Source: Nocardioides sp. GY 10113 (lineage in GTDB: Bacteria > Actinomycetota > Actinomycetes > Propionibacteriales > Nocardioidaceae). Taken from it: a stretch of DNA of 64,000 nt. Position numbers and translations under genes: made by a program. Position 1 is the first letter of the stretch. Each line of letters begins with the position of its first letter. The stretch is taken from assembly GCF_004919105.1 (NCBI RefSeq), contig NZ_STGK01000011.1, positions 62,001 to 126,000 on the forward strand, given 5' to 3'. The notes beneath the pieces were generated by a model. That model worked only from the letters and a program-made list of their open reading frames with translations. It searched no databases and was not told where the DNA came from. This document shows positions 1 through 64,000 of the stretch, piece by piece.

Positions 1-21
1 GACTGACCCCGCGCGGGGGCG

Positions 22-639
22 CTAGACGAAGACGATCTGCGCGCCCTCGGCGATCTCGATGAAGTCCGACGCGCTGATCACGCCCTCGACGCCGGGGTGC
101 AGGTCCGCCGCGATGATCTTCATCATGTCGTAGCTGAGCTTGCAGGCCCACATGTGCACGCCCGCCGCGTGGATCATGTCGAGGAACTCGGGGATCTCCG
201 GGATGTCCTCGTCGGCCAGCTGCTTCTTCATCATCTTGGTGCCGATGCTGGTCATGCCCGGCAGGCCGCCCATGCCCTGCGGCATCGACTTGTACTCCCA
301 CCCGCGTCCGAGGCGTGCGAGCTCGGGCATGTGCATCGCGGTGTTGCCGAGCATCGTGAACTTCAGGTTGTCGTTCATCTTGCGGTTGACGATGTCCAGG
401 CCCCAGAAGGTGAAGAAGATGTGGACCTCGACGCCCTCGCTGAGCGCCGCGTTGCCCATGATCAGCGCCGGGTAGGCCATGTCCAGGTTGCCCTTGGAGC
501 AGATGAAGGCCATCTTCCGCGGACCGCTGTACGCCGGCACGGAGGCGCCGTCCACGGCGCCGCCCGGCTGCGCGGCGACCGCCGGGCGGTCGCCGAAGTC
601 CGGCATCACGAAGCCCTCGGGGATGGTGGTGGCGGTCAT
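22..639 (-). CDS. DsrE/DsrF/DrsH-like (DsrE2-type) sulfur-relay protein
   Basis: A 205-residue protein of the DsrE2-like group. Residues 43-65 carry the typical strand followed by a Cys (FICSKGNLD), and a second Cys lies in the late MWACKLS segment. DsrE-family proteins bind sulfane sulfur on cysteine and hand it to partners; the location is probably cytosolic, although some relatives associate with membranes. It is the last gene of the SQR - TusE-like - DsrE operon, starting 13 bp after the TusE-like stop, with the Shine-Dalgarno AGGAG just ahead of the ATG. A C4GCGCG4 palindrome at 7-18 follows the stop and may be a weak terminator. The family is clear; the exact sulfur partner is inferred from the neighbours. 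Confidence 0.85.
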   Translation of the reverse strand: MTATTIPEGFVMPDFGDRPAVAAQPGGAVDGASVPAYSGPRKMAFICSKGNLDMAYPALIMGNAALSEGVEVHIFFTFWGLDIVNRKMNDNLKFTMLGNTAMHMPELARLGRGWEYKSMPQGMGGLPGMTSIGTKMMKKQLADEDIPEIPEFLDMIHAAGVHMWACKLSYDMMKIIAADLHPGVEGVISASDFIEIAEGAQIVFV

Positions 640-652
640 GTCGCTTCTCCTC

Positions 653-967
653 TCACACGCAGCCGACGGGCTTGGGCAGGCCGGCCAGCCAGGCCATCTT
701 CTTGGCCGGCTTGCCGGGGTAGAGGCGGTAGAGGTCGCGGACCTCGAACCCGCCGACAGTCTGCATCCGGCGCAGCGTCGGGGTGTTGCCCTCCTCGCCG
801 GCGTCCTTGCGCATGAACAGCAGCGGCGCGAGGTGCTCCTCGTCGAGCTCGACGCCGATCAGCGCAGCCAGGTCGTGGGCCAGTTCCTCGCTCCACTGGT
901 CGCGGACGGTGAAGAACCCCTCGTCGTCGACGTCGAAGGATCGACCGTTCAGGGTGTTGGTGGGCAT
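653..967 (-). CDS. TusE/DsrC/DsvC family sulfur-carrier protein
   Basis: A 104-residue protein matching the DsrC/TusE fold: an N-terminal NGRSFDVDDEGFF strand, the central helices, and the C-terminal arm AGLPKPVGCV with the penultimate Cys that accepts persulfide sulfur. The second arm Cys of dissimilatory DsrC, which forms the trisulfide with sulfite, aligns with Ala here, so this is a one-Cys TusE-type carrier and not a DsrAB partner. It lies 23 bp downstream of the SQR gene and 13 bp upstream of the DsrE-like gene. A role carrying sulfane sulfur from SQR to DsrE is inferred; there are no TusBCD or DsrAB genes in the window. Confidence 0.85.
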   Translation of the reverse strand: MPTNTLNGRSFDVDDEGFFTVRDQWSEELAHDLAALIGVELDEEHLAPLLFMRKDAGEEGNTPTLRRMQTVGGFEVRDLYRLYPGKPAKKMAWLAGLPKPVGCV

Positions 968-990
968 CGCAGGCTCCTCCTCGATCCGGC

Positions 991-2220
991 TCAGGCCGAC
1001 TTCTTGCCGGACATGGACATCTTCACCGGGACCGGCAGCCGGTGGCCCGGCAGCAGCATCCGCCAGTAGATCTGCTCGAACGCGAGCTTCCCGAGGTGGT
1101 TGGCCCGGGTGTTGCGCAGCAGCGACATCGGTCCGACCCCGGCGAGCGGGAAGGTGCCGGGCAGCGGCTCGGTGTCGTAGTTGAAGTCCAGCAGCAGCGC
1201 CTTGCCCCGGCCGGTCTCCAGGAAGCAGTTGGCGTGGCCGTCGAAGGCGTTCGGCAGCGGCCTGTCCTCGATCGCGGCGAGGAAGTTGTCGATGAAGAGC
1301 TCGGTGGCGAAGTGCGCGACCGAGCCCGCCTTGGACGTCGGGATGTTGCTGGCGTCGCCCAGCACGAAGATCCGCTCATGCTCGGTGGAGCGCAGCGTGT
1401 GCTTGTCGACGGGGACGAAGCCCATGTCGTCGCCCAGCCCCGAGTCGATGACGAACCGGGCGCCGGTGTGCGGCGGCACCGTGACCAGCAGGTCGAACGG
1501 CAGCGCGCGGCCGTCGTACGAGTTCAGCGTGCTGGCCTCGTTGTCGACCCGCTCGACCGCGAAGTCCGCGGCCAGCCGGATGCTGCGGTCGTCGAGGAGG
1601 TCGCCGAAGGTCCGCGAGGCGATCGGCTTGGTGAACGCCCCGTCCAGCGGGGTGACGTAGGTGATGTCGACCAGGTGCCGGATCCCCCGCCGGCGGAAGT
1701 GGTCCTCGACCAGGAAGGCGAACTCCAGCGGGGCGACCGGGCACTTGATCGGCATCTCGGCGACGTGCACCAGCAGCCGCCCCTTCTCGAAGGTGCGCAG
1801 CTTGTCGCGCAGCGCGGTAGTGCCCTCCAGGGAGTAGAACTCGTGCACGGTGTCGCGCCACAGCGGGCCGTCGGCGACCCCGGGCACCAGGTCGGGGCGG
1901 GGATGGGAGCCGCTGGCGATGATCAGCCAGTCGTAGGTCAGCTCGGTCCCGTCGCCGAGCTTCACCGACTGGGCATCCGCGTCCACCCGCTCGATCTCGG
2001 CCTGGACCATCTCCACGCCGTCGGGCAGGAACGCCCGGCGGCTGCGGACCACCCGCTTCGGGTCCATCCAGAACGGGATGAAGAGGTAGCCCGGCTGGTA
2101 GTGGTGGTCGTCGTCGCGGTCGACGATGGTGATCCGCCACTCCTCGTCGAGCTTGTCGCGCAGCAGGTTGGCGGCCATCGTTCCGGCCGTCCCGGATCCC
2201 AGGATCAGCAGCTGAGGCAT
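991..2220 (-). CDS. sulfide:quinone oxidoreductase-like FAD protein
   Basis: A 409-residue member of the FAD-dependent pyridine nucleotide-disulfide oxidoreductase family. The dinucleotide-binding GSGTAGT motif is at residues 8-14, an ATG-like IIASGSHPR strand near 100, the second flavin motif FVLGDASNIPTSKAGS at about 285-300, and a C-terminal amphipathic segment that could dock on the membrane. Two cysteines sit where SQRs carry their redox pair (C160 in IKCPVAPLEF, C332 in NCFLETG); the third, more N-terminal SQR cysteine is missing. It would oxidise sulfide to sulfane sulfur with quinone as acceptor. It is first in an operon with the TusE-like and DsrE-like genes. A different SQR subtype or a related persulfide oxidoreductase is possible. 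Confidence 0.85.
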   Translation of the reverse strand: MPQLLILGSGTAGTMAANLLRDKLDEEWRITIVDRDDDHHYQPGYLFIPFWMDPKRVVRSRRAFLPDGVEMVQAEIERVDADAQSVKLGDGTELTYDWLIIASGSHPRPDLVPGVADGPLWRDTVHEFYSLEGTTALRDKLRTFEKGRLLVHVAEMPIKCPVAPLEFAFLVEDHFRRRGIRHLVDITYVTPLDGAFTKPIASRTFGDLLDDRSIRLAADFAVERVDNEASTLNSYDGRALPFDLLVTVPPHTGARFVIDSGLGDDMGFVPVDKHTLRSTEHERIFVLGDASNIPTSKAGSVAHFATELFIDNFLAAIEDRPLPNAFDGHANCFLETGRGKALLLDFNYDTEPLPGTFPLAGVGPMSLLRNTRANHLGKLAFEQIYWRMLLPGHRLPVPVKMSMSGKKSA

Positions 2221-2381
2221 GTCCCCATCGTCTCGGCCGCGGGCAGCGGCGGTTAGGGTCCGACGCCCCTGAAGGCCGCCGCGGAGGTCCTTGAGGAGCG
2301 GGACCTGCGACCCCGTTGCCGCGGTGCACGGAGAGACCGGCCAGTGGGTGATCTCCCGACCCCCGCCCCAGGCCTGGTCGG

Positions 2382-2409
2382 CGTCCGCTCAGTGGCCCGT
2401 CAGCGGACC
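2382..2409. terminator. hairpin spanning the sortase stop codon
   Basis: A 7-bp perfect stem GTCCGCT / AGCGGAC (2383-2389 and 2402-2408) with a 12-nt loop contains the sortase stop. There is no T tract. It may be a weak terminator between the sortase and the SQR operon; the rest of 2221-2381 holds no gene that I can support. Confidence 0.3.
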
Positions 2410-3122
2410 AGGTCGGCGAACCAGACGGTCCGGTGGGTCCAGTTCTCGGCGCCCAACCGGATCCCCGAGCAGACGATGACCACCACCTGCGGCGGGCCGC
2501 CGGTCGCGTAGACCCGCGCCACCGCGTCGGGGTCCTCGGGTGTGACCACGATCCTCTCCGCCGTCCGGTAGCAGGCCATCCGCCCGTCGGCGTCCTCCAG
2601 CACCATCAGGTCGCCGACCCGGTAGGAGTCGAGCAGTCTGTTGCCCATCGCGGAGCCGTCGGACCAGGTGTGGGTGGTCAGCCCGACGAGGCCGCGACGC
2701 GACCCCGGCTGGGCGCCGTCGGCGTCCCAGGCGAACTCCTGCTTCGCGGCGCTGGTCAGCGGCGGTACGCCGAGCACGCCGTACTCGTCGCGCGGAACGG
2801 GCCGCACCACGTCGTCCTCGACGATGCCGGGGATCGTCAGCGACGAGGGGACGAAGCCGCCCCGCGCTGCCGAGCGGCACTCGTCCAGCAGCCTCTGCGG
2901 GCGCAGCGGCGACGCACCGGGGGCTGCCTCCGGGGCTGCCGCGACCTCCGTCGCCGTCTCCGGCGGCACCGGAGCGGGGTCCGCGGCCTCGTCACCCGAG
3001 CCGAGCAGGAGCCAGGAGACGGCGACCAGGCCGACGATCGCGGCGACCACCACGACCACCACGGCCACCCGCAGCCGACGCTCCACCGGCTCCCTCCCCT
3101 TCGACGTCTCGGACGCTGACAC
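2400..3122 (-). CDS. class F sortase
   Basis: A 240-residue protein with an N-terminal membrane anchor (about residues 19-40), a Pro/Ala-rich linker, and a sortase beta-barrel. The catalytic triad is visible: His151 in LTTHTWSDG, Cys218 in VVVIVCSG, and Arg231 in WTHRTVWF. Sortases are extracytoplasmic transpeptidases or proteases that usually attach LPXTG-type proteins to the cell wall; class F enzymes are common in actinobacteria and few have known substrates. No sorting-signal protein is visible nearby. The GTG start is 12 bp downstream of era, so it is probably co-transcribed with it. Confidence 0.88.
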   Translation of the reverse strand: MSASETSKGREPVERRLRVAVVVVVVAAIVGLVAVSWLLLGSGDEAADPAPVPPETATEVAAAPEAAPGASPLRPQRLLDECRSAARGGFVPSSLTIPGIVEDDVVRPVPRDEYGVLGVPPLTSAAKQEFAWDADGAQPGSRRGLVGLTTHTWSDGSAMGNRLLDSYRVGDLMVLEDADGRMACYRTAERIVVTPEDPDAVARVYATGGPPQVVVIVCSGIRLGAENWTHRTVWFADLVR

Positions 3123-3134
3123 GTGCGGACCCGG

Positions 3135-4343
3135 TCAGAAGCCCAGCTTGCGCAGCTGCCGCGGGTCGCGCTGCCAGTCCTTGGCGATCTTGACGTGCAG
3201 GTCCAAGTAGACGGGCGTGCCGAGCAGCGCCTCGATCTGCTGGCGGGCCTCGGTGCCGACCTTGCGCAGCCGGGCGCCCTTCCTGCCGATCATGATGCCC
3301 TTCTGGGAGTCGCGCTCGACGTACACGCTGGCGTGGATGTCGAGCAGCGGCTTGTCCTCGGGGCGGTCCTCGCGCAGGCCCATCTCGTCGACCACGACGG
3401 CGATCGAGTGCGGCAGCTCGTCACGGACGCCGTCCAGCGCCGCCTCGCGGATCAGCTCGGCGGCGAGGATCTCCTCGGGCGCATCGGTGAGGTCGCCGTC
3501 CGGGTAGAGCGGCGGGCCCTCGGGCATCAGCCCGACCAGGAGCTGGCCGAGCAGGTCGATCTGGTCGCCGGAGACCGAGGAGACCGGGACGATCTCGGCC
3601 CACTCCGTACCGGTGTCGCGGCCCAGCGCGGCGATGTCGAGCAGGTGCTCCGCCAGCCGGTCGGGAGCGACCAGGTCGGTCTTGGTGGCCACGGCGATCT
3701 TGGTGGTCCGCCGGACCTTGGCCAGCTCCTCGACCAGGAACCGGTCGCCGGGACCGACCTTCTCGTCGGAGGGGAAGCAGACCGCGACCACGTCGACCTC
3801 GGCCCAGGTCGTCTTCACCAGGTCGTTGAGCCGCTCACCGAGCAGCGTGCGCGGACGGTGCAGGCCGGGGGTGTCGACCAGCACCAGCTGACCGTCGGGG
3901 CGGTGCACGATGCCGCGGACCACCGTGCGGGTGGTCTGCGGCTTGTCGGAGGTGATCACGATCTTCTGCCCGACCAGCGCGTTGGTCAGCGTCGACTTGC
4001 CGACGTTGGGGCGGCCCACGAAGCAGGCGAAGCCGCTCCGGTGGCCCTCGGGCACCTCGGCGCCGCCGAGTCCGGTCATCCCGGTGACGGGCGCGGGCGG
4101 CGGGAGGGCGCCGAAGTCCTCGTCGAACTCGGCCTCGTCGTCCCAGTCCTCGTCGTCCTCGTCGTCGTCCTCGTCGTCGTCCTCATCCGCTGAGCCCGCG
4201 AGGTCGTCGGCGTCGAGGTCGTCCTCGTCCACCTCGTCCTCGGCGAACTCCTCGGAGTCGGCGACGTCCTTGGCGTCCTCGAGCCGCTCGACCTCCGCGA
4301 GGTCCGGCCGCTCGCCCTGCTGCTCGTCCTGCTGCTCGGTCAT
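3135..4343 (-). CDS. era: GTPase Era
   Basis: Ribosome-assembly GTPase that binds 16S rRNA. The motifs are all present: G1 GRPNVGKS at residues 110-117, a Q-T-TR switch, G3 DTPG, G4 TKTD, and the C-terminal KH domain with IMIGRKG. The ATG at 4343 is chosen because an AAGGCGG Shine-Dalgarno precedes it; the open frame continues upstream through the neighbouring gene. The product is 402 residues, about 100 longer than typical Era, because of an extremely acidic Asp/Glu-rich, low-complexity N-terminus (residues about 10-76). It lies 10 bp after the siderophore-interacting protein gene. Confidence 0.95.
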   Translation of the reverse strand: MTEQQDEQQGERPDLAEVERLEDAKDVADSEEFAEDEVDEDDLDADDLAGSADEDDDEDDDEDDEDWDDEAEFDEDFGALPPPAPVTGMTGLGGAEVPEGHRSGFACFVGRPNVGKSTLTNALVGQKIVITSDKPQTTRTVVRGIVHRPDGQLVLVDTPGLHRPRTLLGERLNDLVKTTWAEVDVVAVCFPSDEKVGPGDRFLVEELAKVRRTTKIAVATKTDLVAPDRLAEHLLDIAALGRDTGTEWAEIVPVSSVSGDQIDLLGQLLVGLMPEGPPLYPDGDLTDAPEEILAAELIREAALDGVRDELPHSIAVVVDEMGLREDRPEDKPLLDIHASVYVERDSQKGIMIGRKGARLRKVGTEARQQIEALLGTPVYLDLHVKIAKDWQRDPRQLRKLGF

Positions 4344-4353
4344 CGTTCCGCCT

Positions 4354-5154
4354 TCACTCGGCCTTGGCCCGGGCGTCGTCGTAGTCGGCCCAGATCTGCT
4401 CGTCGCTCTTGCCTGCCGCCTTGCCGGCGCGCCAGATGGGGCCGGGGTCGACCGCACGGGGCTGCCGCTCCTTGACCGCGCGCCAGTACCCCATCACGTC
4501 GTAGTGGGTGCTGGGCATCTTCCGCTCGCGCATCAGGTGCTTGCGGATCGCGCGCATCTGGGCGGACTCCCCCGCCATCCAGAAGTAGCCCTCGCCCTCG
4601 GGCCAGTCCAGCCCCTCGACGATCTCGGCCAGGCGGCTGGTGCCGTCCTCGGCCGGCGCGGTCCAGCTGACGGAGGCGCCCTCGGGCAGGTACGACGCGA
4701 GCTCCTCGGGCAGGTCCGCGGCCTCGGCGTGCACGTGGACCGGGATCCGGCCCACGTGCGCCTCGGCGATCCGGGCCATCGCCGGCAGCGCGGTCAGGTC
4801 GCCGACCAGCAGCAGCCAGGCGGCGTCCGCCGGTGCGTCGAAGGAGCCCTTCGGCTCGCTGATCGTGACCTGCTGGCCGACCGGGTCGCCGGCGCCGCCG
4901 AGCGCCCACTCGGTGACCAGCCCGACCGCGTGCACCACGACGTCCAGCACCAGCTCGGCGCCGTCGAAGGAGCGGACCGTGTAGTAGCGGGACTGGAACT
5001 GGCCGGGCACCACCAGGCCGACCCACTCGTCGGGGATGCCGGTGGACTCGAACCGGGCCAGGCCGGGACCGCCCAGGGTCAGCCGCACCAGGTGCGGACT
5101 GATCCGCTCCCGTCGTACGACGTCGGCGGTGAACTGCTGGGCACGGACACTCAC
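4354..5154 (-). CDS. siderophore-interacting protein (FAD-dependent ferric-siderophore reductase family)
   Basis: A 266-residue ViuB/SIP-family protein. The N-terminal FAD-binding barrel contains RYYTVRSFD (flavin-binding R-Y-T motif near residue 56), followed by a NAD(P)H-binding half with LLVGDLTALPAM and a C-terminal GYFWMAGES segment. These cytosolic enzymes reduce ferric siderophores to release iron. The GTG start has no close upstream gene on the same strand; the 216-bp gap to tmsB shows nothing else. No siderophore biosynthesis or uptake genes occur in the window, so the substrate is unknown. Confidence 0.88.
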   Translation of the reverse strand: MSVRAQQFTADVVRRERISPHLVRLTLGGPGLARFESTGIPDEWVGLVVPGQFQSRYYTVRSFDGAELVLDVVVHAVGLVTEWALGGAGDPVGQQVTISEPKGSFDAPADAAWLLLVGDLTALPAMARIAEAHVGRIPVHVHAEAADLPEELASYLPEGASVSWTAPAEDGTSRLAEIVEGLDWPEGEGYFWMAGESAQMRAIRKHLMRERKMPSTHYDVMGYWRAVKERQPRAVDPGPIWRAGKAAGKSDEQIWADYDDARAKAE

Positions 5155-5370
5155 CGGCCCAGGCTAGCGGGGGCGGTCGTGAACGCGGTCATCGCGCGCG
5201 GCCGCCCCGGCCGGCCGTCAGGGGCCGGTACCGCGGAGGTTCCCGCCGACGAAGCCGCCGCCGGACGTTGCTCGCGACGGTCCACTCCGCCGAGCCCCCA
5301 CCGAGGTGGTCGATCCGCACACCGCTGCGGTGCGCGGAGCCGGACGACCCGGGCGTGCTCGGAACGGGAC

Positions 5371-6663
5371 TCAGAACTGGTGCCGCAGCGGGTACCCGCT
5401 CGCCCCGTCGACGGTCTTGGTGGCCAGCACGTGGTGGAGCTGGATCTCGTTGCGCTCGAACGCGATCCGCGACCCCGCCATGTAGAGGCCCCACACCCGA
5501 GCGGTGCCCTCGTCGGTCTCGGCGACGCAGGCGTCCCAGTTCGCGGCGAGGTTCGCCGACCAGCCCGCCAGCGTCTTGGCGTAGTGCACCCGGATGTTCT
5601 CGTGGTGCTGCACCTCCAGGCCGGCGTTCTCGGCCGCGCGGACGATGGTGCCCGAGCCGGTCAGCTCGCCGTCGGGGAAGACGTAGCGGTCGATGAACGC
5701 GCCCGCGGTCGGCTTGCCGCCGCTGTAGTGGCGGGTGATGCAGTGGTTGAGCAGCCGACCCTGCGGCTTGAGCCGGCCCTCGATGAACCCGAAGTACGAC
5801 GGGTAGTTCGCCACCCCGATGTGCTCGGTCAGGCCGATCGAGCTGACCGCGTCGAAGTCGGTCTCGGGCACGTCGCGGTAGTCGGAGAACCGCACCTCGG
5901 CGACGTCGTCGAGCCCCTCCTTCTTGATCGCGTGGGCGGCCCAGTTGGCCTGCTCACGGGAGAGGGTCACGCCGAGCGCCTTGACGCCGTAGTGGCGCGC
6001 CGCGTGGCGGACCATTCCGCCCCAGCCGCAGCCGAGGTCGAGCAGCCGCTGGCCGGGCCGGAGGTCGAGCTTGCGGCAGATCAGGTCGTACTTGTGCTCC
6101 TGCGCCTCCTCCAGCGTCGCGTCCGCCGTCGGGTAGACCGCGCAGGTGTAGGTCATCGACGGGCCGAGCACGTACTCGTAGAAGGTGTTGGAGACGTCGT
6201 AGTGGTGGTGGATCGCGTCGGCGTCCCGCTCCTGGGAGTGCCGTCCCCACCTGCCGAGCGCCCGCAGCCCCTCGAGCCGGTGGCGCCACGCGGGCAGGTG
6301 CTCCTGCGGCGGCGGCGCGGGCGGGACCAGGTTGCCCAGCCCGAGCGTCCGGACCAGGGCGAGCAGGTCCCCGGGCTTCGGCAGGCCGAAGTCGGTCATG
6401 TCCTTGAGCAGGCTGAACGCCGGGTACGGGTCGCCGGGGTGACAGCCGTGCAGCACCAGGTCGCCGGCGACGTAGGCGCGGGCCAGGCCGAGGTCGCCCG
6501 GGGCGGTCAGGATGTAGGCCAGACCGCGCTCGTTGACCAGCTCCAGCCCGAACTCCGAGTCCGGCGGTCCGGCCTGGCTGCCGTCGTACGCCTTGAACCA
6601 GAGCGGGAGCCCCCCAGGGAAGAAGGACTCGATCGTCGGCGCGATGCCACGGGTGGTGCTCAT
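5371..6663 (-). CDS. tmsB: cyclopropane-fatty-acyl-phospholipid synthase-family methyltransferase, probable TmsB
   Basis: A 430-residue SAM-dependent lipid methyltransferase. The SAM motif LLDLGCGWGGM lies near residues 206-216 and is followed by the family motifs LSREQANWA and GLTEHIG. Residues 1-120 form the extra N-terminal domain seen in this group. Its start overlaps the stop of the upstream flavoprotein gene in an ATGA, so the two are translationally coupled. A CFA-like methyltransferase directly coupled to a DHCR24-like flavoprotein is the hallmark of the tmsAB (bfaAB) pair that methylenates and then reduces oleoyl-phospholipid to 10-methylstearoyl chains. A plain cyclopropane synthase is the alternative. 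Confidence 0.82.
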   Translation of the reverse strand: MSTTRGIAPTIESFFPGGLPLWFKAYDGSQAGPPDSEFGLELVNERGLAYILTAPGDLGLARAYVAGDLVLHGCHPGDPYPAFSLLKDMTDFGLPKPGDLLALVRTLGLGNLVPPAPPPQEHLPAWRHRLEGLRALGRWGRHSQERDADAIHHHYDVSNTFYEYVLGPSMTYTCAVYPTADATLEEAQEHKYDLICRKLDLRPGQRLLDLGCGWGGMVRHAARHYGVKALGVTLSREQANWAAHAIKKEGLDDVAEVRFSDYRDVPETDFDAVSSIGLTEHIGVANYPSYFGFIEGRLKPQGRLLNHCITRHYSGGKPTAGAFIDRYVFPDGELTGSGTIVRAAENAGLEVQHHENIRVHYAKTLAGWSANLAANWDACVAETDEGTARVWGLYMAGSRIAFERNEIQLHHVLATKTVDGASGYPLRHQF

Positions 6664-8066
6664 CGACTCTTCACCGCCTTGTCATAGAGGTTGGTCAGCC
6701 GGTCGTCGGGGTCGTAACGCTGCTTGAGCGCGGACAGGTTGTCGGTGTTGTACAGCGCCGCGAACTCCTCGGGGCCGTAGAACGCCTCGGAGTAGAGCGA
6801 CTTGTGGCCGCCCAGGGCGTGCACCTTCGCCTCGATCGCGCGGTTGCGGGGCGCGTCGACGGCCTCCGGCCCGACGTGCACGGTGCCCCAGAAGCCGACG
6901 TTGACGTAGAGCCGGCCCGGATCCAACGGGTACGTCGACCAGCGCCCGCCGTCACTCGCGCCGGTCGAGACCAACGGGCACAACCACACCGGCCGCATCC
7001 CCACCTCGGCGTCGAACCAGTCCAGGAACTCCCCCAGCGCGTCGACCGGGACCTCGATGTCCTGCACCACCCGCTCGCGCTGCGGCCGGCCGGCACGCCG
7101 GTCCAGCCGGTCCGCGACGGCGAACCGACGGTCCAGGTGGAGCAGCCTCATGTAGACGTCCGAGCGCCGCCAGCGCCGCGGCCAGAGCCGGCGGATCCTC
7201 GGGTTCTGAGCGCCGAACGCACCCGAGCACCAGAACCAGTCGGTGTCCCAGCGCCACAGGTAGTCGTACATCGTCAGGAGGTCGGTCTCGCGCTCGGCGA
7301 CCGAGCGGAAGTAGACCTGCTGGCCGGTGTAGTCGCTCGGCCCCGCGACCCCGGGGACCTCCGCGGGGTCGTCGGTCCAGCGGGCCAGGGTCAGGTAGTA
7401 CTCCCCCGGCGCGAAGGCGACGCCGTCCATGCCGTGGACCGGCTGACCCTCGTGCTCGCCCGTCGCGGCGACGGTGGCCATCGCCTTCTCCAGCAGGCCC
7501 GTGTCGTCGAACCGGAGATGGCGCAGCGCGACGAGGCCCGGCACGGGCTCCAGCCGGATCCGCAGCCGCGTGGCGTAGCCCAGGGAGCCGTAGGAGTTCG
7601 GGAAGGCGTCGAAGAGCGCGTCGCCCGGTCGGGTGGTGACCACCTCGCCGGCGCCGGTGAAGACGTCCATCTCCAGCACCGACTCGTGCGGCAGCCCGTT
7701 GCGGAAGCTGGTCGCCTCGATGCCCAGGCCCGTGACCGCGCCGCCGAGGGTGATCGTGCGCAGCTGCGGGACGACGTAGGGGATCAGGCCGTGCGGCAGC
7801 GTCGCGTCCACCAGCGCCTCGTAGGTGCACATGCCCTGCACCTCGGCGATCGGCCCGAACGGGGTCTCCGGCAACACCTCGATCACGGCGTCCAGTCCGG
7901 AGACGTCGAGGCCCGGGGCGGCGGTCGCGGACCGCGCCCGGAACAGGTTGGTGGTCGGCTTGGCCAGCCGGACGGGGGCGCCCTCGGGGATGGAGGCATA
8001 GGATTCCGCCAACCGGGCGACGGCCCGGCGGTGATCTCCCCAGGACCGGTAGGGCATGCCGGTCAA
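6660..8066 (-). CDS. tmsA: FAD-binding oxidoreductase, probable 10-methylene fatty acyl reductase TmsA
   Basis: A 468-residue flavoprotein with an N-terminal PCMH-type FAD-binding domain (roughly residues 20-190) containing LDVSGLDAVIEVLP and VPQLRTITLGGAVTGLGIEA, and a substrate domain resembling 24-dehydrocholesterol reductase. In the tmsAB system this enzyme reduces the 10-methylene intermediate made by TmsB with a reduced cofactor. It is the upstream gene of the pair and overlaps tmsB by 4 bp. The upstream intergenic region to the cytidine deaminase-like gene is only about 60 bp, but the two genes are not obviously related in function. Confidence 0.8.
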   Translation of the reverse strand: MTGMPYRSWGDHRRAVARLAESYASIPEGAPVRLAKPTTNLFRARSATAAPGLDVSGLDAVIEVLPETPFGPIAEVQGMCTYEALVDATLPHGLIPYVVPQLRTITLGGAVTGLGIEATSFRNGLPHESVLEMDVFTGAGEVVTTRPGDALFDAFPNSYGSLGYATRLRIRLEPVPGLVALRHLRFDDTGLLEKAMATVAATGEHEGQPVHGMDGVAFAPGEYYLTLARWTDDPAEVPGVAGPSDYTGQQVYFRSVAERETDLLTMYDYLWRWDTDWFWCSGAFGAQNPRIRRLWPRRWRRSDVYMRLLHLDRRFAVADRLDRRAGRPQRERVVQDIEVPVDALGEFLDWFDAEVGMRPVWLCPLVSTGASDGGRWSTYPLDPGRLYVNVGFWGTVHVGPEAVDAPRNRAIEAKVHALGGHKSLYSEAFYGPEEFAALYNTDNLSALKQRYDPDDRLTNLYDKAVKSR

Positions 8067-8126
8067 CCTACTCCCCCGTAGGTGTCGTCGGGGTTTCAGT
8101 TCCGCGAAACCTGGCGTCGTACCAGG

Positions 8127-8471
8127 TCAGAGGCTCAGCGAGCCGCCGATCGCGCCGCGCGGGTCGCCGGTGTGGACCAGGACCCCCGAGCCACCGGCGA
8201 CGTCGCCGAGCGCCGCGGCGTCGGCGTCGGCCAGCGCGCCGGACTCGCCGAGCACCACGCAGGCGTCGACGCCCGAGGCGCCCGAGGCGACCGCCATCGC
8301 GACCACGGCCTGCACCGCGCTCAGCCGCAGCGAGGGCAGGTCCACCGTCGCGGCGGCGTAGGTGCGTCCGTCGGTGTCGCGCGCGGCGGCGCCCTCGGCG
8401 GCACCGATCCGGGCGCGGGTGGCGCGGGCCAGCGTGACCAGCTTCTTGTCCTCGGCCGACAGGTCAGTCAT
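8127..8471 (-). CDS. degenerate cytidine deaminase-like protein
   Basis: A 114-residue protein in the place where actinobacteria keep a short cytidine deaminase-like gene between the CNNM-domain gene and era. The fold is recognisable (GRTYAAATVDLPSLRLSAVQAVVAMAVA resembles the GxxYxGxNVENxxxxxxxCAExxA region), but the zinc-binding Cys/His-Ala-Glu and Pro-Cys-x-x-Cys motifs are absent; only one Cys remains (VDACVVLG). It is therefore unlikely to deaminate cytidine. The ATG at 8471 overlaps the end of the CNNM gene by 8 bp, suggesting coupling. Confidence 0.7.
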   Translation of the reverse strand: MTDLSAEDKKLVTLARATRARIGAAEGAAARDTDGRTYAAATVDLPSLRLSAVQAVVAMAVASGASGVDACVVLGESGALADADAAALGDVAGGSGVLVHTGDPRGAIGGSLSL

Positions 8472-9801
8472 CGTCGGTCCCCTCCTCATCGTTGGCGCGG
8501 TCGTGGGCGCGGTCCCTGACCAGGTCTCGCGCGCGGTCCGCGGTGCGGGCGATCAGCACCGTGCCGATCCGGTTGCGGCGCCCCGACGCCTGCTCGGCCT
8601 CGAAGCGTAGGCCGTGCGCCTCGACCACCGAGCCAGGGATCGGCACGCGGCCCAGGTGCTTGGCGAGGAGGCCGCCGACGGAGTCGACGTCCTCCTCGTC
8701 GACCGAGAAGCCGAACAGCTCGTCCAGGTCGTCGACCGGGTAGCGCGAGGGCACCCGGAACAGCCCGGCCTCGAGCTCCTCGACCTCGATCTCGGCCGCG
8801 TCGTACTCGTCGGTGATCTCGCCGACGATCTCCTCGAGCAGATCCTCGATGGTGATCAGGCCGGCGGTGCCGCCGTACTCGTCCACGACCACCGCGACGT
8901 GCTGGCGGCGGGCCTGCATCTCGCGGAGCAGGTCGTCGACCGGCTTGGACTCCGGCACCCAGTGCACCGGGCGCATGATCTCCTCGACCCGCTGGGTCAG
9001 CTCGACCTCGGGGTCCTCGAAGTCGCGCCGTACGACGTCCTTGAGGTAGGCGAAGCCGCGGATGTCGTCGAGGTTCTCGCCGACCACGGGCATCCGGGAG
9101 AAGCCCGAGCGCAGGAACAGCGAGAGCGCCTGGCGCAGGTTCTTGTGGGACTCGATGTAGACCACGTCGCCGCGCGGGACCATCACCTCCCGCAACGTCG
9201 TGTCGCCGAGCTCGAAGACGGAGTGGATCATCTTCCGCTCCTCGGCCTCGATCACCTCGGTGGCCTCGGCGAGATCGACCATCTCGCGCAGCTCGGTCTC
9301 GGTGGAGAACGGGCCCTCGCTGAACCCGCGACCGGGGGTGATCGCGTTGCCGAAGGCGATCAGCAACCGCGGGATCGGTCCCAGGACCCTGGTCAGCACG
9401 GCCAGCGGCGCCGCGGAGTAGAGGGCGACCCGCTCCGCGTGCTGACGCCCGAGCGTGCGTGGGGCGACGCCGATCACCACGAACGAGACGACCAGCATCA
9501 CCGCGACCGAGACCGCGAGGCTGGTCCACCAGTCGCCGATCTCCTCGGAGAAGAACAGGGTGACCAGCACGATCGCGGCGACCTCCCACAACAGCTCCAG
9601 GAGCAGGGCCGTGTTCAGGTGCCGGGGCGCGTCGTCGAGGACGCTGACCAGCCGGCGCGCGCCGGCGCGCCCCTCCTCGACGAGCTCCGCCGCGCGGGCG
9701 CGCGAGAACGAGGAGATCGCCGCGTCGGCGGCCGTGAAGAGTCCGGCGAGGACAACGAGGAGGGCAGCCGTTCCCAGCTGCCAGATATCACCGCTCGACA
9801 T
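8464..9801 (-). CDS. CNNM/CorC (hemolysin C)-family membrane protein with CBS pair
   Basis: A 445-residue protein with the DUF21/CNNM transmembrane domain (about residues 1-190, with a Pro/Gly-poor hydrophobic helix set), a CBS pair (about 205-325, including [12 protein letters not shown] and [26 protein letters not shown]), and a C-terminal CorC_HlyC domain (about 345-425). Family members are membrane proteins linked to Mg2+ and Co2+ export; the older hemolysin name is misleading. It begins 4 bp after ybeY and is part of the conserved phoH-ybeY-CNNM block. Confidence 0.92.
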
Positions 9802-9805
9802 GTCG

Positions 9806-10248
9806 TCAGGCGCGCCACTTCGCGAGGAGCTCGTCCTGGAGACCGAACATCTCCTTGTGCTCCTCCGGCTCGGCGTGGTCGTAGCCGAGCAGGTGCAGGA
9901 TGCCGTGGACGGTGAGCAGCTCGAGCTCGGCGAGGGTGCCGTGGCCCGCCTCGGCGCCCTGGCGCTCGGCCACCGCGGGGCACAGGATCAGGTCGCCGAG
10001 GACGCCCTCCTCGGGCTCCTCGTTCACCTTCCCCGGACGCAGCTCGTCCATCGGGAAGGCGAGCACGTCGGTCGGCCCCTCCTTCTCCATCCACTTCTCG
10101 TTGAGCTCCGCGATGGTCGCCTCGTCGACGGCCTTGATGCAGAGCTCGGCCTGCGGGTGCACCCGCATCCGGTCCATCACGAACCGGGACAGCTCCGAGA
10201 AGTGCTTGACGTCGAGGCCGCTGCCGGACTCGTCGAGGATCTCGATGC

Positions 10249-10252
<4 letters not shown>
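9806..10252 (-). CDS. ybeY: endoribonuclease YbeY
   Basis: A 148-residue rRNA maturation factor. The zinc-binding signature HGILHLLGYDH is present near residues 115-125, with the conserved DVLAFPMDE strand before it. YbeY acts in 16S rRNA 3'-end maturation and 70S quality control. The GTG start overlaps the phoH stop in GTGA (4 bp), and the CNNM gene follows after 4 bp, which is the standard operon layout. Confidence 0.95.
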
Positions 10253-11307
<1,055 letters not shown>

Positions 11308-11383
11308 CCGGGCTTTCTGCGAGTACGGCGGAAGGGTGCCCTCCATGGTACGCGAGGGCACCGCCTGCCAGCGCGGCCCGGGA

Positions 11384-11755
11384 TCAGCCCGCCGCGAACG
11401 GCAGGTCGCCGCCGGCCAGCAGGTGCAGGTGCGCGTGGAAGACCGTCTGCCCGGCGCCGGCGCCGGTGTTGAAGACCAGCCGGTAGTCGTCGTGGCCCTC
11501 GGCGATGGCGACGGCGCGCGCCGCCGTGACCATCTCGGCGGTGGCCAGCGGGTTCGACTCCGCGATGGCCGCCGCGTCGGGCTGGTGCTCCCGGGGCACC
11601 ACCAGGACGTGCAGCGGCGCCTTGGGGGCGATGTCGCGGAACGCCACCGTGCGCTCGGTGGTGTGCACGACCTCGGCCGGGATCTCGCCGGCGACGATCT
11701 TGCAGAACAGGCAGCTGGGGTCGGTCGGCACGTCCGCGGCGGTCTCGGCAGTCAC
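11384..11755 (-). CDS. HIT family nucleotide-binding protein
   Basis: A 123-residue histidine-triad protein: CLFCKIVAGEIPAEVV near the N-terminus (zinc-binding Cys pair) and FHAHLHLLAGG near residue 112, the HxHxHxx catalytic triad. HIT proteins hydrolyse nucleoside phosphoramidates and AMP-conjugates. The GTG at 11755 is chosen as it gives the usual length just upstream of the Cys motif. It is 76 bp upstream of phoH and may be the first gene of that transcript. Confidence 0.9.
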   Translation of the reverse strand: MTAETAADVPTDPSCLFCKIVAGEIPAEVVHTTERTVAFRDIAPKAPLHVLVVPREHQPDAAAIAESNPLATAEMVTAARAVAIAEGHDDYRLVFNTGAGAGQTVFHAHLHLLAGGDLPFAAG

Positions 11756-11895
11756 GGTGCCCAGCCTCCCAGACCCACCGATTCGGTGCCACGCCGTGTC
11801 AACCCTCGGCCGGGGTCGCACGTGTGACTAGCGTGACCGTCCATGCAGCCGTCGACGGAGCGCTGCCCGGCCTCGCGGCGCCCACGGGGTACGCC

Positions 11896-12444
11896 GTGAG
11901 CGACGAGCGCGCCCGCGAGGAGGCCCAGCGGGAGGCCGACGCGGCCGTCGAGGAGCTGTACCGCCATCACTGGGACCGCATGGTGCGGCTCTCCTACCTG
12001 CTGGTGCACGACGAGGGCATGGCGGAGGAGATCGTGCAGGACGCGCTCGTGGCGCTGCACGAGAAGTGGGACCGGATCGACGACCACGACCACGCCGCCG
12101 CGTACCTGCGCCAGACCGTGGTCAACCGGTCGCGCTCGGCGCTGCGCCACCGCTCGGTGGTGCAGCGCTTCCTGGCGCGCCAGACGGGCACGGACGAGGC
12201 GCCGAGCGCGGACCAGCCGGTCCTCGCCGACGACCACCGGCACCTGATCCTCGGGGCGCTCGCCGAGCTGCCGCGCCGCCAGCGCGAGGTGCTCGTGCTG
12301 CGCTACTACCTCGATCTCTCCGAGGCCGAGATCGCCGACACGCTCGGCATCAGCCGGGGCGCGGTGAAGAGCCACGCCTCACGCGGGTCCGCGGCGCTGC
12401 GGACCGTCCTGGACCGTCTCGGGCCCGATGTGAGGGGAACCTGA
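11896..12444 (+). CDS. RNA polymerase ECF sigma factor, SigE-like family
   Basis: A 182-residue ECF sigma factor. Region 2 covers AVEELYRHHWDRMVRLSYLLVHDEGMAEEIVQDALVALHE, and region 4 covers LAELPRRQREVLVLRYYLDLSEAEIADTLGISRGAVKSHASRG. The GTG at 11896 gives the usual N-terminus; another in-frame GTG at 11824 would add 24 residues, but a possible -10 (TAGCGT, 11829-11834) lies inside that extension. It is followed after 2 bp by a membrane-anchored GerMN protein, the expected place for an anti-sigma factor. The target promoters are unknown. Confidence 0.88.
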   Translation: MSDERAREEAQREADAAVEELYRHHWDRMVRLSYLLVHDEGMAEEIVQDALVALHEKWDRIDDHDHAAAYLRQTVVNRSRSALRHRSVVQRFLARQTGTDEAPSADQPVLADDHRHLILGALAELPRRQREVLVLRYYLDLSEAEIADTLGISRGAVKSHASRGSAALRTVLDRLGPDVRGT

Positions 12445-12446
12445 CC

Positions 12447-13538
12447 ATGCCCGACCGTCCCGACCAGCCCGAGGCCGGCGACCCGCGATCCCGCGAGGCC
12501 CCGGCCCCGGACGAGCTCCGTTCCACCCTGCACCACGCCGCCGCGGGCCTCGCGCCGGGCGACCGGCTGGGCGACGTCCGACGGCGGATCCGGGCCCGGG
12601 CCACGACTCGCGCACCGCGCCGGTGGCTGCCGGTCGCCGTCGGGGCCGCCGTGGCCACCGCGGCGGTGGTGGTCGCCGCGGTCACCGTCGGCCAGGTGAC
12701 CGGCGCCGCGAGCCGACCACCGGCAGCGGGACGGACGCCGACCGCGGCCACCGCCGGCGGCCCGGTGGCGCTCTACTTCGTCGCCGAGACCGCCACCGGG
12801 CCCCGCCTGTTCCGGGAGTTCGCGACCCTGCCCGGCGTCGTCTCCACCCCGGACGGCGCCACGCCGTCGGCCACCGACGCGACGGTGCTGGCGGCCCTCG
12901 GCGGGCTCGCCGCCGACCGCGGGCCGGCGGACCCCGACTACCGCACGCTGTGGCCCGCGGGCGCGTTCACCGCCGCGGCGGTCCGGACCGGTCAGGTCGT
13001 CGTGGACCTCGCGCCGGCGGCGCTGCGCCGTCCGCCCGGCGTCTCCCGCGGCGAGGCCCTGCTGGGGCTGCAGCAGGTCGTCTACACGGCCGAGGCCGCG
13101 ATCGGGCGCGCCGTACCGGTCAGGTTCACCGTAGGCGGCGAACCGGCTCCGACCGTGCTCGGCCTGGGCACGCGGGGCACCGTCGACCGCGACCGCCAGT
13201 ACGCCGTCACGGCGGTGGTCAACATCAGCGACCCGGCCGAGGGCCAGCGCGGCGGCGACACCCTGACCGGCGGCGGCACGATCGGCGAGTACGTCCCGGC
13301 CGTGCGCTGGACGCTCACCACCGCTGGCGGCAGGGTCGTCGAGCAGGGCCGGGCCAGGATCCTGGCCGCCGGAGAGGGCGGCACCACCGAGCACGCCCGC
13401 GGCTGGGAGACGCCCCCGATCGATCTCGCCGGCCTGCCCGCCGGCGAGTACACCTTCACCGCCCTCGTGCGATCCGTCGGACAAGGCTCCGGCGCGCCCG
13501 CCACCTTCACCGACGACCGCACGGTGGTCGTGCCGTGA
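12447..13538 (+). CDS. membrane-anchored GerMN/Gmad2-domain protein, candidate anti-sigma factor
   Basis: A 363-residue protein with an anti-sigma-like layout: a short charged cytosolic N-terminus (1-60, with ELRSTLHHAAAGLAPGDRLGDVRRRIRAR), one transmembrane helix (about 61-84), then an extracytoplasmic part with a GerMN domain (about 105-245) and a C-terminal immunoglobulin-like Gmad2 domain (about 250-363). GerMN domains occur in spore-germination proteins and in many actinobacterial surface proteins. The gene starts 2 bp after the sigma factor, so coupling is likely. The anti-sigma role is inferred from topology and position; no ZAS zinc motif is present. The next gene is a paralogue lacking the cytosolic part. 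Confidence 0.72.
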   Translation: MPDRPDQPEAGDPRSREAPAPDELRSTLHHAAAGLAPGDRLGDVRRRIRARATTRAPRRWLPVAVGAAVATAAVVVAAVTVGQVTGAASRPPAAGRTPTAATAGGPVALYFVAETATGPRLFREFATLPGVVSTPDGATPSATDATVLAALGGLAADRGPADPDYRTLWPAGAFTAAAVRTGQVVVDLAPAALRRPPGVSRGEALLGLQQVVYTAEAAIGRAVPVRFTVGGEPAPTVLGLGTRGTVDRDRQYAVTAVVNISDPAEGQRGGDTLTGGGTIGEYVPAVRWTLTTAGGRVVEQGRARILAAGEGGTTEHARGWETPPIDLAGLPAGEYTFTALVRSVGQGSGAPATFTDDRTVVVP

Positions 13539-13576
13539 CCCACCCGCTCGCCCCACACCCCACGGAGGTCCCACCG

Positions 13577-14512
13577 ATGCACCGAACCCACCGCCGCCCC
13601 CCGCATCCGCCGTCGGGGCGGACCATGGCGACGCTCGCCGCGGCGGCGCTCGCGCTGGTCACGCTCGGCGGGTGCGGGGACGACGCCGGCAGCGACGTCA
13701 CCGACACCGCCACGGACGGCACGGTCAGCGAGGGCCCCAGCAGCGAGACGACCGTGCCGGCGGGCGACCTGCTGGTGACGCCGTTCTACGTCGGCCAGAC
13801 CCCGCAGGGCGACCGACTGTTCCGCGAGCTGCACCGCGGCGCGAGCCCGGCGGACGTGGTCGGGTTCCTGATGGACGGCGCCGCGGACCCCGACTACCGG
13901 ACGCTGGTCCCGGCCGGCAGCCTGGCCGAGGGCACCGGGCTGGACGGCACGGGGAGCGACGGCGCGTACACCGTCGAGCTGGCCGGCGCCTCGTGGACCG
14001 AGCGACCCGCCGGGATGAGTGCCGCGGAGGCGCGGTTGGCCGTCCAGCAGGTCGTGTGGACGCTGCAGACGGTGCAGACCGGCGACGAGTACGACCCCGG
14101 CGCCCGCAACGACGCGCCGGTCGACTTCGTGCTCGACGGCGAGAAGGTCGACTACCTCGGCCTGCCCAGCGGTGCGACGGCGAAGCCGGAGCTGAAGGTA
14201 CTCGCGCTGGTCAACGTCGTCACCGGCTTCGAGGCGGGGCCGCTCTCCGGCGACAGCGCGCCGGTGACCGGCCTGGCCAGCTCGTTCGAGGCAACGGTGC
14301 CCTGGCAGGTCCTCGACGCCGACGGAGCGGTGGTCGTCGACTCGTTCTCCACCGCCGACGGCTGGATGGACCGCCTCTACCCCTGGACCGCCGAGCTCGA
14401 CCTCACGGCGCTGGGGCCGGGCGACTTCACGTTCGTGGCGGCCACCGACGACCCCTCGGGCGGGGAGGGCGGCGGGCCGACCCAGGACACCAAGGAGTTC
14501 ACCGTCGAGTGA
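13577..14512 (+). CDS. GerMN/Gmad2-domain lipoprotein
   Basis: A 311-residue predicted lipoprotein. The signal peptide ends in the lipobox LGGC (residues 30-33), followed by a Ser/Thr-rich linker, a GerMN domain (about 75-195) and a C-terminal Gmad2-type domain. It shares phrases such as DPDYRTL and the LQQVV-like helix with the preceding gene, so the two are tandem paralogues. It would be anchored on the outer face of the cytoplasmic membrane. A GGAGG Shine-Dalgarno precedes the ATG. It is probably the third gene of the sigma factor operon. Confidence 0.8.
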   Translation: MHRTHRRPPHPPSGRTMATLAAAALALVTLGGCGDDAGSDVTDTATDGTVSEGPSSETTVPAGDLLVTPFYVGQTPQGDRLFRELHRGASPADVVGFLMDGAADPDYRTLVPAGSLAEGTGLDGTGSDGAYTVELAGASWTERPAGMSAAEARLAVQQVVWTLQTVQTGDEYDPGARNDAPVDFVLDGEKVDYLGLPSGATAKPELKVLALVNVVTGFEAGPLSGDSAPVTGLASSFEATVPWQVLDADGAVVVDSFSTADGWMDRLYPWTAELDLTALGPGDFTFVAATDDPSGGEGGGPTQDTKEFTVE

Positions 14513-14514
14513 CG

Positions 14515-14603
14515 GTGAGCCGGCGGTGAGCCGGCGGTGAGCCGGTGGTGAGCCGGTGGTGAGCCGGCGGTGAGTCGTGTGCTGAGCCGGTGGTGAGTCG
14601 TGT
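14515..14603. repeat. 11-bp tandem repeat array
   Basis: Units of GTGAGCCGGYG follow the lipoprotein stop codon after only 2 bp. Five near-perfect units (14515-14569) are followed by two degenerate pairs containing GTGAGTCGTGTG. Each unit carries a TGA. This is the first part of a 457-bp stretch without a gene (14513-14969). Confidence 0.85.
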
Positions 14604-14659
14604 GCCTGGGAACCCGCTCTGGGCGGGCGTCAGGCACACGACCCGGGCGGGGCCCTGCG

Positions 14660-14785
14660 GGCTGGATGTAACACGCCGTTGTACGCACTACCCGGTCGTC
14701 GTGGGCGCTTGGAGCCCGTTCGAACGGGCTCGAAGCGGCGACAACGGCCGACCAGAGCCGGGTACGGCGTGTTACATGTCCAGCC
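14660..14785. repeat. large imperfect inverted repeat with a 20-bp perfect palindrome at its centre
   Basis: The outer arms 14660-14679 and 14764-14785 are complementary around TGTAACACGCCGT with a 2-nt bulge. Near the centre is the perfect palindrome GAGCCCGTTCGAACGGGCTC (14712-14731), extendable by six pairs with one mismatch. The region lies between convergent genes (GerMN lipoprotein and rsmE). It may be a bidirectional terminator or a small non-autonomous mobile element; no coding sequence is visible, and 14786-14969 shows nothing else. Confidence 0.75.
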
Positions 14786-14969
14786 GCGCCCCCAGCGGGT
14801 CCACGGCCCCTGTCGCACTCACGCGGGCCGACGGCCCGGTTGAGCGTGGCCGGCTCCGCTGATCACTCTCGGGCGGCCGAGGTGCAGGTACGGCGCGGCG
14901 CCGACACGGGCGACGGTGGCCGCCCGACCGCTCCCCAGGTCCGCCCCGGCGTGGTGGCCGGCCGGCCGA

Positions 14970-15719
14970 TCAGTCGCCGGCGCCCCAGCGCGCGGTCCGC
15001 GACAGCAGCGCGGCCGCCGCGGCGACCCCGGCCGTCGAGGTGCGCAGGACCTCGCTGCCGAGCCGGCAGGAGACGGCACCGGCGGCCACGAACCGCGCGA
15101 CCTCGTCCTCGGTCAGGCCGCCTTCGGGACCGACCACCAGCAGGATCTCCCCGACCGACGGCTCGGCGATGGCCGCCAACGGCTCCTCGGCGTCCTCGTG
15201 CAGCACCACCGCGAGGTCCGCGGCCGCGACCAGCTCGGCCACCGTCGTCGTCGTGGCCAGCGGCTCCACCTCCGGGTGCCACGACCGGCGCGCCTGCTTG
15301 GCCGCCTCCCGAGCGGTGGCGGCCCACTTCGCGTGGGACTTGGCGGCACGCTCGCCCTTCCAGACCGCGACGCTGCGCGTGGCCGCCCACGGGACGATCC
15401 GTGCGGCGCCGATCTCGGTCAGCACCTCGACCGCGAGCTCCCCACGGTCGCCCTTGGGCAGCGCCTGGACGACGGCGAGTCGCGGCATCGGCTCGGGGTG
15501 GTCGGCCACCGCGGTGACGGTCACGTCGAAGGAGCGCTTGTCGGTGCGAGCCACCTCGCCGGTCGCCACCCGCCCCAGGCCGTCGGCCAGCAGCACCGAC
15601 TCCCCCACCCGCAGCCGGCGTACGACGACGGCGTGGTGTGCCTCGTCCCCCTCGACCGTCACCGTGGCGCCGGCGGCGACACCGTCCAGCGACGGCACCA
15701 GGTGCTGCGGCAGGGTCAT
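14970..15719 (-). CDS. rsmE: 16S rRNA (uracil1498-N3)-methyltransferase RsmE
   Basis: A 249-residue SPOUT-class methyltransferase. The N-terminal PUA-like part (VEGDEAHHAVVVRRLRVGE) recognises RNA, and the C-terminal knot carries LLVVGPEGGLTEDEV and the LGSEVLRTSTAG motif that binds SAM. It methylates U1498 of 16S rRNA. It lies 16 bp downstream of dnaJ in the hrcA-dnaJ-rsmE order usual in actinobacteria and other Gram-positives. Confidence 0.95.
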   Translation of the reverse strand: MTLPQHLVPSLDGVAAGATVTVEGDEAHHAVVVRRLRVGESVLLADGLGRVATGEVARTDKRSFDVTVTAVADHPEPMPRLAVVQALPKGDRGELAVEVLTEIGAARIVPWAATRSVAVWKGERAAKSHAKWAATAREAAKQARRSWHPEVEPLATTTTVAELVAAADLAVVLHEDAEEPLAAIAEPSVGEILLVVGPEGGLTEDEVARFVAAGAVSCRLGSEVLRTSTAGVAAAAALLSRTARWGAGD

Positions 15720-15735
15720 CGGCGAGCGCCCGGCA

Positions 15736-16899
15736 TCAGTGCCCGAAGGCGTCGCGGAACCGGCCGAAGAGCCCCTTGTGCGCCGCGCGTACGTCGCCGG
15801 TGGGCTGCTCCTCGTCGCGGAGCCGGGCGAGCTCGCGGAGCAGCTCCTCCTGGCGGGCGTCGAGCTTGGTCGGGGTCTCCACCGCGACGTTGACCACCAG
15901 GTCGCCCCGTCCGCCGCGCAGGCCGGGCACGCCCCGGCCGCGGAGCACGACCTCGTGACCGGACTGCGTGCCCGCGGGCACCGCGAGCTCGAACTCGGTC
16001 TCGACCGCGGTCTCCTCGGCGTTCTCCAGGTCGGCCTCGAGCGTCGGCAGCGTGAGCGTGCTGCCGAGCGCCGCGGCGGTCATCGGGAGCGAGACGGTGC
16101 AGTGCAGGTCGTTGCCGTGCCGGGTGAACGTCGGGTGCTGCGCGACGTGGATCTCGACGTACAGGTCTCCGGCGGGCCCGCCGCCGGGGCCGACCTCGCC
16201 CTGCTCGGAGAGCTGGACCCGGGTCCCGGTGTCCACGCCGGCGGGGATCTTCACCGTCAGCGTGCGGCGCGAGCGGACCCGACCGTCGCCGGCGCAGTCG
16301 CGGCAGGGGTCCTGGATCACCGAGCCGTAGCCGCGGCAGGCCGGGCACGGGCGCAGCGTCCGGATCTCGCCGAGGAAGGAGCGCTGCACGTGGGCCACCT
16401 CGCCCTGGCCGTGGCAGGTCTCGCACGTCACCGGGTGGCTGCCGGCCGCGGCGCCCTCGCCGTTGCAGGTGGTGCAGCGCACCGCGGTGTCGACCTTGAG
16501 CTCGCGGGCGACGCCGAAGGCCGCCTCGGCCAGCTCGACCTCGAGCCGGATCAGCGCGTCCTGACCGCGTCGGACCCGGGACCGCGGACCCCGGCCGCCA
16601 CCGCCGCCGGCCGCGCCGCCGCCGAAGAAGGCATCCATGATGTCGGTGAAGGAGAAGCCGGCGCCCTGCCCGCCGAAGCCGCCGCCGAAGGGGTCTCCGC
16701 CGCGGTCGTAGCTGGCCCGCTTCTGCGGGTCGGAGAGGACCTCGTAGGCAGCCGAGACCTGCTTGAACTGCTCCTGGGCCTCCGGGTCCGGATTGACGTC
16801 CGGGTGCAGCTGGCGAGCCAGCTTGCGGTAGGCCTTCTTCAGGGTGGCGTCGTCGGCGTCCCGGTCGACACCGAGGAGCTCGTAGAGGTCCTGGGACAC
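15736..16899 (-). CDS. dnaJ: molecular chaperone DnaJ
   Basis: A 387-residue type I J-protein: J domain with HPD at residues 32-34, a Gly/Phe-rich linker (about 70-110), four CxxCxGxG zinc motifs ([32 protein letters not shown]), then the C-terminal substrate-binding domains. It stimulates DnaK ATPase. This is the DnaJ2-type copy located next to hrcA and not in a dnaK operon. The GTG start is 16 bp downstream of hrcA with an AAGGAAG Shine-Dalgarno, so it should share HrcA control through CIRCE. Confidence 0.95.
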
Positions 16900-16915
16900 G
16901 ATCTGGTTTCTTCCT

Positions 16916-17932
16916 TCAGCTCTCGTCGAGGATCCGCGACACGTAGCGCGCGACGGCGCGCACGGTCGCGATCGTGGTGGGGTAGTCCATCCGGGTGGGG
17001 CCGACGACGCCCAGCGAGGCGAGGCCGTCCCCGGGGCCGTAGCCGGAGGTCACGACGCTGGTCGAGGCCAGCTCCTGCACGGGGCCCTCGGCGCCGATCC
17101 GCACCGTCACGGTGTCGCCGGAGCCGGCCTCACCGAGCAGCTTGAGCAGCACCACCTGCTCCTCCAGCGCCTCCAGCAGCGGCCGGATCGCGCTGTCGAA
17201 GCTGCCCCCGAAGCGGGCCAGGTTGGCGGTGCCGCCGACCACGATCCGCTCGTCGGAGCGGTGGTCGCTCATCGCCTCCACCAGCGCCGGGACCGCGGCC
17301 TCGGTGGCGGCGGTGACCGGCTCGTCACCGGCCAGCAGGTCGGTCAACGCGGCGACCGCATCGGCGATCGTCTCGCCGGTGGCGGCGAGGTTGAGCCGGG
17401 TCCGCAGTCGGCCGAGCTCCTCGTCGGAGATCGCCTCGGCGAGCTCGACCACCCGCTGCTCGACCCGCCCCGTGCTCAGGATCAGCACGGTGAGCAGCCG
17501 CGTCGAGGTCATCGCGACGACCTCGATGTGACGCACCGTCGAGCGGGACAGCGTCGGGTACTGCACGACCGCGACCTGCCGGGTCAGCTGGGCGAGCAGA
17601 CGCACCGACCGGTGCACGACGTCGTCGAGGTCGACGGCGCCGTCGAGGAACGTGGTGATCGCGCGACGCTCCGCCGTGCTCATCGCACGGACGGTGGTCA
17701 GCCGGTCCACGAAGAGCCGGTAGCCCTTGTCGGTCGGCACCCGCCCCGCGCTGGTGTGCGGCTGCGCCAGGTAGCCGGCGTCCTCCAGCGCTGCCATGTC
17801 GTTGCGGATCGTCGCCGGCGACACGTTGAGCCCGTGGCGCTCGACCAGCGCCTTGGACCCCACCGGCTCCTCGGTGGCGACGTAGTCCTCCACGATCGCC
17901 CGGAGCACGGCGAGCCTGCGGTCCTCCTGCAT
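16916..17932 (-). CDS. hrcA: heat-inducible transcription repressor HrcA
   Basis: A 338-residue repressor. The N-terminal winged helix contains [23 protein letters not shown] and [20 protein letters not shown], and the C-terminal GAF-like domain follows. The ATG at 17932 is chosen because it has a strong AGGAGG Shine-Dalgarno 5 nt upstream. A CIRCE operator lies 55-81 bp upstream, so the hrcA-dnaJ-rsmE transcript is probably self-repressed and induced by heat. Confidence 0.95.
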
Positions 17933-17986
17933 GCCCACCTCCTGGATCTCGACACCCGACACAACCGGCCGGACGGGGGCCGTCTG

Positions 17987-18013
17987 CTGGCACTCCGCCC
18001 GGATGAGTGCCAA
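17987..18013 (-). promoter_or_regulatory. CIRCE operator for HrcA
   Basis: CTGGCACTC - 9 nt - GAGTGCCAA. The arms (17987-17995 and 18005-18013) are complementary at 8 of 9 positions and match the CIRCE consensus (TTAGCACTC-N9-GAGTGCTAA) in its actinobacterial form. It is 55 bp upstream of hrcA; the divergent metallo-hydrolase gene starts 61 bp to the other side. Confidence 0.9.
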
Positions 18014-18073
18014 TCCTACCGTCGTCGCCGAGGAGGGCCACCTCGGCGCACCCGAGGCCGTACGGTGGGGCGG

Positions 18074-18931
18074 GTGAGACTCACCGAGATCGCGGACCGG
18101 GTGTGGGTCGGCCGCTACCCCTGGTTCGACGTCAACGTCGCCGTCGTCGGTGGGCGCGACGGCCTCGTCGTCGTCGACACCTACGCCTCCGAGGCGTCGG
18201 CGCGGACGGTCGTCGACGAGGTACGCGCGCTGGGGGCCGGAGCGGTGCGGGCGGTGGTCAACACCCACGAGCACTTCGACCACGTGCTGGGCAACCACGC
18301 GTTCCGACAGGCGTTCCGGCCGGCGGGCGGTGAGCTGCCGATCCACGCGCACGAGGAGGCCGCCGCCCGGACCGCCGCGGCGGTCCGCGCGGTCCAGGAC
18401 TCCCCCGGCCACGAGGACGACCCGGACTGGGCCGACCTGCGGGCGACCACGGTCGTGCCGGCGGACCACCCGTTCTCCAGCGCCGCGGCGATCGACCTCG
18501 GCGATCGCGTGGTCGAGCTGGTCCACCCCGGCCGCGGCCACACCGGCGGCGACCTGGTGGTCCGCATCGGCGACGCCGACGTGCTGCTGGCCGGCGACCT
18601 GGTCGAGGAGTCCGGACCGCCGGCGCTCGGCGACGACTCCTTCCCGATGGACTGGCCGGCGACGCTGGACCTCGTGCTCGGGCTGACCACCGCGGACACG
18701 GTGGTCGTCCCGGGCCACGGGGCCCCGGTGGACCGCCGGTTCGTCGAGGACCAGCGCGACCTGCTCGGCACCGTCGCCGAGACGATCCGCGACCTGGCGA
18801 CCCGCGGGGTTCCCGAGGCCGACGCACTGGGCGCCGCCGCCTGGCCGCTGCCCGCCGAGGCGCTCGCCGACGCCGTACGGCGCGGCTACGCGCAGCTGCC
18901 GGCCGTGCGCCGCACGCTGCCGATGGCCTGA
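18074..18931 (+). CDS. MBL-fold metallo-hydrolase
   Basis: A 285-residue metallo-beta-lactamase-fold protein. The metal ligands are visible: [12 protein letters not shown] (HxHxDH, with Glu in the usual variable place), [20 protein letters not shown], and VVPGHGAPV. These are typical of cytosolic hydrolases of thioesters, glyoxalase II-like substrates or related compounds. The GTG start follows directly after CGGG; it is divergent from hrcA and may share the intervening promoter region. The substrate cannot be read from sequence. Confidence 0.88.
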
Positions 18932-18957
18932 GCCGCTCCCCCCGCGCCGGCCCGCGG

Positions 18958-18983
18958 CGTCAGCACGCGGCGTCAGCACGCGG
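18958..18983. repeat. 13-bp direct duplication covering a stop codon
   Basis: CGTCAGCACGCGG occurs twice in direct succession (18958-18970, 18971-18983). The second copy contains the TGA stop of the minus-strand hypothetical gene; the first copy contributes a further TGA just downstream. Confidence 0.85.
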
Positions 18984-19788
18984 CCAGGCGCGCCAGGGCG
19001 TCCGGGACGGAGACCCGCCCGTAGGTCTGCACCAGCAGGCCACCCGCGGCGCGCTCGGCGTGCTCGCGGGCGGCGACCTCGCGGAACCAGGCCGGCACCT
19101 CGCCCTGGCGCCGCTCGACCAGGCCGACCCAGCGCAGGATGTCGGCGGGCACCGAGGGACCGGGCAGCGCCACGCTCTCGCCGTCCAGGACCGCCTCGCG
19201 CAGCTCGATCGCGCTGGCCAGGGGGTGCAGGGTGGCCGTGAGGTTCTCGTGCACCCGCGCGTCCGTGGCCTCCAGCCGCACGTCCGGGTCCGCCACCGCC
19301 CCGGCCGCGCCGTACCGGAAGCAGGAACGCAGCCGATCGGCGGCCGCCGCCTCCTCCGCCCAGGTGCTCGGGCCGTCGCGGAAGGAGCCCAGATCCCCGC
19401 GCGGGCCGTCGGGGAGCGCCAGCCGGGTGATCGCGTGGGCGTTGACCGCCTCCAGCAGCGCCAGCGGGTCGCCGGCGGGCAGCCGGACCTCACGACGCGG
19501 CGGCCAGAGGTCGAGGTGGCTGCAGTCGCCGTGCGGCCCGCCGACGTGGAAGACGTAGACGTCCGGGTAGGTGGGCCGCCGCGAGCGTCGCTCGGGGCGG
19601 ACGTCGTAGAAGAGCGCGATCGCCAGCTGGGTGAGCAGGCCCGCGCCGAGCGCCCCGAGCGGCTCGCGGACCACCACGCCGTACCGGTCCGAGGCGGTCC
19701 AGCCCGGGAAGAGGTCCTCGGGCGTCGCCTCCTCGCCGTCGACGCTCACCGCGAACTGGTCGGGGTAGAGCTGGTCGGCGACGTGCAC
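18973..19788 (-). CDS. conserved hypothetical protein, unknown function
   Basis: A 271-residue protein that I do not recognise. It has no signal peptide or membrane helix. It begins [30 protein letters not shown] and is rich in Asp, Arg and Ala; the segment [26 protein letters not shown] is distinctive and might be an active or binding site, with His and Cys residues. The GTG at 19788 is chosen because GGGGAG lies 10 nt upstream; the open frame continues far upstream in the antisense of the next gene. It is convergent with the metallo-hydrolase and divergent from the DUF3097 gene. Confidence 0.65.
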
Positions 19789-19927
19789 GCCGCCGATGCT
19801 CCCCCAGCCCCGAGGCCGGGCTGTTGCGCGGCGATCACGCGACTGTGACGCGTCGAACCCGAAAACCCGGCCACCCGCCGACACGCCTCCGCCGGTTCGG
19901 GGGCCGGTGATGAGAGTGTCTTCGGTC

Positions 19928-20773
19928 GTGGCAGACCGATACGGCACCGATGTCCTGGCCGGCGACTGGAACGTCCCCAAGCGGGGGCGGGCGGTGGAGG
20001 CCCCCGCCGACCACGGGCTGGTCGTGGAGGAGGTCACCAGCGACTGGTGCGGCGAGATCGTCGCCGTCGACCGCGACCTGCACACCGTCACGCTGGAGGA
20101 CCGGCGCCGCAAGCGGCGTACCTTCCCGCTGGGCCCGGGCTTCCTGCTCGAGGGCAAGCCGGTGATCCTGGTCGCGCCCGTGCGGCAGAAGGCGCCGGCC
20201 AAGCCGACCCGGACCGCGAGCGGCTCCATCGCGGTCCACGACGCCAAGGCGCGCGTGGCGCGGGCCAGCCGGATCTTCGTCGAGGGTCGCCATGACGCCG
20301 AGCTCGTCGAGAAGGTCTGGGGCGACGACCTGCGGATCGAGGGCGTGGTGGTCGAGTACCTGGGCGGCGTCGACGACCTGGCCGACCACCTGGTCGGCTT
20401 CAAGCCCGGCCCGCAGCGCCGCGTCGGCGTGCTCGTGGACCACCTGGTCAAGGGGTCGAAGGAGTCCCGGATCGCCGAGGCGATCCGCCGCGGACCGCAC
20501 GGCAAGGACGTCGCGATCGTCGGCCACCCGTTCGTCGACATCTGGCAGGCGGTCAAGCCCGACCGGCTCGGCCTGAAGGCGTGGCCGACGATCCCGCGGA
20601 ACATCGAGTGGAAGAAGGGCGTCTGCCAGCACCTGGGCTGGCCGCACCGCGACCAGGCCGACATCGCCCGGGCCTGGCAGCACATCCTCTCCAAGGTGAA
20701 GTCCTACGACGACCTGGAGCCGGCGCTGCTCGGGCGGGTCGAGGAGCTGATCGACTTCGTCACGGCGCCCTGA
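19928..20773 (+). CDS. DUF3097 family protein with TOPRIM-like core
   Basis: A 281-residue member of DUF3097, a family widespread in actinobacteria and of unknown function. It starts with the family hallmark VADRYGTDVLAGDW and contains GPGFLLEGKPVILV. The central part, IFVEGRHDAELVEKVWG - VVEYLGGVDDL - RVGVLVDHL, resembles the TOPRIM layout (Glu motif, then a DxD-like strand) of RNase M5-type proteins, so a nucleic acid role is possible, but this is an inference. The GTG at 19928 fits the family start; an ATG at 19910 is an alternative. Confidence 0.82.
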   Translation: MADRYGTDVLAGDWNVPKRGRAVEAPADHGLVVEEVTSDWCGEIVAVDRDLHTVTLEDRRRKRRTFPLGPGFLLEGKPVILVAPVRQKAPAKPTRTASGSIAVHDAKARVARASRIFVEGRHDAELVEKVWGDDLRIEGVVVEYLGGVDDLADHLVGFKPGPQRRVGVLVDHLVKGSKESRIAEAIRRGPHGKDVAIVGHPFVDIWQAVKPDRLGLKAWPTIPRNIEWKKGVCQHLGWPHRDQADIARAWQHILSKVKSYDDLEPALLGRVEELIDFVTAP

Positions 20774-20781
20774 GGGCGCCG
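20763..20781. terminator. hairpin at the DUF3097 / TM2 convergent junction
   Basis: An 8-bp perfect stem CGGCGCCC / GGGCGCCG (20763-20770, 20774-20781) with the DUF3097 stop codon TGA as its loop. It lies between convergent genes and has no T tract, so it may act for both. Confidence 0.5.
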
Positions 20782-20785
20782 CCGC

Positions 20786-21202
20786 TCAGCGCACGATCCG
20801 GCCGTTGCCGTCCCGCAGCGTCGCGGAGGCCAGCATCACGATCCCGTCGACGATCCCCCAGAGGATGAACGCCGGGAAGGTCGCGAAGCCGATGAAGGCG
20901 CACATCAGCGGCAGGCTGATCAGGGTGCCGAGCAGCTGGGTCAGGCCGATCCCGACGTTGCCGGCGTAGAGCCGCCCGATGCCCGGCAGGCTGAACAGCG
21001 ACAGGACGAGCTGCAGCACGCCGGCCACGACCTTGGACTTGTCCGAGAGCGGCAGGCCGCTGATCGGGTCGATCCCGTACGGCGCGTGGACGACGGGGTA
21101 CGCCGCAGGCGGCTGCCCGTTCGGACCGGGTGGCATCGGCTGCCCGTAGGGCAGGTAGCGCTGCTCGCCCGGCTCGGGGTCGCCCGGCTGCCACTGGCTC
21201 AT
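20786..21202 (-). CDS. TM2 domain-containing membrane protein
   Basis: A 138-residue protein. The N-terminal 45 residues are Pro/Gln/Gly-rich and hydrophilic; the rest is a TM2 domain with two helices (about 57-80 and 88-118) around the family signature GIGRLYAGNVGIGLTQLLGTL. TM2 proteins are common in actinobacterial membranes; the function is unknown. It ends 5 bp past the DUF3097 hairpin on the opposite strand. Confidence 0.85.
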   Translation of the reverse strand: MSQWQPGDPEPGEQRYLPYGQPMPPGPNGQPPAAYPVVHAPYGIDPISGLPLSDKSKVVAGVLQLVLSLFSLPGIGRLYAGNVGIGLTQLLGTLISLPLMCAFIGFATFPAFILWGIVDGIVMLASATLRDGNGRIVR

Positions 21203-21248
21203 GGCCGCATCGTAGGCGACCTCGAGGCGTCTCGGCCCGGAGCCACGC

Positions 21249-22463
21249 TCAGCCCAGCAGGTCGCGGACCACCGCGTCGGCCAGCAGTCGCCCGCGGCGG
21301 GTCAGCACGACGCGGTCGCCCTGCTCGGCCGGGTCCAGCACCAGCCCGTCCGCGACCAGCGTCGGGATCGCCCCGGTCGCCGGCGCCACCGCCACCGGCA
21401 GCCCCTCGCGCAGCCGCACCTCCAGGAGCACCCGCTCCAGGCGACGGGTCTCGGCGTCGAGCACCTCACGGCCCTGGGCCGGCGTGCGCTCGCCGCGGAT
21501 GCGCTCGGCGTAGGCGACCGGGTGCTTGACGTTCCACCAGCGGACGCCGCCGACGTGGCTGTGCGCGCCCGGCCCGACGCCCCACCAGTCGCCGCCCGTC
21601 CAGTACCCGATGTTGTGCCGGCACCGGGCGTCGTCGTCGCGCGCCCAGTTGGACACCTCGTACCACCCCAGGCCGGCGGCGGTGAGCGCCTCGTCGGCCT
21701 GCACGTACTTGTCCGCCAGGTCGTCCTCGTCGGGCATCGGCAGCTCGCCGCGGCGGACCCGGCGCGCCAGCGCCGTGCCCTCCTCCACGATCAGCGAGTA
21801 CGCCGACACGTGGTCCGGCGCGCAGGCCAGCGCCGCGTCCAGGGAGGCCGCCCAGTCCGCGGCGGACTCCCCCGGCGTGCCGTAGATCAGGTCCAGGCTG
21901 ACCTGGTCGAAGCCGGCCGCGCGCGCGGCGGCGACCACGCCGGGCACGCGCTCGGGGTCGTGGGTGCGGTCCAGGACCGCCAGCACGTGCCGGACGCTGG
22001 ACTGCATGCCGAACGAGACGCGGGTGAAGCCGGCGGTGCGCAGCCGCTCCAGCCGGTCGAGGTCCACCGAGTCGGGGTTCGCCTCGGTGGTCACCTCCGC
22101 GCCCGCGGCCAGCCCGAACTCCTCGTCGATCGCCGCCAGCACGGCGCCGAGCGCCTCCGGCTCGAGCAGCGTCGGCGTGCCGCCGCCGACGAACACGGTC
22201 TGCACCGGCAGGTCGACGTCGCCCAGCACCTGCCGCGCGCGTCGTACCTCGGCGACGGCCTGGTCGGCGAAGGTCGCCCGGGAGACGCCGGGGCCGAGCT
22301 CCTCGGCGGTGTAGGTGTTGAAGTCGCAGTAGCCGCACCGCACCCGGCAGAACGGGACGTGCAGGTAGAACCCGAAGGGACGCTGGCCGAGCTCGGCCAG
22401 CGCCGCGGCGGGGAGGGAGCCGTCTTCGGGGACGGGCTCCCCCTCGGGCAATGCGGACGGCAC
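21249..22463 (-). CDS. hemW: HemW-like radical SAM protein
   Basis: A 404-residue radical SAM protein of the coproporphyrinogen III dehydrogenase-like group. The cluster-binding CxxxCxxC is FCRVRCGYC (Cys39, 43, 46), with VGGGTPT, EANPDS and the C-terminal HemN-like domain (GYWTGGDWWGVGPGAHSHVG). HemW is a haem chaperone and lacks the additional N-terminal cysteine motif of true HemN. The GTG at 22463 is preferred to a start at 22499 because the fadD terminator hairpin ends at 22477. It follows lepA downstream in the conserved actinobacterial order, although several genes are inserted here. Confidence 0.9.
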   Translation of the reverse strand: MPSALPEGEPVPEDGSLPAAALAELGQRPFGFYLHVPFCRVRCGYCDFNTYTAEELGPGVSRATFADQAVAEVRRARQVLGDVDLPVQTVFVGGGTPTLLEPEALGAVLAAIDEEFGLAAGAEVTTEANPDSVDLDRLERLRTAGFTRVSFGMQSSVRHVLAVLDRTHDPERVPGVVAAARAAGFDQVSLDLIYGTPGESAADWAASLDAALACAPDHVSAYSLIVEEGTALARRVRRGELPMPDEDDLADKYVQADEALTAAGLGWYEVSNWARDDDARCRHNIGYWTGGDWWGVGPGAHSHVGGVRWWNVKHPVAYAERIRGERTPAQGREVLDAETRRLERVLLEVRLREGLPVAVAPATGAIPTLVADGLVLDPAEQGDRVVLTRRGRLLADAVVRDLLG

Positions 22464-22476
22464 CCCTGAATACTCA

Positions 22477-22516
22477 CACGGCCCCCGCTCGACGGGCACA
22501 TCGAGCGGGGGCCGTG
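22477..22516 (-). terminator. strong hairpin downstream of the acyl-CoA synthetase
   Basis: A 16-bp perfect stem (22477-22492 with 22501-22516, arm CACGGCCCCCGCTCGA) and 8-nt loop, starting 29 bp after the fadD stop on the minus strand. There is no T tract, as often in actinobacteria. Confidence 0.8.
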
Positions 22517-22544
22517 CGGGACACCGGGAGCGGCGCCCCCGGGA

Positions 22545-24368
22545 TCAGCTGTAGAAGGAGTCGATCAGGCCCTTGTTGTTGGACTCCACGACCGCGCGCT
22601 TGACCTTGAGGGACGGGGTGAGCTCACCGGACTCGATGGTGAGGTCGTGGTCGAGCAGCTTCCACTTCTTGATCGTCTCCCAGCGGTTCAGCTGGGCGTT
22701 GAGCGCGTCGACGTACTCCCCGACCATCGCCTCGACCTTCTCCGAGCGCACCACGTCGGTGTACGACGCGCCGGCCATGCCGTTCTCCGCCGCCCACGCG
22801 GCCATGGCGTCGGGGTCGAGCGTGATCAGCGCGGAGACGAAGTTCCGCTCGGCGCCGAAGACCATGAACTGGCTGGCGTAGGGGCACAGCGCCTTGAACT
22901 TGGCCTCGATCGCCGGCGGTGCGACGTACTTGCCACCGGAGGTCTTGAAGAGCTCCTTGATCCGACCGGTGATCTTGAGGAACCCGTCCTCGTCGATCTC
23001 GCCCTTGTCGCCGGTGCGCAGCCAGCCGTCCTCGGTGAACGCCTCGGCGGAGGCATCCGGCCGGTTGTGGTAGCCGGCCATGATGTGCGGGCCGCGGAGC
23101 TGGACCTCGCCGTTGTCACCGATCCGGACCTCGGAGCCCGGGAGGGCGGGGCCGACGGTGCCCATCTTGTAGTCGTTGGGGTGGTTGACCGTGGCGCCGG
23201 CGGCGTTCTCGGTCATCCCGTAGCCCTCGAGGATCAGCACGCCGGCCGCGTGGAACCAGCCGGCGATCTCGGGGTTGAGGGCCGCGGAGCCGGAGATGAA
23301 GAACTTCACCCGGCCGCCGAACCGCTCGCGCACCTTGCTGAAGACCAGCTTGTCCGCGACGGCGTGCTGCGCCTTGAGCAGCGCGGGCACCGACTTGCCG
23401 GCCAGGGTCAGCTCGTCGACCTTGGTGCCGACGCCGAAGGCCCAGTTGAAGATCTTCTCCTTCAGACCGCCCTCGGCCTGCTGCATCATCACGATCCGCG
23501 CGTGGGCCTTCTCGAAGATCCGCGGCGCGGCGCCCATGAAGGTCGGCTTCACCACGCCGAGGTTGTCGACGATCTTGTCGACGCGGCCGTCGATGGCGGT
23601 CGGGAAGCCGCAGGCCATCTGGGCCGAGGTCAGCACCTTGCCGAAGACGTGGGCCATCGGCAGCCAGAGGAACTGCAGGTCGTCCTCGTGCAGGATGTCC
23701 TGGGCCTTGATCGCCTCGCCCTCGTAGACCCACGCGCGGTGCAGCGTGCGCACGCCCTTGGGCCGGCCGGTGGTGCCGGAGGTGTAGATCAGGGTGGCCA
23801 GCTGGTCGGCGGGGATCGACTTGGCGATGTCGTCGATCGCGGTCGGGTGCTCGGCCAGGTAGGCGTCGCCCAGCTCCGCCAGGGCGTCCAGCGAGAGCAC
23901 GCCCTCGCCGTCGGCGTCGGCGTCGTCGAAGGAGACGACCTTGACGATCGCCGGCAGCTCGGACCGGTGGGCCTCGATCTTCTCCAGCTGCGAGGCATCC
24001 TCGATGAAGACCACCCGGCACTCGGCGTCACCGAGGATGAAGGCCGCGTCGTCGGGCTTCGTCGACGGGTAGACGGTCGTGGTGGCGCCGCCCGCGCACA
24101 TCACCGCGAGGTCCGCCAGGACCCACTCGTAGCGGGTGTTCGAGACGATGCCGACGCGCTGCTCGGACTCGAGGCCGAGCGCGAGCAGGCCGGCGGCGAG
24201 CCGGCGCACCCGGTCGCCCGCCTGACGCCAGGTGACGGACTCCCACGCCTCGCCGACGGGGAACCGGAACGCCTCGGCGTCCGGGTTCACCTCGACGCGG
24301 TCGAGGAACTGCACGGCGCAGTTCTGCGGCATGTGGTCGATGAAGCTGGTGTCGTACGTGATGGCCAT
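22545..24368 (-). CDS. long-chain fatty acid-CoA ligase (AMP-dependent synthetase)
   Basis: A 607-residue acyl-CoA synthetase of the FadD15/FAA type. The AMP-binding motif YTSGTTGRPKG lies near residue 185, followed by YGMTENAAG and the C-terminal GWLRTGDKGEIDEDGFLKITGRIKELFKTSGGKYV hinge region with the catalytic Lys in the last part. It activates long-chain fatty acids, likely for beta-oxidation or lipid recycling. The ATG at 24368 has a GGGAG Shine-Dalgarno. A 10-bp inverted repeat flanks its probable promoter (24397-24448). Confidence 0.92.
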   Translation of the reverse strand: MAITYDTSFIDHMPQNCAVQFLDRVEVNPDAEAFRFPVGEAWESVTWRQAGDRVRRLAAGLLALGLESEQRVGIVSNTRYEWVLADLAVMCAGGATTTVYPSTKPDDAAFILGDAECRVVFIEDASQLEKIEAHRSELPAIVKVVSFDDADADGEGVLSLDALAELGDAYLAEHPTAIDDIAKSIPADQLATLIYTSGTTGRPKGVRTLHRAWVYEGEAIKAQDILHEDDLQFLWLPMAHVFGKVLTSAQMACGFPTAIDGRVDKIVDNLGVVKPTFMGAAPRIFEKAHARIVMMQQAEGGLKEKIFNWAFGVGTKVDELTLAGKSVPALLKAQHAVADKLVFSKVRERFGGRVKFFISGSAALNPEIAGWFHAAGVLILEGYGMTENAAGATVNHPNDYKMGTVGPALPGSEVRIGDNGEVQLRGPHIMAGYHNRPDASAEAFTEDGWLRTGDKGEIDEDGFLKITGRIKELFKTSGGKYVAPPAIEAKFKALCPYASQFMVFGAERNFVSALITLDPDAMAAWAAENGMAGASYTDVVRSEKVEAMVGEYVDALNAQLNRWETIKKWKLLDHDLTIESGELTPSLKVKRAVVESNNKGLIDSFYS

Positions 24369-24396
24369 GACGCTCCCTGCGCGTGATGTCGTCTGT

Positions 24397-24448
24397 CCCG
24401 AGTCCGAGGTGGATACGGGAGAGTAACCTAGATCACTCCGGACTCGGG
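24397..24448 (-). promoter_or_regulatory. inverted repeat in the fadD promoter region
   Basis: Arms CCCGAGTCCG (24397-24406) and CGGACTCGGG (24439-24448) are perfect complements separated by 32 bp. Between them, on the minus strand, is GTGATCTAGGTTAC, a partial palindrome that also offers a -10-like TAGGTT. It could be an operator or a looped pair of sites for a fatty acid regulator. Confidence 0.4.
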
Positions 24449-24502
24449 CGCGACGTGACCCCCGGCACGCGATGTTCGTGCGATCTGCACAGACGCGGCC
24501 GG

Positions 24503-25150
24503 TCAGCCGCGTGCGAGGTACTCGTCCATCACCCGCCGGGGCAGCTCCGCGAGGCCGTCGATCGCCGCCAGCTCGGGCAGCCGCGACCGGTCCAGGTTGA
24601 GCGCCACGAACAGGTCGACGACCGTGATCCCGTGGGCGGGCACCGACTCGACGACGATCTCCTGACCCGCGGCGACCTCGCCCGGCTCCAGCACCCGGAG
24701 GTAGGGCCCCGGGCGCAGCGCCTGCGTGAAGCGGCGCACCCACTGGCTCTCGTCGTAGCCCTGGTCGCCCATCCAGCCCTTGAAGACGTTGCACGGGGTA
24801 CGCACGGAGGCGACCTCGAACAGCGCCTCGCCGATGCGCCACCGGGTGCCGATCACGGTCGCGTTCAGGTCCAGCCCGACGGTGGTGAGGTTCTCGGCGA
24901 ACATGCCGGAGGCGATCGGCTGACCCAGCTCGCCCTCCCACCAGTCGAGGTCCTCGCGGGCGTAGGCGTACACCGCCTGGTCGAGGCCGCCGTGCACGTC
25001 GGCATGGCCGACCTGGTCGCCCTCGAGGCCGAGCCGATGCGCTCGGACGGGTCCCTCGACCGCGGTCTTGGCGGTCGCGGTGCGGAGGGTGCGGCCGCCC
25101 CACTCGACCTGCTGGGGCATGCCGACGCTGACCGCTTCGAGGTGTGCCAT
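24503..25150 (-). CDS. MOSC domain-containing protein (YiiM-like)
   Basis: A 215-residue MOSC-domain protein. It has the domain core GDQVGHADVHGGLDQAVYAYAREDLDWW, GMFAENLTTVGLDLN, and the conserved Cys in VRTPCNVFKGWMG. MOSC domains carry sulfur or bind molybdenum cofactor and are related to the Moco sulfurase C-terminus; YiiM-like proteins reduce N-hydroxylated compounds. The ATG at 25150 fits the family start. It precedes fadD on the same strand, 134 bp apart, with a separate promoter likely. Confidence 0.88.
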   Translation of the reverse strand: MAHLEAVSVGMPQQVEWGGRTLRTATAKTAVEGPVRAHRLGLEGDQVGHADVHGGLDQAVYAYAREDLDWWEGELGQPIASGMFAENLTTVGLDLNATVIGTRWRIGEALFEVASVRTPCNVFKGWMGDQGYDESQWVRRFTQALRPGPYLRVLEPGEVAAGQEIVVESVPAHGITVVDLFVALNLDRSRLPELAAIDGLAELPRRVMDEYLARG

Positions 25151-25239
25151 GCGCCCATTCTGGTGGCGGCGGCCGACCACGTCACATGCATTCCGGTCGG
25201 TGTCCGACGGCAGGACCGACCGGCGCGCTCGGGACGCGA

Positions 25240-26082
25240 TCAGTCCTGGACCGCCTTCGCGACGGTGATGCAGCGGGTGATCCCGCTCCGCTGGTCGGGA
25301 CCACCGGAGCGGTGCAGACGGTGGGCTGCGAGCACGCTGCGGACGACCACCCAGTCCCGGGCGCGGTGCTCGTCCAGGTCCGCGGTGTCGACCAGCGTGT
25401 GGAACCGGCGCCGGATCCCGTCGCGCACCGAACCGAACGCCCCCGGCGCGGCGTACTCCTCGAACCGGTGGCGCAGCATCGGCTCGAGCTCGTAGTGGGG
25501 GTCGCCGTTGACCGGACGGGGCGCGATCGCCACCCAGGTGCCCTCCTCCGCGCGGGGCAGCACGTTGCCGTAGTGCAGGTTGCCGTGCACGACGGCCGTC
25601 GGCGGCTCGGCGGCCAGGTCCGCTGCGAGCGCGAGCGCCTGGTCGACCATCCGGCGGGGCATCGGCAGCGAGGCGGCGTCCGCGGCGAGCGCCGCCCGCC
25701 ACTCCCGCAGGTACGACGGCAGCGACCGCAGCTGGGGCATCGGCGCGACGTGCAGCGCGACGTAGAGGCCACCCACCACCTCGCAGGCCTGCTCGTCCCA
25801 GTGGTCGGCGAGGTCGACCGGCTCCAGGCGCTCCAGCAGCAGCGCCCGCCGCCCCGGATCGGCGCGCAGCAGCCGGACCGCCCCGCGACCGCGCCAGCGC
25901 TGCAGCGCCAGGTGCTCGTCGTCCGCCGCCGGCGCGGGTCGGGCGTCCGCGCGGGTCACCTTCAGCACCGCCGGACGACCGTCGCCGGTGCGGACCGGCC
26001 GCACGTCGGCCCGCCGGCCCGCGACGCTCGGCCCGTCCGGCGCCAGCTCCCAGGCGTCGGTCAGCGCGTCGAGGTCGGTCAC
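25240..26082 (-). CDS. aminoglycoside phosphotransferase-fold protein with altered catalytic residues
   Basis: A 280-residue kinase-fold protein of the streptomycin/hydroxyurea phosphotransferase type. The Lys of the N-lobe is present (AVLKVTRAD), and the catalytic loop reads VVHGNLHYGNVLP, with Asn where HGDLHxxN has the catalytic Asp. The metal-binding motif reads AIAPRPVNGDPHYE, where the family has AIDPKP, so that Asp is Ala. It may be a pseudokinase or use another mechanism. It lies 89 bp upstream of the MOSC gene. No resistance claim can be made. Confidence 0.75.
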   Translation of the reverse strand: MTDLDALTDAWELAPDGPSVAGRRADVRPVRTGDGRPAVLKVTRADARPAPAADDEHLALQRWRGRGAVRLLRADPGRRALLLERLEPVDLADHWDEQACEVVGGLYVALHVAPMPQLRSLPSYLREWRAALAADAASLPMPRRMVDQALALAADLAAEPPTAVVHGNLHYGNVLPRAEEGTWVAIAPRPVNGDPHYELEPMLRHRFEEYAAPGAFGSVRDGIRRRFHTLVDTADLDEHRARDWVVVRSVLAAHRLHRSGGPDQRSGITRCITVAKAVQD

Positions 26083-26151
26083 GCCCCGACCCTGCCAGAG
26101 GCGGGGTCGGGGCGGGACGGGAGGAGGCGCGGCAGCGGGCGTCCGCGGCCC

Positions 26152-27354
26152 TCAGGGCAGCTGTACGTACCCGTGGCGCATCTTCCACAGGAAGTACTTC
26201 TCGAAGCCCAGCTTCATCAGGTGGGCCTGCGGTCCGGGGATCAACACCCCGTGCTTGCGCGGCGGCAGCATCTTGTCGGCCAGGATCACCACGCCGTTGT
26301 TCCCCGCGTCCATGACGCAGACCGCCTTGATGTCGCCGAACTCCTTGCGCGCCTCCGGCACCTCGCCGCGGATCTGCGCCGCGATGTTCCGCGCGGCCGT
26401 GTGCGCCATCTGCTCGGTCGGGAAGCCGGTCTTGGGGATGCCCACCGGGGTCGGGGTCTGCCACGGCACGTCGACCGCTGCGGCCACGCCCACGGCGTAC
26501 ACGTCGTCGTACTTCTCCGACTGGTAGGTGTCGCGGACCCGGACGTAGCCCTTCTCGTCGGCCAGGTCGGGGGTGTCCTTGAGGAACTCCTGCCCGAGGA
26601 ACGGCGGCACCACCATCGAGTACGCGAACGGCAGCCGGGTGCCGTCGGCGAGCTGCATCATCCCGTCGTCGATGTGGTCGAGGCCGACGGAGATGTGCGC
26701 GTCGATGCCCTCCTTCTTGAGGAACATGCCGAGCAGCTGCTCGCCGTGCGGGAGCCCGCCGATGCCGAAGTGGCCGAGGAACGGCTCGGAGGTGACGTAG
26801 GAGAGCTTGACGTCCTTGTGCAGCCCGGCCTTCTTCAGCTGGTAGGCGGTGTTGAAGAGGAACTCGTACGCCGCGCCGAAGCAGCCGGCCGACTGGCTGG
26901 CCGCGACCACGATGTCGCCGGGGTCCTCGAGGTAGCGACGCCAGCCGGCACCCGCGCGCTCGGCCTCGGGCAGGGTGGTGATCGTGTAGGCGTTCTCGGC
27001 GAAGCCGGGCACCACGTCGGTCTTGTTGTGGTAGCCGGTGGCGATCACCAGGTAGTCGTAGCCGAGCCGGCGCCCGTCGGCCAGGACGACGCGGCGCTGG
27101 ACCGGGTCGACCGCGACGGCGGCCTCGTGGACGAAGACGATCCCGTGCTCCTCCAGCGTCGGCACGACCGGGAACGTGATGTCCTCCCGGTCGCGCTTGC
27201 CGAAGGGCAGCCAGATCAGGCTCGGATTGAACAGGAAGTGGTCATCGGGGGCCACCACCGTGACGTCGACGTCTCCGTGCAGCTCGTGACGGACGGCGAG
27301 GGCCGCGGTCAGGCCCCCGAAGTTCGCGCCGAGCACCAGCACCCGCTTGCGCAT
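26152..27354 (-). CDS. SQR-like FAD/NAD(P) oxidoreductase
   Basis: A 400-residue flavoprotein related to sulfide:quinone oxidoreductases and flavocytochrome c sulfide dehydrogenase. FAD motif LVLGANFGGL at residues 7-16, YLVIATGYHNKTD near 101, Cys158 in SQSAGCFGAAYEF and a second Cys near 350 (KAVCVMDAG), then a C-terminal FEKYFLWKMRHGYVQLP tail typical of the group. The redox-active cysteine pair suggests sulfide or persulfide oxidation. It is a separate gene from the SQR at 991. A C6G6 palindrome sits 42-56 bp upstream of the ATG, the same element found at the MMPL operon. Confidence 0.8.
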   Translation of the reverse strand: MRKRVLVLGANFGGLTAALAVRHELHGDVDVTVVAPDDHFLFNPSLIWLPFGKRDREDITFPVVPTLEEHGIVFVHEAAVAVDPVQRRVVLADGRRLGYDYLVIATGYHNKTDVVPGFAENAYTITTLPEAERAGAGWRRYLEDPGDIVVAASQSAGCFGAAYEFLFNTAYQLKKAGLHKDVKLSYVTSEPFLGHFGIGGLPHGEQLLGMFLKKEGIDAHISVGLDHIDDGMMQLADGTRLPFAYSMVVPPFLGQEFLKDTPDLADEKGYVRVRDTYQSEKYDDVYAVGVAAAVDVPWQTPTPVGIPKTGFPTEQMAHTAARNIAAQIRGEVPEARKEFGDIKAVCVMDAGNNGVVILADKMLPPRKHGVLIPGPQAHLMKLGFEKYFLWKMRHGYVQLP

Positions 27355-27395
27355 CGCGCACCTCCTGGATCGGTTCTGTGTCCGATTCCAGGGTG

Positions 27396-27410
27396 ACCCC
27401 CCGGGGGGAT
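27396..27410 (-). promoter_or_regulatory. C6G6 palindromic element upstream of the SQR-like gene
   Basis: ACCCCCCGGGGGGAT, equal on the minus strand to ATCCCCCCGGGGGGT. It matches the elements at 59284-59299 and 59321-59337, including the flanking A/T bases. C- and G-rich palindromes of this kind are known as operators of CsoR-family regulators. Confidence 0.6.
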
Positions 27411-27425
27411 GTTGAGCAGGGGCGA

Positions 27426-27447
27426 AGGTCCCCCGACCGAGGGACCT
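27426..27447 (-). terminator. hairpin downstream of lepA
   Basis: A 7-bp perfect stem AGGTCCC / GGGACCT (27426-27432, 27441-27447) with an 8-nt loop, 8 bp after the lepA stop. No T tract; a modest terminator candidate. Confidence 0.45.
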
Positions 27448-27454
27448 GGACCGC

Positions 27455-29338
<1,884 letters not shown>

Positions 29339-29460
29339 GGTGCCCCCATCCTCCCAGAGCGGGGCGGCCCACGCTAAACGGTGCCGCCGAAACCCCGGGG
29401 CCGGCGCCCGCCACCGGGCGTCGCGGGCCGTCGGCGCATGGCGTCGGCCACACTGTGCGG

Positions 29461-30390
29461 GTGAGCACCGCCATCCCGACCGCCCTCCCGCACGGCCGGA
29501 CCGCCCGCCGCCTGGAATGGGCCCACCTGCCGCCCCACGTCCGGGCGCTGGTCGAGCGGCAGTGCGGGTCCCCGGTGGTCGAGGCCGTCTCGCAGACCGC
29601 CGGCTTCACGCCCGGCTTCGCGTCGCTGCTGCTCTGCGAGGACGGCACCCGGCACTTCGTGAAGGCCGCCTCCGCCCGCGCGCAGCGGATGTTCGCGGAG
29701 TCCTACCGCACCGAGGCACGCCGACTGCGCACCCTGCCCCCGGGCACCCCGGCCCCGCGGCTGCGGTGGGTGCACGACGCCGACGACTGGGTGGTGCTCG
29801 GGATCGAGGCGGTCGCCGCCCGGCCACCGCACCGTCCCTGGCAGCCCGACGACCTGGCGGCCGCGTCGGCGACCGTGACGGCGATGGCCGACCTGCTCAC
29901 ACCCGCCCCGGTCGGCCTCACCTCGGCCGTCGAGGAGTTCGCCCCCTGGCTCGAGGGCTGGCGCGGCATCGAGCACCCGCAGGCGGCGGAGTTCCGCGAT
30001 CTCGCCGGGCGGTACGCCCACGTGGTGGCCGGCGACACCCTGGTCCACACCGACATCCGCGACGACAACCTGCTGTTCCTCGGCGACGGCACGGTGCTGC
30101 TGTGCGACTGGAACTGGCCCGTGGCGGGTGCGGCCTGGCTGGACTCGCTCCTGCTGCTGCTCGGGCCGCGCGGGGACGGGCTCGACGTCGAGGCCCACAT
30201 CCGCAACCACCCGCTGCTGTCGGCGGTGGACCCGGAGGAGATCGACATCGTCCTGGCGCTGGTGCTGGGCTACTTCGTCGCCTCGGCGGCGCAGCCGGTA
30301 CCGTCGTTCTCGCCGTACCTGAGGGAGGCCCAGGCCTGGCAGCGCGACGTGCTGCACGACTGGCTCACCGAGCGACGGGACCGGACCTGA
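29461..30390 (+). CDS. aminoglycoside phosphotransferase (APH)-family protein
   Basis: A 309-residue kinase-fold protein with intact catalytic features: VHTDIRDDN near residue 195-203 (Asp catalytic, Asn metal) and VLLCDWNWP with the metal-binding Asp. The N-lobe has HFVKAAS as the probable ATP Lys. Such proteins phosphorylate aminoglycosides, choline, homoserine or unknown alcohols; the substrate is not predictable here. The GTG at 29461 (GTGAGCACCGCC) is preferred; another GTG lies two codons upstream. Divergent from lepA. Confidence 0.82.
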
Positions 30391-30556
30391 TCGGGCTGCC
30401 CCGGCCCGGCGGCGCTCGATTTGGGGCGGGCACCGGCCACTGTTAGCCTTGTTCGTCGCGTCAGGACGTGTCACGACCACGCCCCGACGCCCTCCGGACC
30501 GAACCAGTAACTTATCGATCCCCCGGGATCCCGATCTTCAACGAGGCAGACACACC

Positions 30557-30817
30557 GTGGCGAACATCAAGAGCCAGATCAAGCGGAACAAGCAGAACGA
30601 GAAGGCGCGCGAGCGCAACAAGGCCGTCAAGACCGGCCTGAAGACCGCCGTCCGCAAGTTCCGCGAGGCCGCCGAGGCCGGCGACAAGGACGCCGCCGTC
30701 ATCGCCGGTCGCAACGCGACCCGTGCGCTGGACAAGGCCGTCTCCAAGGGCGTCATCCACAAGAACCAGGCCGCGAACCGCAAGTCGGCGATCATGAAGA
30801 AGGCCGCCTCCCTCTGA
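30557..30817 (+). CDS. rpsT: 30S ribosomal protein S20
   Basis: An 86-residue basic protein matching S20 throughout ([23 protein letters not shown] - [10 protein letters not shown]). It binds the 5' domain of 16S rRNA. The GTG start has GAGG about 8 nt upstream. It is transcribed alone, divergently placed against holA, and ends in a very strong terminator. Confidence 0.97.
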
Positions 30818-30849
30818 CCTTCCCTGGCTCCGGTCCGGAGTCGACCGCC

Positions 30850-30902
30850 GAGCGGCGGGAGCTCGCAGCAACGCTGCTTGAGCTCCCGCCGCTCGTGGTT
30901 TT
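30850..30902 (+). terminator. intrinsic terminator of rpsT
   Basis: A 15-bp perfect stem (arms 30850-30864 and 30880-30894, GAGCGGCGGGAGCTC) whose loop contains a further 5-bp stem GCAGC/GCTGC, followed by GTGGTTTT. It lies 33 bp after the rpsT stop and between convergent rpsT and holA. Confidence 0.92.
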
Positions 30903-30967
30903 CGCGGGGGCCGGCAGCGCGGCGCGACGACGGCGCCACGACGGCGCGACGCGCTCGGCCGATCGGC

Positions 30968-31918
30968 TCAGCGGCGGTGGTCGCGCAGCGCCGCCACGGT
31001 GAGCACCAGGCGCTCCAGCGTGTACGACGCGTCGCTGGCCGCGCCCTTGAGGTCCGCGTCGGCGCGCGCGATCTCCTGCAGGGCCCGGCCGATGCCGTCG
31101 GGCGACCAGCCGGCGGCCTGCTTGTTCAGGTTCTTCGCCTTCCACGCCGGCATGCCCTGGACGCGCACGCCGCCGACGTGGTTGGCCAGCGTCCGGGTCT
31201 GGGCCGCGATGGCCGAGAGGATGTAGACCTCGGAGGTGCCGGCCTCCAGTGCCCAGCGGAGCTCGCCGAGGGCGCGCTCCCGCTGGCCGGCGAGGATCGC
31301 GTCGGCGATCTCGTAGTTCTTCACCTCGGCGCGGCCACCGAAGTAGCGGCGCACCTTCTCCTCGTCGATCCGCTCGCCCGGGAAGTCGTTGGTGAGCTGG
31401 TCGACGGCCGCCGACAGCGAGCGCAGGTCGGCGCCGACGGCCTCGGTCAGCACCTGGGCCGCGGCCTTGTCCAGCCGGGCACCGAGGCGCTTGGCCTCGC
31501 CGACGGCAAACTCCGGCATCTCCCAGGGCTTGATCTCGGCGGACTTGATCTCGGTCACCCCGGCGGCCTTGCGCAGCTTGGCGAGCACCCCGCTGCCCTT
31601 GGCGCCGCCGCCGTGCACCAGCACCAGCGCGACGTCCTCGGCGGGGCCGGCCGCGTAGTCGAGCAGGCCGGCCACCGACTCGTCGGGCAGGTCCTCCAGG
31701 CCGCGGACGACCACGCAGCGCACGGACGAGAAGAGCGACGGCGCCGCGAGCTCGCCCAGCGTGGCCAGGGTCAGCTCGGCGGCCGCCGCCTCGGAGAACT
31801 CCGACTCGGGGTCGTGGCCGCGCACCGCGGCCTTGACGTCGGCGACGGTGCGGGCGGCGAGGAACTCCTCCTTGCCGGTGATCAGGACGACCCTGCCCAG
31901 GACCTCGGCGACGCGCAT
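30968..31918 (-). CDS. holA: DNA polymerase III subunit delta
   Basis: A 316-residue clamp-loader delta subunit: VVLITGKEEFLAARTVADVK at the N-terminus, VRCVVVRGLEDLPD, and the C-terminal collar domain EIADAILAGQRERALGELRW and ending LERLVLTVAALRDH. It opens the beta clamp during loading. The ATG at 31918 gives the family start; it lies 30 bp after comEC, as usual in actinobacteria. Confidence 0.93.
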   Translation of the reverse strand: MRVAEVLGRVVLITGKEEFLAARTVADVKAAVRGHDPESEFSEAAAAELTLATLGELAAPSLFSSVRCVVVRGLEDLPDESVAGLLDYAAGPAEDVALVLVHGGGAKGSGVLAKLRKAAGVTEIKSAEIKPWEMPEFAVGEAKRLGARLDKAAAQVLTEAVGADLRSLSAAVDQLTNDFPGERIDEEKVRRYFGGRAEVKNYEIADAILAGQRERALGELRWALEAGTSEVYILSAIAAQTRTLANHVGGVRVQGMPAWKAKNLNKQAAGWSPDGIGRALQEIARADADLKGAASDASYTLERLVLTVAALRDHRR

Positions 31919-31948
31919 GGCGCCAGCCTCCCACACGGGCCCGACGCC

Positions 31949-34309
31949 TCACCGCTCGGTGGCGACCTGCAGCCGACCGCCGTCGCCGAGCAGCACGGCG
32001 ACCCCTCCGGACCGGTCGGTCCGGAGGACCGTCGCCCCGGCGGCGGCCAGGGCATCGACGGTCTCCTCGGCGGGATGGCCGTAGTCGTTGTCCGCGCCGA
32101 CGGAGATCACGGCCACCCGGGGCGCGAGCGCGCCGAGCCAGCCGAGGTCCTGGTGACGGCTGCCGTGGTGGGGCACCTTGAGCACGTCCACGGTCAGTCC
32201 CTCGAGCCGTCGCTCGAGCGCCTGCTGGGCGGGCGGCTCGACGTCGCCGGTCAGCAGCAGCCGTACCCCGGCGACCTCCACCAGAAGGACCACGCTGGCG
32301 TCGTTGGCCGAGGAGCCGTCCCCGGCGCCGCCCTGCGGCGCGGTGAGCGCCGGCGCCAGGACCTGCACGGTCGCGGCGCCGATACGCCGGGACGCGCCGT
32401 AGGGAGCCAGGTCGAGCGGGACCCCGGCCCGCCGCGCCCGGTCGGCCACCGCGCGCACCCCGGCGGGCGGGTCCAGCACGCCCGTGGCCTCGATCCGTCC
32501 GACGGCCCGGCCGTCGAGCACCCCGCCGAGCCCGGCCACGTGGTCGGCGTGGAAGTGGGTCAGCACGACCAGCGGGACCTCGCGGACCCCGAGCCGGTCC
32601 AGGCACCGGTCGACGAGCCGGTCGTCCGGCCCCGCGTCGACGACGATCGCGGCACCGGGGCCGACGGCCACGGCGAGCGCGTCGCCCTGGCCGACGTCGC
32701 AGGCCGCCAGCAGCCAGCCGCGCGGCGGCCAGTCGCCGGTCCCCCACCCCGCGGACCCCGGCCACGCGCGCCCGGGGATCCCGAGGACGACCACCAGCAG
32801 CCCCACCAGCACCGGTACGCCGACGGCTCGGCGCCGCAGCAGCGCGGGCGCCACCGCGGCCAGCGCGACGCAGAGGACCACGAGGGCGCCGAGGGCGACC
32901 GGCCCGGTCCCCCAGCCGAGGGAGGCGCCGGGCAGGCCGGCACCGACCCGGGCGACGACGACCAGCCAGGCCACGCACCAGCCGGCGAGGACGCCGACGG
33001 CCGCGCCCGCCGCGGGCCAGGCGAGCCCGACCAGGCCGGCGGCGAGGCCGAGCACCGTGGCCGGGCCGACCGCGGGAGCCGCGGCCAGGTTGGCGACCAC
33101 GGCCACCAGGCTCACCTCCCCCGAGATGGCGGCGACCAGCGGGGTGCAGGCGAGCTGGGCCGCCAGGGGCACGGCGACCGCCTCGGCGACGCCGGGCGGC
33201 AGCCAGCGGGCGAGTGCCGCGGTCAGCGACGGCACCAGCACCACGATCCCGGCGGTGGCGAGCACCGACAGTGCGAAGCCCGCCGAGAGCGCCAGCCCCG
33301 GGGAGAGCAGGAGCAGCGCGACCACCGCCACCCCGAGCGCCCGTAGGCCGCGGCGGCGCCCGTCGCGGCCGAGGGCGAAGAGCCCGACGGCACCCATCGC
33401 GGCGGCCCGGAGGACGCTCGGCTCGGTACGGGCGAGCAGCACGAAGCCGGCGATGCCGACCAGCCCGAGCACCGGCAGCAGCCGCCCGCGGACCCCCACC
33501 GCCCGGGCGAGCACCAGGAGCAGGCCGACCACCAGGGTCAGGTTGGTGCCGCTGACCGCCGTCAGGTGGGTCAGCCCCGTCGTCCGGAACTGCGCCTCGA
33601 GGTCGGCCGGCAGGGCCGCGTCGTCGCCGTCGACCAGTGCCGGCACCAGCGCCGCCTGGGTCGGCGGGCGCCCCTGGACCGCGTCGCGGATCGAGGTACG
33701 CAGCGCGGTGGCGGCGCGCCACCACACGTCGGGGCGTTCGGTCACCTCGGGCGGCCCGGCGCCGGTGAGGAGGGCGACCAGGCCGGCGTCGTCGGGCACC
33801 GCGAGCCGGCCCCGCGTCCGCACGGCGGACCCCAGCGGCACCTCCGCCCAGCGCGGGTCGCCGAGCACCAGCACCGTGCCACCCGTCCGCACCGCCGCAC
33901 CTCGCGCGCTGACCGCGGAGAGCCCGACCCGCACGACCACCTGGTTCCCGGAGGGCCCCGCGACCGTCCGCGGGTCGGAGGACACGGTGCCGGTGACGAC
34001 GGCGACGGCGCGTTCCTCGGCGTAGGCGCGGACCGGGCTGTGCTCGCTCGCGCGGTGCCGCAGCTGCGCGCCGGTGGCGACCGCGAGGGCGACCAGGCCC
34101 AGCGCCAGCGCCCCGCGGGCGCGCCCGCGCCACCGGGTCTGCCGGGCGCGCGTCAGCAGGGCGGCGCCCAGCAGCGCGCCGGCGCCGGCCAGCGCGGCCC
34201 ACCACCCGGCGGTGCCGAGCACCGCGACGGCGATCCCACCCGCCCAGGCGCCCAGACCGAGGAGCGGGACGCGGAGGTCCTCCGCCGCCGGTCGGCGGTC
34301 CCGCCCCAC
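31949..34309 (-). CDS. comEC: ComEC/Rec2-family DNA uptake membrane protein
   Basis: A 786-residue protein with an N-terminal membrane part and DUF4131 (to about 190), the competence domain with many helices (about 215-490, starting with TGLTHLTAVSGTNLTLVVG), and a C-terminal metallo-beta-lactamase domain (about 530-786) with LTHFHADHVAG and LKVPHHGSRHQD. In competent bacteria ComEC forms the channel for single-stranded DNA. Whether this organism is competent is not shown; only comEC and comEA are here. The GTG start lies 14 bp after comEA. Confidence 0.92.
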   Translation of the reverse strand: MGRDRRPAAEDLRVPLLGLGAWAGGIAVAVLGTAGWWAALAGAGALLGAALLTRARQTRWRGRARGALALGLVALAVATGAQLRHRASEHSPVRAYAEERAVAVVTGTVSSDPRTVAGPSGNQVVVRVGLSAVSARGAAVRTGGTVLVLGDPRWAEVPLGSAVRTRGRLAVPDDAGLVALLTGAGPPEVTERPDVWWRAATALRTSIRDAVQGRPPTQAALVPALVDGDDAALPADLEAQFRTTGLTHLTAVSGTNLTLVVGLLLVLARAVGVRGRLLPVLGLVGIAGFVLLARTEPSVLRAAAMGAVGLFALGRDGRRRGLRALGVAVVALLLLSPGLALSAGFALSVLATAGIVVLVPSLTAALARWLPPGVAEAVAVPLAAQLACTPLVAAISGEVSLVAVVANLAAAPAVGPATVLGLAAGLVGLAWPAAGAAVGVLAGWCVAWLVVVARVGAGLPGASLGWGTGPVALGALVVLCVALAAVAPALLRRRAVGVPVLVGLLVVVLGIPGRAWPGSAGWGTGDWPPRGWLLAACDVGQGDALAVAVGPGAAIVVDAGPDDRLVDRCLDRLGVREVPLVVLTHFHADHVAGLGGVLDGRAVGRIEATGVLDPPAGVRAVADRARRAGVPLDLAPYGASRRIGAATVQVLAPALTAPQGGAGDGSSANDASVVLLVEVAGVRLLLTGDVEPPAQQALERRLEGLTVDVLKVPHHGSRHQDLGWLGALAPRVAVISVGADNDYGHPAEETVDALAAAGATVLRTDRSGGVAVLLGDGGRLQVATER

Positions 34310-34323
34310 GTGAGAGCCGACCG

Positions 34324-35271
34324 CTAGAGCGTGACGTGCGGGCGGAGCGTGGCCAGCGTCTTCTCCCCGATGCCGTCAACCTCGAGCAGCTCCTCGACGC
34401 TGGTGAAGACACCGTGCTCGGTGCGCCAGGCGATGATCGCCGCCGCCGTCACCGGTCCGACCTCCGGGAGCTCCTCGAGCTCGTCGGGGGTGGCGAGGTT
34501 CAGGTTGACCAGGGGCGCCGGCACCCCGACCCCGGACGCGACCGCCCCGGCGGTCGAGGGCGGCGCCGCCCCCACGGCGCCGACGAGGATCTGCTCGCCG
34601 TCGACCAGCGGCCGGGCCAGGTTGATCCCGGTCAGGTCGACGCCGCCACGCGCGCCGCCGGCGGCCTCGAGCGCGTCGACGACGCGGGCCCCGGGGTCGA
34701 GCACGACGATCCCGGGGCGGCGCACCCTGCCGGCCACGTCGACGGTCAGCGGGGCCGGCGCGCCGCCGGCGTCGCCGGCGACCTCGGTGGCACCGGCGAC
34801 GGTGGCACCGGTGGGGACCTCCAGCAACGGGGCAGCGGCGTCGATCGGCACGGGCTCGGGCCGTGGGCGCTCCCGGGTCACCCACCACGCAGCGACCGCC
34901 AGCCCGACGGCGACCACGACGGCCACCACGGCGAGGTGGGCCGGCTGCCACCCACGGTGTCCCCCGGGCAGCCATCGCGACCACCGCGCGTCCCGCGTCA
35001 GCCCGCCGTCGCGGCGGGCGGCGTGCCGTCCGGGCGCCGGGATCCGGGGCGGCGGGGACGCCGCCGGCGCGGCAGGGGCCGGGGTGGTCGCGGGGGCCGC
35101 GGTCGGGAGCTGGCGCACGTGGGTCACCCAGTCCGGCGGCCCACCGACCGACGCGTCGCGCACGATGTCGGCGTCGCCGGCCGCGAGGTCGGCCGCGAGC
35201 GCCTCCAGGCGGCGTGCGGCGACCTCGGCGCGTACGCGGTCGGTGGGTCGGTGATCGGCTGCCCGGCGCAT
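34324..35271 (-). CDS. comEA: ComEA-family helix-hairpin-helix DNA-binding protein
   Basis: A 315-residue protein: cytosolic Pro/Ala-rich N-terminus, one transmembrane helix (about 112-131), a SLBB domain (about 173-235, TVDVAGRVRRPGIVVLDPGARVVDALEAAGG) and a C-terminal HhH domain (NLNLATPDELEELPEVGPVTAAAIIAWRTEHG - VDGIGEKTLATLRP). ComEA binds incoming double-stranded DNA outside the membrane and passes it to ComEC. The N-terminal cytosolic extension of about 110 residues is typical of actinobacterial forms. Confidence 0.92.
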   Translation of the reverse strand: MRRAADHRPTDRVRAEVAARRLEALAADLAAGDADIVRDASVGGPPDWVTHVRQLPTAAPATTPAPAAPAASPPPRIPAPGRHAARRDGGLTRDARWSRWLPGGHRGWQPAHLAVVAVVVAVGLAVAAWWVTRERPRPEPVPIDAAAPLLEVPTGATVAGATEVAGDAGGAPAPLTVDVAGRVRRPGIVVLDPGARVVDALEAAGGARGGVDLTGINLARPLVDGEQILVGAVGAAPPSTAGAVASGVGVPAPLVNLNLATPDELEELPEVGPVTAAAIIAWRTEHGVFTSVEELLEVDGIGEKTLATLRPHVTL

Positions 35272-35372
35272 GCCCGGACGCTAGGCGGCACCGCCGCCCG
35301 CGGGGCCGCCGCGCAGCCCGACTGGGGATGACGGGCGGCGATCGTCGCCTCTGTGGAGGAGAACCGGGCCGC

Positions 35373-35456
35373 GGTGATCCAGCCGGTGACCCAGCCGGTG
35401 ACCCTGCCGGTGATCCAGCCGGTGACCCAGCCGGTGACCCAGCCGGTGATTCAGCC
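35373..35456. repeat. 12-bp tandem repeats starting in the degV stop codon
   Basis: Seven units of GGTGAYYCAGCC (one with CTGCC in place of CAGCC) in phase. The unit nearest degV contains its TGA stop; on the minus strand the units read (A/G)TCACCGGCTGG, in frame with degV. The rest of the gap to comEA (35272-35372) shows nothing. Confidence 0.88.
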
Positions 35457-36305
35457 GATGACGGGCGCGATGCACACCGCGAGCATCCCGGGGCCCACGT
35501 GCGCCCCCAGCACCGCGCCGAGCTCGCGGCAGCGCACCGGTGCCACCAGCCGATCCCCCAGGCGCTCGGCGATCCGCTCGGCGAGCTCGCCGGCCCGTTC
35601 CTCGGCATCGAGGTGGGCGACGACCACCTCGACCGGCCCGTCCCCGGCGGCCTCGACGGCGAGCGCCTCCATCCGGCTGATCGCGCGGGCCGCCGTACGG
35701 ACCTTCGCGACCGGCACCACCTCGCCGTCGCGGATGGTCAGCAGCGGCTTCACGGCGAGGACACCGCCGACGACGGCGGCGGCCCCGCCGACCCGGCCAC
35801 CGCGGCGCAGGTACTCCAGCGAGTCGACGTACAGCAGCGTGGTCGTCGCGTCGGCCCGCCGCCGCGCGGCCTCCTCGGCCTCGTCCAGCCGGCCTCCGGC
35901 GGCGAGCACCGCCGCGGCGGCCTCGAGCGCGAAGCCGGTGGCGGGGCCGATCTGGCGCGTGTCGAGGCAGCGCACCTCCACCCCGGCGTCGCGGGCACCG
36001 AGCGTGGCGGACTCGACGGTGCCGCTGACCTCCCCGGAGACGTGCAGCGACAGGATCCCGGTGGCGCCCTCGGCGGCGAGCCGCCGGTAGGTCTCGGCGA
36101 AGACCGCCGGCGCGGCCCGCGAGGTGGTCACCGGCCGCTTGTCGCGCAGCGCCGCGGCGATGGCCTCGGGGGTGGCCTCCGGGGCCCCCTCCTCGAAGCA
36201 CTCGTCACCGATCACCACGAGCAGCGGAACGACCGTGACCCCCAGCTCGGCCACCCGTTCGGGCGCGAGCTCGGCGGTGGAGTCGGTGACCAGGACGATC
36301 GGCAT
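35451..36305 (-). CDS. DegV family fatty acid-binding protein
   Basis: A 284-residue DegV protein: N-terminal VLVTDSTAELAPE, TTSRAAPAVFAETYRRLAAEGATGILSLHVSGEVSGTVESATLGA (lipid head-group binding Ser/Thr loops) and LEYLRRGGRVGGAAAVVGGVLAVKPLLTI. DegV/FakB-type proteins bind fatty acids; in organisms with FakA they present them for phosphorylation. No fakA gene is in the window. The stop codon lies in the first unit of a 12-bp tandem repeat. Confidence 0.92.
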   Translation of the reverse strand: MPIVLVTDSTAELAPERVAELGVTVVPLLVVIGDECFEEGAPEATPEAIAAALRDKRPVTTSRAAPAVFAETYRRLAAEGATGILSLHVSGEVSGTVESATLGARDAGVEVRCLDTRQIGPATGFALEAAAAVLAAGGRLDEAEEAARRRADATTTLLYVDSLEYLRRGGRVGGAAAVVGGVLAVKPLLTIRDGEVVPVAKVRTAARAISRMEALAVEAAGDGPVEVVVAHLDAEERAGELAERIAERLGDRLVAPVRCRELGAVLGAHVGPGMLAVCIAPVIG

Positions 36306-36470
36306 GCGGCGAAGGCTAGTGTCCCGAGCTCGAGATCCGCACCGATGGTCGCACCCTGGGCGCGCCCTGTCGGCAGGGATCTCGCGGCCGGGACACCGGC
36401 AGGGGCACCGACCGGTCCGCCGGGCGAGCGCCCGGCGGTCCGGCTGCGTGGCGCTGGACCGGTGTCGGCC

Positions 36471-38993
36471 TCAGACGACGATGTTGACCAGCTTGGGCGC
36501 CCGCACGATGACCTTGCGGACCGCGCGGCCGTCGATCGCGCGCTGCACGCCCTCGTCGGCCATCGCGGCGGCCTCGAGGTCGCCCTCGGAGATGTCCGGC
36601 GCGACCTCCAGGCGGGCCTTGACCTTGCCCTGGATCTGGACCACGGCGGTGACCGCGTCCTCCACCAGGAGCGCGGGGTCGACGGTCGGCCAGGCGGCGC
36701 GGGCGACGGTCGGGGCGTGGCCCAGCCGCTCCCACATCTCCTCGGCCGTGTACGGCGCCACCATCGACAGCAGGATGGCCACCGCCTCCGCGGCCTCGCG
36801 CACCGCGGGGTCGGCCGGGCCGCAGCCGGAGTCGATCGCCTTGCGCGTGGCGTTGACCAGCTCCATCACCCGGGCGACGACGACGTTGAACCGGTAGGAC
36901 TCCACCAGCTTCTCCGCGTCGGCGACCGTGCGGGCGGTGACCTTGCGCAGCGCCAGGTCACCGGCGGCGACGTCCGCGCCGGGCTCGGAGGTGACGTCGC
37001 CGGCCAGGCGCCAGGCGCGCTGCAGGAACTTCGCCGAGCCGGCCGGGGAGACGTCGGCCCAGTCGATGTTGTCCTCCGGCGGGCTGGCGAAGACCAGCGT
37101 CAGGCGCACCGCGTCCACGCCGAACTCGGCCAGCTGCTCACCGAGGTTCACGCCGTTGCCCAGCGACTTGCTCATCTTGCGGCCGTTGTTGATGACCTTG
37201 CCCTGGCTCAGGTACGCCGAGAACGGCTCGTCCCAGGTGAGCAGGCCCGCGTCGCGCAGGGCCTTGGTGAAGAACCGGGCGTACAGCAGGTGCAGCACCG
37301 CGTGCTCGTCGCCGCCGATGTACAGGTCGATCGGGCCCCACGCGTCGGCCAGCGCGGAGTCGAAGGCCTGGGTGTCGTCGTTCGGCGACAGGTAGCGGAA
37401 GAAGTACCAGGACGAGTCCACGAACGTGTCCATGGTGTCGGTGTCCCGGGTCGCCGGGCCCCCGCACGTCGGGCAGGTGACGTTCACCCAGTCGTCCGCG
37501 CCGCCCAGCGGCGAGGTGCCCTTGGGCTTCAGGTCGGCACCGCGCAGCTCGGGCAGCTCGACGGGCAGCTGGTCCTCGGGGACCGGGACCTCGCCGTCGA
37601 CCGGGCAGTGGATGATCGGGATCGGCGCACCCCAGTAGCGCTGGCGGGAGAGCAGCCAGTCGCGCAGGCGGAAGTTGACGGTGCCGGTGCCGTGCTGGCC
37701 GGCCTCCAGCAGCTCGATGGCGGCGTGGATCCCGGCGTCCTTGTCCGCCGTACCGTCCAGGGGCCCGGAGTTCACGTAGGTGCCGCTGCCGGCGGTGGCG
37801 ACGCCGGAGACCGCCGGGTCCTCCTCGCCGGTGCCGACGACCATCCGCACCGGCAGGTCCATCGCCCGGGCGAAGTCCAGGTCGCGCTGGTCGTGGGCGG
37901 GCACCGCCATGATCGCGCCGGTGCCGTAGTCGGCCAGCACGTAGTCCGAGGCCCACACCGGGATCTGCTCGCCGTTGACCGGGTTGGTGGCGTGCACGCC
38001 CAGGAAGACGCCGGTCTTCGGCCGGTCGGTGGCCAGCCGGTCGATGTCGGAGGCCTTGCGGACCTCCTCGCGATAGGCCTCCAGCGCGTCCCGCTGCTCG
38101 GCGGTGACCAGGCGCTCGGCCAGCTTCGCGTCGGCGGCGACCACCATGAAGGTGGCGCCCCACAGCGTGTCGGGGCGCGTGGTGAAGACCGTGATCGGGT
38201 CGTGGCCCTCGACGTCGAAGGTGACGTGGGCGCCCTCGGAGCGGCCGATCCAGTTGCGCTGGGCGTTGACGACCTTGCCGATCCAGGTGTCCTGCAGGTC
38301 GTCCAGGCAGTCGTAGAGCTCCTGGGCGTAGGCGGTGGTGCGGAAGTACCACTGGGTCAGCTCGCGCTTGGTCACCTCCGCGCCGCAGCGCTCGCAGGTC
38401 CCGTCGGCCAGCACCTGCTCGTTGGCCAGCACCGTCTGGTCCTTCGGGCACCAGTTGACCGGGCTGTTCTTCCGGTACGCCAGGCCCTGCTCGCGCAGCT
38501 TCAGGAACAGCCACTGGGTCCACCGGTAGTACTCCGGGTCCGAGGTGTGCAGCCGGCGCGACCAGTCGAAGCTGACGCCGTACCGCTTCATCGAGGCGAA
38601 CTGGGTGTCGATGTTGCCGTAGGTGTAGGTCGCCGGGTGCTCGTCGTTGCGGATCGCGGCGTTCTCGGCGGGCAGGCCGAAGGAGTCCCAGCCCATCGGG
38701 TTGAGCACCTCGTAGCCGCGCAGCCGCCAGTACCGCGAGATCACGTCGTGGATCGCGAACACCTCGGCGTGACCCATGTGCAGGTCACCGCTCGGGTAGG
38801 GGAACATCGTCAGCGCGTACTTCTTCAGCCGCTCGCCCGAGAGCACGGCGGCGTCGTCGGCCCGGAAGGGGTCGATCTCGTCCCAGACCGGGAGCCACTT
38901 CTCCTCCACCGCGAGGGCGTCGTACGACGCGGGGCCGGACTCCCCCGGCGCCGTGGTGTCGCTGGGGATCTGCTGGTCGGTCTGCTCGCGCAT
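36471..38993 (-). CDS. leuS: leucyl-tRNA synthetase
   Basis: An 840-residue class Ia synthetase with [11 protein letters not shown] (HIGH motif), the CP1 editing domain ([14 protein letters not shown] and [17 protein letters not shown]), zinc-like Cys motifs ([13 protein letters not shown]), and [10 protein letters not shown] (KMSKS motif). It charges tRNA-Leu. The ATG at 38993 is preferred because it follows GAGAGA and lies clear of the attenuator; the alternative ATG at 39032 is 2 nt after the terminator T tract with no Shine-Dalgarno. The upstream leader suggests control by leucine supply. Confidence 0.95.
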
Positions 38994-39034
38994 CTGTTCT
39001 CTCTCGTGCTCCGCTGGTGGTGCGCCGGACATGC

Positions 39035-39096
39035 AAAAGCCCCTCGCGCTGCAAGGGGCGGCCGCGTCGTTCGTGAAGGTCGGGGAACGACGCGGC
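39035..39096 (-). promoter_or_regulatory. candidate leucine attenuator of leuS
   Basis: Two adjacent structures on the minus strand: a 12-bp perfect hairpin GCCGCGTCGTTC / GAACGACGCGGC (39085-39096 with 39061-39072, 12-nt loop) whose first base is the last base of the leader peptide stop, then a terminator-like 9-bp stem (39039-39047 with 39051-39059, one G-U pair) followed by TTTT. The arrangement of Leu-rich leader, hairpin and terminator is that of amino acid attenuators. How the two structures exclude each other is not evident from the sequence. Confidence 0.7.
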
Positions 39097-39125
39097 TAGA
39101 TAAGGAGAAGCGTCCGGATGGTCAC
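39096..39125 (-). CDS. leuS leader peptide (MTIRTLLLI), probably leaderless
   Basis: A nine-codon frame GTG ACC ATC CGG ACG CTT CTC CTT ATC TAG with three Leu codons in a row. CTT is expected to be rare in such GC-rich DNA, as suits a stalling sequence. A TACCCT -10 box (39132-39137) ends 6 nt before the GTG, so the transcript would begin at or near the start codon, as in many actinobacterial leaderless mRNAs. The stop codon touches the following hairpin. Confidence 0.7.
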   Translation of the reverse strand: MTIRTLLLI

Positions 39126-39131
39126 CTCTCT

Positions 39132-39137
39132 AGGGTA
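39132..39137 (-). promoter_or_regulatory. -10 box of the leuS leader
   Basis: TACCCT, a TANNNT match, 6 nt upstream of the leader GTG. No good -35 hexamer is seen at 17-18 nt, common in actinobacterial promoters. Confidence 0.5.
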
Positions 39138-39155
39138 CCGCCTCCGACCCCGAGC

Positions 39156-39228
39156 GCGTGCCTCCCAAGGCGGCGCCGTCGCGAGCGGCGTTTCCGGCGC
39201 GTAGCAGGCGCGGACCTGGGAGGCACGC
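39156..39228. repeat. 12-bp inverted repeat between divergent leuS and SDR promoters
   Basis: GCGTGCCTCCCA (39156-39167) and its exact complement TGGGAGGCACGC (39217-39228), 49 bp apart. The right arm is directly upstream of the SDR -10 (TAACCT, 39231-39236); the left arm is 18 bp from the leuS leader -10. It might be a shared operator. Confidence 0.55.
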
Positions 39229-39244
39229 CCTAACCTCGTCACCC

Positions 39245-40006
39245 ATGACGCTCCCCGACATGTTCAACCTGGATGGCAAGGTCGCCATCGTCACCGGCGC
39301 CTCCTCCGGCCTCGGTGTCTCCTTCGCCCGCGCGCTGGCCGAGGCCGGGGCCGACGTGGTCCTCGGCGCCCGCCGCGTGGACCGCCTGATCACGACCGAG
39401 AAGCTGGTCACCGAGGCCGGGCGCCGCGCGCTCAGCGTCGGCACCGACGTCGCCGACCCCGACTCCTGCACCGCGCTCGTCGAGGCCGCGATGGAGGAGT
39501 TCGGCGCCGTCGACATCCTGGTCAACAACGCCGGCGTCGGCACCGCCGTCCCGGCCACCCGGGAGACCCCGGAGCAGTTCCGCCAGGTGATCGACGTGAA
39601 CCTCAACGGCTGCTACTGGATGGCGCAGGCGTGCGGCCGGGTGATGCGGCCCGGCTCCAGCATCATCAACATCTCCTCGGTGCTCGGCATCACCACCGCC
39701 GGACTTCCCCAGGCGGCGTACGCCGCGTCGAAGGCCGGGCTCAACGGGATGACCCGCGACCTCGCCCAGCAGTGGACCGGCCGCAAGGGGATCCGGGTGA
39801 ACTCGATCGCGCCGGGCTTCTTCGCCTCGGAGATGACCGACCAGTACCCGCCGGGCTACCTGGAGCAGCAGCAGACCCGGATCCCGATGGGCCGCAAGGG
39901 CGACCCGGCGGAGCTGGCCGCGACCGTGGTCTTCCTGGCCTCCGAGGCCTCGGGGTACATCACCGGGCAGACGCTGCCGGTCGACGGCGGCATGACGATC
40001 GCCTGA
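39245..40006 (+). CDS. short-chain dehydrogenase/reductase (SDR)
   Basis: A 253-residue classical SDR: TGASSGLG at residues 17-24 (cofactor binding), NNAGVG, catalytic Ser in INISSVLG, YAASK (Tyr-x-x-x-Lys), and GRKGDPAELAATVVFLASEASGYITGQTLPVDGG at the end. The substrate is unknown. The ATG at 39245 lies 8 nt after TAACCT, so the mRNA may be leaderless. It is divergent from leuS. Confidence 0.92.
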   Translation: MTLPDMFNLDGKVAIVTGASSGLGVSFARALAEAGADVVLGARRVDRLITTEKLVTEAGRRALSVGTDVADPDSCTALVEAAMEEFGAVDILVNNAGVGTAVPATRETPEQFRQVIDVNLNGCYWMAQACGRVMRPGSSIINISSVLGITTAGLPQAAYAASKAGLNGMTRDLAQQWTGRKGIRVNSIAPGFFASEMTDQYPPGYLEQQQTRIPMGRKGDPAELAATVVFLASEASGYITGQTLPVDGGMTIA

Positions 40007-40014
40007 GGGCGTCG

Positions 40015-40095
40015 GGGAATCCCCGGTCGACCGGGGATTCCCGGGCGTGACGGCCAGTGCAATGGCCGTCACGCACCGGAACTGGCCGTCCGGTG
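40015..40095. terminator. three consecutive hairpins after the SDR gene
   Basis: A 28-bp perfect palindrome (40015-40042, arm GGGAATCCCCGG, loop TCGA), a 12-bp stem with 6-nt loop (40045-40074, arm GCGTGACGGCCA) and a 7-bp stem (40074-40095, CACCGGA/TCCGGTG). They stand between convergent SDR and phoX. Confidence 0.75.
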
Positions 40096-40152
40096 TGACC
40101 CATGAGGTTGCTGAGGCACACGCCCGCGGGCGTCGACACCCGCCACCACGAC

Positions 40153-40185
40153 GAGGCCCCGGACGCCGACGGCGCCCGGGGCCTC
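40153..40185 (-). terminator. terminator hairpin of phoX
   Basis: A 10-bp perfect stem GAGGCCCCGG / CCGGGGCCTC (40153-40162, 40176-40185) with a 13-nt loop, 20 bp downstream of the phoX stop on the minus strand. Confidence 0.7.
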
Positions 40186-40205
40186 GATCACGCTCGAGCA
40201 GCCGC

Positions 40206-42323
40206 TCAGGCCCGGTAGGCCACGCACACGGCCGGCCGCGGGTAGTCCCCGCCGTCGGGCCAGGTGCTCGCCGGCGCGTCGAACGAGGCGCCCGAGACCT
40301 CGCCGGGGTGCTGCGGCGCGAAGAAGAGCGACCGGTCGCCGTCGTACATCAGCGGACCGCAGCACTCCGCGCCCTTCGGCACCGACAGGAACTGCTTGAC
40401 CTGGCCGCGGTTCGGCCCCGCCACCGGGACCCGGAACAGCCCGTCGTTCGCGCCGAGCGCGTTGCCGTCGGTGGCGATCCACAGGTTGCCGGCGCTGTCG
40501 AAGGTGACGTTGTCCGGGCAGCTGATCGGGCTGACCTGGTCCTTCGGGAAGCCGCCGAAGTAGGTCTCGGGGGCCTCCGGGTCGCCGCAGACCAGGAGCA
40601 GGTCCCAGGTGAACTCCGTCCGGTCGTGGTCGCCGCGCTTCGGCGTCATCTCCAGGATGTAGCCGTTGCGGTTGCCGGTCGCCGTGGTGAGCTCGCTGAC
40701 CGGGCTGGAGCGCACCATCGAGGTGGTGATCGGGTTGGCCTCGTCGGGCGGGAAGGACGCGCCGCGGTTGGAGTTGTTGGTGAGCGCCGCGTAGACCTTG
40801 CCGTTGACCGGGTTGATCTCGACGTCCTCGGGCCGGTCCATCTTGGTCGGGGCCAGCAGGTCGGCGGCGTGCCGGGTGAAGATCAGCACCTCCTCGACCG
40901 TCATCCCCGGCACGTACGACGTCGTGTCGGTGCAGAGCGGCAGCCACTCGCCGGTGCCGTCGTAGACGCCGTCCTCGGTGCCGTCGCCGGTCAGTCGGGC
41001 GACGTAGAGGGTGCCCGTGTCCAGCAGCCCCTTGTTGTGGGCGCGCGCCCTGCCGCCCCGACCCCGCCAGAACCTCTCGGCGGAGACGAACTTGTAGAGG
41101 TAGTCGCCGCGCTCGTCGTCGCCCATGTAGACCACCGCACGGCCGGACCGTGACAGCGTCACGTTGGCGCCCTCGTGCTTGAACCGGCCCAGCATCGTGT
41201 GCTTGACCGGGGTCGAGGTCGGGTCCATCGGGTCGACCTCGACCACCCAGCCGAAGCGGTGCGGCTCGTTCGGCTCCTTCTCCAGGTCGAACCGGTCGTC
41301 CACGGCGTACCACCGGCGCGGGTCGCTCGAGCTCTGGCCGATGCCGTACCGGCTGTACGACGTGGACAGCTCGGTGCCGTCCGCCAGGGTCGGCCCGGCC
41401 GGCACCGCGCCGGGGGTGTTGAAGTACTGGTTGAAGTTCTCCTCGCCGGACAGGATGGTGCCCCACGGGGTGAGGCCGCCGGCGCAGTTGTTGAACGTGC
41501 CCTTCACCTTCGAGCCGCTCGCGTCCGCACCCGTCTTCAGCAGGTCGTGGCCGGCCGCGGGCCCGGTCAGCCGGAACGTCGTGTCGGCGTTGATCCGACG
41601 GTTCTTGGTGGCCTTGCGCAGGTCGGTCTCGCGGCGCCAGGAGCCGGGCGTGCGGCCCCGCTTGATGGTCACCACGGACAGGCCGTGGGTGTAGATCCCC
41701 AGCCAGGCGATCTCCTCGGCGGTGTAGGTGCCCGAGGGGTACATCAGGGTGATGTCGTCGTACTCGTGGTTGACCACCATCAGCGCGGTGTCGCGGCCCA
41801 TCGGCACCACCCCGACGTAGTCGTTGTTGTAGCCGAACTGCTTCTTGACCGCGTCGACGGTCAGCGCCCGCGGGTCGAACGCCGGCGCCCCGGGCAGCAC
41901 CGGGTCGCCCCAGCGGATGATCACGTCGTGGTCGAAGCCGTCCGGCAGGCCCACGGCGTCGTTGCGGTTCGGCGGCACGGCGACGAAGTCGGCGCGGGCC
42001 AGCGGCCCGCCGGCCCTCCTCGGCGCCGCGCGCCGCTCGACCACGTCGGCCGCGGCGGCGGCCGCGGTCCCGGCGGCCCCGCTGAGGACCAGCGCGCCGC
42101 CGCCGATCGCCGCGCCGCGGAGCACCGTGCGTCGGCCGACGGCCTTGGCGATCTCCTCGCCGATGGTCGGGTGGTCGGTGGGGTTGGGGACCGGCTGGTC
42201 GCAGGCGTTGCCGCAGCGGTAGAGGCAGGTCAGGTAGGAGCGGGAGCCGTGCCGGTGGCCGGCCCGCTCCTCGAGCGGGATCAGCGGCAGCGGGGTGCGG
42301 TGGTCGGGGTGCACAGTTGACAT
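40206..42323 (-). CDS. phoX: PhoX-family phosphatase, Tat-exported
   Basis: A 705-residue alkaline phosphatase of the PhoX family. The N-terminal 60 residues are followed by a twin-arginine signal, GRRTVLRGAAIGGGALVLSG (RR at 64-65), as usual for this group. Conserved pieces include VVNHEYDD, NNCAGGLTPWGTILSGEENFNQYF, FGWVVEVDPMDP, VYMGDDERGDYLYKFV and RPEDVEINPVNGKVYAALTNN, which supply Ca and Fe ligands. It would hydrolyse phosphate esters outside the cytoplasm. The ATG at 42323 is chosen as it starts the family N-terminus. A weak PHO-box-like sequence lies upstream. Confidence 0.92.
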   Translation of the reverse strand: MSTVHPDHRTPLPLIPLEERAGHRHGSRSYLTCLYRCGNACDQPVPNPTDHPTIGEEIAKAVGRRTVLRGAAIGGGALVLSGAAGTAAAAAADVVERRAAPRRAGGPLARADFVAVPPNRNDAVGLPDGFDHDVIIRWGDPVLPGAPAFDPRALTVDAVKKQFGYNNDYVGVVPMGRDTALMVVNHEYDDITLMYPSGTYTAEEIAWLGIYTHGLSVVTIKRGRTPGSWRRETDLRKATKNRRINADTTFRLTGPAAGHDLLKTGADASGSKVKGTFNNCAGGLTPWGTILSGEENFNQYFNTPGAVPAGPTLADGTELSTSYSRYGIGQSSSDPRRWYAVDDRFDLEKEPNEPHRFGWVVEVDPMDPTSTPVKHTMLGRFKHEGANVTLSRSGRAVVYMGDDERGDYLYKFVSAERFWRGRGGRARAHNKGLLDTGTLYVARLTGDGTEDGVYDGTGEWLPLCTDTTSYVPGMTVEEVLIFTRHAADLLAPTKMDRPEDVEINPVNGKVYAALTNNSNRGASFPPDEANPITTSMVRSSPVSELTTATGNRNGYILEMTPKRGDHDRTEFTWDLLLVCGDPEAPETYFGGFPKDQVSPISCPDNVTFDSAGNLWIATDGNALGANDGLFRVPVAGPNRGQVKQFLSVPKGAECCGPLMYDGDRSLFFAPQHPGEVSGASFDAPASTWPDGGDYPRPAVCVAYRA

Positions 42324-42484
42324 GGCTCGGAGCCAACCGGCGGTCGGTGAATCCGGCCCCGTCGCCACGTGTCCGCGGCATGAACCGCCGATTTCGGGGC
42401 GGAGATCCATGTGATGCGCGGCCTGCGCGCCGACCCCGGGCGAGCCGGCGCCGTTCGGGACCGAGACCCGGGTAGCGTCCGCGG

Positions 42485-44224
42485 GTGGCCAGTCCCCGCC
42501 GATCCAGCTCCCGCCGACGAGGCGGCGCCGCGCGCCGCCGGGGCGGGACGCGACCCTCGCCGCGGCCGTTGCCGGTCGCCGGGCCGGGCGAGCGGCTGTG
42601 GGTGCTCGACGTCCCCTACGGCACGCAGGTCGACGGCGCCATCTGGCACCCGGCGGTCAAGACCCACCTGTACGTCGGGCGCGCGCTGCCGGCGCACCTC
42701 GCGCCGTACGCGCCGGGGCCGCACACGCTCGGTCGGTTCATCGAGAACACCCTCAACCCCGACGCCCCGGCGGCGCCCCCGATCCCGGACCCGCGCGACG
42801 CGCTCGAGCCGCGCCGGATCCAGTTCGAGGCCGCCGACGCGATCGCGGAGCGCGCCGCCGCCGGCGGGCGGCTGTTCCTGCTGGCCGACGAGCCCGGCGT
42901 CGGCAAGACCATCTCCGCGGTGCTCGGGGCGACGGCGGTGGGCGACCTGCGCGGTGCGCGACGGGTGCTGGTGGTCGCCGACCGACCGGCCGCGATCACG
43001 ATCGGCCACTGGTGCCGCACCATCTCGGCCCTCGGCGACGGCGGCCTCGAGTGGGTCGTGATCACCTGGGACCGCCTGGAGAAGGTGACCGACCACGCGT
43101 GGGACGTGATCATCGCCGACGAGGCCCACGCCCTGCGCCGTACGACGACCAAGCGGTGGAAGCTCTGGGCCCGCATCTCGGGACACGGCAAGCCGCACGA
43201 CCGGGCGCCGTTCGTCATCGCGACGACCGCGACCCCCGGGCACACGCCGCTCGAGCTGCCCTACCTGGCGCCGGCCTACGCGCAGGTCCTCGGGGAGCCG
43301 ATGCGGGAGTGGGCCTCGGCGACCCGGCCCGGCGACGCCTTCGCCACCGCGCTCGAGCGCCACGGCGTCGGCGTGGAGCAGGGGCGCTACGGCGCGACCT
43401 GGACCGCCGACCCCGCGCGCCGCGCCGCCGACCTCAAGCTGGTCCGCGGCTGGCTCGCCGAGGAGCGGCCCCCGGCGATGCTGCACCGGGCGGCGCCGTG
43501 GGGACCGGTGCCGATCTCCGGCATGCCGGTGACGCTGACGCCGGCCGAGCGGGCGGCGTACGAGGCCGAGTGGGGTGAGTTCTGCCGCGAGATGGACATC
43601 GCCCGGCGCGGCCGCAACGTCGCGAAGGGCCGCGCCGCGCTGCTGCGGTTCCGGCAGAAGGCCGGCCTGATCCGCGTCGCCTCGACGGTCGACTGGATCG
43701 CCCAGCAGGTCCAGGCGGAGCGCCAGGTGGCGTGCTCGGTGGAGTTCGTCGCGACCGCCGCCGACCCGATCACCGACCGGCTCCGCGACGCCGGCATCGA
43801 GGTCGCCACGATCTACGGTCGCGACCGGTTCGACGCCGAGGCCGAGCGGCTCCGGTTCCAGACGGGCGAGGCGAAGGTCTGCGTCTTCACCACGGTCGCC
43901 TCGATCAGCCTGCACGCCGGCGAGACCCTCGCCGGCGGCCGCCAGGCGAGCACCGAGCCGCGGGTCGGCCTCTTCCACCAGGCGCGCTTCTCGGGCATCG
44001 CCGGCCGGCAGGTGACCGGCCGCACCCACCGCGACCACCAGGTCTCGCCGTGGCACATCGCGTACGCCGAGGGCACGGTCGAGGAGAAGGTCGGCAAGGT
44101 GATGGTGGAGCGGATCGCCGCGGCCTCCGACACGGTGGGTGGCGACACCACCGGCCTCGCCGCCCTCGCCGAGCTGCTCGGCGCCGACTGGCTGCCCGCC
44201 GCGTCGCTGACCGAGGGCGCCTGA
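42485..44224 (+). CDS. SF2 (SNF2-like) helicase, phage-like
   Basis: A 579-residue superfamily 2 helicase or translocase. Walker A ADEPGVGKT (residues 134-142), DEAH box IIADEAHALRR (211-220), motif III-like IATTATPG, and motif VI QVTGRTHRDHQ near 520. The N-terminal 35 residues are Arg/Ser/Pro-rich. The compact size and motif layout resemble helicases of actinobacteriophages and not the larger Rad54/RapA proteins. No integrase, portal or other phage gene is near, so it may be a stray captured gene. It is on the opposite strand to phoX and the deaminase. Confidence 0.78.
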   Translation: MASPRRSSSRRRGGAARRRGGTRPSPRPLPVAGPGERLWVLDVPYGTQVDGAIWHPAVKTHLYVGRALPAHLAPYAPGPHTLGRFIENTLNPDAPAAPPIPDPRDALEPRRIQFEAADAIAERAAAGGRLFLLADEPGVGKTISAVLGATAVGDLRGARRVLVVADRPAAITIGHWCRTISALGDGGLEWVVITWDRLEKVTDHAWDVIIADEAHALRRTTTKRWKLWARISGHGKPHDRAPFVIATTATPGHTPLELPYLAPAYAQVLGEPMREWASATRPGDAFATALERHGVGVEQGRYGATWTADPARRAADLKLVRGWLAEERPPAMLHRAAPWGPVPISGMPVTLTPAERAAYEAEWGEFCREMDIARRGRNVAKGRAALLRFRQKAGLIRVASTVDWIAQQVQAERQVACSVEFVATAADPITDRLRDAGIEVATIYGRDRFDAEAERLRFQTGEAKVCVFTTVASISLHAGETLAGGRQASTEPRVGLFHQARFSGIAGRQVTGRTHRDHQVSPWHIAYAEGTVEEKVGKVMVERIAAASDTVGGDTTGLAALAELLGADWLPAASLTEGA

Positions 44225-44269
44225 GGGACGTCGCCGAGCTGGCGTGGCCGGCGCGGGCGCCGTCCCGGG

Positions 44270-44743
44270 CTACCGCCAGAAACCCCGGTGCGGACCGGCG
44301 GCCTCGTCCTCGATCAGGGGGCCCACCACGTCGATCTGCCGGCTGCCGGCGCCGAGGACCACGCGACACGGGTGCGTCAGCGTCGGGTTGTCCGGGTGGT
44401 TCCCGGTGAGGTCGAGGAGGCCGGCCTCGGAGAGGCCGTAGACCACTCGACCGATCCCGGACCAGTAGATGGCACCCGCGCACATCGCGCACGGCTCGCA
44501 GGACGTGTACAGGGTGTGCCGCGGCAGGTCGTCGTGCGCGATGGTGCGGGACGCCAGGCGGACGAGGTTGGTCTCGGCATGGCCGGTCACGTCGTTCTCC
44601 GTCGTGACGCTGTTCTCGGCCTCCAGCACGACGAGGCCGTTCGGTGCGACGAGCACCGCCCCGAACGGGTGGTTGCCGTGGTCGCGGGCTGCCTGGGACA
44701 CCGCGATCGCGCGCCGGAGGTGGTCAAGATCGGACGTTGCCAT
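44270..44743 (-). CDS. nucleoside/guanine deaminase-type cytidine deaminase-fold protein
   Basis: A 157-residue zinc deaminase with GHAETNLVRLAS (HAE, zinc His and catalytic Glu) and SCEPCAMCAGAIYWSGIGRVVYGLS (PCxxC). The fold resembles guanine deaminase and TadA-type nucleoside deaminases; the HPFGAVLV segment favours a small nucleobase substrate over tRNA. It lies 31 bp downstream of the GNAT gene and may be the last gene of the HPPD operon, though its role in tyrosine catabolism is not evident. Confidence 0.85.
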   Translation of the reverse strand: MATSDLDHLRRAIAVSQAARDHGNHPFGAVLVAPNGLVVLEAENSVTTENDVTGHAETNLVRLASRTIAHDDLPRHTLYTSCEPCAMCAGAIYWSGIGRVVYGLSEAGLLDLTGNHPDNPTLTHPCRVVLGAGSRQIDVVGPLIEDEAAGPHRGFWR

Positions 44744-44774
44744 CGGTTCGACTCCTGGTGGTGGGGCGCCGACG

Positions 44775-45113
44775 CTAGCGGTCCGGCCGGTCGGTGATCT
44801 CCTCGTACTCCGGGTGCTTGTCGATCCAGCCGGCCACGAACGGGCAGTGCGGGATGATCCGCTTTCCCCGCTCCCGGACGTCGGCGAGCGCGAAGGAGAT
44901 CAGGCGCCCGGCGAGCCCGCGGCCGCCGTACGCCTCGTCGATCTCGGTGTGCACGAAGTCGACGTGCTCGTCGTCGGGCAGCCGGTACTGCGTGAGCCCG
45001 ATCCGCCGCTCGCCGTCGAGGATCTCGTAGCGGTGCCGTTCGGGCGCGTGGCGCGTGTGGATCCGGTCGGTGCTGGTCTCCCCCGCGGCGGGGCCGGTCG
45101 CGTGGTCCGTCAC
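44775..45113 (-). CDS. GNAT-family N-acetyltransferase (YjdJ/NATD1-like)
   Basis: A 112-residue small GNAT domain: EILDGERRIGLTQYRL, HTEIDEAYGGRGLAGRLISFALADVRERGKRIIPHCPFV and the ending HPEYEEITDRP are typical of the short YjdJ type. It should bind acetyl-CoA at the GGRGLAG loop; the substrate is unknown. The GTG at 45113 gives the family length and is 7 bp after the FAH stop, implying co-transcription. Confidence 0.85.
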   Translation of the reverse strand: MTDHATGPAAGETSTDRIHTRHAPERHRYEILDGERRIGLTQYRLPDDEHVDFVHTEIDEAYGGRGLAGRLISFALADVRERGKRIIPHCPFVAGWIDKHPEYEEITDRPDR

Positions 45114-45120
45114 GCCGCCA

Positions 45121-46272
45121 TCATGACAGCGCCGGCCCCACCGCAGGGCTGATCCGCCCGACCACCTCGCCCAGGTCGACCTCGCCGCCGTCGACGCCGG
45201 GAGCGGTCGCCCGGACCACCACCTCGTCGCCGTCCTCGAGGAAGCCACGGACCGTGCCGTCGGGCAGGGTCAGCGGCTCGGCGCCGTTCTCGGTGAGCTC
45301 CAGCAGCGAGCCGGCCTGGTCGGGCGCGGGGCCGCTGACGGTGCCCGAGGCGAAGAGGTCGCCGCAGCGCAGTGTGGCCCCGTTGACCGTCAGGTGCGCC
45401 AGCTGCTGGGCGCCGGTCCAGTACAGGGAGGCGGCCGGCGGCGCGGAGATCACGGCACCGTTGACCAGCACCTCGAGCTGGAGATCCAGGCCCCACGGCT
45501 CGGCGTCGGTGTCGTCGAGATAGGGCAGCGGCCTCGGGTCGCGCGGCGGCGGCGCCACCCGCGCCGCCTCCAGCAGCGCGAGCGGCACCACCCACGGGGA
45601 GACCGAGGTGGCGAACGACTTGCCCAGGAACGGCCCGAGCGGCACGTACTCCCACGCCTGGATGTCCCGAGCCGACCAGTCGTTGACCAGGCAGACGCCG
45701 AAGACGTGATCGGCGAACGCGCGCATCGGGACCGGCCGGTCGGCCGGCACCCCGACCACGAACCCCACCTCCGCCTCGAGATCCAGGCGTCGGCTCGGCT
45801 CGAACGCGATGCTCGCGTCCGGGCAGCGCACCTGACCCGAGGGACGGGTGATCGGGGTACCGGAGACCACCACCGTGCCGGCGCGGCCGTGGTAGCCGAT
45901 CGGCAGGTGGCGCCAGTTGGCGGGCAGCGCCGGCTGCCCCGGCCGGAACAGCCGGCCCACGTGCGCGGCGTGGTGCTCGGAGGCGTAGAAGTCGACGTAG
46001 TCGGCGACGGTGAAGCCCAGCATCGGCCGGGCCTCGGCGAGCGGGGTCCGGTCGGCTCCGGTCTCGTCCCAGCGCAGTGCCGCCTCCAACGCGTCGGCCC
46101 AGACCGCCGGCCCGGCGCTGAGCAACGGGTCCAGCGAGCCTCCCGCCAGGAACGGTCCCAGGTCGGGGCGGTCGCCGCGGGCGAGGGTGCCCAGGTCGAG
46201 CACGTGGTCGCCGGCGCGCCAGCCCACCCGTCGTACCCCGCCGTGGTCGAGGTAGACGCCGAATCCGCTCAT
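45121..46272 (-). CDS. fahA: fumarylacetoacetase
   Basis: A 383-residue FAH. It has the N-terminal domain and the catalytic domain with YVDFYASEHHAAHVGRLFRP, LPIGYHGRAGTVVVSGTPI, LDLEAEVGFVVG (Glu metal ligands), and VCLVNDWSARDIQAWEYVPLGPFLGKSFATSVSPWVV. It splits fumarylacetoacetate to fumarate and acetoacetate, the last step of tyrosine breakdown. It lies 63 bp after HGD. No maleylacetoacetate isomerase gene is visible in the window; it may be elsewhere or use mycothiol-dependent chemistry. Confidence 0.93.
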   Translation of the reverse strand: MSGFGVYLDHGGVRRVGWRAGDHVLDLGTLARGDRPDLGPFLAGGSLDPLLSAGPAVWADALEAALRWDETGADRTPLAEARPMLGFTVADYVDFYASEHHAAHVGRLFRPGQPALPANWRHLPIGYHGRAGTVVVSGTPITRPSGQVRCPDASIAFEPSRRLDLEAEVGFVVGVPADRPVPMRAFADHVFGVCLVNDWSARDIQAWEYVPLGPFLGKSFATSVSPWVVPLALLEAARVAPPPRDPRPLPYLDDTDAEPWGLDLQLEVLVNGAVISAPPAASLYWTGAQQLAHLTVNGATLRCGDLFASGTVSGPAPDQAGSLLELTENGAEPLTLPDGTVRGFLEDGDEVVVRATAPGVDGGEVDLGEVVGRISPAVGPALS

Positions 46273-46335
46273 CGCGGCGCCTCGGTCTCGAGGCTCGGCG
46301 CCGGGGCGCCTCGCACCTCAACCAGCGGCACCACC

Positions 46336-47589
46336 TCAACCACCTGCCCTTCCACCGGCCCAGGTCCAGGCGTAGGCGCCGTCGTCGCAGGCGGCCCCGC
46401 CCTCCCCCAGGTCGAGCGGCCGGAAGGTGTCGACCATGACCGCGAGCTCGTCGAACCGCTCGGCGCCGAGGCTGGCCTCGATCGCCTGGGGCTGCGGGCC
46501 GTGCGGGTAGCCGCCGGGGTGCAGGGTGATCGAGCCGATGCCGATCCCCGAGCCCTTGCGCGCCTCGTAGTCGCCGGCGACGTAGAACATGACCTCGTCG
46601 GAGTCGACGTTGGAGTGGTAGTAGGGCACCGGCACCGCGAGCGGGTGGTAGTCGACCTTGCGCGGCACGAAGTTGCAGACCACGAAGTTGTGGCCCTCGA
46701 AGACCTGGTGCACCGGCGGCGGCTGGTGCACGCGGCCGGTGATCGGCTCGAAGTCGGCCACGTTGAACGCGTAGGGGTAGAGGCAGCCGTCCCAGCCGAC
46801 CACGTCGAACGGGTGGTGCGGCAGCACGTGGACGGTCCCGGCGAGCCCACCACCGGCCCCCGGGCCGCTGCCGCGGTGCTTGACGTACACCTCGAAGCCG
46901 CCGTCCGCCTTGTAGTCCCGGTCCTCCTCCTCGTGCGGCGGCGTCGGCGGGCGCAGGTCGCGCTCGCAGTACGGCGCGTGCTCGAGCAGCTGGCCGTAGC
47001 GGGAGAGGTACCGCTTCGGCGGGCCGATGTGGCTGTTGCCCTCGATCGCGTAGAGCCGCAGCGGCGCGTCGCCGGTCGGCACCCACCGGTGGGTCGTCGC
47101 GCGCGGCATCACCACGTAGTCGCCGGGTCCGACGACCAGGTCGCCGAAGACCGTCTCCACCAGGGCGGTGCCGTCCTCGACGAAGACGCACTCGTCCCCG
47201 GTGGCGTTGCGGTACAGCGGCGAGGGGGCGCCGGCGACGACGTACCCGATCCGCACGTCGGCGTTGCCGAGCAGGAGCCGTCGCCCGGTGACCGCGTCCG
47301 TCTTGGCCACCGCCTCGGCGTCGACCAGGCCCGCGGCGTCGGCGAAGAGCAGGTGCGGGGTCAGGTGGCGGGGCAGCAGCGGCGTGTTCGCCGTGGTGGC
47401 CTGCTCCGGCAGCGCCCACGGGCGGGCGTCCACCAGGGCGGAGGGGACGTGCCGGTGGTAGAGCAGCGAGGAGTCCGAGGAGAACCCCTCCTCCCCCATC
47501 AGCTCCTCGTAATAGAGCTCACCGTCGGGCCCGCGGTGCTGGGTGTGCCGCTTGGGCGGTACGTCGCCCATGCGCTGGTAGTGCGCCAT
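46336..47589 (-). CDS. hmgA: homogentisate 1,2-dioxygenase
   Basis: A 417-residue HGD. It contains RHTQHRGPDGELYYEELMGEEGF, HRWVPTGDAPLRLYAIEGNSHIGPPKRYLSRYGQLLEHAPYCERDLRPP, HHPFDVVGWDGCLYPYAFN and the Fe ligands in YYHSNVDSDEVMFYVAG and LHPGGYPHGPQP. It opens homogentisate to maleylacetoacetate. It lies 15 bp after the HPPD gene in the same operon. Confidence 0.95.
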   Translation of the reverse strand: MAHYQRMGDVPPKRHTQHRGPDGELYYEELMGEEGFSSDSSLLYHRHVPSALVDARPWALPEQATTANTPLLPRHLTPHLLFADAAGLVDAEAVAKTDAVTGRRLLLGNADVRIGYVVAGAPSPLYRNATGDECVFVEDGTALVETVFGDLVVGPGDYVVMPRATTHRWVPTGDAPLRLYAIEGNSHIGPPKRYLSRYGQLLEHAPYCERDLRPPTPPHEEEDRDYKADGGFEVYVKHRGSGPGAGGGLAGTVHVLPHHPFDVVGWDGCLYPYAFNVADFEPITGRVHQPPPVHQVFEGHNFVVCNFVPRKVDYHPLAVPVPYYHSNVDSDEVMFYVAGDYEARKGSGIGIGSITLHPGGYPHGPQPQAIEASLGAERFDELAVMVDTFRPLDLGEGGAACDDGAYAWTWAGGRAGG

Positions 47590-47604
47590 GTCGCTGCTCC
47601 GTCC

Positions 47605-48948
<1,344 letters not shown>

Positions 48949-48987
48949 CTAGTCTCTGAGCACAGCACTGCCGCCGGGAGGTACGAC

Positions 48988-49482
48988 ATGGAGCTCGACC
49001 AGCTGGACCTCGCCCTGCTCACCGCCCTGCGGGACCGGCCCCGGGCCGGGCCGCTGGAGCTGTCCCGGCTGCTGTCGGTGGCGCGGGCGACCGTCCAGGC
49101 GCGGATCCAGCGCCTGGAGGACGCCGGGGTGATCACCGGCTACGGCCCCGACGTCGACCTCGAGGCCGCCGGCCACCCGCTCTCGGCGTTCGTCACCCTG
49201 GAGATCGCCCAGGGCGCCCTGGAGGAGGTCGCCTCCGAGCTGGAGGCGATCCCCACCATCCTCGAGGCCTACGTGACCACCGGCACCGCCGACGTGGTCT
49301 GCCGGGTCGCGGCAGCCGACCACGCCGACCTGCAGGACACGCTGCTGGACCTCAACCGGTCCGGCTCGGTGGTGCGCTCCACCAGCGTGGTCGTGCTCGG
49401 CACCCTGATCCGGCCACGGGTGCTGCCGTTGCTGCGGCGGACGGCGGCGAGCCGCGCCAGCCGCTCGCCGTCGTACCGCTGA
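48988..49482 (+). CDS. Lrp/AsnC-family transcriptional regulator
   Basis: A 164-residue regulator with an N-terminal helix-turn-helix (DQLDLALLTALRDRPRAGPLELSRLLSVARATVQARIQRLEDAGVITGYG) and a C-terminal RAM ligand-binding domain (AYVTTGTADVVCRVAAADHADLQDTLLDLN). A GGGAGG Shine-Dalgarno precedes the ATG. Its place divergent from the tyrosine operon suggests control of that operon by an aromatic amino acid or keto acid; this is an inference. Imperfect palindromes (for example 48920-48952 with CTAGT/ACTAG ends) lie between the genes. Confidence 0.92.
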   Translation: MELDQLDLALLTALRDRPRAGPLELSRLLSVARATVQARIQRLEDAGVITGYGPDVDLEAAGHPLSAFVTLEIAQGALEEVASELEAIPTILEAYVTTGTADVVCRVAAADHADLQDTLLDLNRSGSVVRSTSVVVLGTLIRPRVLPLLRRTAASRASRSPSYR

Positions 49483-49496
49483 CGTTCCGGCCGGCG

Positions 49497-50351
49497 CTAG
49501 GAGCTCGCCGCCGCGCGCAGCACCAGCCGGGTGACCACCTTCGGGTGGCTGACCATCGGGACGTGGGAGCTGTCGACGCTGGTCACCGTGGCGCCCGCGC
49601 GGGCCGCCATCGCCCGCTCGGCCTCCGGCGGGATGATCCGGTCCTGGTTGGCGACCAGGTACCAGCTCGGGATCTCCGCCCACGCGGGCGGACCCGACGG
49701 GGCGAAGAGCGTGGAGACGGCCGCCGGCCGCTGGCTGACCCCCATGAACCGCGCCTCGCGGCGCGACACGTCCTGGGCGAAGAGCCGGTGGAAGGCGTCG
49801 AGCCGGATGGTCGCGTCGCCGTCGCCCTCGGGCGCCCCGGGGTAGGGCCGGAAGTCGAGGTGGTCGGCGACCTCGGTGTGGCCGCCGCCGAGCTCGTTGG
49901 CGGCCGCGAGGCTCTCTCCCTCCGCGGGCGCGTAGGCCGCCACGTAGACGAGCGCCTTCACGTTCGGGCTGCCGGTGGCGCCGTTGGTGATCACCGCACC
50001 GCCGTAGGAGTGCCCGACCAGGACCACCGGGCCGGGGACGGTGGCCAGGAACTGGCGCAGGTACTCGCCGTCGCCGACCGGGTTGCGCAGCGGGTTGGAG
50101 AACGCGAGAACGGGATAGCCCGCCTCGAGCAGCCGGCCGGCGACGCGGCTCCAGCCGCTGGAGTCGGCGAACGCTCCGTGGACGAGGACGACGGTGGGCT
50201 TGGCGGGCGTGGCGACCCGGGCGGGTGCGGCCGCCGGGGCAGGTGCGGAGGTCGCGACGTCGGCCGTGGTCAGGACGGCGCCGACGAGAGCGGCGGCGAC
50301 GGCCAGGACGCCGACGGTGCGGGATCGGAAGGATCCTCGGATGGCGGTCAT
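49497..50351 (-). CDS. secreted alpha/beta hydrolase
   Basis: A 284-residue hydrolase with an N-terminal signal peptide (RSRTVGVLAVAAALVGAVLTTADVATSAPA) followed by VVLVHGAFADSSGW (oxyanion HG), nucleophile LVGHSYGGAV and the catalytic His in SSHVPMVSHP. It resembles the secreted alpha/beta hydrolases (EstC/PnbA-like small esterase family) common in actinobacteria. The substrate is unknown. The ATG at 50351 is the start before the signal peptide. A conserved 22-bp element lies 63 bp upstream, shared with the hydrolase at 52164. Confidence 0.85.
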   Translation of the reverse strand: MTAIRGSFRSRTVGVLAVAAALVGAVLTTADVATSAPAPAAAPARVATPAKPTVVLVHGAFADSSGWSRVAGRLLEAGYPVLAFSNPLRNPVGDGEYLRQFLATVPGPVVLVGHSYGGAVITNGATGSPNVKALVYVAAYAPAEGESLAAANELGGGHTEVADHLDFRPYPGAPEGDGDATIRLDAFHRLFAQDVSRREARFMGVSQRPAAVSTLFAPSGPPAWAEIPSWYLVANQDRIIPPEAERAMAARAGATVTSVDSSHVPMVSHPKVVTRLVLRAAASS

Positions 50352-50409
50352 TGGACGGACTCCTCGGGTCGAGTGGTGTGATCCGTCCAGCCTCGGCCGG
50401 AGGCCGGGA

Positions 50410-51250
50410 CTACGGACCACGTGATCCGCGTAGTCGCTGCTCCTCGCAGGCGGTCCGCCACTCCCGCGGGGTCATCCCGTAGGCGTCGCGGAACCGGTGG
50501 GTGAAGTGGGCGTGGCTGCGGAACCCCCAACGGTGGGCCACGGCGGCGATCGTGCGCCGCCGCGCTCCCGGCTGGCCGAGCTCGCGCCGGGCGGCCTCGA
50601 GGCGCTCCCCGATGAGCCACTGCTCCAGCTGCAGTCCGGCGCCGGCGAACACGGCGTACAGGTGGCGCAGCGAGATCCCGTGCGCGGAGGCGATGGTGCC
50701 GGGCCCCAGGTCAGGGTCGCCGAGGCGAGCGCGCGCGAAGGCCTGCACCCGCAGGACCAGGGTGTCCTCGAGCGCCTCGGGGGCCTCGGGGCTCTCGGCG
50801 GCCGTGGCGAGCAACGCCCGGGCCAGGCGCAGCGTGGTCCGGCCGACCAGCCCCGCCAGCGGCGCGTCGTCGAAGTCCTCGGCATGCCGGGCGAGGTCGC
50901 CGAGGTGCTGGGCGAAGAGGCCTCCTAGCGGCGCGGCGGCCAGGCGCCTGCGCGCGTCGCGAATCGTGATCTGGGGCATGTCGAGCGCCTCCAGCGGGAT
51001 CTCGATGCACCAGGGCCACCACGGGCGCCTCGTCGGAGCGCGCTTGGCCCTCGGTGCGGGTCGAGGTCATCGCCGAGATCCGGGTGTGGAACAGGGTCAC
51101 CGGCCCCAGGCCCCAGCAGTCCATGCGCACGTACGGAGGCCTCGGCCCCAGGTGCACCGTGTGGCTGGCGTACGCAGCCTCCGCCATCACCGTCGCGACG
51201 AAGTCCGCACGGTCAGGCTCCGCCACCGTTCTGCTGTCGAGCGCGAGCAC
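50410..51250 (-). pseudogene. AraC-family regulator disrupted by internal deletion and frameshift
   Basis: Two frames make one gene. The frame from 51250 encodes the N-terminal part, with the family motif VHLFHTRISAMTSTRTEGQARSDEAPVVAL (AraC-binding domain), and then leaves frame. The other frame continues from about 51006 with CIEIPLEALDMPQITIRDARRRL through the C-terminal double helix-turn-helix ending at 50410 (WGFRSHAHFTHRFRDAYGMTPREW). Compared with full-length family members, about 40 codons of the cupin core are missing at the junction near 51006-51016. The HTH part (189 residues from 50979) could still be translated. A sequencing error alone would not explain the missing segment. Confidence 0.7.
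50414..50435 (-). promoter_or_regulatory. conserved hydrolase element, copy 1
   Basis: On the minus strand it reads GACTACG followed by CGGATCACGTGGTCC, ending 62 bp upstream of the hydrolase start at 50351. It matches the element at 53052-53073 at 20 of 22 positions. It also overlaps the last codons of the AraC-like gene. Confidence 0.6.
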
Positions 51251-51256
51251 GCGCGC

Positions 51257-51298
51257 CTCCTCACTCCTCCCGGGCAGAAGTGTGGGAGGAGCGAGGAG
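51257..51298 (-). terminator. terminator of the two-gene hydrolase operon
   Basis: A 15-bp stem with one mismatch (51257-51271, CTCCTCACTCCTCCC, with 51284-51298) and a 12-nt loop, 13 bp downstream of the hydrolase stop at 51312. Confidence 0.75.
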
Positions 51299-51311
51299 TC
51301 GCTGGCAAGGG

Positions 51312-52139
51312 TCAGGCGCTGTCCTGCCAGGGCTGGGCGACCTGGGCGTGCTCGAGCGCCCACGTCAGCGCGTGGTCCGCCACGGCCTCCCAGCCGGGCG
51401 CTGCGCACGTCCAGTGATCGCGGCCCTCGAGCTCGACGTACTCCGTCAGGGCCGGCGAGTGCCGGTAGTGCTTCGCGTTCGACCGGTTCACCGACGGCGG
51501 CATGATGTGGTCCTTCTCGCCGGCGATGAAGAGCAGCGGCGCCCGATCGGCCTTGTAGTCGACCCAGGTGTCCTGGTGTCCGGGCTTGAAGTTGGCGAAC
51601 AGCCCGTACTCCCAGACCCAGTGCCCCGGGGCCGCGATGGCGTAGCGCTCCCAGACCGCGAGCGACTCCTCCTCGGTCAGGGTGTTGGTGAAGGCGTAGC
51701 GGAACTCCTCGGCGGTGAAGCCGACCGCCTTGTGCCGGTTGGCGGGGTTCTTCAGGGCCGGGAGGAGGGAGCGGGCCTGCGAGATCGGGCTGACCCTGAC
51801 GCCTTCCGTCGGGGCCGAGTCGATGACCACACCGGCCGAGCCGAGGCCCCGGGCCAGGAGCAGCTGGGTCAGGGTGCCGCCGAAGGAGTGCCCCACGACG
51901 ATCGGCGGCACCTCGACCGACTCGATCACGCTCGCGAGGTGGTCGACGGTCTCCCGCACGGTCAGGTTCGCGATCACGTCGGGGTTGTCGCGCAGCGCCT
52001 CGACCTCGATCTCGAAGCCGGGGTACGCCGGCGCCAGCACGGTGAGGCCCTTGGCCTCGTAGTACGCCACCCAGCCCTCCCAGCTGCGGGGCGTCATCCA
52101 CAGCCCATGGACGAGTACGACGGTGTCAGGTGCGGTCAT
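51312..52139 (-). CDS. alpha/beta hydrolase
   Basis: A 275-residue cytosolic alpha/beta hydrolase: VLVHGLWMTPRSWEGW (oxyanion HG), nucleophile VVGHSFGGTL, acid in IAGEKDHIMPP and catalytic His in EGRDHWT. There is no signal peptide. The family contains many esterases and chloroperoxidase-like proteins; the substrate is unknown. It starts 24 bp after the chloroperoxidase-like gene and ends in a strong terminator, so the pair form an operon. Confidence 0.85.
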   Translation of the reverse strand: MTAPDTVVLVHGLWMTPRSWEGWVAYYEAKGLTVLAPAYPGFEIEVEALRDNPDVIANLTVRETVDHLASVIESVEVPPIVVGHSFGGTLTQLLLARGLGSAGVVIDSAPTEGVRVSPISQARSLLPALKNPANRHKAVGFTAEEFRYAFTNTLTEEESLAVWERYAIAAPGHWVWEYGLFANFKPGHQDTWVDYKADRAPLLFIAGEKDHIMPPSVNRSNAKHYRHSPALTEYVELEGRDHWTCAAPGWEAVADHALTWALEHAQVAQPWQDSA

Positions 52140-52163
52140 GTCGGTTTCCTCTCTCTGGAGACG

Positions 52164-52988
52164 TCAGGAATCGATGAAGGCGAGCAGCTCGGCGTTGAGC
52201 CGCTCGCGGTCGGTGTCGGGCAACGCGTGCCCGCTGCCCTCGTAGACGGAGAGCACGGCGCCGTCGACCATCGCGGCCGAGCGCTGGCCGCCCACCTCGA
52301 ACGGCACGATCTGGTCGTCGTCACCGTGGATGACCAGCGTCGGGACGTCGACCTTCTCCAGGTCGGGGCGGAAGTCGGTGGCCGAGAAGGCCGCGATGCA
52401 CTCGTAGGCCGCCCGATGACCGCAGGCCATCCCCTGCAGCCAGAAGGCGTCACGGAGCCCCTGGGACACGTCGCCCCGACGGTTGTGGCCGAAGAACGGC
52501 CCGTCCGCCAGGTTGCGGTAGAGCTCGGAGCGATCGGCGGCCTCCCCCGCCCGCAGGCCGTCGAACACGTCGATCGGCAGTCCCTCGGGGTTGTCGTCCG
52601 CGTGCAGCATCAGCGGCGGCACCGCCGCGACCAGTACCAGGCCGGCGATCCGGGCGCTTCCGTGCCGCGCGAGGTAGTGGAGCACCTCGCCGCCGCCGGT
52701 GGAGTGACCGACGAGCGTGAGCTCGCGCAGGTCGAGCGCCTCGATCAGGCAGGCGAGGTCGTCGGCATAGGTGTCCATCTCGTTGCCGTCCCAGGTCTGG
52801 CTGGACCGGCCGTGGCCGCGTCGGTCGTGCGCGATCGCGCGGTGGCCGTGCTCGGCCAGGAACCGGGCCGTCGCCTCCCATGCGTCGGAGTTGAGCGGCC
52901 AGCCGTGGCTGAGCAGCACCGGTGTGCCGGTCGAGCCGTAGTCGCGGTAGAAGATCTCGGCTCCGTCGTCGGTGGTCACGGTCGGCAT
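52164..52988 (-). CDS. alpha/beta hydrolase, non-haem chloroperoxidase/arylesterase type
   Basis: A 274-residue alpha/beta hydrolase close to the cofactor-free haloperoxidases: [55 protein letters not shown], nucleophile [11 protein letters not shown], acid in [12 protein letters not shown], and His in GSGHALP. Such enzymes hydrolyse esters and, at low pH with acid and peroxide, halogenate organic substrates. The ATG at 52988 follows AGGAG; an in-frame GTG lies two codons upstream. A 22-bp element 64 bp upstream is shared with the hydrolase at 49497. Confidence 0.88.
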
Positions 52989-53051
52989 GGGCACTCCTGG
53001 GGGGACGAGCGGATGGGGTCGCCACCAGGCTGTCCGCCGGACCCGCGGACC

Positions 53052-53073
53052 GGACCACGTGAACCTCGTAGTC
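53052..53073 (-). promoter_or_regulatory. conserved hydrolase element, copy 2
   Basis: On the minus strand GACTACG followed by AGGTTCACGTGGTCC, ending 64 bp upstream of the ATG at 52988. It contains the palindrome CACGTG as does copy 1 at 50414-50435. Confidence 0.6.
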
Positions 53074-53108
53074 CGCTGCGGTCGCCCCGGCCCGCCCGCG
53101 AGCGCGGT

Positions 53109-55898
53109 TCAGCCGCCCGCGGCCAGCCGGTCGGCGAGCTGGCGGCGCGAGGTGACTCCGAGCTTCTGGAAGACCTTGCGCAGGTGGTAGTCGACGGTGT
53201 TCGGGCTCAGGTAGAGGTTCGCCGCGATCTCGGCGTTGGTCCGGCCGGCGGCCGCCTGCTCGGCTACCGACTGCTCGCGGGGCGTCAGATCGTGACCCGG
53301 GCCGCCGGCCCTCGGGTCCGGACGCAACCCACACGCCTCCAGCTCGGCCCGAGCCCGCGGGAGGAACGTGTCCGCCCCCGATCGCTCGAGTATCCGGATC
53401 GCCTCCTGCAACCGCCGCCCGGCCTCGGCTCGTCGGCGGGCGCGGCGCAGCCACTCACCGTGGACCAGCAGCGTCCTCCCCAGATCGACCTCGGCCTCCG
53501 TGCTGGCGAGCGCCTCCTCGGAGGCGAGGAAGTGCTTCTCCGCCTCCGCGCCGTCGGCGACCAGAGCGGCCGCCCGCTCCGCGACGCCGCGACACCACGA
53601 TGACTGGTTGGCGGACGCCAGGGCTGCGAGCCGCGCGGCCGCGGCGCGGGCCTCGGCGAGGTGCCCGCAGCGCGCCGCGGCCTCGACGTAGTCGGGGAGC
53701 TGGAGCGGCGTGACCTGGAGGAACGGGTCCTCGATCAGGGGACGGAGCCGATCGAACGCGTCCCGGTAGCCGCCGTCAGCCAGGTCACGCGCGGCGACCG
53801 CCGCGACGGCGGCGGACCCCACCCCGCCGAAGCCGATCGCCGCCGCCCCCTCACCGATCGCCAGGACCACGTCCCGCGGCGAGCCCGTCCAGGCCATCAC
53901 CGCCGCGTTGATCACGTTCTCCGCGCCGTACCCGATGGTGCGGCGGACCTCGCGGACCGCCTCGGTGAAGGCCACGGCCCTGGTCACCGTGCCGCCGCTG
54001 AGCTCGGCCAGCGACATGATCCAGAGCAGCGCGTCGAGCGCCTGCAGTGCGCCGGCATCCCGGGCGAGCGCCGCGGCGCGGCCGAGCGCCGCACTGCGGC
54101 CCGCCTCGTCCCACAGGAACGCGCCCAGCGCGGCGAGCGGTACCCCCATCTCCAGGTACTGCTCGTCCGGGAGCGCGAGGAGCGCACCGAACGCCACCCG
54201 CGCCGGCCCCACGGCGTCGGCGTACGGGAGCTCGATCAGGGCCGCGAGGCCCCGCAGGACCTCCGCGAGCGGACCGTCCGCCGCGTCGGCGCCCTCGGCG
54301 AGCCGGCGCCCGACCCCACTCGGCGTGACGCCCCGGGCGGCCCGCTCCGTGACCGCCAGGGTGTCGAAGGCCCGCAGCAGTGCCCGCTGTTCGAGGTCGG
54401 GCGCACGGCCCCGGAACAGGTCGGCCGCGGCGACCAGGGTCGCCGGTGCGGAGCTCAGCGCAACGGGGTCGGCGTTGAACAGCGACAGCGCCGCCCGCAC
54501 CTGGAGCGTGCGACCACGCAGCACCGGATCGACGCCGGCCGTGCCCGTCTCGGCGTGCCCGTCGAGGTGGTCGAGCAGCCGCGCTGCGAGGTGGGCGGCG
54601 CCCGCACCCAACGCCGCCTCGGCTGCGCCGACCCGGCGAGCGTCGCGAACCGGTCCGTCCGGGGTGAGATCCGCGGCGCGTGCCAGCGTGGTGGCGCGCG
54701 ACAGGACGCCGCCCCGCCGTCCGGCCAGGTCGGCCACCTGCTCCAGCCGGTCCGCGACGCCCGCGTCGGTCCCCACCGTCGCCCGGGCGGCATGCCAGGC
54801 CTCGCGCTCGACCAGCCCGAGCTCTTCGGCCGCGACCGCCAGCGCGGCGTGCGCCCGGCGCCGCGCGGGGCCGCCGGCGGCGTTGTACACGGCCGAGCGC
54901 ACGAGTGGGTGCCGGAAGCGGACGACACCGCGCACCTCGATCAGTCCGGACGCCTCCGCCCCGTCCAGCGCCTCGGCGCCGAGTCCGTGCACCGCCGCCG
55001 CCGCCGCGAGCAGGTCCACGTCACCCGTGGCGTCGGCGGCCGCGAGCAGCACCCACGTCGCCACCTCGGCCCCGGCCGCACGGACCGTACTGGCGTAGTG
55101 GGACTCGAGACGGCGCCCGATCGGGACCGGCTCGCTGGACACCCCGAGCTCGGCGAGCATGGCGGGCGAGAAGGCCGTCGCCAGGTCGATGAGCGCCAGC
55201 GGGTTGCCACCCGTCGCGTGCGCGATCTGCGCCGCTGCCGCGGGGTCGACAGGGCCGACGGCCGTGGCCGCGAGCAGTTCGAGGGCCGCCTCCGGCTCGA
55301 GGCCGCTCAGGGTCAGCTCCGGGACGCCACTCAGCCGCTCGACCAGTCCGGCCTCGTCGCGGCCGGCGAAGAGCAGCGCCACGGGCTCGACGAGCAGGCG
55401 CCGCGCGACGAAGGCGAGGGCGTCGAGGGTCTCGGGGTCCATCAGGTGGGCGTCGTCGACGCGGCACACCAGAGGGGACGCCGTCGCAGCCCCGGCGAAC
55501 AGACCCAGCAGCCCGAGCCCGACCAGGTACCGATCGGGAGCCGGGCCGTCGGCCAGCCCGAGAGCGATCTCGAGGGCCCGCCGGTGCCGTTCCGGTACTC
55601 CGTCGAACGCACCCTCGAGGGGACGGCACAGGCGCTGCAGGCCGGCGTACGGGAGCGCGGACTCGGCTTCGAAGCCGTCGGCGGCCAACACCCGGAACCC
55701 AGGCCCGGAGCCGCCGCGGCGCAGGAGCGTGGTCTTGCCGATGCCGGGCTCGCCGATCAGGAGCAGCGAGCCGCCGCGCCCGTTGCGGGCGTTCCCGAGC
55801 AGCAAGGAGAGCCGGTGCAGCTCCTCCTCACGACCGAGGATGCCTGGGGACCTCTCGGGCGGGCGGTGGGGAGAGCTGTCGGGCGCAGATGTGGCCAT
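53109..55898 (-). CDS. LuxR-family ATP-binding regulator (LAL type)
   Basis: A 929-residue large ATP-binding LuxR regulator. Walker A GEPGIGKTT at residues 49-57, Walker B CRVDDAHLMD, a long helical TPR-like central part, and a C-terminal LuxR HTH (LTPREQSVAEQAAAGRTNAEIAANLYLSPNTVDYHLRKVFQKLG) in the last 65 residues. LAL regulators integrate ATP and ligand signals and switch on pathway genes. It lies 120 bp upstream of the chloroperoxidase-like operon on the same strand, so it may activate it; that is an inference. Confidence 0.92.
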   Translation of the reverse strand: MATSAPDSSPHRPPERSPGILGREEELHRLSLLLGNARNGRGGSLLLIGEPGIGKTTLLRRGGSGPGFRVLAADGFEAESALPYAGLQRLCRPLEGAFDGVPERHRRALEIALGLADGPAPDRYLVGLGLLGLFAGAATASPLVCRVDDAHLMDPETLDALAFVARRLLVEPVALLFAGRDEAGLVERLSGVPELTLSGLEPEAALELLAATAVGPVDPAAAAQIAHATGGNPLALIDLATAFSPAMLAELGVSSEPVPIGRRLESHYASTVRAAGAEVATWVLLAAADATGDVDLLAAAAAVHGLGAEALDGAEASGLIEVRGVVRFRHPLVRSAVYNAAGGPARRRAHAALAVAAEELGLVEREAWHAARATVGTDAGVADRLEQVADLAGRRGGVLSRATTLARAADLTPDGPVRDARRVGAAEAALGAGAAHLAARLLDHLDGHAETGTAGVDPVLRGRTLQVRAALSLFNADPVALSSAPATLVAAADLFRGRAPDLEQRALLRAFDTLAVTERAARGVTPSGVGRRLAEGADAADGPLAEVLRGLAALIELPYADAVGPARVAFGALLALPDEQYLEMGVPLAALGAFLWDEAGRSAALGRAAALARDAGALQALDALLWIMSLAELSGGTVTRAVAFTEAVREVRRTIGYGAENVINAAVMAWTGSPRDVVLAIGEGAAAIGFGGVGSAAVAAVAARDLADGGYRDAFDRLRPLIEDPFLQVTPLQLPDYVEAAARCGHLAEARAAAARLAALASANQSSWCRGVAERAAALVADGAEAEKHFLASEEALASTEAEVDLGRTLLVHGEWLRRARRRAEAGRRLQEAIRILERSGADTFLPRARAELEACGLRPDPRAGGPGHDLTPREQSVAEQAAAGRTNAEIAANLYLSPNTVDYHLRKVFQKLGVTSRRQLADRLAAGG

Positions 55899-56087
55899 GC
55901 CGCCTCCTGGGACGTCCCGGGCCCTCAGGATGACAGGGCCGCTGCCCGGGGACTTGTCCGACCGCGCTCGATCCTTGCGCCACCGTGCGTCCGCGCGTGG
56001 TTCGCGTGGTTTGGGCGTCGACCGGCTGTGGGTACCTCACCGGTACGTCGGCGCACGGGCGCCGCCGAGTCGAAGGGCAGGTCGCGG

Positions 56088-57146
56088 GTGCGGGAGCAAG
56101 GAGCAGGAACCGGCGAGGGAATCGCCCCGATCGGGCTGGGCGCCGACCCGGCGCAGCGCTGGGCGCCGCTCACGGACGCCGCCTCGGCGGTGGGCCGCGA
56201 CCCGGTCGCGGCGCTCGGACTGGCCGACCGGGTCGCCGACGAGGTTCCGCTGCCCGGGGCCGGCGACACACTGGGGCGCTGGTCGGCGCTCGCCACCCTG
56301 GGGGCGACCGACCTCGCGGTGGCCCGGGCGCTCGAGCCGCACCTGGACGCGGTCGCGATCCTCGCCGAGGCGGGGCGCGAGGACCTGGCGACGCCCGGGT
56401 CCACCTGGGGCGTCTTCGCCGCCGAAGGCCCCGGCCGCCAGCCCGAGGCCGCACCGGACGACCGCTGCCGGTGGCGCCTCGACGGCGTGAAGCCCTGGTG
56501 CTCGCTCGCCGGGGACCTGACGCACGCACTGGTCACCGCGTGGTGCGGCGACCGGCGTGGGCTCTTCGGCGTCGAGCTGCTCGAGCCGGCGGTCGAGGTG
56601 CTCCCCGGGGAGGAGTGGCCGGCCCATGGCCTGGCCGAGATCCGCAGCACCCCGGTGCGTTTCGTCGAGGCGCCGGCGCAGCCGGTCCGAGAGCCCGACT
56701 GGTACCTGGACCGCGACGGGTTCGCGTGGGGCGGCATCGGCGTTGCCGCGATCTGGTACGGCGCCGGCGTCGCCTTGCTCCGCCGGATGCAGCGCCAGGC
56801 GTCGGAACGACAGCTGGACCAGGTCGGCGAGATGCTGCTGGGGCGCGCCGACGTGGCCCTCTCCGCGGCCCGCGCGGTGCTCGCGGACTCGGCACGGGCG
56901 ATCGACGAGGGGGCCGCGGACGGCGAGCGGGGCGCGACGCTGGCGCTGCGGACCCGGCAGGTGGTCCACGACGCGGTCGAGAGCACGCTGCGCGGGGCGG
57001 CGCACGGCATGGGCCCGGCCCCCCTCACCCGGGAGCGGGAGCACCTGCGCCGCGTCTCCGACCTCGGCGTGTACCTGCGCCAGCACCACGCCGAGCGGGA
57101 CCAGGCGGCACTCGGCCGCCGGGTCGCCGCGGAGCAGCCGTGGTGA
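56088..57146 (+). CDS. acyl-CoA dehydrogenase family protein
   Basis: A 352-residue acyl-CoA dehydrogenase-like protein. The middle domain reads DLATPGSTWGVFAAEGPG and WRLDGVKPWCSLAGDLTHALVTAW, and the C-terminal helix bundle ends with LRGAAHGMGPAPLTREREHLRRVSDLGVYLRQHHAERDQAALG, typical of a distinct actinobacterial subgroup. It is shorter than most family members, and the catalytic Glu could not be placed with certainty. The GTG start follows AAGGGCAGG. The next gene starts in its stop codon (GTGA), so the trio is translationally coupled. The 189 bp between it and the LuxR gene holds the divergent promoters. Confidence 0.85.
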   Translation: MREQGAGTGEGIAPIGLGADPAQRWAPLTDAASAVGRDPVAALGLADRVADEVPLPGAGDTLGRWSALATLGATDLAVARALEPHLDAVAILAEAGREDLATPGSTWGVFAAEGPGRQPEAAPDDRCRWRLDGVKPWCSLAGDLTHALVTAWCGDRRGLFGVELLEPAVEVLPGEEWPAHGLAEIRSTPVRFVEAPAQPVREPDWYLDRDGFAWGGIGVAAIWYGAGVALLRRMQRQASERQLDQVGEMLLGRADVALSAARAVLADSARAIDEGAADGERGATLALRTRQVVHDAVESTLRGAAHGMGPAPLTREREHLRRVSDLGVYLRQHHAERDQAALGRRVAAEQPW

Positions 57147-58483
57147 CCCCCGCGTTCACCCACGACGCCGCCGGGACCCCGGCGGAGGCCTGGTCGCGTC
57201 CGGAGCGGGACGCGCTTTCCCTGCTGGAGATCGACCGCTACCGGCACCTCGTCGTCGTCGCCGCGCACCCCGACGACGAGTCGCTGGGTGCCGGGGGCCT
57301 GGTCGCGACCGCCGCCGCCCGCGGGCAGCGGATCACCCTGGTCCTGGCGACGGCGGGCGAGGGAAGCCACCCGCGGTCCCCCACGCACACGCCCGGGATG
57401 CTCGCGGCGGTGCGTCGCGCGGAGGCCGACGCGGCGCTGGCGCAACTGGCGCCCGGTGCGCGCCTGGTCTTCCTCGGGCAGCAGGACGGCTCGGTCGCCG
57501 ACGGCGAGGACGCGCTGGTCGCCGCCCTCGTCGACGAGATCGGGCTGGCCGGTGCGGACACCCTGGTGGTGGCGCCGTGGCGCGGGGACGGACACCCGGA
57601 CCACGAGGCGGCCGGGCGCGCGGCGGCGGCCGCCGCCCGCCGTACCGACGCCCGGCTGGTGGAGTACCCGATCTGGTGGTGGCACTGGGGCACGCCCGAG
57701 GAGGCGCCCTGGCACCTGCTGCGCCGCCTGCCGCTGGCCCCGGAGGCCCGCCGGCGCCGCGACCGGGCGGTGGCCGCCCACCGCAGCCAGGTCCGACCGC
57801 TCTCCGTGGCCCCCGGCGACGAGGCGCTGCTCTCCGAGCGCGTGCTCGCCCACTTCCGGGGCGGGAGCGAGCACTTCGTCGTGGATTCCGTGACCGACGA
57901 CCGCCTGGACCGGTTGCACCGCGCAGAGCCGGATCCCTGGGGCACCGACCGCCGCTGGTACGAGGAGCGCAAGCGGCGGCTGGTCCTGGCGAGCCTGCCG
58001 CGGCGTCGCTACGCGCGGATCCTCGACCTCGGCTGCTCCACCGGCGCCCTCACCGCAGACCTGGCCACCCGCCTCACCCCCGACGGTCATCTGCTGGCCC
58101 TCGACGCGAGCCAGGCGGCCGTCGACGCGGCGCGCGAGCGACTGGCGTCGGCCGACGAGCACCGGGTAGGTATCCGGCGTGGCGAGATACCCCGGGACCT
58201 CCCGGACGGTCCGTTCGACCTGGTGGCCCTCTCCGAGGTCGGCTACTTCCTCAGCCCGCGCGACCTCGACGGGCTGCGCGAGCGCGTCGCCGACCTCGTC
58301 GACCCCGAGGGCACCGTCCTCCTGTGCCACTGGCGCCACCCGATCGTGGGATGGCCGCTGGACGGACCCCAGGTGCACCGCGCCTTCGAGGACGCCTTCC
58401 CCCTTCCCGTGCAGGCGCGCTACCGGGACCGGGACGTCGAGCTCCTGATCCTGTCGGCCGACGAGAGCTGGCCGGCGCCGTGA
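57143..58483 (+). CDS. PIG-L deacetylase / NodS-like SAM methyltransferase fusion
   Basis: A 446-residue two-domain protein. The N-terminal PIG-L domain (about 20-240) has AHPDDESLGAGG and GHPDHEAAG, the zinc site used to remove N-acetyl groups from GlcNAc derivatives. The C-terminal domain (about 250-446) is a class I methyltransferase, with DPWGTDRRWYEERKRRL, SAM motif ILDLGCSTGALT, and LSEVGYFLSPRDL, which match the NodS (N-methyltransferase of Nod factors) family. The GTG start overlaps the acyl-CoA dehydrogenase stop in GTGA, and the glycosyltransferase start overlaps its stop in GTGA. The sugar substrate is unknown. Confidence 0.9.
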   Translation: MTPAFTHDAAGTPAEAWSRPERDALSLLEIDRYRHLVVVAAHPDDESLGAGGLVATAAARGQRITLVLATAGEGSHPRSPTHTPGMLAAVRRAEADAALAQLAPGARLVFLGQQDGSVADGEDALVAALVDEIGLAGADTLVVAPWRGDGHPDHEAAGRAAAAAARRTDARLVEYPIWWWHWGTPEEAPWHLLRRLPLAPEARRRRDRAVAAHRSQVRPLSVAPGDEALLSERVLAHFRGGSEHFVVDSVTDDRLDRLHRAEPDPWGTDRRWYEERKRRLVLASLPRRRYARILDLGCSTGALTADLATRLTPDGHLLALDASQAAVDAARERLASADEHRVGIRRGEIPRDLPDGPFDLVALSEVGYFLSPRDLDGLRERVADLVDPEGTVLLCHWRHPIVGWPLDGPQVHRAFEDAFPLPVQARYRDRDVELLILSADESWPAP

Positions 58484-59202
58484 CCGCGAACAGCCACGGG
58501 TGGGCGCTCCGGGTGGTGATCCCGGCGCACAACGAGGCCGGCCTCCTGCCGGGCTGCCTGCGCTCGGTGGCCGAGGCCGAGCGGCACCTCGCGCAGGCCG
58601 GCCGCGGATCCGCGCCTCCGGTCGACGTGACGGTGGTCGTCGACGCGAGCACCGACGGCACGGCGGAGGTGGCCGCCGCGCACGGCGCCGCCGTCCTGGC
58701 CGTCGACACCCGCTGCGTCGGCCTCGCTCGCGCGGCGGGCGTCGACGCCGCGGCCCGGGGGCGGGAGGCGCGGCCGAGCGAGGACGTGTGGATCGCGATG
58801 ACCGACGCCGACACCACCGTCCCCGCCGACTGGCTCTCCGCGCAGGTCGAGATGGCACACTCCGGGATCGAGCTGTTCGTCGGCCGCGCGCACCCCGACC
58901 CCGACGACCTCCCGCCCCGAGCGGTCGAGCAGTGGTGGCGCCTGCACGCCGATCCCGACGAGCTCCAGATCCATGGCGCCAATCTCGGCTTCTCGCTCGC
59001 GGCGTACCGCCGGACCGGCGGCTTCCGACCGTTGCCGGAGCACGAGGACGTCACCTTCGTCCAGGACGCGCTCTCGGCCGGCCTGACCTGGACGCACGCC
59101 GGCCCGTGGGTACGCACCTCCGGGCGGCCCTCCGGCCGCGTGTCCGGGGGCTTCTCCGGTCACCTCCGCACGCTGCTGCCGGACGGCGCCGCCGGCCTGT
59201 AG
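58480..59202 (+). CDS. GT2-family glycosyltransferase
   Basis: A 240-residue GT-A fold transferase: VVIPAHNEAGLLPGCLRSV at the N-terminus, VVVDASTDGTAEVAA, and the nucleotide-sugar DxD motif in IAMTDADTTVPADWL. The acceptor-site E-D pattern is PEHEDVTFVQDA. There is no membrane helix, so a cytosolic reaction is likely. It is the third gene of the trio, overlapping the fusion gene in GTGA. After it, 161 bp lead to the MMPL gene with its own regulated promoter. Confidence 0.88.
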   Translation: MTANSHGWALRVVIPAHNEAGLLPGCLRSVAEAERHLAQAGRGSAPPVDVTVVVDASTDGTAEVAAAHGAAVLAVDTRCVGLARAAGVDAAARGREARPSEDVWIAMTDADTTVPADWLSAQVEMAHSGIELFVGRAHPDPDDLPPRAVEQWWRLHADPDELQIHGANLGFSLAAYRRTGGFRPLPEHEDVTFVQDALSAGLTWTHAGPWVRTSGRPSGRVSGGFSGHLRTLLPDGAAGL

Positions 59203-59283
59203 CGCGAGCGCCCCGAACACCTCCTCACCGTGGCCGCCGTACCTGAACCGGTCAAGAATCTCGCCGCTCTCTCAGGATTCGTT

Positions 59284-59299
59284 AACCCCCCGGGGGGTT
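59284..59299 (+). promoter_or_regulatory. C6G6 palindromic element B (MMPL promoter)
   Basis: AACCCCCCGGGGGGTT, a perfect 16-bp palindrome. It overlaps the spacer and the possible -35 (GTTAAC or TTAACC, 59281-59287) of the promoter whose -10 is TACGTT (59304-59309). Confidence 0.7.
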
Positions 59300-59303
59300 G
59301 TGC

Positions 59304-59309
59304 TACGTT
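59304..59309 (+). promoter_or_regulatory. -10 box of the MMPL operon
   Basis: TACGTT preceded by TGC (extended -10), 16-17 nt after GTTAACC. It lies between the two C6G6 palindromes, so a regulator bound at both would block it. Confidence 0.5.
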
Positions 59310-59320
59310 CTCGCGCAGAC

Positions 59321-59337
59321 ATCCCCCCGGGGGGTTA
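59321..59337 (+). promoter_or_regulatory. C6G6 palindromic element C (MMPL promoter)
   Basis: ATCCCCCCGGGGGGTTA, the same core as element B, 37 bp centre to centre, downstream of the likely transcription start and 27 bp upstream of the MMPL GTG. Confidence 0.7.
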
Positions 59338-59363
59338 GAGACGAAGCAGAAGGAGACGCCGCC

Positions 59364-61511
59364 GTGGCGCAGTTGACGGAGACGCCGCCGTCCATCAAGA
59401 CCGGACCTGGCCCGCTGGGCCGGCTCGGCATCTGGGTGACCGAGCACCGCAAGCTCGTGACGATCGTGTGGGTCGCGATCGTCATCGGCCTGGGCATCTT
59501 CGCCCCGGCCGTGGAGAAGAACCTCTCCGGCGCCGGCTGGCAGGCCGACGGCTCCGAGTCGGTCGCCGTGCGCGAGCTCGCCGAGGAGCACTTCGGCGGC
59601 AACGCCAGCCACGCGATCCAGGTCGTCGTGCACAGCACCGACGGCTCGCTGGAGTCCGAGGAGGGCCAGGAGGTGCTCGGCGAGGTCGTCGACATCCTCG
59701 AGGCCGAGCCGCGGCTCGCCGAGGTGTTGCAGCCGATGCCCGGCGTGAGCCTGTCCCAGGACGGCTCGACCGCCGTGGTCCTCGCCGGCGCCGGCGTGGA
59801 CACCAACGAGATGGTCAAGGTCGCCACCGACCTCAAGGAGGAGCTCCAGGAGCTCTCCACCGACGCCGTCCAGGTGAACCCGACCGGCTCCTCGCTGCTC
59901 TGGTCGGACTTCAACGAGGCCAACCTCGAGGCGATGATGACCTCGGAGATGTACTCCTGGCCGGTCACCATGGCGATCCTGGTGCTCGCCTTCGGTGCGC
60001 TCGTCGCCGCGGGCCTCCCGCTGCTGCTGACGCTGGCCGGACTGGTCGCCTCCGCCGGCTCGCTGGTGCTGCTCAACGAGTTCATGCCCGTCTCCATCTG
60101 GGCGATGAACTTCGCGATGATGTTCTCCCTCGCCCTGGGCATCGACTACGCGCTGTTCCTCGTGGTCCGCTACCGCGCCGCCCGCGAGGGCCACAACAAG
60201 ACCGCCCGTCAGGCCGTCGCCGAGACGATGGACACCGCCGGCAAGGCCGTGCTCCTCTCCGGCGCCACCGTGCTGATCTCGCTCTCCGCCGTGATGCTGG
60301 TCCCCTCGCCGTCGTTCCGGTCGATGGCCGGCGGCATCATGATCTCGGTGGTCTTCATCCTGGCCGCGACACTGACGTTGCTGCCGCTGGTGCTGTTCAA
60401 GCTCGACCACAAGATCAACAAGTTCGCGCTGCCCTGGGTGCACACCGGCGAGCACCGCTCGCCGAGGTTCCAGAAGTGGGGCGAGCACCTGTGGCGCCAC
60501 CCGCTGGCCTGGGGCGTGGGCTCCGTCGTCGTCCTGGTCGCGCTCGCCGCGCCGATCCTGGGCCTGAAGACCGCGATGCCCTCGATCAAGGTGCTGCCCG
60601 AGGACGCCAGCGCCCGGGTCGGCTACGACCTGGTCCAGGACGCGTTCGGTGACGGCGCCCCCGGCATGCTCCAGGTCGTCGCCGACAGCGAGGACGCCGA
60701 GGCCACCTCGGCCGCCCTGGCCGCCGACGCCGGCATCGCCGGCGTGATGCCCGCCGTGCCCGCCGCCGACGACAGCGACCTGGTCCTGATCCAGGCCTCG
60801 CCGACCGTCGACCCCTCCGACGAGGAGCTCTTCGACATCGTCGACCGGCTCCGCGCCGACCTGCCCGACTCCGCCCAGGTGGGTGGCGCCGCGGTCGAGA
60901 ACATCGACCTGAAGAACCAGCTCGACGAGTCCACCCCGATCGTGATCGCCGTGGTCCTCGCGCTCGGCTTCCTGCTGCTCCTCTTCGCGCTGCAAGCCCC
61001 GCTGATCTCGCTGCTGGGCACCCTGGCCAGTCTGCTCTCCACGGGCGCCGCGTTCGGTGTCGCCAAGCTCGTCTTCCAGGACGGCCACGGCTCGAGCCTG
61101 CTGGGCTTCGAGCACCAGGGCTTCCTGGACGCCTGGGCGCCGGTCTTCTTCTTCGCGATGATCTTCGCGATCGCGATGGACTACACCGTGTTCCTGCTGG
61201 CCTCGGCCAAGGAGCACTGGGAGCGCTCGGGTGACGCCAAGGAGGCCATGGTCGGCTCGCTGGCCCACTCCGGCCGAGTGATCTTCGCCGCCGGCGGCGT
61301 GATGGTGGCGGTCTTCTTCACCTTCGCGCTCTCCGGCCCGCTGCCGCCCAAGGAGATGGGCGTCATCCTCGGTGTCGCCGTCCTGCTGGACGCCTTCCTG
61401 GTCCGCCTGGTGCTGCTGCCGGTGATGCTCCGGATGGCCGGCAAGGCCGCCTGGGCCACCCCGGCCTGGCTGAAGCGGATCCTGCCCACCATCACCTTCG
61501 CCCACGACTGA
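59364..61511 (+). CDS. MMPL-family RND transporter
   Basis: A 715-residue MMPL transporter with a first helix at about 31-48, two large extracytoplasmic loops and two sets of transmembrane helices. Each set carries a family motif with the proton-relay Asp: LGIDYALFLVVRYRAA (about 257-270) and AIAMDYTVFLLASAKE (about 600-615). These proton-driven pumps export lipids, siderophores or drugs. The GTG start follows AAGGAG. It shares an operon with the YgaP-like gene under a promoter bounded by C6G6 palindromes, so it may export something linked to sulfide, metal or reactive-sulfur stress; the substrate is unknown. Confidence 0.9.
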   Translation: MAQLTETPPSIKTGPGPLGRLGIWVTEHRKLVTIVWVAIVIGLGIFAPAVEKNLSGAGWQADGSESVAVRELAEEHFGGNASHAIQVVVHSTDGSLESEEGQEVLGEVVDILEAEPRLAEVLQPMPGVSLSQDGSTAVVLAGAGVDTNEMVKVATDLKEELQELSTDAVQVNPTGSSLLWSDFNEANLEAMMTSEMYSWPVTMAILVLAFGALVAAGLPLLLTLAGLVASAGSLVLLNEFMPVSIWAMNFAMMFSLALGIDYALFLVVRYRAAREGHNKTARQAVAETMDTAGKAVLLSGATVLISLSAVMLVPSPSFRSMAGGIMISVVFILAATLTLLPLVLFKLDHKINKFALPWVHTGEHRSPRFQKWGEHLWRHPLAWGVGSVVVLVALAAPILGLKTAMPSIKVLPEDASARVGYDLVQDAFGDGAPGMLQVVADSEDAEATSAALAADAGIAGVMPAVPAADDSDLVLIQASPTVDPSDEELFDIVDRLRADLPDSAQVGGAAVENIDLKNQLDESTPIVIAVVLALGFLLLLFALQAPLISLLGTLASLLSTGAAFGVAKLVFQDGHGSSLLGFEHQGFLDAWAPVFFFAMIFAIAMDYTVFLLASAKEHWERSGDAKEAMVGSLAHSGRVIFAAGGVMVAVFFTFALSGPLPPKEMGVILGVAVLLDAFLVRLVLLPVMLRMAGKAAWATPAWLKRILPTITFAHD

Positions 61512-61534
61512 GCCGGACGAGAGGAGCACAGACG

Positions 61535-61756
61535 ATGAGTGCGATGAACATCGACCGCGCGGTCTTCTTCATGGCCGGCACGCTGGCCCTGGTCGGCGCC
61601 CTGCTCGCGGCGACGGTCTCCCCGTGGTGGCTGCTGCTGGTCGCCTTCGTCGGCGCCAACCAGCTGCAGGCGAGCATCACCGGGCTCTGCCCGGCCGCGT
61701 CGATCCTGCGCCGGGCCGGCATGCGCTCAGGGTGTGCCTTCGAGGCGCGCCGCTGA
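61535..61756 (+). CDS. YgaP-like (DUF2892) membrane protein
   Basis: A 73-residue protein of the YgaP transmembrane domain family: NIDRAVFFMAGTLALVGALLAATVSPWWLLLVAFVGANQLQASITGLCPAASILRRAGM, with two helices and the family motif FTGxCP (here ITGLCP). In E. coli YgaP the domain is fused to a rhodanese; stand-alone copies cluster with sulfur metabolism genes and CsoR/CstR-type regulators. It follows MMPL by 23 bp with a GAGAGGAG Shine-Dalgarno and is closed by a strong terminator. Confidence 0.85.
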   Translation: MSAMNIDRAVFFMAGTLALVGALLAATVSPWWLLLVAFVGANQLQASITGLCPAASILRRAGMRSGCAFEARR

Positions 61757-61774
61757 CGCACCGGCGAACCAGAC

Positions 61775-61813
61775 CCGACGGCCCGGCCTCCCTCCCGGAG
61801 GCCGGGCCGTCGG
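61775..61813 (+). terminator. strong terminator of the MMPL / YgaP-like operon
   Basis: A 17-bp perfect stem (61775-61791, 61797-61813, arm CCGACGGCCCGGCCTCC) with a 5-nt loop, 18 bp after the stop. No T tract, but the stem is very stable. Confidence 0.88.
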
Positions 61814-61850
61814 CGTCCCCGGGGGCCTCGACGCGGCTAGGTTCGTCGCC

Positions 61851-62294
61851 ATGCACCTCACCGACGGCGACCAGATCCGCAACCTCCTCGGTCGCTACTG
61901 CCACCTGGTCGACGCGGGCGACTTCGCGGGCGTCGGTGAGCTGCTCGCCCGCGCCACGCTGTGCGGCGAGCACGGCACGCCCCTGGCCCGGGGCAGCGCC
62001 GAGATCGCAGCGTTCTACGAACGACTCGTCCTCCGGTACGACGGCAGGCCGGGCACCCAGCACGCGGTGGCCAACACGGTCCTCGAACCCGCGGGCGACG
62101 GCGCCCGGGCCACCTCGACGTACGTGGTGCTGCAGGCGGTCGAGGGCCTCCCCCTGCAGCCGATCATCACCGGCACCTACCGGGACACGTTCGCGCGGGA
62201 CGAGACCGGCTGGCACTTCACCGAGCGCCGCTTCGCCGCCGGCCTTTCCGGCCGCCTGGACCGGCACATGGCCGGCCGGGCCGGCGGCTCCTAG
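61851..62294 (+). CDS. SnoaL-like / NTF2-like fold protein
   Basis: A 147-residue protein of the SnoaL_4-like group: QIRNLLGRYCHLVDAGDFAGVGELLARATLCG at the N-terminus and the barrel strands TQHAVANTVLEPAGDGARATSTYVVLQAVEG - GWHFTERRFAAG. The conserved pocket residues suggest a small-molecule isomerase, dehydratase or binding protein. The ATG at 61851 is 8 nt after TAGGTT (leaderless-type promoter). Its stop TAG shares the CTAG palindrome with the stop of the P450 gene on the other strand. Confidence 0.8.
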   Translation: MHLTDGDQIRNLLGRYCHLVDAGDFAGVGELLARATLCGEHGTPLARGSAEIAAFYERLVLRYDGRPGTQHAVANTVLEPAGDGARATSTYVVLQAVEGLPLQPIITGTYRDTFARDETGWHFTERRFAAGLSGRLDRHMAGRAGGS

Positions 62295-63487
62295 ACGGCG
62301 CGCACCGGCACGCTGGCGTAGCCGGCGACGTTGCTCATCGACACCCGCCGCAGGCCCTCCCGGTCCACGTCGTAGCGCGGGACCAGGTCGAGCAGGAGCT
62401 CGAGCGCGATCCGGCTCTCCATCCGGGCCAGCGCGGCCCCGAGGCAGGAGTGCACGCCGTAGCCGAAGCCGATGTTGGGGCGACCGGTGACGGGTCGGTC
62501 GATGTCGAACCGGTCCGGGTCGGCGAAGGCGCGCTCGTCGCGGTTGGCCGAGCCGACCAGCAGCATCACCGCCGACCCCTCGGGGATCGTGACGCCGTGC
62601 AGGCGGACCTCGCGCATGCTGCGGCGCACGTTGTACTGCGCGGGCGCGTCGAAGCGGAGCGCCTCCTCGACCGCGGCCGGGATCCGGGAGCGGTCCTCGC
62701 GCAGCGCGGCCCACTGGTCGGGATGGTCGGCCAGGGCGACGAGCGCGCCGCCGACCAACTTGGTCACGGTCTCCGCGCCCGCGCCGCCGAGCAGGCTGAG
62801 GAAGCTGGTGATCTCCAGGTCGTCCAGGCGTGTCGACGCGCCGTCCTCGTCGCGCGCCACCTCGGCCTCGACCAGCGCGGTGATCATGTCCGGCTGCGGA
62901 TCCGATCGCCGCCGCCCGATCAGGTCGAGGAAGTAGGCGCCCATCTCCGCCGTCGCCCGCTCGCCGGCCGGCCCCATCTCCTCCTCGCCGGGCTCGCGGT
63001 GGAGCGCGGCGTCCAGCCAGTGCCGGATCTGCTGCCGCTCCCCCTCCGGGATGCCGAGCATCCGGCTGATGATCTCGACCGGGAAGAGCGCGGCGAAGTC
63101 GGCGACCCCGTCGAAGCCGGCCGGGTCGCACTCGGCGAGGAACCCGCCGATCGTCTCCCGGGCCATGGGCTCGAGGGCCGCGATCGCGCGCGGGGTGAAG
63201 ACCTTGTTGACCAGCGCCCGCATCCGACGGTGCTCGGGCGGGTCCATCATGATCATCATCGGCAGTCCGCGCCACCTGCCCGAGTGCACGGAGGCCACGT
63301 CGACGCCGTAGGCGGAGGAGTAGGTCGCGAAGTCCTTCTGGGCGGGCGCGACGTCGTCGTACCGGCTCAGCGCGTAGAAGTCGCGCTCGGCGTTGTAGTA
63401 GACCGGCGCCTCGTCGCGCAGCCGCCGGTAGGCCGGATAGGGGTCGGCGAAGTACTCCTCCGAGAACGGGTCGAACAGCGCGCCCAC
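62291..63487 (-). CDS. cytochrome P450
   Basis: A 398-residue bacterial class I P450. The heme-binding signature FGYGVHSCLGAALARME lies near residue 335-351 (Cys ligand), the I-helix GGAGAETVTKL, and the EALR K-helix. The N-terminus is short and soluble. Substrate and redox partner are unknown; no ferredoxin gene lies beside it. The GTG at 63487 starts 4 bp after the stop of the upstream dehydrogenase-like gene with GGAGG as Shine-Dalgarno, so the two are probably co-transcribed. Confidence 0.92.
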   Translation of the reverse strand: MGALFDPFSEEYFADPYPAYRRLRDEAPVYYNAERDFYALSRYDDVAPAQKDFATYSSAYGVDVASVHSGRWRGLPMMIMMDPPEHRRMRALVNKVFTPRAIAALEPMARETIGGFLAECDPAGFDGVADFAALFPVEIISRMLGIPEGERQQIRHWLDAALHREPGEEEMGPAGERATAEMGAYFLDLIGRRRSDPQPDMITALVEAEVARDEDGASTRLDDLEITSFLSLLGGAGAETVTKLVGGALVALADHPDQWAALREDRSRIPAAVEEALRFDAPAQYNVRRSMREVRLHGVTIPEGSAVMLLVGSANRDERAFADPDRFDIDRPVTGRPNIGFGYGVHSCLGAALARMESRIALELLLDLVPRYDVDREGLRRVSMSNVAGYASVPVRAV

Positions 63488-63491
63488 CGGG

Positions 63492-64000
63492 TCAGGCCTC
63501 CGCCGGCAGGCCGAGGCCCGGACCGAGACGCTCACGGGCGAGCCGCGCCAGCGGGACGTCGACGCCGAGCTGATCGGCCATCTCGATCGCGAAGCCGAGG
63601 TCCTTCTCGGCCAGGCCGCGCAGGTGGCCGAAGACGCCGGTCCAGAAGTCGTCCGGGGCCAGGGACGCGGTGGTGTCGCGGTACATGATCGCGCCAGGGC
63701 CGCCGGTGATCGCATCGGTGTGGCGGACCACCTCGCCGAGCGCGACCAGGTCGAGGCCCGCAGCCTCCGCGAGGCGCTGTGCCTCGGTCGCTGCGCAGAA
63801 CGACGCGTAGTGCATCAGGTTGCGGGCCAGCTTGAACCGGGTGCCCGCGCCGATCGGTCCGGCGTGGACGACCTTGCCGGCCATCGCGTCCAGCACCGGC
63901 CGGACCGACGCGAACGCCTCGTCGGTGCCGCCGACCATGATCGCCAGACGACCGTCGGCGGCGCCCATGGAGCCGCCGGAGACCGGGGCGTCGACCACAC
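63492..64000 (-). CDS. 3-hydroxyisobutyrate dehydrogenase-family protein, partial (5' end outside window)
   Basis: The C-terminal part of a beta-hydroxyacid dehydrogenase: VDAPVSGGSMGAADGRLAIMVGG is the family motif that follows the NAD(P) domain, and KLARNLMHYASFCAATEAQRLAEAAGLD contains the catalytic Lys. The N-terminal dinucleotide domain lies beyond base 64000. Upstream gene of the P450 by 4 bp. It would oxidise a beta-hydroxy acid or reduce a semialdehyde; the substrate is not clear. Confidence 0.85.
   Translation of the reverse strand, partial: VVDAPVSGGSMGAADGRLAIMVGGTDEAFASVRPVLDAMAGKVVHAGPIGAGTRFKLARNLMHYASFCAATEAQRLAEAAGLDLVALGEVVRHTDAITGGPGAIMYRDTTASLAPDDFWTGVFGHLRGLAEKDLGFAIEMADQLGVDVPLARLARERLGPGLGLPAEA

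Follow-up and report, generated by a model that had tools for sequence, protein, structure and literature searches.

The leuS upstream region

The window, by which we mean the whole 64,000-nt stretch of Nocardioides sp. GY 10113 DNA that was analyzed, carries leuS on its minus strand, and the upstream neighbor of leuS is a divergent SDR-type gene on the plus strand. Upstream of leuS on the minus strand the order is TACCCT, AGAGAG, a short leader ORF, a hairpin (H1), 1 base, a second hairpin (H2), TTTT, GC and ATG (Table 1), the 6 bases AGAGAG forming the spacer between the hexamer and the leader GTG at 39125. The leader codons are GTG ACC ATC CGG ACG CTT CTC CTT ATC TAG (39125-39096, with TAG at 39098-39096), and the 5' arm of H1 begins at the G of TAG. 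A first-pass annotation of this DNA had described a frame with three consecutive Leu codons, a TACCCT 6 nt before it, a 12-bp hairpin starting at the last base of the stop codon, and a 9-bp stem followed by a TTTT ending 2 nt before an ATG; the frame matches base for base, and the other three features were confirmed, with the ATG at 39032.

Table 1. Positions of the leader elements and of leuS in the window
Feature	Position	Strand	Basis
-10-like hexamer TACCCT of the putative leader promoter	39132..39137	-	sequence
Leader ORF GTG...TAG, peptide MTIRTLLLI, predicted leaderless	39096..39125	-	sequence and relatives
Candidate control codons CTT CTC CTT (Leu1-Leu3)	39102..39110	-	sequence and conservation
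Hairpin H1, 12 bp, base GCCGC/GCGGC	39061..39096	-	fold and covariation
Hairpin H2, 9 bp, stem of predicted intrinsic terminator	39039..39059	-	fold and covariation
Terminator T run TTTT	39035..39038	-	sequence
leuS, start as suggested by relatives	36471..38993	-	ORF and comparison with relatives

Folded alone, the element has a free energy of -42.2 kcal/mol (z = -5.2; none of 200 shuffles was equally stable), and RNA folding returns H1, H2 and a weak 3-bp hairpin. Judged by sequence and fold, the window appears to present control codons for the cognate amino acid followed, before leuS, by H2 and TTTT in the manner of an intrinsic terminator. Searches with the Rfam families, T-box included, gave no match at the gathering score in the window or in 16 loci; a T-box or other Rfam family was rejected, since only sub-threshold matches were found, among them sX13 over 39035-39137 (17.8 bits against a gathering score of 50, E = 0.27).

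The longest leuS ORF begins at the ATG at 39032, two bases past TTTT. Relatives carry a similar CATGTCCGG-type sequence at the equivalent site and do not begin leuS there; their leuS starts further downstream, behind a GAGAGA-type box, at a place equivalent here to the ATG at 38993 (MREQTDQQ...). With relatives beginning leuS downstream, after such a box, translation of leuS probably does not begin at the ATG at 39032, and comparison favors the ATG at 38993. An annotation with the start set at 39032 would make leuS 13 codons too long (38993-39032). Between the leader promoter and the divergent SDR-type gene lies a long imperfect inverted repeat (39152-39231; GCGTGCCTCCCA...TTGGGAGGCACGC), which drew a sub-threshold match to the mir-1295 microRNA model.

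Conservation and distribution of the leader

Two sets of leuS loci were assembled. A search with the leuS N-terminus matched 58 of 59 Nocardioides genomes, the source genome included, and the DNA upstream of each match was read; a second set consisted of 80 named leuS loci from wider taxa, which overlaps the genus genomes in species, so that later counts were made on unique sequences. At 109 of these 138 protein-anchored loci (58 genus and 80 named), a short leader containing a Leu run lies behind a TANNNT box. This promoter-plus-LL motif was missing at 29, four of which (L059, L077, L099 and L105) nevertheless match the covariance model described below. Of the 80 named leuS upstream regions, 50 contain a short LLL-encoding ORF preceded by a -10-like box, versus none of 2173 background 350-nt windows from the same loci.

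A covariance model was built from 37 distinct leaders drawn from the genus and named sets, the window leader among them. It recognizes 52 of the 58 loci in the genus set and 60 of the 80 named ones from wider taxa, both counts including training rows. Across the class, the model has matches at E <= 0.01 in 227 of the 394 genomes sampled and in 93 of the 137 genera, some at other genes; among the 89 of the best-listed class-wide matches that were examined, 81 lie at leuS, six at a cimA-like gene (citramalate/isopropylmalate synthase family), one at ilvB and one beside none of these genes. When genomes were sampled across the phylum, 23 of 296 matched at E <= 0.001 (14 from the class, nine from outside it), and eleven places from the nine outside genomes were assigned by tblastn: three upstream of leuS, two upstream of cimA-like genes (at 29-30% identity, an assignment at family level only), five upstream of ilvB, and one on a short contig without a hit. 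Outside the class the element is sporadic. In its own 4.5-Mb genome the window site scores E = 5.6e-14, the window leader being a training row, and just two further places fall below E = 1e-3, one upstream of a cimA-like gene and one upstream of ilvB; the next values are 4.6 and 7.1. E-values of the covariance model are rough throughout.

Parsing gave 171 unique leaders, after removal of 14 duplicates, of L126, whose short ORF lacks the two-hairpin layout, and of L108, which could not be parsed; in L109 the first parser found no terminator. The 88 class-wide matches with an identified gene yielded 78 leaders, all at leuS, and the ten that yielded none include three leuS loci (L154, L163 and L193). 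Counts over these leaders are not independent, since the leaders are interrelated. Model-found leaders are also biased to the spacing of the model; protein-anchored leaders are not, and the protein-anchored subset (98 leaders) was chosen without regard to hairpins and gives the same picture.

The stems covary. Among the 37 distinct leaders, 95.9% of cells pair, and 10 of 16 modeled pairs change on both sides (6 of 9 in H1 and 4 of 7 in H2). Such both-side changes occupy 60 cells, against 17.1 in shuffles, none of 500 of which reached 60, and they fall to 1-9 when partners are slid by 1-3 columns. Across the relatives' leuS upstream regions, the Leu-run leader is conserved and both stems are conserved and covary, in line with the first-pass proposal. 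The layout upstream of leuS, as judged from these comparisons, is not a product of chance and recurs across the class.

The leader promoter and start codon

In the 171 parsed leaders the TANNNT box ends 6 (131 leaders) or 7 (40 leaders) bases before the leader start codon; parsing required a box 4-8 or 4-9 bases from the start, so only the spacing, and not the presence of the box, is informative. The narrow spacing is what transcription starting at the leader start codon would produce, and on promoter spacing the window leader is predicted to be leaderless. The homologous leuS leader of S. lividans, LeuL2, is described as leaderless by RNA-seq in the accessible text of its report (PMC8079986). 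Together, this homologue and the conservation described above lend strong support to the first-pass proposal, a leucine attenuator whose leader peptide is translated from a leaderless RNA.

Six genus loci do not match the model, and in five of them (L002, L005, L009, L012 and L014) a TANNNT stands six bases before the leuS start; the sixth, L057, lacks it. In those five the promoter has apparently been kept while the attenuator is absent, which would be either a clean loss or the ancestral state. Because the TANNNT lies six bases before a leuS GTG, leuS itself looks leaderless there.

Control codons and hairpin geometry

CTT occupies the third Leu position in 155 of 171 leaders (protein-anchored, 91 of 98; model-found, 64 of 73), set against a background of 97 CTT among 5547 Leu codons in the leuS bodies of the loci. 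CTT accounts for none of the 193 Leu codons in five window ORFs; the window leader has two. The second Leu codon is CTC or CTT in 139 of 171 leaders. CTC and CTT are presumably read by one tRNA-Leu isoacceptor.

Spacing around the hairpins is similarly constrained. H1 starts at position 13-15, counted from the first base of Leu1, in 165 of 171 leaders (95 of 98 protein-anchored), GCCGC occupies positions 15-19 in 158, and the H1 base GCCGC/GCGGC is nearly invariant. H1 and H2 are separated by -2 to +2 nt in 167 of 171 leaders (96 of 98 protein-anchored). The length of H1 varies from 19 to 68 nt; the 19-nt case is L051, where the parser may have caught an inner stem, and the next shortest is 20. 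At least four T occur in the 7 bases past H2 in 168 leaders and three T in the other three, the parser having demanded at least three T in 8 bases.

The stop codon moves, whereas the spacing from Leu3 to H1 is fixed. The stop lies at position 13 in 57 leaders, at 22 in 99 and elsewhere in 15. Leaders of the first type, to which the window belongs, read CTT NNN TAG followed by CCGC; those of the second read CTT NNN CAG CCG CGC TGA or similar, with the 5' arm of H1 within the ORF. When the ribosome edge is set, as a fixed offset, at the first base of the stop codon +15 nt, H2 starts at least 4 nt beyond it in all 171 leaders. A ribosome with Leu3 in the A site is separated from a point 7 nt past H2 by 74.9 nt (sd 9.4) of linear RNA, or by 38.6 nt (sd 2.6, range 33-52) with H1 folded out; the constancy of this collapsed distance stems partly from the size of H2 and the fixed spacers. 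When the ribosome is instead at the stop codon and H1 is open, the same point is 62.2 nt away (sd 9.2, minimum 48). L051 hardly fits this geometry, its stop-state distance exceeding the collapsed one by just 4 nt.

A candidate attenuator sensing charged tRNA-Leu

Our best explanation is that the region upstream of leuS is a ribosome-mediated transcription attenuator that senses charged tRNA-Leu, to which, on the strength of sequence comparison, we assign a probability of about 0.85. We infer that leuS is regulated by attenuation and that its expression would be on when leucine is short. Transcription would start at the GTG, and a 70S ribosome would begin on the bare 5' end and meet the Leu codons after five codons. 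With ample Leu-tRNA the ribosome would reach the stop codon, where its edge would open H1 and end short of H2; H2 would then form and transcription would end before leuS. With scarce Leu-tRNA the ribosome would stall at CTT CTC CTT, H1 would fold against its edge, H2 would be prevented and leuS would be made. The choice between stalling at the Leu codons and running on to the stop follows the accepted logic of attenuation. Sensing would be weighted to the isoacceptor reading CTT/CTC, and a prediction is that in these bacteria the charging state of a single tRNA-Leu isoacceptor governs the essential gene leuS.

By taking 19-68 nt out of the RNA path, H1 would leave a stalled ribosome abutting H2 and near RNA polymerase, with no room for the terminator hairpin. 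We propose tentatively that H1 acts in this way as a length absorber and that the stalled ribosome blocks H2 sterically, because the junctions of H1 are fixed while its length is free. Collided expressomes are reported to be sterically incompatible with termination hairpins in a review, which also questions whether such complexes are stable and generally relevant (PMC7858274). Tight coupling is stated to prevent terminator hairpins in the available text of PMC5021804, where a stall well upstream of a terminator is expected to favor termination via uncoupling; a stalled ribosome would therefore protect only if it is near enough to the terminator.

A broader possibility, which we consider somewhat unlikely, is that these leuS leaders and the related ilvB and cimA-like leaders form an attenuator family without alternative pairing, in which H1 is a spacer and the gene is turned on by contact between a ribosome held up at rare control codons and RNA polymerase located at the terminator. 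If true, ribosome proximity rather than an antiterminator would be the ON switch in leaderless attenuators common in the class. The element would also offer a compact natural system (about 90 nt, leaderless, with one control-codon run) in which to ask whether a ribosome adjacent to RNA polymerase suffices to keep a terminator hairpin from forming.

Alternative explanations

H1 could instead serve chiefly as a pause hairpin, delaying RNA polymerase while a ribosome loads on the leaderless RNA, with some further event, such as NusG- or NusA-bridged coupling or an RNA triplex, producing the ON state. Pausing for synchronization is established for trp, and here the pairing of H1 is strongly conserved and H1 directly precedes H2. 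According to the accessible text of PMC4833913, RNA triplexes had to be invoked in one model of S. venezuelae trpE. A pause alone, however, would have no means of blocking H2 in starvation and does not itself require the fixed spacing from Leu3 to H1, and we regard this alternative as unlikely.

In classical trp-type attenuation, a stall at the Leu codons would let an antiterminator with the 5' arm of H2 form first and exclude the terminator, and the Streptomyces leuS leaders are described in these terms, with antiterminator and terminator hairpins, in the part of PMC1262725 available. H1 can reach 1-2 nt into H2 in 27 of 171 leaders. To weigh this alternative, pairing of the terminator 5' arm before the 3' arm is made was computed with the ribosome at each codon (its edge fixed at the first base of the P site +15), in 170 leuS leaders (L178, holding an N, was left out) and in the E. 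coli trp, leu and thr leaders from RefSeq as controls. The scope of the computation was nested RNA folding and loop-arm duplexes, with triplexes and protein factors outside it. Full-length RNA was uninformative: H2 forms in every ribosome state (mean P 0.96-0.98), as does the terminator in the E. coli controls, which makes the test on the truncated transcript the informative one.

The E. coli controls behave as expected of a classical switch, with values at the control codons of 0.83 for trp, 0.75 for leu and 1.0 for thr (0.65 at the last Thr) and at the stop codon of 0.03, 0.01 and 0.01, respectively. The 170 leuS leaders instead run in the wrong direction, with means that rise from 0.10 at Leu1 through 0.15 at Leu2 and 0.28 at Leu3 to 0.31 at the stop codon; the window leader gives 0.22, 0.39 and 0.32 at Leu1-3 and 0.28 at the stop. 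In 20 of 170 leaders, one or more Leu stalls do leave the H2 5' arm with an upstream pairing of at least 0.5, which favors the classical mechanism, but the full classical pattern (stall >= 0.5, stop <= 0.2) was found in only one of the 170, L133, and stall and stop differ by at least 0.4 in the classical direction in three leaders and in the opposite direction in five. Pairing of the H1 loop with either arm of H2 was not enriched among 102 leaders (mean z +0.26 and +0.27), and an H1 loop-H2 pseudoknot was rejected on this ground; in the window, five bases of the H1 loop can pair with the H2 3' arm (-7.4 kcal/mol).

The classical antiterminator is thus unsupported by a folding test that recovers all three E. 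coli leaders, and we consider it improbable here. The caution in the first-pass annotation that mutually exclusive pairing is not obvious was well placed, the pattern appearing in a single leader of 170 with a test that detects every control. H1 and H2 abut and, in these folding calculations, do not seem to be textbook competitors. Standard accounts of ribosome-controlled attenuation set two RNA pairings against each other; the leuS leaders keep the other parts and, as modeled, appear to show no such contest.

Translational control of the kind exerted by the leuA LEU element, in which the Leu run would pair near the leuS ribosome-binding site, is very improbable. Pairing of the Leu run downstream of the T run has a mean z of -0.65, with 21 of 126 leaders below -2, versus 7 of 126 for a reversed and 6 of 126 for a shuffled run. 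With the whole leader as query, however, 15 of 136 fall below -2 versus 10 of 136 reversed (mean z -0.25 versus -0.26), and against swapped partners the figures are 9 of 136 and -0.24; the pairing is moreover absent in the window (z +0.99). A long-range helix between the Leu run and the region after the T run was set aside: its initial mean z of -0.95 (23 of 102 leaders below -2) shrank to -0.65 in the less redundant set, by mean z it is no better than the control with the whole-leader query, and the window lacks it. In some relatives (e.g., L068, L062 and L035) the Leu run is highly complementary to a stretch past the T run, and this complementarity is weakly enriched overall.

A constitutive terminator, or one that serves a short RNA or a neighboring gene, with leuS read from another promoter and the Leu run incidental, is hardly credible, given that the divergent upstream neighbor leaves no evident minus-strand gene to end here, that Leu codons, promoter spacing and both stems are conserved jointly, and that five of the six unmatched genus loci keep the promoter box ahead of leuS with the attenuator absent.

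Comparison with known leaders

Attenuators upstream of leuS have been predicted in S. coelicolor and S. avermitilis and called classical, as far as the accessible text goes (Seliverstov et al. 2005, PMC1262725), and they resemble the window element: both are actinobacterial and place a Leu leader ORF, a hairpin and a terminator ahead of leuS. LeuL2 of S. lividans is likewise, in the available part of its description, a leaderless LLL leader followed by a hairpin and a U stretch at leuS (PMC8079986). Its peptide, MRAVRLLLSEPR, recurs in six model matches (L179, L183, L188, L189, L190 and L205), and no training row had it. The best reading of these sequences is that the window element is homologous to the Streptomyces leuS attenuators and to LeuL2; homology with LeuL2 as an RNA element is supported in that a model without LeuL2-peptide rows finds such loci upstream of leuS. 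Measured from the Leu run, the window leader reaches its stop codon 9 bases sooner than LeuL2 (TAG at 13 rather than TGA at 22), and the window H1 therefore lies outside the ORF, with MTIRTLLLI as the peptide.

Leaders of ilvB genes are also alike. The ilvB-II motif of Corynebacterium (PMC10272879), the three-hairpin attenuator of C. glutamicum ilvBNC (PMC11857589) and the M. tuberculosis ilvB1 leader (PMC13236596) are, in what is accessible of these sources, actinobacterial and combine a short ORF of branched-chain codons with a first hairpin and a terminator. They differ in the gene that they precede and, according to the same texts, in an antiterminator and terminator described or predicted as overlapping or mutually exclusive; in ilvB-II, moreover, the ORF covers most of the first hairpin (PMC10272879), unlike in the window. 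For the related M. tuberculosis ilvB1 leader, the available text reports that inducibility is lost when the control codons are changed to Ala (PMC13236596). A cautionary case for such leaders is S. coelicolor ilvBNC, where alteration of candidate codons in the upstream region left ilvB unaffected, as reported in the accessible part of PMC1262725.

The two further matches in the source genome are of similar build. One (L140, G000:C30:177890-177983) has the leader MLMTTRTALIIT, ending CTG ATC ATT ACC TAG, upstream of the cimA-like gene, and the other (L141, G000:C30:136750-136844) has the leader MRRLLVRTGRVD, with CTT CTC GTA behind a -10-like box, upstream of ilvB; by eye, each has two hairpins and a T run. 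Outside the class, five ilvB upstream regions (L240, L241, L245, L246 and L247) show the same layout, with branched-chain codons, ACC TAG or ACT TAG, a hairpin and a terminator, and in L245 it occurs in an AT-rich stretch.

In the openly accessible text searched, no description was found of the element beyond Streptomyces or with non-competing hairpins. The E. coli trp, leu and thr attenuators share with it control codons, a terminator and the logic of a stalled versus a terminating ribosome; they differ in having a competing antiterminator in the same folding test, where the window leader shows none. The E. coli leaders also have a 5' UTR, which the window leader appears to lack. The kind of element is already known from the Streptomyces leuS attenuators, which Seliverstov et al. 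(2005) described in two species as classical; what is new here is that no competing antiterminator is seen in a positively controlled test and that the element is far more widely spread.
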